Assembly (NCBI GenBank): GCA_018401015.1
Contig: JAGYLP010000001.1
Span: forward strand, 270,463-310,022
Length of the DNA stretch: 39,560 bases
Direction: 5' to 3'
DNA from: Bacteroidales bacterium
GTDB lineage: Bacteria > Bacteroidota > Bacteroidia > Bacteroidales > M50B96
The notes under the pieces were generated by a model, which was not told the DNA's origin, did no database searches, and saw only the letters and a program-made list of their open reading frames with translations. Positions within the stretch are counted from its first letter, which is position 1; each line of letters opens with the position of its first letter. Both the position numbers and the translations under genes were made by a program. This document shows positions 1 through 39,560 of this stretch, piece after piece.

Positions 1-1005
1 TTAAACCCGCATCCTGCCGGACAGCGGGAGCACAATATGCCGGAACTCGATGGGGAGAAATTACCGGGCCTGCAGCACAAGTACCATGAAACAGCCGTAT
101 TTTTTCCTTCGCAGGGTCAGACTTGCCATGCTTACTGTACTTTTTGTTTTCGTTGGCCCCAGTTTACGGGCATTAACGAATACAAATTTGCCATGAAGGA
201 AGGGGAGAAGTTGGTTCGCTACATTCAGGAGCATCCTGAAATAAGCGATTTGCTCATTACAGGCGGCGACCCCATGACCATGAAATCTTCCATTTTTGCG
301 CGGTATATCGATGCGCTTATCGAGGCTAAGATTCCTCACTTAAAAACCATTCGCATTGGTTCCAAATCGCTTGCTTTTTGGCCTTACCGATTTACAACCG
401 ATTCCGATTCCGCAGAAATGTTAGCGGTTTTCCAGCGAATAGTCGATGCGGGGATTAACTTGGCCTACATGGCCCATTTTAATCACTACGCCGAACTCGA
501 AACCGAGGAGGTTCGGAAAGCTGTTTCCGCTATACGTAAAACCGGAGCCATTATTCGTACACAATCGCCTATCCTGAAGCATATTAATGATCGTTCAGAA
601 GTGTGGAGCAGGATGTGGAAGCTGCAAACTCAAATGGGCATGATCCCTTATTATATGTTTGTAGCTCGCGACACCGGCGCACGTAACTTTTTCGCTGTTC
701 CTCTGGTAAAAGCCCATCGATTGTTTCGGGCGGCTTTCTCCAAAGTATCCGGTATTGGACGAACTGTTCGTGGACCCAGTATGTCGGCCAATCCCGGGAA
801 AGTGAATGTGCTGGGAACAACCTACATTAAGGGAGAACGATACCTGGCACTGCGTTTTATACAAGGCCGAAACCCCGATTGGGTTGGGCGTCCATTTTTT
901 GCAAAGTACAACGAAGAAGCCTTGTGGCTCGACGACTTAGAGCCTGCCTTTGGCGAGGAAGAATTCTTTTACGAAGAAGAATTGAATCAGATCTTGCAGC
1001 AATAA
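1..1005 (+). CDS. KamA-like radical SAM protein, 5' end outside the window
   Basis: The frame is open from base 1 and residues typical of the family (NPHPAGQ) lie before the first ATG at 37, so the gene starts upstream of the window and 37 is not the start. The cluster motif CHAYCTFCFRW (CX3CX2C) binds the 4Fe-4S cluster and S-adenosylmethionine. TGGDPM is the GGDP-type motif of lysine 2,3-aminomutase-like enzymes. A late NPGK segment is a candidate for the lysine that binds pyridoxal phosphate, although the clostridial enzyme uses a glycine-rich PGGGGK. Family members move an amino group within an amino acid; the substrate here cannot be read from sequence. The C-terminus is acidic (FGEEEFFYEEE). 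pyrH follows 86 bp later on the same strand with its own likely -7 element. The family is secure, the exact reaction is not. Confidence 0.85.
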   Translation, partial: LNPHPAGQREHNMPELDGEKLPGLQHKYHETAVFFPSQGQTCHAYCTFCFRWPQFTGINEYKFAMKEGEKLVRYIQEHPEISDLLITGGDPMTMKSSIFARYIDALIEAKIPHLKTIRIGSKSLAFWPYRFTTDSDSAEMLAVFQRIVDAGINLAYMAHFNHYAELETEEVRKAVSAIRKTGAIIRTQSPILKHINDRSEVWSRMWKLQTQMGMIPYYMFVARDTGARNFFAVPLVKAHRLFRAAFSKVSGIGRTVRGPSMSANPGKVNVLGTTYIKGERYLALRFIQGRNPDWVGRPFFAKYNEEALWLDDLEPAFGEEEFFYEEELNQILQQ

Positions 1006-1039
1006 GTACGAAAACCCCATGGCCTGAACGATTATTTGA

Positions 1040-1065
1040 TAAATTTGTGCAGCTCCATTGGGAGC
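1040..1065 (+). promoter_or_regulatory. Probable pyrH promoter (-7 element) and leader hairpin
   Basis: TAAATTTG at 1040-1047 matches the Bacteroidota -7 consensus TAnnTTTG exactly. No TTG lies at the usual 17-23 bp upstream, so the -33 element is weak or absent. A short hairpin follows at once, GCTCC (1052-1056), loop ATTG, GGAGC (1061-1065), and would sit at the very start of the transcript, about 27 nt before the pyrH start codon. Confidence 0.4.
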
Positions 1066-1091
1066 CAATTGTTGTATTGAATTATCTGTAA

Positions 1092-1799
1092 ATGGTCAAG
1101 TATAAACGAGTACTACTCAAACTGAGTGGCGAAGCGCTGCAAGGGAAAGGAGCATACGGTATCGATGTTCACCAGGTAAATGCATACATCGACGATATCC
1201 TCGAAGTTGTATCGATGGGTGTTCAGGTAGGAATTGTGATTGGCGGAGGAAATATTTTTCGTGGATTACAGGGGACTAACCAAGGATTCGATCGGGTAAA
1301 AGGCGATTATATGGGCATGTTGGCCACTGTAATTAATGGCTTAGCGTTGCAGTCGGTCTTCGAGCAACGAAACTATTCAGTCGATTTGCTTACGGCTATT
1401 CCCATGAGCCCGGTTGGTAAACCTTATTCTAAACCAGCTGCTCTCGAATCGCTCGAACGCAGTGGAATTGTGATTTTCAGCTTTGGAACCGGGAATCCTT
1501 TCTTCACTACCGATACCGCTGCCAGCCTAAGAGCAGTCGAAATAGATGCCGATGTGCTGTTAAAAGGTACCCGGGTCGATGGCGTTTATACGGCCGATCC
1601 CGAAAAAGATGAAAACGCTCAGAAATATAGCACAATTAGCTTTAAGGAAGTGATGGATCAGGGTCTCAAGGTGATGGACCTGACTGCTTTTGCCATGTGT
1701 AGGGATAATCAATTGCCGATTTTGGTATTCGATATGAACCGGAAAGGAAATTTACGCCGAATTGTCGAAGGAGAAACGGTTGGAAGCCTGGTGTGCTAA
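1092..1799 (+). CDS. pyrH: UMP kinase
   Basis: The enzyme phosphorylates UMP to UDP with ATP, a cytosolic step in pyrimidine nucleotide synthesis. The 235 residues match the usual bacterial length. An amino-acid-kinase fold is shown by KLSGEAL at residues 9-15 (phosphate binding), IGGGNIFRG near residue 50, and GTGNPFFTTDTAA near residue 134, the signature loop of bacterial PyrH, which binds the UMP phosphate and contributes to the hexamer. DGVYTADP near residue 160 is the usual nucleotide-binding segment. The ATG at 1092 directly gives the expected N-terminus (MVKYKRVLLKLSGEAL). frr follows 40 bp downstream, the common bacterial pyrH-frr order, so the two are probably cotranscribed. Confidence 0.97.
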   Translation: MVKYKRVLLKLSGEALQGKGAYGIDVHQVNAYIDDILEVVSMGVQVGIVIGGGNIFRGLQGTNQGFDRVKGDYMGMLATVINGLALQSVFEQRNYSVDLLTAIPMSPVGKPYSKPAALESLERSGIVIFSFGTGNPFFTTDTAASLRAVEIDADVLLKGTRVDGVYTADPEKDENAQKYSTISFKEVMDQGLKVMDLTAFAMCRDNQLPILVFDMNRKGNLRRIVEGETVGSLVC

Positions 1800-1839
1800 A
1801 TTTGCAAACTAATAAAACAACTTTTTATATTGAATTGCT

Positions 1840-2403
1840 ATGGAAGAAGAACTGAGTTTACTCCTATCGATGACCTCCGAGGGAATGGAGGCCAGCTTAA
1901 AACATTTAGAAACGGAATTGGCTAAGATTCGGGCAGGAAAGGCAAATACGCATATCCTCGATGGAATTATGGTCGATTATTACGGAATCCCAACGCCCAT
2001 TAATCAAGTGGCTAATATCAATACTCCCGACCCCAAAATGTTGGTCGTTCAGCCTTGGGAAAAAAACATGATCGATCCCATTGAAAAGGCCATTATGAAA
2101 GCAAATGTGGGTATTACTCCTGCGAACGACGGTGAAATTATTCGTCTGAATTTCCCCCCTCTAACCGAGGAGCGAAGAGCTAACCTTACCAAGCAAGTTA
2201 AATCGGAAGGGGAGCAGGCAAAAGTAGCTATCCGAAACCAACGGCGCGATGCAAACGAAGAGGTGAAAAAAATGGTAAAGGATGGTCTTGCAGAAGATTT
2301 AGGCAAAAAAGCCGAAACGGAAATTCAGCAACTTACCGATAAGTTTATCAAAAAAGTCGATGAATTGGTCGATAAAAAAGACCAGGAAATCATGACCATC
2401 TAA
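1840..2403 (+). CDS. frr: Ribosome recycling factor
   Basis: Together with EF-G this protein splits the post-termination ribosome so it can be reused. The 187 residues fit the family (about 185). Recognisable segments are LAKIRAGKA near residue 28, the conserved start of the three-helix bundle, VDYYGIPTPINQVA near residue 45, entering domain II, PLTEERRANL near residue 107, and a charged C-terminal helix ending in MTI. The N-terminus matches the family from the ATG at 1840. The 40-bp gap to pyrH and the shared strand indicate one operon. A second TAAATTTG overlaps the pyrH stop codon (1797-1804), but it has no -33 element at a proper distance. Confidence 0.97.
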   Translation: MEEELSLLLSMTSEGMEASLKHLETELAKIRAGKANTHILDGIMVDYYGIPTPINQVANINTPDPKMLVVQPWEKNMIDPIEKAIMKANVGITPANDGEIIRLNFPPLTEERRANLTKQVKSEGEQAKVAIRNQRRDANEEVKKMVKDGLAEDLGKKAETEIQQLTDKFIKKVDELVDKKDQEIMTI

Positions 2404-2457
2404 AACTAAAGGAAAAGCATCGTTTTTACCCTTTTAGTTCAATTGATATTGTAACCA

Positions 2458-2475
2458 GAAACCTTCATCGGTTTC
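2458..2475 (+). other. Short hairpin before pepE
   Basis: GAAACC (2458-2463), a six-base loop, and GGTTTC (2470-2475) form a perfect six-pair stem 15 nt before the pepE start. There is no T tract, so it is not a standard terminator; it may be a leader structure or chance. An AT-rich imperfect hairpin (AACTAAA ... TTTAGTT) lies just before it, directly after the frr stop codon. Confidence 0.25.
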
Positions 2476-2490
2476 CGAAAAATATAATAC

Positions 2491-3198
2491 ATGAGATTAT
2501 TACTGATTAGCAACAGCACTATGGCCGGCGAGCCATACCTGGAGTATCCAAAACCATTTATCCAAGATTTTTTGGGCAAGGCGGTTAAGAAAGTACTCTT
2601 TGTTCCCTATGCCGGAATTACTTTTTCTTACGATGAATACGAAGCGAAAGTTCAAAACCAATTATCCGGTATCGGTTACGAAGTAGAAGGAATTCATCGG
2701 TTCGATAATCCGGTAGAAGCAGTGAAACAGGCCGAAGCAATCGTAGTAGGTGGTGGAAATACCTTTCACCTGGTTCACCAGTTGCATGCCCATGGGTTGG
2801 TTAAAGCTATCCGGGAACGAGTGCTCGAGGGGATTCCTTTTATTGGATGGAGCGCCGGCAGCAATGTAGCTTGCCCAACGCTCCGAACCACTAACGATAT
2901 GCCCATCATTGAACCGGCCAGCTTCAATACCATGAACCTGGTCCCCTTCCAGATTAATCCGCACTACCTCGATGCCAACCCCGATGGACATGCGGGCGAA
3001 ACTCGTGAAGCGCGCATCGAGGAATTCATTGAAATCAATCCGGATGTGTACGTCGCCGGTTTACGCGAAGGTTGCATGTTCCGCGTCGAGGGAAATTCCA
3101 TAGAGCATATCGGGAATCGTACGTGCCGAATCTTCAAGAAAGGTCAACCGCCCTACGAACTCAAGTCGGGAGATGATTTCTCTTTCCTTTTAAAATAA
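2491..3198 (+). CDS. pepE: Dipeptidase E (alpha-aspartyl dipeptidase, family S51)
   Basis: This cytosolic serine peptidase cleaves dipeptides with an N-terminal aspartate. The nucleophile elbow GWSAGSN places the catalytic serine at residue 121. Asp136 (in TTNDMP) and His158 (in INPHYLD) complete a triad with the same spacing as Ser120/Asp135/His157 of the Salmonella enzyme, shifted by one residue. VVGGGNTFHLV near residue 85 is the conserved glycine-rich strand and turn. Length is 235 residues against about 229 in enterobacteria. It lies 87 bp after frr on the same strand and ends at an intrinsic terminator, so it may be the last gene of the pyrH-frr unit or have its own promoter. Confidence 0.94.
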   Translation: MRLLLISNSTMAGEPYLEYPKPFIQDFLGKAVKKVLFVPYAGITFSYDEYEAKVQNQLSGIGYEVEGIHRFDNPVEAVKQAEAIVVGGGNTFHLVHQLHAHGLVKAIRERVLEGIPFIGWSAGSNVACPTLRTTNDMPIIEPASFNTMNLVPFQINPHYLDANPDGHAGETREARIEEFIEINPDVYVAGLREGCMFRVEGNSIEHIGNRTCRIFKKGQPPYELKSGDDFSFLLK

Positions 3199-3212
3199 TT
3201 CAACCTATAAAT

Positions 3213-3249
3213 AGCCTGTCCGATCACTAATCCGATAGGCTTTTTTTTT
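3213..3249 (+). terminator. Intrinsic terminator after pepE
   Basis: The stem AGCCTGTCCGAT / ATCCGATAGGCT (3213-3224 and 3230-3241) has one G-U pair and one C-C mismatch and a five-base loop, followed by an unbroken T run to 3249. The T run ends only three bases before the start codon of the next gene. Confidence 0.8.
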
Positions 3250-3252
3250 ACC

Positions 3253-3840
3253 ATGAAATCGATCTTTTTTGCCCTTATCCTACTCTTGAGTCAGCTAGCG
3301 AATGCTCAATACCAAAGCTTAGCCGGTGAATATCCAAAACAATCCGTTTCCTGGTGGGCAAACCCAATAGTAGAAATTGAACGGAATGCTTTTGCATTTG
3401 GTGCTTTTATGGGAGGAGAAGGAGGAATTATCCTGAATAATCACTATTCCTTGGGTCTTTATATCACTACCGCCGTTGGAGGGTTTTATCCTCCCGGTTT
3501 CGACGATCTTTCCTACTACCGAAATTATTTCGATCAGGGAGGCCTCGTTGCAGCTTATGAAATGACTCCGCATGCGTTAATTCATCCATTTGTAAAAGTG
3601 AGAATGGGCTACGGAAATTTAGCTCTGGGCGAAAGCCTCGGCACGACTTATCTAAATCTTGGGCTGTATGTTTTGCAACCTTCGGTGGGCATGAAAATTA
3701 ATATCAACTCCCACCTTCGCGGAGGTGTCGCCATGTTTTATCGTATTGTCAATCCGGTTGATCTATACCTGCAAAAAGACGCTAATTTCAATGCTGTAGG
3801 ATTGTCGCTTATCCTTGAGGTTGGCAAGTTTAAGAAATAA
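3253..3840 (+). CDS. Small outer-membrane beta-barrel protein, function unknown
   Basis: The 195-residue product starts with a clear signal peptide (MKSIFFALILLLSQL, cleavage likely after ANA near residue 18). The rest alternates polar and hydrophobic residues with many Gly, Tyr and Phe, and ends in a strand-like segment (GLSLILEVGKF) typical of outer-membrane barrels; eight strands would fit the length. I recognise no named family. The start codon lies three bases after the T run of the pepE terminator, leaving no room for a normal leader between terminator and gene. Expression must come from a promoter inside or upstream of the hairpin, or from read-through. It converges with the SulP gene, and a bidirectional terminator separates the two. 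Confidence 0.7.
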   Translation: MKSIFFALILLLSQLANAQYQSLAGEYPKQSVSWWANPIVEIERNAFAFGAFMGGEGGIILNNHYSLGLYITTAVGGFYPPGFDDLSYYRNYFDQGGLVAAYEMTPHALIHPFVKVRMGYGNLALGESLGTTYLNLGLYVLQPSVGMKININSHLRGGVAMFYRIVNPVDLYLQKDANFNAVGLSLILEVGKFKK

Positions 3841-3913
3841 ACCAGCCAAGGTTTCTAAAGGTCGAAGCACATTTCCTCCATGTCGATGCATTCGATGGAA
3901 GCTCACTGGAATC

Positions 3914-3956
3914 AAAAAAAACTCACCTTGATATGCTTCTTCAAGGTGAGTTTTTT
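3914..3956. terminator. Bidirectional terminator between convergent genes
   Basis: ACTCACCTTGA (3921-3931) and TCAAGGTGAGT (3941-3951) form a perfect 11-pair stem with a nine-base loop, flanked by an A run on the left and a T run on the right. It can stop transcription of the barrel gene (+) and of the SulP gene (-). The rest of the gap 3841-3974 shows nothing else. Confidence 0.88.
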
Positions 3957-3974
3957 AGGTTTCTTAAAATGGGC

Positions 3975-5591
3975 TTAACTGTCTCGGTCCGATTTCAATA
4001 AATTCCCCGCCAATGCGACCCTCACTTTTTCCGCCTGATTAGCGACCTTAACCGAGGTGCAATCGATGCATTCCAGCGAAATATTGCGATACGCTGCATT
4101 CGTTTTAAAGTCCATGATGATTTCCATTACATCATTATCCATATACAAGGTTTTCGAAGCATCGATAATCACTTTCGATCCTGAAGGGATCTTATCGAGT
4201 GTGCGCTGAATACTTGCCTTGTGCATGAAAGTGACATCTTCCGACAATTCCAAACGAAGACAATCTTCTTTAATGTGCTTGTCGGATTCGAATAGGAAGG
4301 GCTTTTTGTAATTCAAATAAAGGATGTGGAAAATGGCAATGGATAATCCCATTACAATGCCAATGAGTAAATCGGCAAACACAATTCCTAAAATGGTGAC
4401 CATGAAGGGGATGAAGTGGAAAAACCCCAGCTTGTACATGTCTTTGAAAACAACTGGTTTGGCTAATTTGTACCCCACAACAAATAAAATGGCAGCGAGG
4501 CTGGCTAACGGAATTTGATTCAATAAGCCAGGAATACTAAGCGCTGCCACAACCATCACCACTCCATGTAAGATGGCCGACATTTTGGTTCGTCCACCCG
4601 ATTGAATATTGGTCGAGCTTCGTACAATAACCTGCGTTATGGGCAATCCGCCAATCAAACCAGAAATAACGTTACCAATGCCTTGTGCTTTCAACTCCCG
4701 GTTGGCTGGCGAAACTCGTTTATAAGGATCAAGTTTATCCGTCGCCTCCAAACTCAGCAATGTTTCCAAGCTACCCACCAGGGCTATCGTGAACCCAATT
4801 ACCCAAACCTGAGGATTGAATATTTGACTGAAATCGGGGAAGGTTAACAGGGACAAATAACTCTCCGAATCGGTTAAAATAGGCAGGGTGACCAATTGCG
4901 AGGATAGGAGAGCATAGTCGGAATTTCCGTTGAAAACATTGCCCAGAACAATGCCTAAAACAACGACAATCAAGGGGCCTTGAATCAGTTGAAACACTTT
5001 GATTTTTTTCATGAACGATTGTTCCCACAAGATCAAAACGGCCATTGAAAGGAGGGTAATAATGATTGCTCCCTTGCTCAGATTTCCAAACAGATGGCCA
5101 ATCGCATCTACAACTCCACTCAACCCAGCTTCGCCGGTATCGAGTACCCCATGATCGTCCATGTAGCCGAAGGCATGCGGGATTTGTTTAATAATGATGA
5201 TGATACCAATTCCGGAAAGCATTCCTTTGATGACCGACGATGGGAAAAAGTATCCAATGATCCCTGCTTTCCCAAATCCTAAGATTAACTGAACTATCCC
5301 GGAGATAACCACTGCCAGCAAAAAAACCTCAAAAGCTCCCAGCTCTTGAATAGCCGACACCACAATCACTGCTAATCCGGCCGCCGGTCCGCTTACCCCC
5401 AGCGATGAACCGCTCAAGGCTCCCACTATGATACCTCCCACTACACCGGCAATAATTCCGGAAAATAGGGGAGCACCCGACGCAAGTGCAATCCCCAAAC
5501 AAAGGGGAACCGCCACCAAGAAAACAATGATACTGGCAGGGATGTCGTATTTTAAGTTCGAAAAAATTCCTTCATTGGCAAGTTTTTTCAT
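3975..5591 (-). CDS. SulP-family anion transporter with STAS domain
   Basis: The 538-residue inner-membrane protein belongs to the SLC26/SulP family. Residues about 15-430 hold 10-14 hydrophobic segments, including IPASIIVFLVAVPLCLGIA at the start and the family segment SGPAAGLAV near residue 68. Residues about 445-530 form a cytosolic STAS domain containing VIIDASKTLYMD. SulP proteins carry sulfate, bicarbonate or other anions, with proton or sodium coupling. Bacteroidota members are often beside a carbonic anhydrase gene; none is here, so the substrate remains open. The gene is divergent from a TetR-type regulator across 248 bp, which makes that regulator a candidate controller. Confidence 0.9.
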   Translation of the reverse strand: MKKLANEGIFSNLKYDIPASIIVFLVAVPLCLGIALASGAPLFSGIIAGVVGGIIVGALSGSSLGVSGPAAGLAVIVVSAIQELGAFEVFLLAVVISGIVQLILGFGKAGIIGYFFPSSVIKGMLSGIGIIIIIKQIPHAFGYMDDHGVLDTGEAGLSGVVDAIGHLFGNLSKGAIIITLLSMAVLILWEQSFMKKIKVFQLIQGPLIVVVLGIVLGNVFNGNSDYALLSSQLVTLPILTDSESYLSLLTFPDFSQIFNPQVWVIGFTIALVGSLETLLSLEATDKLDPYKRVSPANRELKAQGIGNVISGLIGGLPITQVIVRSSTNIQSGGRTKMSAILHGVVMVVAALSIPGLLNQIPLASLAAILFVVGYKLAKPVVFKDMYKLGFFHFIPFMVTILGIVFADLLIGIVMGLSIAIFHILYLNYKKPFLFESDKHIKEDCLRLELSEDVTFMHKASIQRTLDKIPSGSKVIIDASKTLYMDNDVMEIIMDFKTNAAYRNISLECIDCTSVKVANQAEKVRVALAGNLLKSDRDS

Positions 5592-5650
5592 GGACTATAG
5601 TAATTAATTTCGTTAGTAAACAAGGTTTAAGCATTCACCTTACATTCCTT

Positions 5651-5690
5651 ATTGGCCACTCGATCAATTGAAAAAGAACGAGTCACCAAT
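5651..5690. promoter_or_regulatory. Inverted repeat in the SulP-TetR divergent region
   Basis: ATTGGCCACTCG (5651-5662) and CGAGTCACCAAT (5679-5690) are inverted copies matching at 10 of 12 positions around a 16-base centre. The site lies 60-100 bp before the SulP start codon, where an operator or a leader hairpin would fit. Apart from this and the TetR promoter I see no other structure in 5592-5839. Confidence 0.3.
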
Positions 5691-5802
5691 CCAAAGCAGT
5701 CCTCTTGGACTTGCGCAGGAGTGAAAGGTAATGTGAACTATTTTAAAAGATAGCATTGCTATTATTTTTGGAAGGCAAATAAACAAATGATTTTTTATTC
5801 TG

Positions 5803-5834
5803 TTGAGCGGGTTAAGGTATTTTAAATATTTTTG
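5803..5834 (+). promoter_or_regulatory. Promoter of the TetR-type gene
   Basis: TTG (5803-5805), a 21-bp spacer and TATTTTTG (5827-5834) fit the Bacteroidota TTG / TAnnTTTG promoter. Transcription should begin about five bases later, at or next to the start codon at 5840, so the mRNA is probably leaderless. Confidence 0.65.
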
Positions 5835-5839
5835 CCTCT

Positions 5840-6529
5840 ATGTCGATGCGTTTGAAGTTTAGCTTAAATGATGGCCTGTATCTTAAGGATCCACAGGAGT
5901 CTGCCCTCGGGCAGAGGATAACCCGTGAAAGCATCTTATTGATCGATGAGCTGGGGTTTGAGAATTTTACTTTTCGAAAATTAGCCGAGCGAATTGAATC
6001 GACCGAGGCATCCATTTATCGCTATTTCGAAAACAAGTATCAGCTGCTTTTTTACCTGGTTTCCTGGTATTGGGAATGGGTGAATTATCTCATCGATTTC
6101 AATACTAAGAACATCGACGATTATCGTACCCAGCTAAAAATCATAATCAAAACCATTGTTTCGGCTGCAGAAGAAAACGAGGCAAACGAGTTTATAAACG
6201 AAAGTGTCTTGCACCGGGTCGTTGTAGCCGAGGGAGCTAAGGTGTACCATACCAAAATGCTCGAACAACAGAATAAACAAGGCCTTTTTATCAATTACAA
6301 GAATCTAATTCACAAGGTAGTGCATGTTATTCAAGGGGTTAATCCGATGTTCCCTTATCCGAATGCTCTGGCCAGTAATTTATTTGAAATGGCTAACGAT
6401 CATATTCATTTTGGAACTCACCTGAATTCACTAACCAACGTGAGCGTGAAGCCCGGTTTGTATCAGGAAGTGGAGGAAATGATTATTTTCTTCGCCTTCA
6501 AGTTGCTCGATTGCCTCGACGAGACCTAA
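5840..6529 (+). CDS. TetR/AcrR-family transcriptional regulator
   Basis: The 229-residue protein has an N-terminal helix-turn-helix domain at residues about 25-75: RITRESILLIDELGFENFT followed by RKLAERIESTEASIYRYF, the recognition-helix region usual for TetR proteins, then ENKYQLL. The remaining 150 residues are a helical ligand-binding and dimer domain with no recognised ligand family. The 25 residues before the HTH are slightly longer than usual. Starts at 5840 and 5846 (MSM) are both possible; no later ATG lies before the HTH. The promoter position implies a leaderless message. The divergent SulP gene is the natural candidate target. Confidence 0.88.
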   Translation: MSMRLKFSLNDGLYLKDPQESALGQRITRESILLIDELGFENFTFRKLAERIESTEASIYRYFENKYQLLFYLVSWYWEWVNYLIDFNTKNIDDYRTQLKIIIKTIVSAAEENEANEFINESVLHRVVVAEGAKVYHTKMLEQQNKQGLFINYKNLIHKVVHVIQGVNPMFPYPNALASNLFEMANDHIHFGTHLNSLTNVSVKPGLYQEVEEMIIFFAFKLLDCLDET

Positions 6530-6572
6530 AAAATATCCGTGTTTTTTTTAACGCCACTCCCCGGTCTTCCCC

Positions 6573-6748
6573 ACAACGAACTGCCGCGCGCTTCCCAGCG
6601 CGTGGCATTCATTCCAGTTCAAAGGAAAGCCTTCAACAACGAACTACCGCGCACCTCACCACAACGAACTGCCGCGCGCTTCCCAGCGCGTGGCATTCAT
6701 TCCAGTTCAAAGGAAAGCCTTCAACAACGAACTACCGCGCACTTCACC
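6573..6748. repeat. Two 88-bp direct tandem repeats with GC-rich hairpins (island 1)
   Basis: Bases 6573-6660 and 6661-6748 are the same 88-bp unit and differ at one position (C against T, in the CACCTCACC / CACTTCACC end). Each unit begins ACAACGAACTGCC and contains the hairpin GCCGCGCGC-TTCCCA-GCGCGTGGC (6583-6606; 6671-6694), a nine-pair stem with one G-U pair. Each also holds a second, shorter ACGAACTACCGCGC copy. The overlapping reading frames here follow the repeat and are not genes. The island lies between the 3' ends of the TetR gene and the convergent S41 protease gene. Confidence 0.9.
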
Positions 6749-6810
6749 ACAACGAACTGCCCGCCCCCAAGCCCACAACGAACTACCGCGCGCTTCCCGG
6801 CGCGTGGCTT
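6749..6810. repeat. Degenerate further copies of the island 1 repeat
   Basis: After the tandem pair the unit restarts at 6749 (ACAACGAACTGCC), breaks off in a C-rich stretch, and restarts at about 6775. A third hairpin follows, ACCGCGCGC-TTCCCG-GCGCGTGGC (6785-6808). The remaining sequence to 6957 is AT-rich and without recognisable structure. Confidence 0.8.
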
Positions 6811-6957
6811 CTCTACGGTTCACGGAAAACTATACAAAGCGTTCAATCTTAAATCTTAAATGCCAGAACAACCAACAATCTATCAATCATCCGAAGCTAA
6901 AGCGCTCTGAAATTTCGTGCCAAAGCCACTAAACACGACAATCGATAATCCTAGTTT

Positions 6958-8604
6958 TTATGGATTATTGCCGAGAATAGTCTGATATTGGGCCGAGTCG
7001 GATAAGGTTTTAAGCGCTTCTTGAACCACCTTATCTTCCTGTAAACTGTATTCAATTTGACCGGATGTTCCGAAGTAGCGGAAAATAATTTCGGTCTGAA
7101 TTAAATCGGTTAGCTCAGCACGATAATACATTAGTTCTTCTTCCAAATTGGGCTTCAGGTCTTCGGCTAATTGGTCAAAGCTCCTGGCGAATCGATCGTA
7201 TAGCTCATCTTCCTGAGCCATTTCCTTCAATTCAGCTAAGGCTTTTTCTGTTTCGCGCGTGAAGTCAAAGGATTGTTCCTTTACAAATGAGATAAAATCC
7301 TGATAATCACTGTCGGTAATGGTAAAGGATTTGGGCGGTAGAATGGTATCGTGTTGGAGGTAGTATTGGGTGGCAAAATCGAAAATGATATCCCTTAAAT
7401 ACAGTTTGGTTCCCAGCTCCGATAAATTCTCATTTTTTACCTCCAAATCGGGCATAATTCCTCCTCCATCGTAAACCTTTCTGCCATTTTTTGTGGTGAA
7501 TTCCTTCATGAGGGAATCGGGAATCGAAGCAATTCTTCCGTTTTCGTCGCGCAAGGAATAATCAACTGCCTGAATGCAGCGACCGCTAGGAATGTAATAT
7601 TTTGCTGTGGTGATTTTTAGCTTCGCATTATAACTCAAATCTCGATTTTGCTGCACTAAACCTTTCCCAAAGCTGCGCTCGCCAATTACTACCCCTCGGT
7701 CTAAATCCTGTATGGCTCCGGAAACAATTTCCGAGGCGGAAGCCGATTGACTATTAATGAGCACAGCAACCGGAATGTCCAAATTATGAGGATCGGCCGG
7801 AGTAAGATAAGTATGATGATGAATCTCAACTTTCCCTTTTGTACTAACGACTTCTTGTCCCTTAGGCACAAACAGATTGACAATTTTAACCGCTTCCATG
7901 AGTAATCCGCCGGGGTTATTTCTTACATCGAGAATGATTCCGTTCAAGGCTTGCTCCTTCTCCAGTTCTTTTATAGCCGCAAAAATTTCCTGGTGGGCTT
8001 TGGTCGTGAAGGAACTCAGGTTCATGTATGCAATTCCGTTATCCAGGATCCCGTAATAGGGAACCGATTTAGTCTCTATTTTTTCCCGGATAAGCTCTTT
8101 GGTTAACAGCTCCGTTTCACCTGGCCGGCGAATGGTCAGTGTAATTTTGGTGCCGGGCTGCCCTTGAAAAATTTCACTCAATTCATCGGGACTCATTCCG
8201 TCGATGCTCCTTCCGTCAACCGATAAAACAATGTCGCCCGGCCGCAAACCTGCTTTGGATGCCGGAGAATTTTCGTATGGCTCAACAATGTAGTTGATGC
8301 CTTCGCGCTGACGATACACGGCTCCGATGCCTCCGTATTCACCGGTGGTTAGCAAGCGTATGTTTTCGATGTCGTTTTCAGGGATGTAGTTTGTGTAGGG
8401 ATCCAGTTCTTTCAACATGCCGGTAATGGAATGCTCGATGAGTTCGCCCGGATCAACTTCATCGACGTAATTGATTAAAACTTCTTTTACCAGGGAATAG
8501 TAAATGTCCAGGTGTTTGGCTAATTCAAACTCAGACTTAACAAAGGAAGTGAGGCCAATTCCCAGGGAAGCGATTAGGCTGATAAGAAGAATGCGTTTTA
8601 TCAT
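6958..8604 (-). CDS. S41-family C-terminal processing protease
   Basis: The 548-residue protein has an N-terminal signal or anchor (residues 4-22), a helical region, a PDZ domain (about 85-160, carboxylate loop GEYGGIGA) and the S41 catalytic core (about 180-370). The Ser-Lys dyad is Ser289 in SQSASASEI and Lys314 in SFGKG, 25 residues apart as in other CtpA proteins. GIILDVRNNPGG at 222-233 is the family core strand. About 180 C-terminal residues extend beyond the core and look helical and charged. It should act in the periplasm on C-termini of envelope proteins. It follows yidD by 55 bp in the rnpA-yidD operon. Confidence 0.93.
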   Translation of the reverse strand: MIKRILLISLIASLGIGLTSFVKSEFELAKHLDIYYSLVKEVLINYVDEVDPGELIEHSITGMLKELDPYTNYIPENDIENIRLLTTGEYGGIGAVYRQREGINYIVEPYENSPASKAGLRPGDIVLSVDGRSIDGMSPDELSEIFQGQPGTKITLTIRRPGETELLTKELIREKIETKSVPYYGILDNGIAYMNLSSFTTKAHQEIFAAIKELEKEQALNGIILDVRNNPGGLLMEAVKIVNLFVPKGQEVVSTKGKVEIHHHTYLTPADPHNLDIPVAVLINSQSASASEIVSGAIQDLDRGVVIGERSFGKGLVQQNRDLSYNAKLKITTAKYYIPSGRCIQAVDYSLRDENGRIASIPDSLMKEFTTKNGRKVYDGGGIMPDLEVKNENLSELGTKLYLRDIIFDFATQYYLQHDTILPPKSFTITDSDYQDFISFVKEQSFDFTRETEKALAELKEMAQEDELYDRFARSFDQLAEDLKPNLEEELMYYRAELTDLIQTEIIFRYFGTSGQIEYSLQEDKVVQEALKTLSDSAQYQTILGNNP

Positions 8605-8659
8605 AATGCTTTGTAATTCAATGAGTTATTTGTTTTTCGAAAGACGCTTGCAAGGCTTG

Positions 8660-8911
8660 TTAGGGCACTGGGTCGTAACCACTTCCTCCCCATGGATTGC
8701 AGGATAAAATTCGTTTAATCGATAAATACAGTCCTTTAAACGGACCGTGTTTTTTAAGGGCTTCGATACTGTAGGTCGAACAAGTGGGCGTATATCGGCA
8801 ACTGGCCGGAGTTATGGGGGAAATTACCGACTGATAAATATGGACCAGAGCAATGAGAATGCTGCTGAGGATTTTTTTGATGAAGTTGTAAAGGATTTTG
8901 AATAGCTTCAT
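8660..8911 (-). CDS. yidD: Membrane protein insertion efficiency factor YidD
   Basis: This 83-residue protein has the whole YidD pattern: a hydrophobic N-terminal helix, YQSVISP, then [19 protein letters not shown] with the conserved cysteines, and [13 protein letters not shown] at the end. YidD assists membrane protein insertion by YidC at the inner membrane face. Its ATG overlaps the stop of rnpA by four bases (ATGA), which indicates translational coupling, and the rnpA-yidD order is widespread in bacteria. Confidence 0.96.
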
Positions 8912-9336
8912 GATTGCTCCATTTCGGGTTTGCTGGTTTTATCCGGTGTTAAACGAAGGAGGCTTTTTTGCAGTTTGCGATCAATCTCCCCAAAGGGAAG
9001 TTCCTCTTTCGATACATAGATAAACATGATAATTAATTGAATATTTTGTTCCTGATAAAGCGTTGCGATAAGGTTCTTGTTTAAGCGGTAGCTTTCACGA
9101 ATAAGCCGTTTAATGCGATTTCGTTTTACGGCGCGACGATGATTCTTTTTTGAAACAGCGATCCCAACTTTAACCGAAGCCTGTTGAGGCATCCGACTCG
9201 CTGAAACAGGTAGCGTCCGAGTGAGGTACAAAACCTTGAATGGATACACCAGAAAGGACTCTCCTCGTTGGAATAGTTCATCCATTAGCTTCTTTTCATA
9301 AAGACGTTCGGATTTCCTGAATGAATGAATTTTCAT
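8908..9336 (-). CDS. rnpA: Ribonuclease P protein component
   Basis: This is the protein subunit of RNase P, which matures tRNA 5' ends together with the catalytic RNA. The RNR signature is present ([14 protein letters not shown] near residue 73), as are the N-terminal HSFRKSERL and FQRGESF segments. An ATG 39 bases upstream (9375) would overlap the DUF4271 gene and add 13 residues unlike the family; the start at 9336 gives the expected N-terminus and 142 residues. The gene lies 11 bp after the DUF4271 gene and overlaps yidD, so all are in one operon. Confidence 0.93.
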
Positions 9337-9347
9337 AAATCGTATTG

Positions 9348-10385
9348 CTAGCTTACCAGTTGATTGGAAATCCATTTAAAACCAAGGAGTAAGGGTAGGA
9401 TTTCAACCGAACAAAGGTATAAAAAGCTGTACAGGAGGGAACTCTTGTTTTTGGAAATAATCTGTGCTCCACGAAGTAGCTGCCAAAGGTAAGTAATGAG
9501 GAAAATGCCTACTCCAAAATAGGTAAGTAAAGAGAAAAACCTGGGGTGCATAAAGGGCAATATCGCAATAATTGGGAGAATAAAGATGCCGGCTACCCGA
9601 TTATAGACGGAACTATTGTACACATATTCAGCCACCAGTTTATTGCTGTCGAAGAGGTAAGCGCTAACATAATAAATGAGTGCTTTTAGAATCAAAAAGC
9701 TTAATAAGACTCCAACGAGCATGAGGTATTGAATCGGTCGGGTCAATGCGGGGAGAAGTGCTTGACTTTGCTCCAGGGCTAAAAATAGAAAGAGCGAAAA
9801 ATTGAGAAAAAACAATCCATTGAGCACGAAGGATACTTTATTCGAAGTCGAATTCCTATCGAGAAAAAGACTGTAGGCTTCTTTTTGAAAAATGGCTGCG
9901 CGAAAGGTTTTTTGAAGCAGTTTGCCGAATTGTAATCGGATTAGTCCTACTCCACTAATGCTGATGATGAGTAACAACACAATCCAGTCGTTCGATACCT
10001 GCTCTTGAGGTCTGATGGGTAAGAGTTGCTCGATTACTTGCTCGGAGCTTGAATTCCATTCGGCCGACCGCAGTTGCTCGGAATTCTCTCTTGGGTGATT
10101 TAGAGTGGATGGTTCTGCACGCACTAAATCGGTCGATTGAAAGGATAATTTGTAATCGGCATAAAATGCATTGTAGCTTGCCTTGATCTTTGGTCGAACT
10201 GGAGCTGCGGGGCTAATCGTTGATTGCTCCAAAGCTACCTGAACGGTGTCGGACGAGGCTTGTGAGCTGACCAAAGAATCGCTTTCGCTGCTTCCTAGTG
10301 GGAAAAACAGGGTGTCGGTCCACATCTGTCCTGAAATTGGACCAATGAGGCTATCCTGATTAAGTGCGAAAGGAGCATTTCCCAT
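9348..10385 (-). CDS. DUF4271 family membrane protein
   Basis: The 345-residue protein has a soluble, Ser/Gln-rich N-terminal part (1-130), then about seven hydrophobic segments to the end. The C-terminal segment FLYLCSVEILPLLLGFKW is the hallmark of DUF4271, a family of unknown role known from Bacteroidota. The first helix (WIVLLLIISISGVGLIRLQF) begins near residue 133. The protein should sit in the inner membrane. It heads the operon with rnpA, yidD and the S41 protease. Its start is 69 bp from the divergent prfB start, with a -7 element for each gene in between. Confidence 0.85.
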   Translation of the reverse strand: MGNAPFALNQDSLIGPISGQMWTDTLFFPLGSSESDSLVSSQASSDTVQVALEQSTISPAAPVRPKIKASYNAFYADYKLSFQSTDLVRAEPSTLNHPRENSEQLRSAEWNSSSEQVIEQLLPIRPQEQVSNDWIVLLLIISISGVGLIRLQFGKLLQKTFRAAIFQKEAYSLFLDRNSTSNKVSFVLNGLFFLNFSLFLFLALEQSQALLPALTRPIQYLMLVGVLLSFLILKALIYYVSAYLFDSNKLVAEYVYNSSVYNRVAGIFILPIIAILPFMHPRFFSLLTYFGVGIFLITYLWQLLRGAQIISKNKSSLLYSFLYLCSVEILPLLLGFKWISNQLVS

Positions 10386-10410
10386 GGTATTCTGTCGGCT
10401 AATAGTCTCG

Positions 10411-10418
10411 CAAAATTA
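10411..10418 (-). promoter_or_regulatory. -7 element for the DUF4271-rnpA-yidD operon
   Basis: On the minus strand this reads TAATTTTG, an exact TAnnTTTG match, 26 bp before the start codon. I see no TTG at the right distance for a -33 element. The divergent prfB element lies 11 bp away. Confidence 0.4.
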
Positions 10419-10428
10419 CGCTTTTTCT

Positions 10429-10436
10429 TACCTTTG
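10429..10436 (+). promoter_or_regulatory. -7 element for prfB
   Basis: TACCTTTG matches TAnnTTTG. Transcription would begin near 10441, leaving a leader of about 13 nt before the ATG at 10455. The -33 element is not clear. Confidence 0.45.
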
Positions 10437-10454
10437 ACTAAATTTTTACCAGCT

Positions 10455-11556
10455 ATGATTACAAGCGAACAAATAAAAGACATTATAAGACGCGAGCAAG
10501 CGTTGAGGAGGCATCTTTGACCTTGATAATAAGCGAATTCAATTAGAAGAAGAAGAGTTAAAAACGCAAGCCCCCGATTTTTGGTCGAATAGCGATGAAG
10601 CCGAAATTCAGCTCAAAAAAATTACTGCCATCAAAAAATGGGTGCAAGCCTACGATGCGGTTAAAATGGCTGTTGAAGAAACCGCACTCATTCCCGATTT
10701 CTATAAAGAAGGATTACTAAGCGAATCAGAGTCGGAGGAGCAGTATCTCAAAGCACTCGGGTTAATCGAGGAATTAGAGTTCAAGAATATGCTCCGAAAG
10801 GAGGAGGATCAGTTAGGTGCTCTGGTGAAAATCAACAGCGGTGCCGGAGGGACCGAGAGCCTCGACTGGGCCGAGATGTTGTATCGAATGTATTTGAGAT
10901 ATGGCGAACGACATCAGTTTCAGGTAAAAGAAATAAACTATCAGGCGGGCGATATTGTCGGAATTAAATCCGCTACCCTGGAGTTCGAAGGCGATTATGC
11001 CTATGGATTCCTAAAAGCCGAAAGCGGGATTCACCGCCTGGTGCGTTTGTCGCCATACGATGCTAACAATAAGCGCCATACAACTTTTGCTTCGGTGTTT
11101 GTGTCGCCCGTTATCGACGATACCATTCAAATAGAACTGAACCCGGCCGATTTGGTTTGGGAAACGTTTCGTTCTAGTGGTGCCGGCGGACAAAACGTGA
11201 ACAAGGTCGAAACCGGTGTGCGAGTCAGGCACTTACCTTCGGGAATTATTGTTGAGAATACCGAGTCGCGCTCCCAGTTTGCCAACAAAGAGAATGCTCT
11301 GCGGAATCTTCGCTCTCATTTGTATGAATTGGAATTACGCAAGCGCGAAGAGGAAAAAGCCCGCATCGAGGGTAGTAAATTGAAAATTGAGTGGGGCTCA
11401 CAAATACGAAGTTATGTATTACATCCTTATAAAATGGTCAAGGATTTGCGCACCGGCGAAGAAACATCGAACGTTCAGGCGGTTCTCGATGGAGAGCTGG
11501 ATACGTTTATTAAATCCTATCTCATGAAGTTCGGAGGAACTCAAGATGAATCTTAA
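10455..11556 (+). CDS. prfB: Peptide chain release factor 2, made by programmed +1 frameshift
   Basis: RF2 ends translation at UGA and UAA. The ATG at 10455 opens 21 codons ending in CTT TGA (10515-10520); skipping T10518 continues at GAC in the frame that runs to 11556, giving 366 residues (join 10455-10517, 10519-11556), against 365 in E. coli. The joined sequence RRHL-DLDNKRI matches the RF2 family. The catalytic GGQ is in [14 protein letters not shown]. The stop-recognition tripeptide is SPY ([12 protein letters not shown]) where E. coli has SPF. A start at the in-frame ATG 10642 would remove the N-terminal domain and is wrong. fumC follows 38 bp later, perhaps cotranscribed. Confidence 0.95.
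10506..10521 (+). promoter_or_regulatory. prfB recoding site
   Basis: The site reads AGGAGG-CAT-CTT-TGA-C: an internal Shine-Dalgarno-like AGGAGG three bases before the slippery CTT, the zero-frame UGA stop, and a following C. This is the classical autoregulatory signal: when RF2 is scarce the ribosome slips +1 past the UGA and makes more RF2. Confidence 0.95.
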
Positions 11557-11594
11557 TTCAGAATCGAATTTATCAATCAACTAAACAATACGCC

Positions 11595-12989
11595 ATGAAT
11601 TACAGAATTGAAAAAGACACGATGGGCGAAGTTAGGGTTCCCAACGATAAGTATTGGGGGGCTCAAACCCAACGTTCGCTCGAGAATTTTCCTATCGGAG
11701 AATCCGGTAGTATGCCCAAGGAAATTATCCAGGCTTTCGGTTATTTGAAAAAGGCGGCTGCCTATGCCAACTGCGACCTGGGTGTTTTGCCCATAGAAAA
11801 GCGCGACTTAATTGCCGCTGTATGCGACGAAATAATCGACGGAAAATTATACGACCAGTTTCCTCTCGTAATTTGGCAAACCGGATCGGGGACTCAAAGT
11901 AATATGAACTGCAATGAGGTAATTGCGAACCGCGCTCATGTGCTCAACGGAGGAGTTTTAGGCGAAGGAGAACGACTCATTCATCCGAACGACGATGTGA
12001 ATAAATCGCAATCGTCGAATGATACTTTCCCAACAGCTATGCACATTGCCGCCTATAAAATTGTGCTGGAAACGACGCTTCCAAAATTGGAGCAATTGCG
12101 CGATACGCTTGCTTTAAAAGCTGGTGAGATGAAGGACGTAGTTAAGATTGGTCGGACCCACTGGATGGATGCGACCCCGTTAACCCTTGGACAAGAATTT
12201 TCAGGCTATGTTGCTCAGGTGAATTTTGGTCTGAAAGCATTGCGCAATACGCTGGAGCATTTATCGGAACTGGCATTAGGAGGAACGGCGGTTGGTACCG
12301 GCCTGAATACTCCCGATGGCTACGATAAACTAGTTGCTGAATACATTGCTAAGTTCACCAATTATCCTTTTGTAACCGCTGCCAATAAATTTGAATCGTT
12401 GGCTGCCCACGATGCAATTGTAGAATCGCATGGTGCATTGAAACAACTGGCTGTGAGTTTGATGAAGATAGCGAACGATATTCGTATGCTTAGCTCCGGT
12501 CCGCGTTCGGGAATTGGCGAAATTACCATTCCGGAAAATGAACCCGGCTCATCGATTATGCCCGGAAAAGTTAATCCAACTCAGGTTGAGGCGCTTACGA
12601 TGGTTTGTGCTCAGGTAATCGGAAACGATGTAGCCATAACCGTGGGGGGTAGCAATGGTCATTTTGAACTGAATGTTTTTAAACCCATGATGATAGCTAA
12701 CTTCTTGCAGAGTGCCCGATTATTGGGCGACGCATCGGAGTCGTTCAACGATCGTTGTGCCGTGGGAATTGCTCCCAATATGCCACGGATAAAACAGCAT
12801 TTGGATAACTCGCTGATGTTGGTTACCGCTTTGAATACCCACATTGGTTATTACAAAGCGGCCGAAATTGCAAAAAAAGCACATAAGGAAGGAACCACCT
12901 TGAAGCAGGCAGCTCTTGAACTTGGCTATGTTACCGAGGCTGAATTCGACACTTGGGTTGATCCTTCGAAAATGATAGGGAAACATTAA
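11595..12989 (+). CDS. fumC: Class II fumarate hydratase
   Basis: The enzyme interconverts fumarate and L-malate in the TCA cycle without an iron-sulfur cluster. The fumarase/aspartase signature [11 protein letters not shown] begins at residue 318, with the catalytic serine loop in the E. coli FumC position. Other active-site segments are [10 protein letters not shown] near residue 97, [10 protein letters not shown] near 137 and [11 protein letters not shown] near 187, which holds the catalytic histidine. Length is 464 residues against 467 in E. coli. The first residues ([16 protein letters not shown]) match the family start. It ends at a strong terminator. Confidence 0.97.
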
Positions 12990-12993
12990 ATTG

Positions 12994-13027
12994 AAAAAAG
13001 GAGAGTGGGTTTCACTCTCCTTTTTTT
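12994..13027 (+). terminator. Intrinsic terminator after fumC
   Basis: GGAGAGTG (13000-13007) and CACTCTCC (13013-13020) pair perfectly around a five-base loop, extended by A-T pairs and followed by a T run. It begins a few bases after the fumC stop codon. Confidence 0.92.
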
Positions 13028-13135
13028 GTTGTTTTAACCGTAGGGGGCAGTTTTAGATACAGCTTACGAGGGAAAGGTTATTCGCTTTCAGGTAGGTAGA
13101 TTGTTGGATTCCCTCTTTTTAAAAACAAAAGGCCT

Positions 13136-13170
13136 AAAAAAAGAAAAGGTTCCAGATGGGATCCAGAACC
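13136..13170 (-). terminator. Terminator of the small Cys-rich protein gene
   Basis: In minus-strand RNA, GGUUCUGGAU and AUCUGGAACC pair over ten positions (two G-U) around a CCC loop, followed by UUUUCUUUUUUU. The plus-strand version would be weaker because both G-U pairs become mismatches. It lies 67 bp past the stop codon. A separate 7-bp perfect hairpin (13213-13229) sits between stop codon and terminator. Confidence 0.75.
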
Positions 13171-13236
13171 AATTCAATTACTAATCAACTAACTATTTAT
13201 TAGGCACATGATATCCCTGTCGCAGGGATTCATTTC

Positions 13237-13524
13237 TTATTCTTTGTGAGCTTTTTTCGAATCGCAGCAGCTTTTCTTAGGAGTTCCGCAGTCGGCTTTT
13301 GCTTTCGAATCGCCACAATCAGCTTTCTTTTCTTCTACTTTTTTAGCGGGTAAATCGCCACAGTCGCCTGATTTTTTAGACTTCTTTTTGTCTTTATCTT
13401 TGTCTTTGTCGTTTTCAACAGAAACTAAAGTAATTACGGTTTCGTCGAATAAAACAGCGGCGGTGCTGGTAATTGCTGGCATCATGAAAGCTACCAGAGC
13501 GATGATTGCAAATAATTTCTTCAT
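13237..13524 (-). CDS. Small secreted Lys/Asp/Cys-rich protein, function unknown
   Basis: The start is taken at 13524, where MKKLFAIIALVAFMMPAI gives a clean signal peptide; an upstream ATG at 13593 would lie before the likely promoter at 13555-13562. The 95-residue product has a run of KD pairs (DKDKDKDKKKSKKS) and then cysteine-containing repeats: GDCGD, ADCGDS, ADCGT, SCCDS (five cysteines). After cleavage it should be a very polar, probably unfolded periplasmic or surface peptide. Metal or redox binding by the cysteines is possible but unproven. It has its own promoter and terminator, so it is a one-gene unit. I recognise no family. Confidence 0.7.
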   Translation of the reverse strand: MKKLFAIIALVAFMMPAITSTAAVLFDETVITLVSVENDKDKDKDKKKSKKSGDCGDLPAKKVEEKKADCGDSKAKADCGTPKKSCCDSKKAHKE

Positions 13525-13554
13525 AGTATGGGTTTTTAATAATTTAGTTTCCGG

Positions 13555-13562
13555 CAAATATA
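13555..13562 (-). promoter_or_regulatory. -7 element of the Cys-rich protein gene
   Basis: The minus strand reads TATATTTG, an exact TAnnTTTG match, 31 bp before the start codon. The nearest TTG is 28 bp further upstream, too far for a regular -33 element. The rest of the divergent gap to porX (13563-13791) shows no other structure I can support. Confidence 0.5.
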
Positions 13563-13791
13563 ACAGGGTAGTGCGCCTTTTGTTGTTAAGCAAGTGTTAA
13601 AATAAGACCCGGATGTCTTTTATTTTTTGGACTTCTAAATAAAGTGAACGGTTGAAGAAAGGGTTCAGGGTGATGTGGTCGGGTTTAAAGTGTTGTTAGT
13701 GAGGTTGTTCGGTCGATTGCCGCGAAGTTTGGCGATATGGCAATAAAAACCGGAGCCACTAGTTTTAAAGATTAATTACAAATAGAAAAAG

Positions 13792-15345
13792 ATGAGTAGT
13801 ATAAGCATTTTATGGGCCGACGACGAAATTGATTTGTTGCGTTTACACGTTCGGTTTTTAGAGGAAAAGGGGATTTCGATTCGGACTACGAATAGTGGCG
13901 ATGGCGCGATAGATTGGGTAAAGCAAGAGCAATATGATATTGTGTTCCTCGATGAGCAGATGCCCGGGATGAGCGGATTGGAAGCCTTGGCTGAGATTAA
14001 AAGACTCAAGCCCGAAACTCCTGTGGTGATGATTACCAAGAGCGAGGAAGAGTTTATAATGGAGGAAGCCATTGGTTCGAAAATTTCCGATTACCTTATT
14101 AAACCGGTGAATCCGAATCAAATTTTGCTTTCGATTAAGAAAATATTGGATCAGAAGCGCTTGATTACCCGCAAAACAACCTCCGACTATCAAACTGAAT
14201 TTCGTAAGATAAGCATGGAGATTGGGGCCTGTACCAATTTTAAGGATTGGATGGCTTTGTATCGAAAGTTGGTTTATTGGGAATTGGAACTCGAGCGTTC
14301 CGAAGATCATAGCATGGATGAAATAATGCTGATGCAGAAGCAAGAAGCAAATTCAGAATTTGCACGATTTGTTCGACGCAATTACGAAGATTGGTTTACC
14401 CGCGATTTTGCCGATCGTCCGATGCTATCGCAAGATGTTTTTCGTCATCGGGTTTTTAATCAACTGAATGAATCAAGCCCGGTTCTTTTTGTGGTGATTG
14501 ATAATTTGCGGTACGACCAGTGGAAAATTTTGCAGCCTGAAATATCGAATTTGTTTCAGGTGGAGCAAGAGGAATTGTATTTTTCCATTTTGCCTACCAG
14601 TACACAATATGCACGCAATGCGATGTTTGCCGGATTAATGCCATCGGAAATTGCCAAACTCTATCCGGAATGGTGGACCTACGACGAAGAGGAGGGTGGA
14701 AAGAATCAGCATGAAATGGATTTATTGGGTAAACAGATTCAGCGTTTAGGAATGAATGTTCGGTTCAAGTACGAGAAAGTGACTAATTCCCGCGCCGGTA
14801 AGAAGTTGGTTGATGAGTCGAATCAATTATTTCAGCATCCACTTTCGGTAGTGGTTTACAATTTTGTGGATATGTTGTCGCATGCTCGTACCGATAGCGA
14901 AATGATTCGTGAACTGGCTGCCGACGAAGCCGCCTATAGGAGCCTGACCTTGAGCTGGTTTAAGCACTCATATTTACTCGATTTGCTCGAAGTGGCAGCC
15001 GAGCGAAAAATTCGTGTTGTTCTCTCAACCGATCATGGAACCATTAAAGTGGATAATCCGGTTAAAATTGTTGGCGATCGGAACACAACGACTAATTTGC
15101 GTTACAAAGCCGGCAAGAATTTGAATTATCCGGCGAAAGAAGTATTTGAATTATTGAAGCCCGAGAAAGCTTTTTTACCCAAGAGCAATGTAAGTACGGC
15201 TTATGTCTTTGCTCAGGGGAACGACTTTTTTGCGTATCCGAATAACTACAATTACTACGTCAATTATTATCGGAATACTTTTCAGCATGGAGGGATTTCC
15301 ATGGAGGAAATGATGATTCCGCTGATAACTTTGAAGCCCAGATAA
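13792..15345 (+). CDS. porX: PorX-type response regulator with PglZ domain
   Basis: Residues 1-120 are a receiver domain with the acidic pocket ADDE (9-12), phosphoacceptor Asp54 in FLDEQMPG and the conserved lysine in DYLIKP. A helical linker leads to a PglZ/alkaline-phosphatase-like domain (about 210-517) with VIDNLRYDQW, the metal-site segment STDHGT and the late histidine in QHGGISMEEMM. This two-domain form is PorX, which with the sensor kinase PorY controls T9SS genes in Porphyromonas and other Bacteroidota. PorX has been reported to be a zinc-dependent enzyme cleaving oligonucleotides. No kinase gene is adjacent. Length 517 fits the family. Confidence 0.93.
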   Translation: MSSISILWADDEIDLLRLHVRFLEEKGISIRTTNSGDGAIDWVKQEQYDIVFLDEQMPGMSGLEALAEIKRLKPETPVVMITKSEEEFIMEEAIGSKISDYLIKPVNPNQILLSIKKILDQKRLITRKTTSDYQTEFRKISMEIGACTNFKDWMALYRKLVYWELELERSEDHSMDEIMLMQKQEANSEFARFVRRNYEDWFTRDFADRPMLSQDVFRHRVFNQLNESSPVLFVVIDNLRYDQWKILQPEISNLFQVEQEELYFSILPTSTQYARNAMFAGLMPSEIAKLYPEWWTYDEEEGGKNQHEMDLLGKQIQRLGMNVRFKYEKVTNSRAGKKLVDESNQLFQHPLSVVVYNFVDMLSHARTDSEMIRELAADEAAYRSLTLSWFKHSYLLDLLEVAAERKIRVVLSTDHGTIKVDNPVKIVGDRNTTTNLRYKAGKNLNYPAKEVFELLKPEKAFLPKSNVSTAYVFAQGNDFFAYPNNYNYYVNYYRNTFQHGGISMEEMMIPLITLKPR

Positions 15346-15357
15346 TGGGGTGTTTGC

Positions 15358-15388
15358 TTGGGAGCGCTTTAAAAGTAGCGTATCTTCG
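15358..15388 (+). promoter_or_regulatory. Promoter of the barrel-kdtA pair
   Basis: TTG (15358-15360), a 20-bp spacer and TATCTTCG (15381-15388, one base off TAnnTTTG) precede the ATG at 15419 by 30 bp. This would make the barrel-kdtA pair independent of porX. Confidence 0.5.
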
Positions 15389-15418
15389 GCCGTTTAGGAT
15401 TTTAACCTTGGGTAATAC

Positions 15419-16162
15419 ATGCGTTTGATTGGATTATTGAGCTTTTTACTGCTCTTGAATGTAGGGCAGGCTCAGATAAAAATTTCGGAAAAAGAAAATA
15501 TTCCTTTGTTTCATGCCAGTTTGGGTGGGCACTTGCCATTGAATAATTTGGCCGAACGATTTGGTCCGAATGCATCGGTAGCCGGCGGCTTTTTATACAA
15601 GACCAAGTCGAACTTCCTTTTTGGGGCCGATTTTCAGTATTTGTTTGGCAACGAAATATACGAGGAAGGGTTGCTCGATCATTTGCAAACTTCGGCAGGT
15701 GCATACATAAATATGAATGGTGAGTACAGCGATGTTATTATGTACGAGAGTGGGTATTTTGCTGGTATTCGTTTGGGTTACCTCATTCCCGTTCGCAAAG
15801 ATTTTCCTAATTCGGGAATAATCCTGAGTATAGGAGCCGGCTTGCTTGAACATAAAATTTGGATTAGTAGTCAAGGGAATATGGTTCCTGCGCTGGTTGG
15901 CGATTACAGGAATGGCTACGATCGACTAACCAATGGTTTTGCCGCTCAAGGTTTTGTTGGTTACATGCATTTGGGGAAGAATCAGTTTGCCAACTTTTTT
16001 GGCGGAATTGAATACACCCGTGCGTGGACACAGAATCGGCGTTCGTTGAATTACGATACGCGCGAAACCGACACGCAAAAGCGCATCGACAGTCTTTTTG
16101 GAGTTCGGATTGGTTGGATGATTCCAATTTATCGAGGAGTTAGCTCATCGTATTATTACTAG
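15419..16162 (+). CDS. Outer-membrane beta-barrel protein, function unknown
   Basis: The 247-residue protein begins with a signal peptide (MRLIGLLSFLLLLNVGQAQ). The mature part is made of alternating aromatic/Gly strands (GGFLYKTKSNFLFGADFQYLF, AGIRLGYLIPV, GIILSIGAGLLEHKIWI, FFGGIEYTRAW), and the end (GVRIGWMIPIYRG) resembles a barrel closing strand, followed by a Ser/Tyr tail. About ten strands would fit. It stops six bases before kdtA, so the two are almost certainly cotranscribed, which points to an envelope role beside lipid A-core synthesis. No named family is recognised. Confidence 0.75.
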   Translation: MRLIGLLSFLLLLNVGQAQIKISEKENIPLFHASLGGHLPLNNLAERFGPNASVAGGFLYKTKSNFLFGADFQYLFGNEIYEEGLLDHLQTSAGAYINMNGEYSDVIMYESGYFAGIRLGYLIPVRKDFPNSGIILSIGAGLLEHKIWISSQGNMVPALVGDYRNGYDRLTNGFAAQGFVGYMHLGKNQFANFFGGIEYTRAWTQNRRSLNYDTRETDTQKRIDSLFGVRIGWMIPIYRGVSSSYYY

Positions 16163-16168
16163 GGAGGT

Positions 16169-17407
16169 ATGTCGATTCTTTATCAGCTTTCGATTCGTTT
16201 CTATGTGGCAGGTATCCGACTTGCAGCGCTTTGGAATTCGAAAGCTCGTTTCTGGGTAGCTGGTCGTCGTAATTGGGAGCAGCAACTAAAGAACCTGGTG
16301 GATCCTTCGGCTCACTATTGGTGGTTTCATGCCGCCTCGCTAGGCGAGTTTGAGCAAGGCCGTCCGCTCATAGAAGCGCTCAAACAACAATACCCGCAAA
16401 TCAAGATTGCTCTCACATTTTTTAGCCCTTCGGGCTACGAGGTTCGAAAGAATTATCCTCTTGCCGACTTGGTCGTTTACCTGCCTGCTGATACTCCCCG
16501 AAATGCTCGTCGTTTTATCAGGATTCTAAATCCTCGGTTGGTCATCTTTATAAAATATGAGTTTTGGATGAATTACTTACGCGAGCTGCAAAGAAGAGCA
16601 ATTCCCCATTTTTTGGTTAGCGGAATCTTTCGGCCTAATCAGATTTTTTTCCGTTGGTACGGTACAAGTTACTTGTCCGTTCTGCGAGGGTTTACCCATT
16701 TTTTTGTTCAAAATGAAAGGAGCGTTCGGTTGCTTGCGGAAAATGGAATTACTCAGGTGACACAGGCAGGCGATACTCGCTTCGACCGCGTATTTGCCAA
16801 CGCGCAGCAACATAAATTGGTCCCTTTGGCAGAATCTTTCGGGACAGGTCGTTTTCTAATCATTGGTGGTTCGACCTGGCAACCGGAGGAGGAATTGTTG
16901 TCGCGTTTTTTTCAAGAGCATATGTCGGATGACTGGCGCCTGATGCTGGCTCCTCACGATATTTCCGAGTCGCATTTAGCCGCCATCGAATCGATGTTTC
17001 AGGAGCCTGTTGTCCGTTTATCGACGGTAGCGGAAATAGTGCCCGAGTCGGTTCGTATATTGATTGTCGATAGTATTGGCAAGTTGAATGCTTTGTATCC
17101 CTATGGCCAGGTGGCGGTAGTTGGCGGAGGATTTAAAACCGGCTTGCATAATGTTTTGGAACCGGCTGCTTGTGGTTTGCCTGTTGTTTTCGGACCTCGG
17201 TACGCTAAATTTTCCGAGGCGATTGATCTAATTCGTGCAGGAGGGGGGCAAAGTGTTGGGAATTATGAGGAATTTAAGGAAGCGTTAATGGAATATTATC
17301 GGAATATTAGCCATTTGGAAGCAGCTTCCCGGAAGGCCCGAGGCATGGTGAAAAACGGCTTAGGAGCAAGCGAAAAGATCCTTCTATTCTTGAAGGATTT
17401 TATTTAG
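16169..17407 (+). CDS. kdtA: 3-deoxy-D-manno-octulosonic acid (Kdo) transferase
   Basis: Also called waaA. The enzyme adds Kdo from CMP-Kdo to lipid A precursor at the cytosolic face of the inner membrane. The 412-residue length fits glycosyltransferase family 30. Visible segments are the N-terminal anchor (residues 1-20), FHAASLGEFEQGRPLIEAL near residue 53 holding the conserved acidic residue, LTFFSPSGYEVR near 90, YLPADTP near 110 and the donor-site segment VVGGGFKTGLHNVLEP near 315. It lies six bases after the barrel gene. No terminator is visible in the 231-bp gap before nrdJ. Confidence 0.94.
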   Translation: MSILYQLSIRFYVAGIRLAALWNSKARFWVAGRRNWEQQLKNLVDPSAHYWWFHAASLGEFEQGRPLIEALKQQYPQIKIALTFFSPSGYEVRKNYPLADLVVYLPADTPRNARRFIRILNPRLVIFIKYEFWMNYLRELQRRAIPHFLVSGIFRPNQIFFRWYGTSYLSVLRGFTHFFVQNERSVRLLAENGITQVTQAGDTRFDRVFANAQQHKLVPLAESFGTGRFLIIGGSTWQPEEELLSRFFQEHMSDDWRLMLAPHDISESHLAAIESMFQEPVVRLSTVAEIVPESVRILIVDSIGKLNALYPYGQVAVVGGGFKTGLHNVLEPAACGLPVVFGPRYAKFSEAIDLIRAGGGQSVGNYEEFKEALMEYYRNISHLEAASRKARGMVKNGLGASEKILLFLKDFI

Positions 17408-17519
17408 AATGATTCAAGATAAGCATACTTTTTTGGTTTATAAACTGGTTGATAACTTCTAATTAACATTGTAATGAACTATTCCTTAATTCTTTATGTT
17501 AGGAGTGTTGATAAGTTGA

Positions 17520-17551
17520 TTGGAAATTTGAGTTAGGCTGATTTATATTCG
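17520..17551 (+). promoter_or_regulatory. Probable nrdJ promoter
   Basis: TTG (17520-17522), a 21-bp spacer and TATATTCG (17544-17551, one base off consensus) imply a leader of about 80 nt. I looked for a cobalamin riboswitch B12 box and an NrdR box in 17408-17638 and saw neither. Confidence 0.4.
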
Positions 17552-17638
17552 CATGGGTCTAAAATGAGGGGTGTTTCTGCCCTATTCACTTCAACCTCAG
17601 CGATACAACAAATCGATTTTTAAACTGATTAACCAAAA

Positions 17639-20224
17639 ATGCAAACAAGTATGTTATTTGATCCAGTTGCCTTAAAGGACGAACCTCAGTCGGAGGTTGA
17701 ATTTTACACTCATGAAGAAGCTTATTTGAGTTCCTTGGAATATTTCAAAGGAGATGAATTGGCTGCTCGTGTTTGGGTAAACAAATATGCCCTGAAGGAT
17801 TCCTCGGGAAAGATTTATGAGTTAAACCCCGACCACATGCATCGTCGTCTGGCGAAAGAGTTGCATCGGGTTGAAAAGCATTACACGAACCCGTTGAGTG
17901 AAGAGGAGATTTACGAAGTTCTGAAGGATTTTAAATACATCGTACCTCAGGGAGGTCCCATGAGTGGTATTGGTAATACCTTTCAAATTGTGTCCTTATC
18001 GAATTGTTTTGTGATTGGACATGAAAATCCGGCCGATTCGTATGGTGGCATTATGAAAATTGATCAGGAGCAGGTTCAATTAATGAAGCGTAGGGGTGGG
18101 GTAGGACATGACTTGTCGCATATTCGTCCGAAAGGTTCGCCGGTGCTTAATTCAGCGTTAACCTCGACAGGTGTTGTTCCGTTTATGGAACGCTATTCTA
18201 ATTCGACCCGCGAAGTAGCTCAAGATGGTCGACGTGGAGCCTTGATGCTCAGTATCTCGATTAAGCATCCCGATTCGGAATCGTTTATCGATGCTAAAAT
18301 GACCCAAGGGAAAGTGACCGGAGCCAACGTATCGGTAAAAATTGACCATGATTTCATGGAGGCTGTTCGAAATAATGCCACGTACAAACAGCAATATCCG
18401 ATTGATTCGGATGCTCCCACTTACGAGAAAGAAATAAACGCACAGGATTTATGGAAGAAGATTATTCATAATGCCTGGAAATCGGCCGAGCCTGGAATAC
18501 TATTTTGGGATACCATTTTAAATGAGTCCGTTCCCGATTGTTATGCCGATTTAGGTTATCGCACGGTTTCGACCAATCCATGTGGTGAAATTCCTTTGTG
18601 TCCTTACGATTCTTGTCGTTTGTTGGCAATCAATCTCTTTGGTTATGTCGAAAAACCCTTCACTCCCGAGGCCAGTTTTAATTTCGATCTGTTCCGCAAG
18701 CATGCACACATTGCCCAACGGATTATGGACGATATCATCGATTTGGAATTAGAGAAGATTGATTCCATTCTGGATAAAATTGAAAAAGATCCCGAGGATC
18801 CTGAAATCAAACGGGTAGAGCGTCGCTTGTGGGAAAATATTCGTACCAAAGCTCAGGAAGGACGACGCACCGGTATTGGAATTACGGCCGAAGGCGATAT
18901 GTTAGCTGCTTTAGGGTTGCAATACGGTAGCGATGATGCTATTGATTTTTCGGAAGAGGTTCACAAAACCTTAGCCGTCGAAGCGTATCGTTCATCTACC
19001 TTCCTGGCTAAAGAGCGCGGTCCGTTCCTAATTTACGATCCAAAGCGCGAAGAGGAAAATCCTTTCATGAATCGTTTGTTCGAGGCCGATCCTGATTTGA
19101 AAGAACAAATGTTGGAAAATGGTCGTCGGAATATTGCCTTGCTCACCATTGCCCCAACGGGAACAACCAGTTTGATGACGCAAACTACTTCGGGAATTGA
19201 GCCGGTATTCATGCCGTATTATAAGCGTAGAAGAAAAGTAAATCCGAACGACAAGGACGTAAAAGTTCAGTTTGTCGATGAGGTTGGCGATAGTTGGGAG
19301 GAGTATTTTGTGTTCCATCACAAATTTGTCGATTGGATGGAGGCAAACGGATTTGATTCCGATGAGGTGAAGGGCTTTAGTGAAGACAAGTTACGAGAGA
19401 TTATAGCTCAATCGCCCTATCGAGGAGCTTCATCGAATGATGTTGACTGGGTTCAAAAAGTGAAAATGCAAGGTCGTATTCAAAAATGGGTCGATCATAG
19501 CATTTCGGTTACCGTGAATTTACCCGAAGATATTTCGGAAGAAATGGTTGCCAAGGTTTACATGACGGGTTGGGAGAGTGGTTGCAAAGGTATTACTGTA
19601 TATCGGGATGGTTCCCGTTCTGGTGTTTTGATTAGTAGCGACGAAAAGAAAAAGAAAGAAGAACCTGCAGGACAAGCTTCCTTCAAACGTCCGAAGGAAT
19701 TGGATGCCGAAATTATTCGTTTTCAGAATAACAAAGAGAAATGGATTGCTTTTATCGGTTTAAAAGATGGTCTGCCCTACGAAATTTTTACCGGAATAGC
19801 CGACGAAGAAATCTTACCTATTCCAAAGACTATTACCCACGGAAAAATCATTAAGCATCGGAACGAGGAAGGCACATCGCGTTATGACTTTCAGTTCACC
19901 GATCGTTTTGGGTATAAGAAAACACTCGAAGGATTATCGCATCAGTTCAACAAGGAGTATTGGAATTATGCTAAGTTGATTTCCAGTGTTTTGCGTCATG
20001 GTATGCCCTTGGATTATGTAGTCAATTTGGTGGATTCCATGACTTTCGATAATGAAAGTATCAATACCTGGAAAGCGGGAGTGGTTCGTTCCCTGAAGAA
20101 ATATGTTCCCGATGGCACGGTTGCGAAGCACGCGGCTAAATGCGAAAATTGCAAGGAAGGAACGATGATTTATCAGGAAGGTTGTTTGATTTGCACCAAT
20201 TGTGGAAATTCCAAATGTGAGTAA
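17639..20224 (+). CDS. nrdJ: Adenosylcobalamin-dependent (class II) ribonucleotide reductase
   Basis: The enzyme makes deoxyribonucleotides using a B12-generated thiyl radical. The active-site loop NPCGEIPL holds the radical Cys315 and Glu317. The redox pair is Cys123 (LSNCFV) and Cys326 (YDSCRLLAINL), 11 residues after Cys315 exactly as in the Thermotoga enzyme. APTGTTSLMTQTTSGIEPVF is the conserved phosphate/radical-site segment. The C-terminus carries CENC ... CLICTNCGNSKC, a zinc-ribbon or redox-shuttle tail of the NrdJ type. Length is 861 residues. An oxygen-independent reductase means the cell needs B12; no B12 uptake genes are in view. It ends in a good terminator. Confidence 0.95.
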   Translation: MQTSMLFDPVALKDEPQSEVEFYTHEEAYLSSLEYFKGDELAARVWVNKYALKDSSGKIYELNPDHMHRRLAKELHRVEKHYTNPLSEEEIYEVLKDFKYIVPQGGPMSGIGNTFQIVSLSNCFVIGHENPADSYGGIMKIDQEQVQLMKRRGGVGHDLSHIRPKGSPVLNSALTSTGVVPFMERYSNSTREVAQDGRRGALMLSISIKHPDSESFIDAKMTQGKVTGANVSVKIDHDFMEAVRNNATYKQQYPIDSDAPTYEKEINAQDLWKKIIHNAWKSAEPGILFWDTILNESVPDCYADLGYRTVSTNPCGEIPLCPYDSCRLLAINLFGYVEKPFTPEASFNFDLFRKHAHIAQRIMDDIIDLELEKIDSILDKIEKDPEDPEIKRVERRLWENIRTKAQEGRRTGIGITAEGDMLAALGLQYGSDDAIDFSEEVHKTLAVEAYRSSTFLAKERGPFLIYDPKREEENPFMNRLFEADPDLKEQMLENGRRNIALLTIAPTGTTSLMTQTTSGIEPVFMPYYKRRRKVNPNDKDVKVQFVDEVGDSWEEYFVFHHKFVDWMEANGFDSDEVKGFSEDKLREIIAQSPYRGASSNDVDWVQKVKMQGRIQKWVDHSISVTVNLPEDISEEMVAKVYMTGWESGCKGITVYRDGSRSGVLISSDEKKKKEEPAGQASFKRPKELDAEIIRFQNNKEKWIAFIGLKDGLPYEIFTGIADEEILPIPKTITHGKIIKHRNEEGTSRYDFQFTDRFGYKKTLEGLSHQFNKEYWNYAKLISSVLRHGMPLDYVVNLVDSMTFDNESINTWKAGVVRSLKKYVPDGTVAKHAAKCENCKEGTMIYQEGCLICTNCGNSKCE

Positions 20225-20246
20225 TCTGCCATTTTAGTGATAATGC

Positions 20247-20284
20247 AAGAGCAGGGTGATTGGTTTCGTCCTGCTCTTTTTTTT
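20247..20284 (+). terminator. Intrinsic terminator after nrdJ
   Basis: AAGAGCAGG (20247-20255) and CCTGCTCTT (20270-20278) pair perfectly around a 14-base loop, followed by a T run to 20284. The first repeat words of island 2 start at the end of this T run. Confidence 0.88.
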
Positions 20285-20331
20285 GGCTATTGGCTATTAG
20301 CTTTTGGCTTTTGGCTATTGGCTTTTGGCTT
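20283..20331. repeat. Short tandem repeat of TTGGCTAT/TTTTGGC words (island 2)
   Basis: About six imperfect copies of a 7-8 base word (TTGGCTA, TTTTGGCT) follow directly after the nrdJ terminator. Frames through it give Leu/Trp-rich peptides without meaning. It opens the 714-bp mosaic between the convergent nrdJ and M2-like genes. Confidence 0.85.
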
Positions 20332-20427
20332 CCTGAAAGCTTTCTTGAGGCAATTGGCTGGTTCGTTGTTGCTGGCTTTCGCTTCTTGGCCAAGTCGCTA
20401 AGTCGCCGAATTCGCCGAAGTCACCCA
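20329..20427. repeat. Direct repeat copy 1 of island 2
   Basis: This stretch of about 99 bp recurs at 20767-20865 in the same orientation. A 29-base run (20354-20382) is identical to 20792-20820. It starts CTTCCTGAAAGCTTTC, containing the palindrome GAAAGCTTTC, and ends in AGTCGCC words. Confidence 0.85.
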
Positions 20428-20440
20428 TTCGTTCACTTAG

Positions 20441-20480
20441 AACACGGATGACACGGATTTGACGGATTTACACAGATTTG
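20441..20480. repeat. ACACGGATTT-type 10-base repeat
   Basis: Four imperfect ten-base units (ACACGGATG, ACACGGATTT, GACGGATTTA, CACAGATTT) follow one another. From memory, similar words recur between genes in many environmental bacterial genomes; I cannot confirm this here. Confidence 0.75.
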
Positions 20481-20560
20481 ATTCAAATCGGTAACATTGA
20501 ATCTGAGTTCAAGGCTGAATTCTAGCTTTATCACTGTTCTCTTTGCGCTCTCTGCGAGAC

Positions 20561-20690
20561 CTTTGCGCCCTTTGCGTGAGCCCCTCGTTCAGCATTGGTC
20601 GAGATTTTTGCAAAGTGAAGGCGCTAATTTTTTGTGTTGAGTTCGCAAAGGCTTAAAAAGTTCGTGAAGGTTCACGCTAAGGGCGCGAAG
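20561..20690. repeat. Inverted repeat with CTTTGCG words
   Basis: CTTTGCGCCCTTTGCGTGA (20561-20579) and TCACGCTAAGGGCGCGAAG (20672-20690) are inverted copies at 17 of 19 positions, 92 bp apart. Further CTTTGCG words at 20541-20560 and GCAAAGG words at 20643-20711 extend both arms loosely. The central 90 bp holds nothing recognisable. Confidence 0.7.
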
Positions 20691-20766
20691 GACCCGCAAA
20701 GGACGCGGAGGTTTTTTTAGAACTGGACAGAAGCCTAGCGCCCGAAGTTGCGCGGCAGTTCGTTCG

Positions 20767-20865
20767 CTTCCCGAAAGCTTTCGTGAGGCTTTTGGCTGGT
20801 TCGTTGTTGCTGGCTTTCGCCTCTTCGCCATGTCGCGTTGTTCGCCATGTCGCATAGGTCACCCC
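20767..20865. repeat. Direct repeat copy 2 of island 2
   Basis: This is the second copy of 20329-20427, with more TCGCCATGTCGC words at the end. Just before it (about 20748-20766) lies TTGCGCGGCAGTTCGTT, an inverted piece of the island 1 core CGAACTGCCGCGC, which links the islands. GTTCACTT/TTCACCGTTCAC words near 20900 reappear inverted in island 3. Confidence 0.85.
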
Positions 20866-20938
20866 ATCGCCTAGTCGCCGCTGCGCCAAGTCGCCCACCC
20901 TTCACCGTTCACTTCCGCCTCATTTTGCCAGTTACATC

Positions 20939-22636
20939 CTAAAATCCGGCATTCACGAATTGGCGTCGATAATAATCGACATTGAGCGATTCGCCTGTGG
21001 ACTTGTTCACCAGTTCGTCCCAATGATAAATTTTACCGTATCGGAAAATTTGATTAACAAGGTAATCGCCTACAGCAGGTTCATTCACACAACTCAGTAC
21101 GCAATTACTTTCGTCGTGAATAATTTGGGTGTTGATGTGATGATAGAGTTGACAAGCGAATAATTCGCCCAGCATGTAATTATGGTACATGCAGGGTTGC
21201 GTAATGAAATGCGCTTTGCTAATCCAATCGGGTGAATTCCTCCCGGCCGGTGGTTCAATGTGTTGGTATTTTTCAACCAAGTTCCACCAATGCTGGTTTA
21301 GGTCGCGTTCCGGATTTTCGTATAAATCTTTTTCGAAATGGTACATCACCTGAGCCCATCGGGCAAAAATGAGTTTCGACATCATTTGATGTTTTTGCAG
21401 ATGATCGCGAATAAGGGGTTCGTTTTCAAACTCTACTCCGGTAACTTCCTTGATCCAATCGGGGTTTGCCGAGAAACGACCAAAAAAGGTTGCAATAGCA
21501 TCGGCAACCATAATTTGACTGGGTTCGCGGAGCATAAAGGCTAATTGCTGATCGATGTATTTTTCATAAGCGGCAATGCCACTTTCGTATAGCAACGTGT
21601 TCATTCCGGACTCCGACTCAGAAATACTGGCGAGTATCCGCACATCGCCCGATCGATCCATATTCATGGTTAAAGCGGTTGCCAGCCTGGTTGGTTGATG
21701 ATTGTTAACTACATGACTTTTGGCGTAGATATCCGATAAGTCGATTCCCATACCCAGGAAAAAGTTCTCAGCAAGTTTCACAATATCTTTTCCCTCGTAA
21801 TACTCATCGAAATTGATGCGATAAATATTCGGTGCATCCTGAAAGAAAAGGTTCTGATAATGCCACGGCATCAGGTTGTCTTCAGGGACGCTGTAGATGA
21901 TCGATAATTGCTCGTCGATTTTCTCTTTAAGGTCGTGATAAAGGTCTTTGGTGATGAGGTCGAATTCATCGTAGATGGAGGCAAGTAATTCCGGTTTGTG
22001 TCCTGATAAACGAATTCGTAAATCGAAATAGTTTTCAAATCCAAGTGAACGCGCCGCTTCGTTTCGCAGTTTTACCAGCCGAATAAAATCTTTCGCCACC
22101 ACTTCGCCCACTTGCTTTCCGGCCATCCAGGCTTGCTCCAGCTCTGCTGAGTTGAGCGAGGTGCTCAGTACCTCATCGATGGAATTGTGTGAGACAGGAA
22201 GGTTATCGATTTTCGGATGAAAGGTTGAGAATAGTTGATTTACTTTCAGATTAAGTCGCACCATTTCTTCCATTTTTTGTGGATCGATTTGATGCATTAG
22301 AAATTCGTTGTAAATAAGTTCCAATTCCCGTTTTTGTTGTGGGTTCTCAATGATATTGCTCTGTCGGTATGCTTCGAGCCTTTTGAAGGTTTTACTGTTC
22401 GACAGTTTGTTGTTTAATTTCACATTCAAATCGGCCGCTAGTTGGTAATCGAGTTCATTACCGGTAACTGCTGCCCGATATTCTGCGTGTTTGATGTCCT
22501 GATAAAGGGGAACATACCAGGATTCAAATTCATCGACCAGTTGTTCGTAGTTTTTAATACTGAGTTCCGGTTGACAGGAATAGAAAAGGAAAGCGATGCT
22601 TACAAGCGTGCTGAAAAGGTAGTAGAAATTCTTCAT
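20939..22636 (-). CDS. M2-peptidase (ACE-like) family lipoprotein, zinc site lost
   Basis: The 565-residue protein has a lipoprotein signal (FYSC, lipid-bearing Cys21) and then the long helical fold of M2 peptidyl-dipeptidases. The expected zinc motif HExxH is at residues 350-354 but reads YESGI, in the context TLLYESGIAAYEKY. The usual third ligand region (TEAIA) reads ADAIATFFGRFS, with Asp379 in place of Glu. Surrounding family features are intact, including DVRILA before the motif and MYHNYMLGELFACQL near the C-terminus. It is therefore probably not an active zinc peptidase but a binding or structural protein. Its frame is open and undamaged, which argues against a pseudogene. It should be anchored in the envelope. 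The DASS transporter gene lies 92 bp upstream on the same strand. Confidence 0.8.
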   Translation of the reverse strand: MKNFYYLFSTLVSIAFLFYSCQPELSIKNYEQLVDEFESWYVPLYQDIKHAEYRAAVTGNELDYQLAADLNVKLNNKLSNSKTFKRLEAYRQSNIIENPQQKRELELIYNEFLMHQIDPQKMEEMVRLNLKVNQLFSTFHPKIDNLPVSHNSIDEVLSTSLNSAELEQAWMAGKQVGEVVAKDFIRLVKLRNEAARSLGFENYFDLRIRLSGHKPELLASIYDEFDLITKDLYHDLKEKIDEQLSIIYSVPEDNLMPWHYQNLFFQDAPNIYRINFDEYYEGKDIVKLAENFFLGMGIDLSDIYAKSHVVNNHQPTRLATALTMNMDRSGDVRILASISESESGMNTLLYESGIAAYEKYIDQQLAFMLREPSQIMVADAIATFFGRFSANPDWIKEVTGVEFENEPLIRDHLQKHQMMSKLIFARWAQVMYHFEKDLYENPERDLNQHWWNLVEKYQHIEPPAGRNSPDWISKAHFITQPCMYHNYMLGELFACQLYHHINTQIIHDESNCVLSCVNEPAVGDYLVNQIFRYGKIYHWDELVNKSTGESLNVDYYRRQFVNAGF

Positions 22637-22728
22637 AGCCGTTCTTTTTTGGGATTCTCTTAAAGTTACGGCGATATAGAAGGTAAATCAAGTTTTTTTA
22701 TCGATGGGTTTAGGTTGAATCGATCCGT

Positions 22729-24207
22729 TTATGTGGATGGAAAAACCCATTCGATAGCAAAGTAGCAGAATGTGCTGGTAATGATTGCACTAATAAGATT
22801 CATCCAAATGCCTATTCGCACCATGTCTTTCATTTTTATTTCGCCGGTTCCAAAAACAATTGCATTGGGTGGAGTGGCAACGGGGAGCATGAATGCGAAG
22901 GAAGCAGCCAGGGTTGCCGGAATCATAATCAGTAAAGGTGGCATGTCGATGCTCACAGCGAGTCCGGCCAGCACTGGCAGCACCATTTCGGTGGTTGCCG
23001 TATTGCTGGTGAGTTCGGTAAGGGTAGTCATAATGAGAATTATACCTAAAATAAGTACATAACCCGGTAGATTACCAACGTGCGACAACAGGTTCCCAAC
23101 CCAAAGTGATAGGCCTGAATCGACAAAACCTTGAGCGAGTGCAAAGCCGCCACCAAACAAGAGGACAATGCCCCAAGGTAGTTTATTGGCTGTTTCCCAA
23201 TCGAGGAGTTTTTGCTCGTTATTTTTTGAGGGGATTAGAAAAAGCAATAGGGCAATAAAAATGGCGATGGTACCATCGTTGATAAAACCTGGAGTTGGAA
23301 AGAGATTGGACCAACCCGGAACGGTCGTAAATCCGAGAGGGATGTCGAGTCGCATGATCCACAAGATAGCCATGGAGATAAGTAGATAGAATACGGTTTT
23401 TTCTTCGAAGGACGCAGGTCCAAGTTGTCGGTATTCCGTTCTCAGGCTTTCTTTGTTGATGCTTACGCCCATAGGAGATAGACGAAGAAAGAAGCGGAGG
23501 ATCAGGAAGGCGAGCAGTAGGACAATCATGCTGAGGGGGAAAGCGAAGGCCATCCATTGAGCAAAGCTTATCTCCGGCATTTCCGGGAAGAGGATAGCGA
23601 AAATCCGAGCAAAGCTCAGGTTTGGAGGAGTTCCAACCAGGGTGGCTATTCCTCCAATAGAAGAGCTATAGGCGATTCCAAGAAGGAGGATGACCGGGAA
23701 TTTACTTTTGCTATCCGGATTGATTGTTTTGAATTTTTGAATGATCGATATTCCGATGGATACCATAAGCATGGTAGTGGCGGTATTCGACATCCACATC
23801 GAAAGGATTGCGGTTGCAAGCATAAAGCCGAGTAGGATTTTGGAGGGAGAGACGCCGAATAAGAGCAATATTTTGAGTGCAATTCTTCGGTGAAGATTCC
23901 ATTTCTCCATGGCAAGTGCCATCATGAAGCCCCCGATGAAAAGAAAAATCAAATGATTGAAGTAGAGCGATGAGATTGTTTTACCATCGACCACTCCCAT
24001 AATCGGGAACAGGACAACCGGAACGAGGGCTGTAGCCGGGATGGGTATTGCCTCGGTAATCCACCAGATAGCCATTAAGATTGCAATGCCAGCAGTGTAG
24101 CTTATTTTTGGATTTTCGGGAGATAGCTCGATAAACCAGGCAAAGCTGAGGAATGCGACGATTCCGATGATAATTGGGAGGATTTTGCTGCGATGAAAAA
24201 ATTTCAT
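22729..24207 (-). CDS. DASS/SLC13-family sodium-coupled anion or dicarboxylate transporter
   Basis: The 492-residue inner-membrane protein has about 11-12 hydrophobic segments. Both SNT sodium/substrate motifs are present: MSNTATTMLM near residue 139 and TSNTATTEMVLP near residue 405, the mark of the divalent anion:sodium symporter family. ATPPNAIVFG near the C-terminus is also typical. Substrates in the family are C4-dicarboxylates, citrate or sulfate; sequence alone does not decide, although dicarboxylates are most likely. It precedes the M2-like gene on the same strand and may share a transcript with it. Confidence 0.9.
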   Translation of the reverse strand: MKFFHRSKILPIIIGIVAFLSFAWFIELSPENPKISYTAGIAILMAIWWITEAIPIPATALVPVVLFPIMGVVDGKTISSLYFNHLIFLFIGGFMMALAMEKWNLHRRIALKILLLFGVSPSKILLGFMLATAILSMWMSNTATTMLMVSIGISIIQKFKTINPDSKSKFPVILLLGIAYSSSIGGIATLVGTPPNLSFARIFAILFPEMPEISFAQWMAFAFPLSMIVLLLAFLILRFFLRLSPMGVSINKESLRTEYRQLGPASFEEKTVFYLLISMAILWIMRLDIPLGFTTVPGWSNLFPTPGFINDGTIAIFIALLLFLIPSKNNEQKLLDWETANKLPWGIVLLFGGGFALAQGFVDSGLSLWVGNLLSHVGNLPGYVLILGIILIMTTLTELTSNTATTEMVLPVLAGLAVSIDMPPLLIMIPATLAASFAFMLPVATPPNAIVFGTGEIKMKDMVRIGIWMNLISAIITSTFCYFAIEWVFPST

Positions 24208-24276
24208 TCTAGTGAGTTAAGGATTAGTGCTTTGAAGATATTAAAAAAAGCTATCCGATTTTATTCACAAGCAGAC

Positions 24277-24306
24277 TTGTGTGCAGCTCAAAAAGTGCTA
24301 TATTTG
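24277..24306 (+). promoter_or_regulatory. Promoter of tRNA-fMet
   Basis: TTG (24277-24279), a 19-bp spacer and TATATTTG (24299-24306) form one of the best matches to the Bacteroidota promoter in the window. Transcription should start around 24312, nine bases before the mature tRNA. Confidence 0.75.
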
Positions 24307-24320
24307 CAGTCGCAAAACAT

Positions 24321-24393
24321 TGCGGGGTGGAGCAGTTGGTAGCTCGTCGGGCTCATAACCCGAAGGCCACAGGTTCGAGTCCTGTCCCCGCTA
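24321..24393 (+). tRNA. Initiator tRNA-fMet (anticodon CAT)
   Basis: The cloverleaf folds with anticodon stem-loop CGGGCTCATAACCCG, D-stem GAGC/GCTC and T-arm ACAGG-TTCGAGT-CCTGT. Initiator marks are the three G-C pairs GGG/CCC in the anticodon stem, A11-U24 in the D-stem, and an unpaired first position: T1 faces T72, where E. coli has C1-A72. The acceptor is otherwise GCGGGG/CCCCGC. CCA is not encoded. It has its own promoter and terminator, so it is a single-gene unit. Confidence 0.95.
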
Positions 24394-24402
24394 CTAAAAA
24401 AA

Positions 24403-24434
24403 ACAAAAGCCGTTGAGAATCAACGGCTTTTGTT
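24403..24434. terminator. Terminator after tRNA-fMet
   Basis: ACAAAAGCCGTTGA (24403-24416) and TCAACGGCTTTTGT (24420-24433) pair perfectly over 14 positions around a GAA loop. The A-rich and T-rich ends allow it to work in both directions, including for the ATPase gene coming from the right. The 100 bp to that gene's stop codon show nothing else. Confidence 0.88.
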
Positions 24435-24533
24435 GTATTATGGCAATTCCATAGCACGCGTAACTTCTTATATGTTAAAGAACTACCTGTTCTGTTTCCA
24501 TTCGAGAAATGATTGGTTCTTTTATATTAGATT

Positions 24534-25733
24534 CTAATAGTTTGATGTAGTAAGGAACTTGTTGATGTGAACATGTTTTATTCCTTTAAAATTTTCAGCA
24601 AAGCCATCAGCTGACACAACAATTTTTTCATAATTATCTTCAATCTTCAGCAGATTCCCAAATTCTCTTTCTCTGACCTTTTCGTCAGGTAGAAGATAAG
24701 CAACTTGAATATATTTAGTTTCATTTCCTTTTTGTGCAACAAAATTAATTTCTCTATCCTGATGCTTTCCGATATAAACTTGGTAGTCTTCATAGATTAA
24801 TTGATTAAATACCAGGTTTTCAAATATGCCTGCAATTTGATCACCTGAATAAGGAATAATAGCATGTTTCAGCCCTAAGTCGGAGAAAAAGTATTTGTCA
24901 TTTATTTCAAATCGCTTTTTACCAATTATATCCAGACGTTGTACTTTATTAATAAAGAAAGAATTGGTAAGAAACTTCATATAGTTCATGACCGTATTTA
25001 CAGACAAACTAATTCGTTGCGCCTTCAAGAAATCACTGATTTTTTTTGATGAGAGATTATTACCCAGATTATCAATAAGGCATTCTACTAATCGTTCCAG
25101 AAAGTCGATATCTCTGATATTATACCTGCCTACGATATCTTTCAGAATAATCGTATTGTAAATGCTCTTCAGGTATCCATAAATAATTTCATCATCAAAA
25201 GGTAAATAGCTTAAATAAGGAAGACCGCCGTATCGTATATACTTATTCAATGATTCGTTATTGTTTTCAAGTTTATGGATTTCAAGAAATTCGACGAATG
25301 AAAGACTGTTAATATGAAACTCGATATAACGACCTGAAAGATGTGTTCCCAGATCTCCTGATAACATTTTAGCATTACTTCCTGTACAGTACAAATCAAC
25401 ACCTTCATCCAATAATTGTCTTAGCGCAATTTCAAATTCATCAATTTCCTGAATTTCATCAATAAATACATAATTGTTTTTATCTCCTGATAAGTGCAGC
25501 CTTATGAACTGAAACAGATCATCATTATTTCTAATCTGCTTAAAATTATTATGCTCTTTGTTGATATAAATGGTATTAGCTTTTCTATCCTCCTGCTCAA
25601 TAAATGCAATTATTTGTTTTAGAAGAATGGTTTTTCCAACACGCCTTTGTCCGGTAAGAACTTTGATGAGATCTTTACCTATAAATGGCTTTACCTTTTC
25701 AAGGTATTTTTTTCTGAGATACAATTTCTTCAT
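24534..25733 (-). CDS. AAA-type ATPase with DUF4143 domain
   Basis: The 399-residue protein has a Walker A motif GQRRVGKT (residues 28-35), Walker B YVFIDEIQEID near residue 88, a sensor-like CTGSNAKML near 116, and the SGRYIEF and GGLPYL segments usual in this family. A winged-helix and a nuclease-like DUF4143 region follow. In that region the segment that would hold PD-(D/E)xK residues reads REINFVA ... YIQVAY, so it is probably not a working nuclease. These ATPases are common, mobile and of unclear role. The gene is visibly AT-richer than its neighbours, uses ATT/AAT/AAA codons heavily, and has only three TCGA words in 1,200 bp. It is likely a transferred gene beside tRNA-fMet; no tRNA-end repeat was found to mark an attachment site. 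Confidence 0.88.
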   Translation of the reverse strand: MKKLYLRKKYLEKVKPFIGKDLIKVLTGQRRVGKTILLKQIIAFIEQEDRKANTIYINKEHNNFKQIRNNDDLFQFIRLHLSGDKNNYVFIDEIQEIDEFEIALRQLLDEGVDLYCTGSNAKMLSGDLGTHLSGRYIEFHINSLSFVEFLEIHKLENNNESLNKYIRYGGLPYLSYLPFDDEIIYGYLKSIYNTIILKDIVGRYNIRDIDFLERLVECLIDNLGNNLSSKKISDFLKAQRISLSVNTVMNYMKFLTNSFFINKVQRLDIIGKKRFEINDKYFFSDLGLKHAIIPYSGDQIAGIFENLVFNQLIYEDYQVYIGKHQDREINFVAQKGNETKYIQVAYLLPDEKVREREFGNLLKIEDNYEKIVVSADGFAENFKGIKHVHINKFLTTSNY

Positions 25734-25910
25734 GATGAAATGTTTTTCCGGGATTAAAAAATATTTTCAGCATAATGAAAAGATACGGTGAGTTTATCAT
25801 ACTTCTGTCCAAATATTTAGTAAGGGATATTACTTATTGCTTTGAATATTCTCCGCGTTAATATTGAAATTTTACCCCGATAGTATTTTCAATGATCAAC
25901 CCCATATCCT

Positions 25911-26030
25911 GAACTAGAAAGTTCGATATTTGTCCCGTTGTGAAACAAATTTGCACTGCAGAAAAAATGGAAAATTTCAGTGCAGAATTTTTCGTAAAAT
26001 TCACTACATCACTTTTCATCATTCTAGTTC
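25911..26030. repeat. Nested inverted repeats in the gap before the ATPase gene
   Basis: GAACTAGAA (25911-25919) and TTCTAGTTC (26022-26030) are perfect nine-base inverted copies, each followed by a TTCGATA-like word. Between them GCACTG (25953-25958) and CAGTGC (25978-25983) form a second inverted pair with AT-rich interior. The 365-bp gap 25734-26098 is AT-rich and shows no gene. Confidence 0.4.
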
Positions 26031-26098
26031 GATAATAGTTTAGGTTTCTGGATTTTAAAACAACGAGCGACTTATGTTTGCCTTGAGAGCATGATGCT

Positions 26099-28612
26099 TC
26101 AGTGTATAACTTGAAAGTTAATAGACTGGGTCTTTCGATTATGGATTCTCAAAATGTAGTTGCCGGAGGGAATGCCGCTGGTGTTTATGGACACACGGCT
26201 GCTAAAGGCCTGATTCGATAAAATCAGTTCGCCGGACGATGAGTAGATGGCTATTTTGCTTCGCGGTTCTACACCTGTAACAACTAATTCGCGATTAGCC
26301 GGATTTGGATACACTTGAATGGCGTTTACATCACTTTGATCGATGGGCAGTAAAGGTGGAAGGGGTTCGAGATTGTGAGTTCGGGTGGTGTCGAAAGCAA
26401 AAATGCGGGCTATCCGATTTCGTCCTGTATCGTTGTAGGCGGTGAAATTTCCTCCAATTATAAGCGATCCGTCGTTAAAGAGGCATAAAGCATTTACTCG
26501 TTGGTTGGGGCCACTACCTCCGTTAAAAGTCACATCGACACTTCCATTTGGATGTAATCGGCCTAAATTACCGGTATAGTGTCCATTGAATTCCTGAACA
26601 AGGTCTCCTCCAAATAGTATTTTTCCATCGGGTTGAATCGTAATGGCCGTGATGGATGCATAGTAAGAGCCGCTAAGGCCAGTCCCGGTCTCAAAGCTTA
26701 GGTCGAAAGGTCCATTGGATTGAATCCGGGCAATGTCTTTAATGCTTTGACTACCGGAATAAGTGAATCTGCCGGCGATGATGAGTTGCTCGTTGGGCAG
26801 GATGTCGGCAGTATAAACTTTTCCGGAAAGTGACCCTCCGGGGTTATAGGCGAAATCGAGCGAACCGTCGAGGTTGATTCGAGCAATGCCATTCCTTGGC
26901 GTACCTTGGTAGTGACTAAAGTTTCCTATCGCTATTATTTTTCCGCTCATTAAGGGTATTAATTTGGAAACAGAACCAGAAAAGAACAGGTTGGGTAAAT
27001 AAGCATCATCGTTGGTTCCATGTTCATTTAGTTTAACCAGGATAGTATTGGTTTGGTTAAAAAGGCCAAGAAAAATAGCTCCGGAGTTTGTAAAACAGGA
27101 TACGGTGGGTTTGCCGATGGGGTCGAGGGTTGCATGAAAACTCGTGTCGATTGTTCCATCTTGATGCAACTGAACCAAAAAGGGTGTTTCTGAGGGCATG
27201 TTCAGGTTATTTTGCATGCCACCAAGCAAAAAGCTTCCATTTTTCTTAGCAGCGACCAGGGATACTTCATTTATATCATTCGATTGAAATAAATCAGCTA
27301 CGAAGCTTGTGTCGCTGTTTCCATTCGAATCAATTACGCTGATCCCGGGAATAATCTGATGGTTGTATAAGTCGAAATTTCCGGCAATCAAGGCTTTGTT
27401 ATTCGGAAGAGGTAGGATGGAGGTTACATCCTGGTTGGCTCCAAAAGAAGGATTGAACTCAGTGTCTAACAGGCCGCTAGTTTTGAATTTGCAGATATGA
27501 TTTACCGATCGGTCCTGCATGTACCTGAAATCTCCAACAGTTAGGATGTCGTTGTTGTCGAAAAAACAGCAATCGTACAGGGTGTTTTGGTGGTAAGTGC
27601 AAGCTGAAAAAGTTTCGTCGATACTGCCATCGGAGTGAAATCGAGCGAGACCTTTGATGGCAACGTCGTTATACTTTTTAAACCGTCCGCATAGATAAAT
27701 TTGCTGATTCCCATCAATCTTTATGGATATTCCTGTTTCATAGCCATAGTTTGTTATGCCACTGCCAATTGGGAAACTAAGGTCGATACTGCCATTGGCA
27801 TGAAGTCGGCCAACCTGATAAGCTAACTCTTGGATGTGGAAGAATAGGGCGACAATTTTACCATCGGCTTGTTCGTCGAGCGAAACGACCCGATAGTTAT
27901 TTAGCGAAAACTGAAAAGCTGTATCGAGGCTTCCATTAGGGTTGAGGCGTGCCAGGTAGTTTCTGGGTTCACCGTTGTAGTGGCTAAAATTCCCCCAAAT
28001 TAGCATTTGAGCATTTGCCAACACTTTTAATCCTGAAAGGGCGCCATCGGGACCTGTTCCCGATTGGAAGGAGGTGTCGATGATTCCGGAGGAGAGGGTT
28101 CGAACCAGATAATTTTTAGCTACTCCATTAACCTGGGTAAAGCCTCCTGCTAGCAGTATTTTGCCATCGGTTAGAGGTTTTATTGTGCTAATAAGCGCTC
28201 CCGTATTCGTTTCGACTTGGTAACTGGTATCGAGGCTCCCGTCCTGATTCATTCTCCAAATGGTTTTATTGGCGGAATCGTAAATGCCCGAAGCAAGTAT
28301 TTTCCCATCAGCCTGAACATTCATTCGGTAAATGTGATCTCCGGTTGTTAGGGGAGACTGGAAGCTGCTGTCGTATTTGCCATCGAGATGAATCCGGGCA
28401 ATGGACTGGCTTGTATTTCCATTGTACCGATCGAGATAACCTGAAATATATATTTTCTCTCCGGCTATCAGGCAGGTGGTTGGACGATCGTCGCATCCGT
28501 CGCCGGAGGCATAACCTTGATCTTGCGGGTTAAAATTTACATCGAGACGACCATCTTGAGCAAAAGAAGGGAAGTTGGTGATAAGTAGAATGATGAACAA
28601 AAATTTTCTCAT
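26099..28612 (-). CDS. Secreted delta-60 repeat protein with T9SS sorting domain
   Basis: After a signal peptide (MRKFLFIILLITNFPSFAQ) the 837-residue protein holds 14 delta-60 units, each around a DGSLDTSF-type motif (DGRLDVNF first, NGSVDVTF last), spaced about 50 residues apart, with DGKILxxG strands between. Fourteen units would suit two seven-bladed propellers; that is inference. The last 80 residues (IQVYPNPANRELVV ... GIPSGNYILRIHN) are a type A T9SS sorting domain, so the protein is carried across the outer membrane and attached or released there. Its role is unknown; such proteins may bind surfaces or ligands. It diverges from the large kelch/beta-helix gene across 514 bp. Confidence 0.9.
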   Translation of the reverse strand: MRKFLFIILLITNFPSFAQDGRLDVNFNPQDQGYASGDGCDDRPTTCLIAGEKIYISGYLDRYNGNTSQSIARIHLDGKYDSSFQSPLTTGDHIYRMNVQADGKILASGIYDSANKTIWRMNQDGSLDTSYQVETNTGALISTIKPLTDGKILLAGGFTQVNGVAKNYLVRTLSSGIIDTSFQSGTGPDGALSGLKVLANAQMLIWGNFSHYNGEPRNYLARLNPNGSLDTAFQFSLNNYRVVSLDEQADGKIVALFFHIQELAYQVGRLHANGSIDLSFPIGSGITNYGYETGISIKIDGNQQIYLCGRFKKYNDVAIKGLARFHSDGSIDETFSACTYHQNTLYDCCFFDNNDILTVGDFRYMQDRSVNHICKFKTSGLLDTEFNPSFGANQDVTSILPLPNNKALIAGNFDLYNHQIIPGISVIDSNGNSDTSFVADLFQSNDINEVSLVAAKKNGSFLLGGMQNNLNMPSETPFLVQLHQDGTIDTSFHATLDPIGKPTVSCFTNSGAIFLGLFNQTNTILVKLNEHGTNDDAYLPNLFFSGSVSKLIPLMSGKIIAIGNFSHYQGTPRNGIARINLDGSLDFAYNPGGSLSGKVYTADILPNEQLIIAGRFTYSGSQSIKDIARIQSNGPFDLSFETGTGLSGSYYASITAITIQPDGKILFGGDLVQEFNGHYTGNLGRLHPNGSVDVTFNGGSGPNQRVNALCLFNDGSLIIGGNFTAYNDTGRNRIARIFAFDTTRTHNLEPLPPLLPIDQSDVNAIQVYPNPANRELVVTGVEPRSKIAIYSSSGELILSNQAFSSRVSINTSGIPSGNYILRIHNRKTQSINFQVIH

Positions 28613-29126
28613 GACTCAAGAGCTAATGCACTGTTAAAGATAGGTTTTCCTTTTTAAAGTATTCAGGTGTAAGTAGGCGATTCACTTTTTTCTTTCTGTA
28701 TTTCGTTCGGCTTGCCTTTTGGTGTTCCATTCTGGCTCGGTTTGCGCTTCTTTTTACTTCTAAATGCAAGGATTTTATCGAATTTCTGCTTTTATCGATT
28801 TTTTTTTTGCAACGATACAATGAGTAATACTTGACAACTGGTGTGTCGTGTTTGTTAATTGTCATTAATTCAGGTGTTTGTCGCTAGCATGGAGTGTGTC
28901 TTTCCTCCTTATTTTCAATGGATATAAATAACAAATAATCGTTTGTGCCTCGCTGTTCTCTTCTTGACTGTTTTGATTAGTTCCATTAATTTTATAAGTA
29001 ATTTGAACTAAGATAATGCTGCGCATTAAGTAGTTAATTCTACTTTTATTTGCATGTATTATCTAGTGAAGCATCGAAATTGATTAGTAACTAATTGTAA
29101 TAATAAATTCAAAAAATTTTACGAAA
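28613..29126. other. Gene-free divergent region
   Basis: This AT-rich 514-bp stretch lies between two divergent secreted-protein genes and should hold both promoters. I find no exact TAnnTTTG element with a spaced TTG on either strand; TACTTTTA near 29040 is a near miss. An 80-codon basic frame on the minus strand is not supported. Confidence 0.5.
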
Positions 29127-32100
29127 ATGAAACACGCTACCAATTTTGTTAACCGGGTATGGACTGCTTGTCTTTCCTTGTTCGTTTTTTTATTTATTGC
29201 GAATGGTTTGTATTCGCAAGTCATTTTTAATCAAACTTCTACGGCTGATTTTCAGGGAGGATATTGGGATCAAGTAGTGGTTGGGTCGAACCAGGTAAGT
29301 TTGCCGCAAATGGCGACCTCTATCAATCCCTGGGTCACGAATACTGTTCTTCCTCAAACCCTTACCGGTCATCAGGTGTGTACCTATCGGAATGCTTTTG
29401 TCTACTCCATTGGGGGTAATAATGGAAGTTCCGATTTATCGACAATTTACCGAGCCTCTGTAACGAGCACTGGGAATGGAGCCTGGTCGAATGTAGGTTC
29501 GATTCCACTTCCTTTGCGCGATGCCGCCGTGGTTGTGGGGACCAGTAAGATTTACCTGATAGGCGGACGCAGCAACGGAGTTCCTCAATCGGCTATTTAT
29601 TATGCCGATATAGCCTCCGATGGTTCGCTAGGATCTTGGGATTCCAGCTCGGTAAGTTTACCTGTTAGCCTTTGGGGCCATCAGGCTGAATACGTGAATG
29701 GATCGATTTACATTTTGGGAGGAACTACCGGAACTTTAATTAGCGATGCTGTTTCATCGGTTTATTGTTTGAGTCTGGATGCCAACAAACATCCGGTTTC
29801 CATTTCTTCCACTGTTTCCTTGCCAGGGAACCGGGTCAATTTCGCCACATCGGTCTGGAACCAACATCTTATCGTTATGGGAGGTGAAGACGATTTAGGC
29901 GTTAAGTCGGCAGCTGTGTGGTATGCCAACTCACAGGCTAACGGGCAATTGAGTTCTTGGCAAGCGCTCAGCTCACTGCCTGTTGCCATTAGTCATCATA
30001 GCTCCACTTCGTCGTATAATTTGTTGACATGTATTTCCGGTGAGTACCTCGATGGTGGCAGCCCAAGCTTGTCGAATCAGGTGTACTATGCCATGATGGG
30101 AAACTTTCCCAGCATTTCGTGGTCGCAAGCCAGTAATCAGTTATATGATTATACCAAGAATGGACAGGCTTATGCCGGGCCTGGTTTTATAGCTTATCTG
30201 GGAGGCGAGAATTTGTCGGGAACGCCAACGATTAATTCCCGGTATGCTCCACTTGGCCTTTCCACGTCTTTCCTTACTCAGGGGAATTTTATTTCCAATC
30301 CTTTTTATGAGTTAGGTGATTTGCGGCAGATTCAAAGTTTGAATTTTGTCTTGAGCCAGGCGGCCAACAGTGAGTTTTATTATCGTGTGGCTGGAGCGGA
30401 TGCGTTATGGTCCGATTGGGTCCATAGCACCACGAATCCGGTAACGGTGAATCAGGAGAAACAATACATTCAATACCGAATCGATTTGCGTGGAACGACA
30501 GCCAACAGCGCCGTATGCAGCGAGGTGGTGTTGAGTATTCAAGGGACTCAATTAAGCGGTAATTTGAATGCGATGGATACCTTGCACATTGAAGACAGTC
30601 CGTTCTGGGCAACTGCCAACATCAGTTTTACGGCCGGAAGTCATTACATTGAGCCGGGAGTCACGATTCTTTTCTCTCCGAATACCGGTTTGGAAATTGG
30701 TCAGGCGAGCATGCAATTTGCCGGCACTTCGGAACATCCCATTACCTTAACCTATTATTCGGCCGAGGCAGGTCAATGGAACGGGGTGTATTTTACCACT
30801 CAAAGCGACAACGGAGTATCGTCGTCGATGCATTATGTTACGATAGAAAAAGCGGGATACGGAACGAACGATGCTAATTTGCGCTGTGTCGACACCCAAG
30901 AGCCCTTGCTGAGTAATTGCACCTTGCGTTTGGCTGAGGGGCATGGATTAAGGTTGAGTAATTCACCGATAACCATTGAGGAATCGCTCCTGGAGGACAA
31001 TACCGATGCCGGTATTCATCTCACAAACTCAAATCCAAATATGATTGCCACCACCATAACCGGCAACGGAGTGGCCGGGATTGTGTATACCGATAATGTA
31101 TCCAACCCTAATTTTGCCGGTGTTCTTGTGGAGGATAATTTATATGGATTATATCATCCAACTCCCAACATGAGTATTTCTCCATTGAGTGGCAATATTA
31201 CCATTGAGAATAATATTTTCAATGGCCATGCAATTCCCGGGGGTACAATTGAATCTAATGTTACCTGGAATAATCCTTCGCTGGATTTCTTTGTGTTGGG
31301 AACGATTACCATAAAAAAATACTACTCCCTGTGTCGCTTAACCATTGAGCCGGGGAATACCATTCGTTTCAGTGAAGGTTCACGTTTGCATGTGGGCGAT
31401 GTTTCCAACGGATATTATCCCGGCGAGCTGTATGCCATCGGATCGGCAGATAGTCTCATTACTTTTAGTTCGCAAAGCGGACAAAGTGGTGGTTGGGAGG
31501 GAATCCTTTTCGGAGCTCCCAGTCAGGCTATGAGTGCATCTTCATTCATGAATTACTGCATAGTGGAGAAAGCAAACTCGTATTTGCTTCGTACACAGGA
31601 TACGCAGCAGCCTTCGATCCAGAATTCTATTTTCAGGGAATCGGCTCAACACGGTGTTGTGTGTCATCAGTCCATGACTCCATTGGCAGGATTAACTTTT
31701 CAGAATAATGCAGGTTACGGATTGTTATTTACTGCACCAAAGTATATCCATACCCAGCTTGGAGCGTTAACTTTTTCGGGAAATGCCTTCGACGGAGTGG
31801 TTACCGAGGGAGGAACAATCGATGTAAGCCGTAATTGGCCAAATACAGGCAACCCATACCTAATTTTGGGCGACCTGGTAGTAAGTGGCTATTACGACCG
31901 GTATAGGCTGACTATTGATCCGGGCTTAACCCTCTACTTCACACCAGGTTCGGAGATGTTAGTAGGCTCGTCTAATAGTTATTATTGCGGAGAAATTTAT
32001 GCTGTTGGAACGCCCGATAGCTTAATTACGTTTGCTCCTTACAACGGTCAGGTTGGTGGATGGGAAGGAGTTACTTTCGAATCATCCACGACTAGTTTTA

Positions 32101-34280
32101 GTGCGGTAACGTATATGGAGTATTGTGTTATTGAGAAAGGGAATAATCATAACTTAAAATCTATCAATACGTATTATCCTGAAATGAATCATTGCATTCT
32201 TCGCGACGGTAATGATTTGGGAATGAGTTTGTCTCATTATGATCAGATTATTAAAAATACCCTTATTCAGGATAATGCCGGACGAGCTATTTATGTGAAT
32301 CATCCGAAAAATATTCCTTATCAGCTCGATAGTCTTAGCTTAATCAATAATGGAACAGATGCTTTGGTTTGCGAGGGAGGCCTGATCGACGTTGATCGCA
32401 CCTGGCCCTATTTCGGTGCCGATTATCATTTTCTGAACACGGTAACTATCCGGCATTATTACGATCGTTGCCGATTGAGCATTGAACCTGGTTGCACTCT
32501 TCGCTTTGCTGCCGGAAGTCAGCTGAAGGTAGGTGAGAGTACGAACGGATATTACAGCGGCGAGGTTTATGCAGCCGGTACTTTGGAGTCACCTATTGTA
32601 TTTACTGCCATTAACGATAGTTTGGGTGGATGGGATGGCATTTACTTCCCATCGGAAAGTAACACTTTTAGTGCTGTTTCAGAATTGATTCATTGCGTGG
32701 TTGAAAAGGCAGCCGATAAAAATATCGAATGCATATCTACCACCAACCCAACGATTACGAATAGCCTTATCCGACTGGCTCCTCATGGTATCTATGCCAG
32801 TAATTCCAGCCCGGATATTCTGAGTTCCCGCATTTCCAACAATCTTACCGGTATTTACCTTACCGGTAGCTCGAATCCGGTTTTTGGCAATACACCCGAA
32901 ACAGGAAATGATATTTTCGATAATGCCAACTACAATGTTTATAACAATACGAGTCAAAATATTTTTGCTAATCATACCTTCTGGGGCCATATCGATAGTG
33001 TATCCATTAGTCAGCACAATTTTGATTATTTCGATGAGACCTCTAAAGGAAAAGTGTGGGTAGGTCCTTGGGTTGATTTGCCCCAAGTGAATTATGATAC
33101 CATTACGCACTTAGGCATGGTTACTTATGGCGAAGATGGCACAAACCTATTTTATAATTCCGAAGTGAATTTATGGGGAGCTGCCGATAGTGCTACTACT
33201 CAAACCGATGGGCAGGGTGCTTTTGTTTTTGAGGATTTGGTTCGCGATAGTTACAAGTATAATCTGGTAAGTAATTCGGCCAATTGGGGCGGGGTTAATG
33301 CAACGGATGCATTATGGGTGCTCCGGCATTTTACTCACCTCGATACCTTGCCCGATAGGATGCAAACGGCTGCCGATGTGAACGCAAGTAAAACTGTGAA
33401 TGGAACCGATGCGATGCTGATTATGCAACGGTATACGCAACTTATCAATTCATTCCCGGCAGGAGATTACCTCTATTACCTGGCCGATTTCAGTATTGGA
33501 GAAGATACTTTCTATCAGGATTTACGATTTATCTGGATTGGCGATGTGAATGGCTCTTATACTCCTTCCGGAAGTAAAAGTCTTTATTTAGCTGAATCGG
33601 ATAAAGAGCTTTTAGTTGAAGCCGGATCGGAAATTTCCGTGCCGGTTCGCATCAGCTCACCCGCTTCGCTGGGAGCTGTTTCACTTCAGTTTAGCTATCC
33701 GGTGCATCAGTTGGAATGGCAGTCGTGTCAGTTTGGAGTGGAGAATCAACCAGTCGTTGTAAACGAGGAAAATGGAAGCTTGCGTTTTGCCTGGACGAAT
33801 ACTGAACCAATCGATTTGGAAGGTGACGATGTATTGCTCTCTCTTCAGTTTAAAGTGTTGCCGGGTACAGAAGGTGAACCTATCCTGCTTACCCTCGATG
33901 CAAATTCGGAGTTGGCCAATTCGGAAGCTGAAGTGCTTTATGTCGATTTGGAAATGCCATCCTTACGTTATGCGTGGGAAGTATCGGTCGATGAGTGGAA
34001 TGCCGACGGAATCGCTTCGTGTGTTGCATATCCCAATCCGACTCGAGATAGGTTGAATTTTAGCTTCGACTTGCACCAGGAAGGAGAGGTAGAATTGGCA
34101 ATTTATAATGCTCTCGGACAAGAGCTTGTTGTTCAATCCTTGGGCAAACGGGTTGCCGGCGAGCATCAAGCCGAAGTAAATCTGGATCACCTGAGCGAAG
34201 GGATTTATACCTACCGCCTCCTGCTTATTCATGCTAACGAATCTTCGTATCAAACGGAAAGTTTCATAATCTGTCGGTAG
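29127..34280 (+). CDS. Giant T9SS-exported surface protein: kelch, beta-helix, dockerin-like and cohesin-like parts
   Basis: The 1717-residue protein has a long signal peptide (to about residue 31). Residues about 75-375 hold six kelch-like repeats (YLIGGRSNG, YILGGTTG). A beta-sandwich-like part with YYRVAGADALWSDWV follows. Residues about 480-1330 look like a right-handed beta-helix, with three 190-residue units starting at 31281, 31851 and 32418 (each YY-x5-LxIxPG) after a weaker first unit. Residues 1385-1475 are dockerin-like: GGVNATDALWVLRHF, then DVNASKTVNGTD (1417-1428), then GDVNGSY. Residues about 1484-1612 resemble one cohesin domain. The end (CVAYPNPTRDRLNF ... LSEGIYTYRLLL) is a type A T9SS sorting domain. 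It is probably cotranscribed with the next gene, 45 bp on. Confidence 0.87.
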   Translation: MKHATNFVNRVWTACLSLFVFLFIANGLYSQVIFNQTSTADFQGGYWDQVVVGSNQVSLPQMATSINPWVTNTVLPQTLTGHQVCTYRNAFVYSIGGNNGSSDLSTIYRASVTSTGNGAWSNVGSIPLPLRDAAVVVGTSKIYLIGGRSNGVPQSAIYYADIASDGSLGSWDSSSVSLPVSLWGHQAEYVNGSIYILGGTTGTLISDAVSSVYCLSLDANKHPVSISSTVSLPGNRVNFATSVWNQHLIVMGGEDDLGVKSAAVWYANSQANGQLSSWQALSSLPVAISHHSSTSSYNLLTCISGEYLDGGSPSLSNQVYYAMMGNFPSISWSQASNQLYDYTKNGQAYAGPGFIAYLGGENLSGTPTINSRYAPLGLSTSFLTQGNFISNPFYELGDLRQIQSLNFVLSQAANSEFYYRVAGADALWSDWVHSTTNPVTVNQEKQYIQYRIDLRGTTANSAVCSEVVLSIQGTQLSGNLNAMDTLHIEDSPFWATANISFTAGSHYIEPGVTILFSPNTGLEIGQASMQFAGTSEHPITLTYYSAEAGQWNGVYFTTQSDNGVSSSMHYVTIEKAGYGTNDANLRCVDTQEPLLSNCTLRLAEGHGLRLSNSPITIEESLLEDNTDAGIHLTNSNPNMIATTITGNGVAGIVYTDNVSNPNFAGVLVEDNLYGLYHPTPNMSISPLSGNITIENNIFNGHAIPGGTIESNVTWNNPSLDFFVLGTITIKKYYSLCRLTIEPGNTIRFSEGSRLHVGDVSNGYYPGELYAIGSADSLITFSSQSGQSGGWEGILFGAPSQAMSASSFMNYCIVEKANSYLLRTQDTQQPSIQNSIFRESAQHGVVCHQSMTPLAGLTFQNNAGYGLLFTAPKYIHTQLGALTFSGNAFDGVVTEGGTIDVSRNWPNTGNPYLILGDLVVSGYYDRYRLTIDPGLTLYFTPGSEMLVGSSNSYYCGEIYAVGTPDSLITFAPYNGQVGGWEGVTFESSTTSFSAVTYMEYCVIEKGNNHNLKSINTYYPEMNHCILRDGNDLGMSLSHYDQIIKNTLIQDNAGRAIYVNHPKNIPYQLDSLSLINNGTDALVCEGGLIDVDRTWPYFGADYHFLNTVTIRHYYDRCRLSIEPGCTLRFAAGSQLKVGESTNGYYSGEVYAAGTLESPIVFTAINDSLGGWDGIYFPSESNTFSAVSELIHCVVEKAADKNIECISTTNPTITNSLIRLAPHGIYASNSSPDILSSRISNNLTGIYLTGSSNPVFGNTPETGNDIFDNANYNVYNNTSQNIFANHTFWGHIDSVSISQHNFDYFDETSKGKVWVGPWVDLPQVNYDTITHLGMVTYGEDGTNLFYNSEVNLWGAADSATTQTDGQGAFVFEDLVRDSYKYNLVSNSANWGGVNATDALWVLRHFTHLDTLPDRMQTAADVNASKTVNGTDAMLIMQRYTQLINSFPAGDYLYYLADFSIGEDTFYQDLRFIWIGDVNGSYTPSGSKSLYLAESDKELLVEAGSEISVPVRISSPASLGAVSLQFSYPVHQLEWQSCQFGVENQPVVVNEENGSLRFAWTNTEPIDLEGDDVLLSLQFKVLPGTEGEPILLTLDANSELANSEAEVLYVDLEMPSLRYAWEVSVDEWNADGIASCVAYPNPTRDRLNFSFDLHQEGEVELAIYNALGQELVVQSLGKRVAGEHQAEVNLDHLSEGIYTYRLLLIHANESSYQTESFIICR

Positions 34281-34325
34281 TGGATCAACTTACCTCAAGT
34301 AGTTCTAACCTTTAAACAGACGATT

Positions 34326-37300
34326 ATGAAAAAGATATTCATCCTTATCCTCCTGCTGACTGGCCTTGGGCTGGTTCAGCAAGGAAATTCACAGGTAATA
34401 GTAACTTCGGTTCAAAATCAGACTATCTGCGAAGGGGAACTGTCGGTTCCAATTCTGCTGAATAGTAACGATGCGCTTTCGGCAATTTCCTTAGCGCTCG
34501 AATTCGATTCTTCTACCTTAAATTATCTTGCCTACACCAACGAGCATCCAGCCCTCAATACTGGTTTGTTCCTCGTTCACACTGCCGGTAATACGGTGTA
34601 TATCTCCTGGGCTAACGTTGCCTCGGCTCAATTCGGGAACGATACACTTTTAACCTTAGTGTTCGATGCTTTGCATGGGAGCTCAACTTTGCAGTGGGAT
34701 ACGGAAACTCCGGGGAATTGCGAGTTCAGTAATGTGTCGGGGATTGCAATGCCTGCAAGCTTTTCCAATGCAGTCATCACGGTTCAGAAAGCACCCTATT
34801 TTATAACGACGCCTCAATCGCAGTTAGCTATCGTGGGTCAGGCGAGCAGCCTGGCTGTGCAAGCCGGCGGAACGAGTCTGACTTATCAATGGGAAGTTAG
34901 TTCCGATTTGGGAGCCAGCTGGATGCCCCTCAGCAATGCTTTCCCATACAGCGGAACGACTTCGGCGACCCTGTCGATTGCCGAAGCTAGCTATGCTATG
35001 GAATTGAACTGGTATCGATGTCGTATCGAAGGGGTTTGCCCACCGGTGCTGTATTCCGATCCATTAAGTATCGACGTAGAAGAACCTCCGCAGGAGATTT
35101 TAGTATGGACCACTCCTTTGGCTGAATGCCCCGGCATGCATTTGAGCCCGGTGTATGTGCATGAATTTTACGGAGTAGGAGCATTTTCCATGGTGCTTGC
35201 TTTTGATGACAACTTGCTCGATTTTATCGAATTGCAAGATCTTGATCCCGACCTGGCGAATGGATTATTCAGCGTTCATGCTACGCAAGGCCAGTTATTT
35301 CTTTCCTGGGCTTCTTCCGATACGCTCAACTTATCGGCATCCGATAGCTTACTATTTACGATTCATTGGAGTTCGGTCGATGGTGGCTCAACGAACCTGG
35401 CCTTCCAGAATCAGCTTGCAGGAAACTGCGAAATTAGTGGCACCGGTGGGAATCCTATTCCGGCACAATTTCAGGGATCGACCCTAACCGTAAGGCAGCC
35501 TCCGCTTATCACAAGTCAACCTCAGAATGTAAACCAACCTGAAGGAAGCACGGCTCATTTCTCCATTCAAGCCATTGGCCATAGCTTGACCTACCAATGG
35601 GAACTGAGTACCGATGGAGGTACAACGTTTTCTCCCCTCTTCAATAATGCCCTTTATTCAGGAGTTACTACGAGCAATTTAAACGTTATTCAACCCGATT
35701 TCACCTATCATACGTATCAGTTTCGCTGTGTTGTTGAAGGAACCTGTGCTCCAGTTGCCATATCTAACCCGGTCATGTTGAGTATTGAACTTCCTCCCCA
35801 AGTGATTCATGTCGATGCGGGCGATTTTACCGGTTGCCCGGATACGTTTTTAATTCCGATAACGGTGGCGCAATTTAATTCCATATCAGCCCTGTCTTTG
35901 GCTCTTAACTTCGATCCGACCAAAATGGAATTTATCGGGATGGAAAACCTTCATCCTAATTTGAACAACGGACTTTCTGCTGCCAATGCAATCAATGGTC
36001 AGGTACTTCTTACATGGGCTTCAGCAAACGAAACAAGCCTTCCAAATGGGGAAGGAGTGCTCTGCGATTTGCAGTTTCTCGGATTAAGTGGCGGAACGAT
36101 TTCGCTAACCTGGGATCAATCTACTCCCGGGTATGGCGAATTTACCAATTCCGATACCCTTATTGCTTCGCTTGCCACTGCCGGTACCGCGCTGATTTAT
36201 GGAGTCCCAACAATTGGTGCTCATCCGCTCTCGATTACCCGAACCGCGGGCGAGAACGCTACTTTTTCGGTACAGGCGAGCGGCACAGGACTAGAATATA
36301 CCTGGCAACAAAGCACCGACGGAGGGATTAATTGGCAGAACTTAGGAACCTTGGGGCACACCCTTTCTCTTTCGCAGGTGTCGTTGTCGATGAGTGGGAA
36401 TTTGTATCGCTGTGTTGTGAGTGGAACCTGCAATCCTCCAGTTGTTTCGGGGGTTGCCACTTTAATCGTCAATCCACCCACGCAAGTAATCGACCTTAGT
36501 TTGCCTAATATGAATAATCTCTGCGCACAGCAGTTATTCATCCCGCTCACCGTTCAAAATTTTAATCAAGTGGGAGCTTTCTCCCTGGTAATCGAATACG
36601 ATAGTTTATCGCTCGATTTTCAAGGACTTAGCAATGCGCATCAAGCCCTGAATAGTGGTTTGTTGTATGCTCATCAGGTGCCCGGAAAAGTGTTTGTTGC
36701 TTGGGCTTCCACTCAGGCTGTTTCGGTTGGGAATGGTGTTTTATTCGATTTTCTGTTCGTTTCAGGAGGGGGTAGTACAGCCCTCAATTGGGATACTAGT
36801 ACTCCTGGGAATTGCGAAATAGTCGATGCCAACGGGAATCCTATTTTGCTAACGTTTACCAATGGATCCATTACGGTGTCGGCTCAACCTCTGAACGTTT
36901 TAGCCGGTCCAGACTTTACGCTCGTGCCGGGAATGTCGGCGGTGCTGCAAGGATCGGTAAGCGGTGGCACACCACCTTATATCATTAACTGGACCCCGAT
37001 TCAGGGTTTATCCAATGCAAGCTTGCTACAACCTGAGGCAAATCCGCTTCAAACAACCATGTACACCCTCGAAGTGGTCGATGTCAGCAATTGCACCAGT
37101 TCCGACGATGCATGGGTCTATGTCGAAACGATTCCTTCTACCGGATGGATGTGGGCTCGGCAACAGGGCGGAGAGCTGCAAGATGAAACCCTTGCGCTAA
37201 CCGCTGATGCAGCCGGAAACTCCTACGGAAGCGGTTATTTCTCCGGCGATACTTGCTCCATTGGAAACATATCTCTCTTGAATAGCGGAAATACTTCCCT

Positions 37301-39422
37301 CTTCCTGAGTAAATACGATCCTTATGGCGAAGTGCTTTGGGCTATAGCTTCCGAAAATGAAGGCTGGACTGAAGGTCGAGCTTTAGCTGCCGACGATTCC
37401 GGGAATGTTTATTTGGCCGGAAATTTTCAGCATACTTTTCTGGAGTTAGGAGGACAAATGACCGATGGCTATGGTTGGACCGACGTATTTATTGCCAAAA
37501 TTAGTCCGCAGGGAAGCTTGATATGGTTGCAGTCCTTTGGTGGAGTAAGCCAGGATCAGGCAGTCGATGTGGCGATTGGACCCGACGGCAATGTCTTGCT
37601 CACCGGATTTTTCATGAGCAGTACCATCAGCTTTGGTTCTCATCAGCTTAGTAATACGAATACTAATTTTGCCGATATCTTCCTGGTTAAGTTAAATACC
37701 GGAGGAGATGTGCTTTGGGCTAAGAAAATGGGAGGCACCGAATGGGACGAACCAGCCGATTTGCACATAACTGCGAATAACGACATTTTGCTTACCGGCT
37801 ATTTTGTAAGTGCTAATCTCAGTTTAACAGGAATGAATCTGGTTCATTCTTCGGGAACACAACCCAATGCTTTTTTAGCTCGATTCGATTCCCAGGGGAA
37901 TGCCCTATGGGCCAAGAAACCGGCTATCAGTCAGTTTAACTATGGCGAGGCCTTAACCACTGATTCTATTGGAAATATTTACTGGACGGGCCAGTTTGGC
38001 GATGCTAGTGTTCAATTAGGGGATTCCATTTTTAGTTCGGCTGGCGGAAGCGATCTCTTCTTATCCAAGTTGGCCGCCAACGGAGATTATTTGTGGTCGG
38101 TACAAGCTGCCGGTAGTGGACAGGAATCCTCGGCCGGATTACAGTCTCGTAATACCAACGAATTGGTGTGGGTCGGGAATTTCAACAGTACCCTGCTGAG
38201 TATTGGAAACACGAGTTATGGTAGCGCCGGTTTTTACGATTTCTTTCTCGTAACCCTCAGTGCTGGTGGGAATGTACTCACTGGCACCACGGTTGGGAAT
38301 ACCTTGGAGGAGCGTGTGCATGCTGTCTCCGGCGATGTTCTGGGGAATGTTTTGGTAGCGGGTAGTTATTTGAGCGAGAGTTTAGCCTTCGGGAATTCAA
38401 CCTTACAACAGGTTTTTCCTGGTGAGAAGAATGGATTCCTGGCAAAGTTTGGAGAAACGGCGCCAACTCTTTCGGTACAAGCCAACTGGAGTCATCCGCT
38501 GTGCTACGACAGCAACGATGGATATATTGCTCTTACTGTGGTCCAGGGGCTGCCGCCTTTCACCTATCAGTGGAGTCATGGGGCAACCGAAGCTTCTTTG
38601 GAGAATCTATCGGCAGGAACCTATTCTGTAAGCGTTTACGATGTTAATCAGGATATCTGGACTCAAAGCTTTGAGTTAATTAGTCCTCTCGCCCTAGAAG
38701 GAGGTTTGGTGGTTCAAGCACCAAGCTGTGGAACCTGTCCCGATGGAAGTATTTTTGCGACACCGGCTGGAGGGACTCCTCCTTATCAGCTTGTATGGTC
38801 GACCGGAGCCACCGGATTAGCCATCGAAAATTTATTACCCGGATGGTATTCATTGAGCCTTACCGATGCTAATAATTGCATGGTTTTCTTGGAGGTTGAG
38901 TTACCGGGAATACTCCCAACCGATACCCAGTACATTGATTTACCTGCAGGTTGGTCTTATTTTTCCACCTATCTCGAACCCAATTCACCCAACATTGCAG
39001 ATGTTTTGCAACCCGTGGTGAGTTATGTAACGATTGCCAAAAGCGGAGGAGGCGGTAATTATTGGCCCCTTTACGCAATTAACACTATCGGCGACATGCA
39101 AATAGGATTTGGTTATCAGGTACACATGACCCAGGCCGCCAGTTTGCCGGTACAAGGTGAATCCGTTCAGCCTCATTTAGTTGGCATTGAGTTACCCTTA
39201 GGTTGGAGTATCCTCGGTTATTTACATGAAGAGGCTATGCTGGCCGATTCTATGTTAATTTCGATTGCACCTGCTATTGAGATTGTGAAGGACAGCAACG
39301 GCTTATCCTATTGGCCAGCGTGGAACATCAATTCCATAGGCAATTTGAAACCCGGCGAAGGCTATTTGATTAAGCTCAACCAGGCCGTTGTTTTTTATTA
39401 TCCGGAACTTAGCGGACAGTAG
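34326..39422 (+). CDS. Giant surface protein with four cohesin-like modules, Ig-like modules, propeller and SprB repeats
   Basis: The 1698-residue protein has a signal peptide (to about residue 23). Four cohesin-like modules (about 24-153, 257-390, 492-625, 720-852) share LNxGL, a W-A-(S/N) strand and mostly TPGNCE-like ends. Three Ig-like modules (157-250, 393-488, 627-716) with YQWExSTDGG and YRCxVxGTC lie between them. A PKD-like domain follows (855-933), then seven propeller repeats (about 940-1376, GNVYLAGNF type), two SprB-like repeats (1380-1530; FTYQWSHGATEASLENL) and a terminal module present twice (1536-1612, 1620-1694; LPAGWS ... YWP ... INTIG ... GFGYQV). No YPNP-type sorting domain is visible, so its export signal is unclear. 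It is probably a scaffold or adhesin on the cell surface. Confidence 0.87.
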   Translation: MKKIFILILLLTGLGLVQQGNSQVIVTSVQNQTICEGELSVPILLNSNDALSAISLALEFDSSTLNYLAYTNEHPALNTGLFLVHTAGNTVYISWANVASAQFGNDTLLTLVFDALHGSSTLQWDTETPGNCEFSNVSGIAMPASFSNAVITVQKAPYFITTPQSQLAIVGQASSLAVQAGGTSLTYQWEVSSDLGASWMPLSNAFPYSGTTSATLSIAEASYAMELNWYRCRIEGVCPPVLYSDPLSIDVEEPPQEILVWTTPLAECPGMHLSPVYVHEFYGVGAFSMVLAFDDNLLDFIELQDLDPDLANGLFSVHATQGQLFLSWASSDTLNLSASDSLLFTIHWSSVDGGSTNLAFQNQLAGNCEISGTGGNPIPAQFQGSTLTVRQPPLITSQPQNVNQPEGSTAHFSIQAIGHSLTYQWELSTDGGTTFSPLFNNALYSGVTTSNLNVIQPDFTYHTYQFRCVVEGTCAPVAISNPVMLSIELPPQVIHVDAGDFTGCPDTFLIPITVAQFNSISALSLALNFDPTKMEFIGMENLHPNLNNGLSAANAINGQVLLTWASANETSLPNGEGVLCDLQFLGLSGGTISLTWDQSTPGYGEFTNSDTLIASLATAGTALIYGVPTIGAHPLSITRTAGENATFSVQASGTGLEYTWQQSTDGGINWQNLGTLGHTLSLSQVSLSMSGNLYRCVVSGTCNPPVVSGVATLIVNPPTQVIDLSLPNMNNLCAQQLFIPLTVQNFNQVGAFSLVIEYDSLSLDFQGLSNAHQALNSGLLYAHQVPGKVFVAWASTQAVSVGNGVLFDFLFVSGGGSTALNWDTSTPGNCEIVDANGNPILLTFTNGSITVSAQPLNVLAGPDFTLVPGMSAVLQGSVSGGTPPYIINWTPIQGLSNASLLQPEANPLQTTMYTLEVVDVSNCTSSDDAWVYVETIPSTGWMWARQQGGELQDETLALTADAAGNSYGSGYFSGDTCSIGNISLLNSGNTSLFLSKYDPYGEVLWAIASENEGWTEGRALAADDSGNVYLAGNFQHTFLELGGQMTDGYGWTDVFIAKISPQGSLIWLQSFGGVSQDQAVDVAIGPDGNVLLTGFFMSSTISFGSHQLSNTNTNFADIFLVKLNTGGDVLWAKKMGGTEWDEPADLHITANNDILLTGYFVSANLSLTGMNLVHSSGTQPNAFLARFDSQGNALWAKKPAISQFNYGEALTTDSIGNIYWTGQFGDASVQLGDSIFSSAGGSDLFLSKLAANGDYLWSVQAAGSGQESSAGLQSRNTNELVWVGNFNSTLLSIGNTSYGSAGFYDFFLVTLSAGGNVLTGTTVGNTLEERVHAVSGDVLGNVLVAGSYLSESLAFGNSTLQQVFPGEKNGFLAKFGETAPTLSVQANWSHPLCYDSNDGYIALTVVQGLPPFTYQWSHGATEASLENLSAGTYSVSVYDVNQDIWTQSFELISPLALEGGLVVQAPSCGTCPDGSIFATPAGGTPPYQLVWSTGATGLAIENLLPGWYSLSLTDANNCMVFLEVELPGILPTDTQYIDLPAGWSYFSTYLEPNSPNIADVLQPVVSYVTIAKSGGGGNYWPLYAINTIGDMQIGFGYQVHMTQAASLPVQGESVQPHLVGIELPLGWSILGYLHEEAMLADSMLISIAPAIEIVKDSNGLSYWPAWNINSIGNLKPGEGYLIKLNQAVVFYYPELSGQ

Positions 39423-39457
39423 CAAGGCGGTGAATGTCGGAGCGCAGCGGGAGTGAT

Positions 39458-39560
39458 TGGTGAACGGTGTATAGTGAACGGTGAACGACGGAAGCCAGCT
39501 ACAACGAACTGCCGCGCGGCTCCCGGCGCGTGGCTTCACGAATTGCCGCGCGACTCCCGT
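39458..39560. repeat. Repeat island 3, running off the window
   Basis: After the stop of the giant gene come GTGAACGGTG words (39461-39486), then ACAACGAACTGCCGCGCGG with the hairpin arms GCCGCGC and GCGCGTGGC (39511-39534), then a second, cut-off copy GAATTGCCGCGCGACTCCCG to the window end. Core and hairpin are the same as in island 1, in the same orientation. Bases 39423-39457 show no separate feature. Confidence 0.85.

Follow-up and report, generated by a model that had tools for sequence, protein, structure and literature searches.

Here we describe two adjacent genes of a Bacteroidales bacterium, p1 and p2, whose products, we judge with slightly better than even confidence, dock with each other at the cell surface as a two-gene system. 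Both lie in the 39,560-nucleotide stretch of DNA that was analysed, hereafter the window. In p1, a signal peptide identified by eye is followed by a Kelch propeller, a right-handed beta-helix, a sandwich with a putatively embedded dockerin, a cohesin, and a type A sorting tail of the type IX secretion system (T9SS). The p2 protein comprises a signal peptide, likewise identified by eye, four cohesins alternating with Ig-like domains, an SBBP propeller repeat, and SprB repeats. The features of both genes are as follows:

29127..34280, + strand: p1, 1717 residues
33102..33272, + strand: strands 1-5 of a transthyretin/CnaB-like sandwich, p1 residues 1326-1382
33282..33461, + strand: p1 dockerin core, residues 1386-1445, interpreted as an insertion that separates sandwich strand 5 from strand 6
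33285..33308, + strand: second half of p1 calcium loop 1, WGGVNATD
33375..33410, + strand: complete p1 calcium loop 2, DVNASKTVNGTD
33468..33536, + strand: sandwich strands 6-7, p1 residues 1448-1470
33540..33560, + strand: GDVNGSY, proposed relocated first half of p1 calcium loop 1
33582..33974, + strand: p1's own cohesin, residues 1486-1616
34005..34277, + strand: T9SS type A C-terminal sorting domain of p1, residues 1627-1717
34326..39422, + strand: p2, 1698 residues, the neighbour of p1
34389..34787, + strand: p2 cohesin 1
35091..35495, + strand: p2 cohesin 2
35799..36197, + strand: p2 cohesin 3
36483..36881, + strand: p2 cohesin 4

The sequence-only reading had claimed a dockerin segment and one cohesin for p1, and both score above their Pfam cut-offs: Dockerin_1 (PF00404) with 28.2 bits (cut-off 22.9) over residues 1388-1434, and Cohesin (PF00963) with 30.1 bits (cut-off 24.1) over residues 1498-1583. 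Its coordinates for NWGGVNATD (33282-33308) and DVNASKTVNGTD (33375-33410) were exact. As modelled by AlphaFold2, the p1 cohesin has the cohesin jelly-roll and matches solved cohesins (Z 13.8, rmsd 2.2, 123 residues aligned). The count of four cohesin modules alternating with Ig-like ones in p2 was also right, as judged by Pfam and by a cohesin-class profile. Pfam Cohesin scores 48.2 bits over the whole of p2 against a cut-off of 24.1, with two stretches passing alone, and the cohesin-class profile, which includes the four p2 modules themselves as rows, matches all four in the bacterium's own genome with E values of 1.4e-37 to 2.1e-48. No fold other than cohesin emerged for these modules: a search of the PDB with this profile at E<=0.01 matched cohesin or scaffoldin chains and nothing else, 12 distinct sequences in total, including two that are labelled Endoglucanase in the profile search and cohesin by the titles of the structure matches. 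Five p2 orthologues carry four cohesins apiece (70-94 bits by Pfam), and a sixth, from Natronoflexus, scores 52.2 bits for Cohesin with one stretch passing. With its four cohesins, p2 has the multi-cohesin form of a cellulosomal scaffoldin.

The pairing of p1 with a cohesin gene is conserved. Among 24 distinct p1 homologues from other genome records, a same-strand cohesin gene comes next in 23, and this next gene carries four cohesins in 20; the one homologue with no cohesin gene next to it counts against a docking pair. Considering only visible next genes, a same-strand cohesin gene lies downstream of 49 of 84 dockerin-cohesin proteins and upstream of 10 of 59, or 39 of 84 versus 1 of 59 when only cohesin genes without a dockerin are counted. 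The 35 of 84 with no same-strand cohesin gene directly downstream likewise speak against the docking-pair explanation. Profile searches of the bacterium's own genome identified four dockerins and ten cohesins, all within three loci; further dockerin proteins, whose absence had been named beforehand as grounds for abandoning the docking proposal, therefore exist. Across 198 genomes dockerins and cohesins co-occur (16/33 versus 8/165, or 19/37 versus 5/161 when four genomes with a dockerin-profile match on the sandwich half only are kept), a figure that is inflated because the cohesin profile also matches the dockerin proteins' own cohesins. Three weak Pfam dockerin/cohesin matches below the cut-off, on C78, C41 and C56, were dropped; by eye, those on C78 and C56 sit in a TonB-dependent-receptor-like protein and a riboflavin-synthase-like ORF, respectively.

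Export of p1 by the T9SS is supported at the level of sequence. Its tail scores 38.9 bits for Por_Secre_tail (cut-off 27), with a second sorting-domain score of 31.6 against 23 bits, and the genome encodes a PorU sortase (1139 bits), the combination that marks type A cargo. For p2, no sorting domain was matched at E<=1 in this assembly, which counts against the docking-pair explanation. The contig stops 138 bases past the p2 stop codon, and a search for a continuation with the last 220 residues of an orthologue matched the genome at 34 places, without any clear extension of p2 among them. It is highly improbable, in our estimation, that partners without a sorting tail, such as p2 and a 319-residue cohesin-dockerin protein, are exported while bound to tailed partners.

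Since the pair is conserved as a cassette, and since the dockerins and cohesins of the genome cluster in three loci, the p1 dockerin likely docks to the neighbouring p2. When distances were compared over 52 pairs, the dockerin core tracked the neighbour's cohesins best among five chain segments (r 0.78), followed by p1's own cohesin (0.74), the dockerin tail (0.70), the sandwich (0.69) and the sorting tail (0.34); such correlations can arise from shared cassette ancestry, and p1's own cohesin is among the segments that covary. The alignments used 20 of 43 (A2), 37 of 49 (A4) and 95 of 96 (A5) of the prepared sequences. Together, the conserved operon and the covariation of dockerin and neighbour favour the earlier suggestion that p2 could be a scaffold. 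In the mechanism that we propose, the type IX system would export p1 and anchor it at the surface, as the sorting tail of p1 and the PorU of the genome suggest, and the C-terminal module of p1, a dockerin inside a transthyretin-like sandwich, would dock to the p2 cohesins with the help of calcium. Given such docking, as many as four copies of p1, or of other dockerin proteins, could assemble on a single p2 and give a lattice of Kelch and beta-helix heads.

The sequence-only reading had worried that dockerin and cohesin occur in the same chain, and this concern is real: a cohesin lies within 40 residues behind 90 of 100 dockerins, as counted in 75 loci that the pattern WGG[VGA]N[AS]TDA selected, with the best 80 of 220 places retained, and in which conservation of that motif proves nothing because the motif chose them. 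Because the cohesin follows so closely, contact inside one chain or between p1 copies could take place. The p1 dockerin would then bind the cohesin of p1 itself, either intramolecularly or from one copy to the next in a head-to-tail p1 polymer, and p2 would be a separate adhesin. The covariation of the own cohesin with the sandwich-dockerin (r 0.83) is consistent with this arrangement, but we consider it unlikely, as a separate cohesin gene is retained next door, in some dockerin proteins, among them the 319-residue one from this genome, no cohesin follows the dockerin, and the neighbour's cohesins are tracked slightly better by the dockerin core than by the own cohesin. The modules might instead not dock at all and serve as stiff spacers and calcium clips in adhesins, with the operon reflecting joint use of two adhesins. 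Ig, Kelch, SprB and comparable modules abound in p1 and p2, and Peer et al. in 2009 reportedly surveyed many non-cellulosomal cohesin- and dockerin-like modules; the co-occurrence across the 198 genomes, to which own cohesins contribute, and the conserved p1-p2 operon argue the other way and make this explanation quite unlikely.

Docking of p1 onto p2 would involve a dockerin of unusual build. The AlphaFold2 model of p1 residues 1326-1717 (pLDDT 91.5) contains a three-helix dockerin with predicted helices at 67-77, 85-91 and 101-111. This dockerin aligns with 8x39_A over 59 residues (rmsd 1.8, 27% identity, Z 8.9) and with 4uyp_B over 60 residues (rmsd 1.9, Z 8.8), Z values that the comparison tool itself notes as middling for a small helical domain. 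Matches to sandwich domains such as 5aq0_A (79/81 residues, rmsd 2.2, Z 9.8) span model residues 1 to 146, and a Foldseek search of the PDB with the sandwich-dockerin model returned nothing at E<=0.001 (best 2.8e-3). The model suggests that the p1 dockerin is embedded in a transthyretin-like sandwich, and covarying pairs among 160 sequences (for example 17-143, 3-141 and 35-131) are as expected if the sandwich encloses the dockerin.

A standard type I dockerin has two contiguous calcium loops with helices. In p1, loop 2 is whole but the first half of loop 1 is absent from its place, and a GDVNGS motif stands after the sandwich; as loop 1 is only half in place, we file this dockerin as a variant and not as a standard PF00404 member. 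The missing first half is systematic across the family. Among 63 dockerins from loci that a profile search located (63 of its 69 matches, the others being too short, too long or duplicate), the second half of loop 1 is kept, with GG in 50 and the final D in 60, and the tail after the sandwich has D in 60, N or D in 53 and S in 48, and so carries the letters of the first half of a calcium loop. Two presumed weak points of the dockerin assignment are altered by these counts: Ser at position 5 of loop 2 is the commonest residue there (29 of 63), and loop 1, described previously as degenerate, is not decayed and makes more sense as a half-loop that has been relocated.

The position of the GDVN motif was then counted in 130 of 132 Pfam dockerin matches of the phylum. 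By the final criterion, GD at the front, the motif is at the front only in 82, at the back only in 40, at both in 1 and at neither in 7. A first criterion gave 75 complete loops without and 13 with the tail, and 37 half loops with and 5 without it; a second gave 78, 10, 28 and 0, respectively, with 14 set aside. Because the criteria changed between counts, the front-or-back rule is partly post hoc. Inspected by eye, its 8 exceptions are four complete loops with a different first residue, two that end in GDVK or GDIK, one cut ORF and one tailed dockerin with a chance GD. A regular-expression count on matches to our own profile, which is biased to the tailed class, gave 136 half loops with the tail and 11 without, 4 complete loops without and 2 with it, and 17 unparsed.

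We read the p1 dockerin as a permuted, split-loop dockerin, in which GGVNATD would open the dockerin and GDVNGS would return at the end of the sandwich; with loop 1 split in this manner, the sandwich would hold the dockerin closed. We give even chances to the broader proposal that this is a new topology, a dockerin circularly rearranged in a transthyretin-like sandwich so that the distant ends of the module come together to re-form loop 1, and that the clasp, carried by T9SS tails, serves Bacteroidota in a network of surface docking that has nothing to do with cellulose. Alternatively, GDVNGS could be a conserved turn that closes off the sandwich and has no relation to the calcium loop, loop 1 having simply lost one calcium site. 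The covariation of the GDVNGSY tail with loop 1, which is no higher than for other segments, would be compatible with such a turn; the loop-like letters of the tail, and its almost exclusive occurrence with respect to a complete loop 1 among the 130 Pfam dockerins, render it somewhat unlikely. If the split loop is real, it shows that a module with two calcium sites can undergo permutation and become locked inside a different fold, and it would supply a docking tag that is both new and orthogonal.

The analogy to a cellulosome fails on the cargo. None of the genome's four dockerin proteins, two of whose ORFs are cut by contig ends, carries a catalytic domain above the Pfam cut-off, and the Kelch-type epimerase/mutarotase matches of p1 fall below it, so the p1-p2 system is no cellulosome and a dockerin-bearing glycoside hydrolase is missing from this set. 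The clostridial cellulosome, with its type I cohesin-dockerin pairs and scaffoldin, likewise combines a multi-cohesin protein with dockerin proteins, and the folds or profiles match its solved members. In contrast to that system, p1-p2 would rely on T9SS export, has no catalytic domain above cut-off in the genome's dockerin proteins, and in p1 has a dockerin that appears embedded in a sandwich, a putatively relocated half of loop 1, and a cohesin of its own behind the dockerin. X-dockerin dyads (XDoc; for example 2b59 and 5g5d) also pair a dockerin with a beta-sandwich companion, and XDoc chains were listed by Foldseek. They superpose badly on the p1 model (TM about 0.25, rmsd about 13); in the dyads the X module precedes the dockerin, whereas the p1 dockerin seems, in the model, to split the sandwich.

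Related systems have been described elsewhere. Outside cellulose degradation, strong and specific binding is reported for the dockerin ORF2375 and the cohesin ORF2376 of Archaeoglobus fulgidus, which are adjacent by ORF number; 2xdh, a cohesin of that organism, was among our structure and profile matches. Unlike p1-p2 this pair is archaeal, and the available text mentions neither a multi-cohesin scaffold nor a sorting tail (PMC9705933). A cellulosome-like complex has been predicted in Ca. Stygibacter (Cloacimonadota), in which dockerin enzymes accompany a large scaffoldin that has cohesins in tandem and, at its C-terminus, a domain for surface attachment; it differs in its enzyme cargo and carbohydrate-binding domains, and the excerpted text does not describe an embedded dockerin (PMC8542988). 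Dockerin and cohesin proteins of ANME include scaffoldin-like multi-cohesin proteins without a link to cellulose but, according to the accessible portion of the source, belong to Archaea and have S-layer or transporter cargo (PMC9012536).

For Bacteroidetes, the available passages state that cohesin/dockerin scaffolds were not found in one strain, "as expected" for the phylum (PMC7768429), and likewise that two cellulolytic species had none (PMC6247017). The conserved scaffold cassette contrasts with these statements, as it occurs in many genome records, mostly titled Bacteroidales or Bacteroidetes and two titled as DSM strains. Conservation of p1-p2 across many relatives points to cellulosome-like docking outside cellulose digestion. 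Such systems are probably under-annotated, since six of the eight dockerin-profile proteins of one related genome have no Dockerin_1 match at E<=0.001.

The window carries two adjacent genes on the same strand, p1 and p2, separated by a gap of 45 bases:

29127-34280, same strand as p2: p1, ORF of 1717 aa
34326-39422, same strand as p1: p2, ORF of 1698 aa

Searches with Pfam models found a dockerin (Dockerin_1, 28.2 bits against a cut-off of 22.9), a cohesin (30.1 against 24.1) and a T9SS sorting tail (38.9 against 27) in p1, along with Kelch repeats and a right-handed beta-helix. In p2, Cohesin scored 48.2 bits, above the cut-off, as did Ig and SprB, with a beta-propeller repeat falling slightly under it. 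The component parts named in the sequence-only reading (dockerin, cohesins and T9SS tail) are borne out by these domain profiles, and the loop coordinates that it gave proved exact when rechecked on the sequence. Upstream of p1, on the opposite strand (26099-28612), lies a gene for an 837-aa protein that combines 11 DUF5122 propeller repeats with a T9SS tail.

On profile evidence, the four modules of p2 that had been called cohesin-like are cohesins. A p2-type cohesin profile, of which the four modules are themselves rows, recovered all of them from the window's own genome at E 1.4e-37 or better, and its 12 PDB matches at E<=0.01 (best 1.3e-7) were all cohesin or scaffoldin chains, including two labelled just 'Endoglucanase' that are cohesins according to their structure titles. 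Five orthologous neighbours of the p2 type gave Pfam Cohesin scores of 70-94 bits in four stretches each, and a sixth gave 52.2 bits in one stretch. The cohesin of p1 itself, contained in a predicted model of 392 residues (pLDDT 91.5), aligned with the cohesins of solved cohesin-dockerin complexes over 123 residues (Z 13.8, rmsd 2.2).

The dockerin of p1 is real but unusual, a variant that falls outside the definition by two contiguous loops. A profile built on the p1-type module hit dockerins of known structure (for example 1ohz_B, 2e-6). The model of residues 1326-1485 (pLDDT 89.3) runs from five strands through three helices to short strands; Foldseek returned no PDB match for it at E<=0.001 (best 2.8e-3). 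In a closer structural comparison, which prints the first and last aligned residues only, solved dockerins (8x39_A, 4uyp_B) covered just model residues 62-122 (Z 8.8-8.9), and the top match was a fervidolysin domain (Z 10.8). Solved transthyretin/CnaB-like domains spanned model residues 1-146, 5aq0_A with 79 of 81 residues aligned. As a span of that length with about 80 aligned residues must skip about 80, we read the dockerin as inserted within a transthyretin/CnaB-like sandwich. The strongest covariation pairs, which include sandwich pairs that bridge the insert (17-143, 3-141 and 35-131) as well as pairs internal to the dockerin (73-107 and 62-110), agree with this reading.

The standard dockerin calcium loop reads D-x-N-x-D-G-x-V-N-x-x-D. 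Across a profile-derived set of 63 dockerins, loop 2 is complete (position 1 is D in 61, position 3 is N or D in 50 and position 12 is D in 62), and loop 1 lacks its first half and begins GG-V-N (GG in 50, a preceding W in 43, the final D in 60). Behind the sandwich stands G-D-V-N-G-S (D in 60/63, N or D in 53/63, S in 48/63), the same letters as the first half of a calcium loop. We then set the GDVN motif against a complete loop 1 in the Pfam Dockerin_1 matches of 198 genomes of the phylum (132 at E<=1e-4). Under criteria revised in the course of the analysis, the motif lay at the front only in 82 of the 130 dockerins counted, at the back only in 40, at both in 1 and at neither in 7 (Fisher p 4e-25), the back class being drawn from 10 genomes, of which four belong to one family, so that independence is limited. 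Reduction to <60% identity over the first 50 residues left 59 front against 23 back. This front/back rule supports, at the level of sequence, relocation of a half-loop, and the two half-loops would meet and bind calcium; direct covariation between the GDVNGS tail and loop 1 gave no clear signal either way.

As judged from homologous loci, the p1-p2 pair is conserved. Among 75 loci from titled genome records, picked by dockerin motif and mostly titled Bacteroidales or Bacteroidetes (a few differ), we identified 24 different homologues of p1; within the first 1320 residues, their best segment shows 32-47% identity. The next gene on the same strand is a cohesin gene in 23 of the 24, with four cohesins in 20; of the three remaining cohesin genes, two are truncated at the locus end and the third encodes 252 aa with one cohesin. 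The gap is 6-72 bases in 22/24 pairs. Two of these cassettes come from records titled Alkalitalea saponilacus DSM 24412 and Natronoflexus pectinivorans DSM 24179, and one carries the title Alphaproteobacteria and may belong to a misnamed MAG. For dockerin-cohesin proteins generally, a cohesin gene lies directly downstream in 49/84 and directly upstream in 10/59 (39/84 and 1/59 for dockerin-free cohesin genes); in 35/84 the position directly downstream holds no cohesin gene on the same strand. Loci L105 and L154, titled Melioribacteraceae and Ignavibacteriales, hold a related set in which a six-cohesin protein of ~2580 aa lies two genes past the dockerin protein.

For 52 dockerin genes that adjoin a cohesin gene, we correlated pairwise distances of each segment with those of the neighbour's cohesins, a comparison uncorrected for shared ancestry. 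The dockerin core gave the highest r in every set.

Correlation (r) of dockerin-protein segments with the neighbour's cohesins
Segment: all 52 pairs; 28 pairs outside the four-cohesin cassette; 24 cassette pairs
Dockerin core: 0.78; 0.54; 0.85
Own cohesin: 0.74; 0.47; 0.79
Dockerin tail: 0.70; 0.36; 0.83
Sandwich: 0.69; 0.38; 0.77
Sorting tail: 0.34; 0.24; 0.56

Given the four cohesins of p2, the conserved pair and this correlation, the scaffold role earlier suggested for the neighbour is probably right, and p1-p2 is most likely a putative surface docking system. T9SS would export and anchor p1, because its tail scores above the cut-off and the genome encodes PorU. The sandwich-dockerin would plug into the p2 cohesins, so that multiple copies of p1, or other dockerin proteins, could assemble on p2 at the surface, and the cohesin of p1 could take another dockerin to give a longer array. 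The Kelch and beta-helix heads of p1 may bind glycans or other surfaces. The pair is predicted to work like a cohesin-dockerin system and is not a cellulosome.

Non-cellulosomal modules were reportedly surveyed by Peer et al. 2009. Earlier work describes a non-cellulosomal cohesin-dockerin pair with published binding in Archaeoglobus (PMC9705933), scaffoldin-like proteins in ANME archaea (PMC9012536) and a cellulosome-like complex, predicted in Cloacimonadota, that bears an attachment domain at the C-terminus (PMC8542988). In the literature searched, which includes few subscription papers, we found neither an account of a four-cohesin cassette in Bacteroidota nor one of a dockerin that is permuted or has a split loop.

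The named loci hold 23 genes with four cohesins, of which 12 have a terminal sorting tail; 11 lack one, 3 of them being cut by the locus end. By eye, several tail-less p2 orthologues (L107, L113, L117, L128, L129, L136 and L162) have another dockerin-like or calcium-loop-rich end, which may represent a second type of docking. Two of four tail-less genes scanned with Dockerin_1 end in weakly dockerin-like sequence (20.7 and 19.5 bits, under the cut-off). The p2 of the window lacks a tail and its closest relative has one (49% identity, C-terminal half). The contig terminates 138 bases past the p2 stop, in short repeats that are GTGAACGGTG-like and GCGCGGCTCCCG-like (39423-39560); a repeat or the assembly may have truncated p2.

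Profile searches found 4 dockerins and 10 cohesins in the own genome, at three loci (the window and contigs C34 and C58), and an iterated profile added one further cohesin, that of the C58 dockerin protein. All three loci encode a sandwich-dockerin-cohesin-tail protein followed by a cohesin gene; on C34 the 319-aa product of that following gene has both a cohesin and a dockerin and lacks a sorting tail. At L012 9424-11365, also on C34, a cohesin gene adjoining the dockerin genes seems split into ORFs of 317, 152 and 179 aa, the last with an end that resembles a sorting tail by eye. The sandwich-dockerin module occurs in 21/60 genomes of the relatives search, the own genome counted. One related genome, G054, has 26 matches (L082-L101), and C25 peptidase, lectin-like and LTD domains are present among eight of its proteins scanned. 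Across the 198 phylum genomes, the cohesin profile matched 16/33 genomes with dockerins against 8/165 others, a count that leaves out four genomes with sandwich-only matches and to which own cohesins add. By eye, dockerin and cohesin lie <=15 kb apart or in one frame in 14 of the 16 co-occurring genomes.
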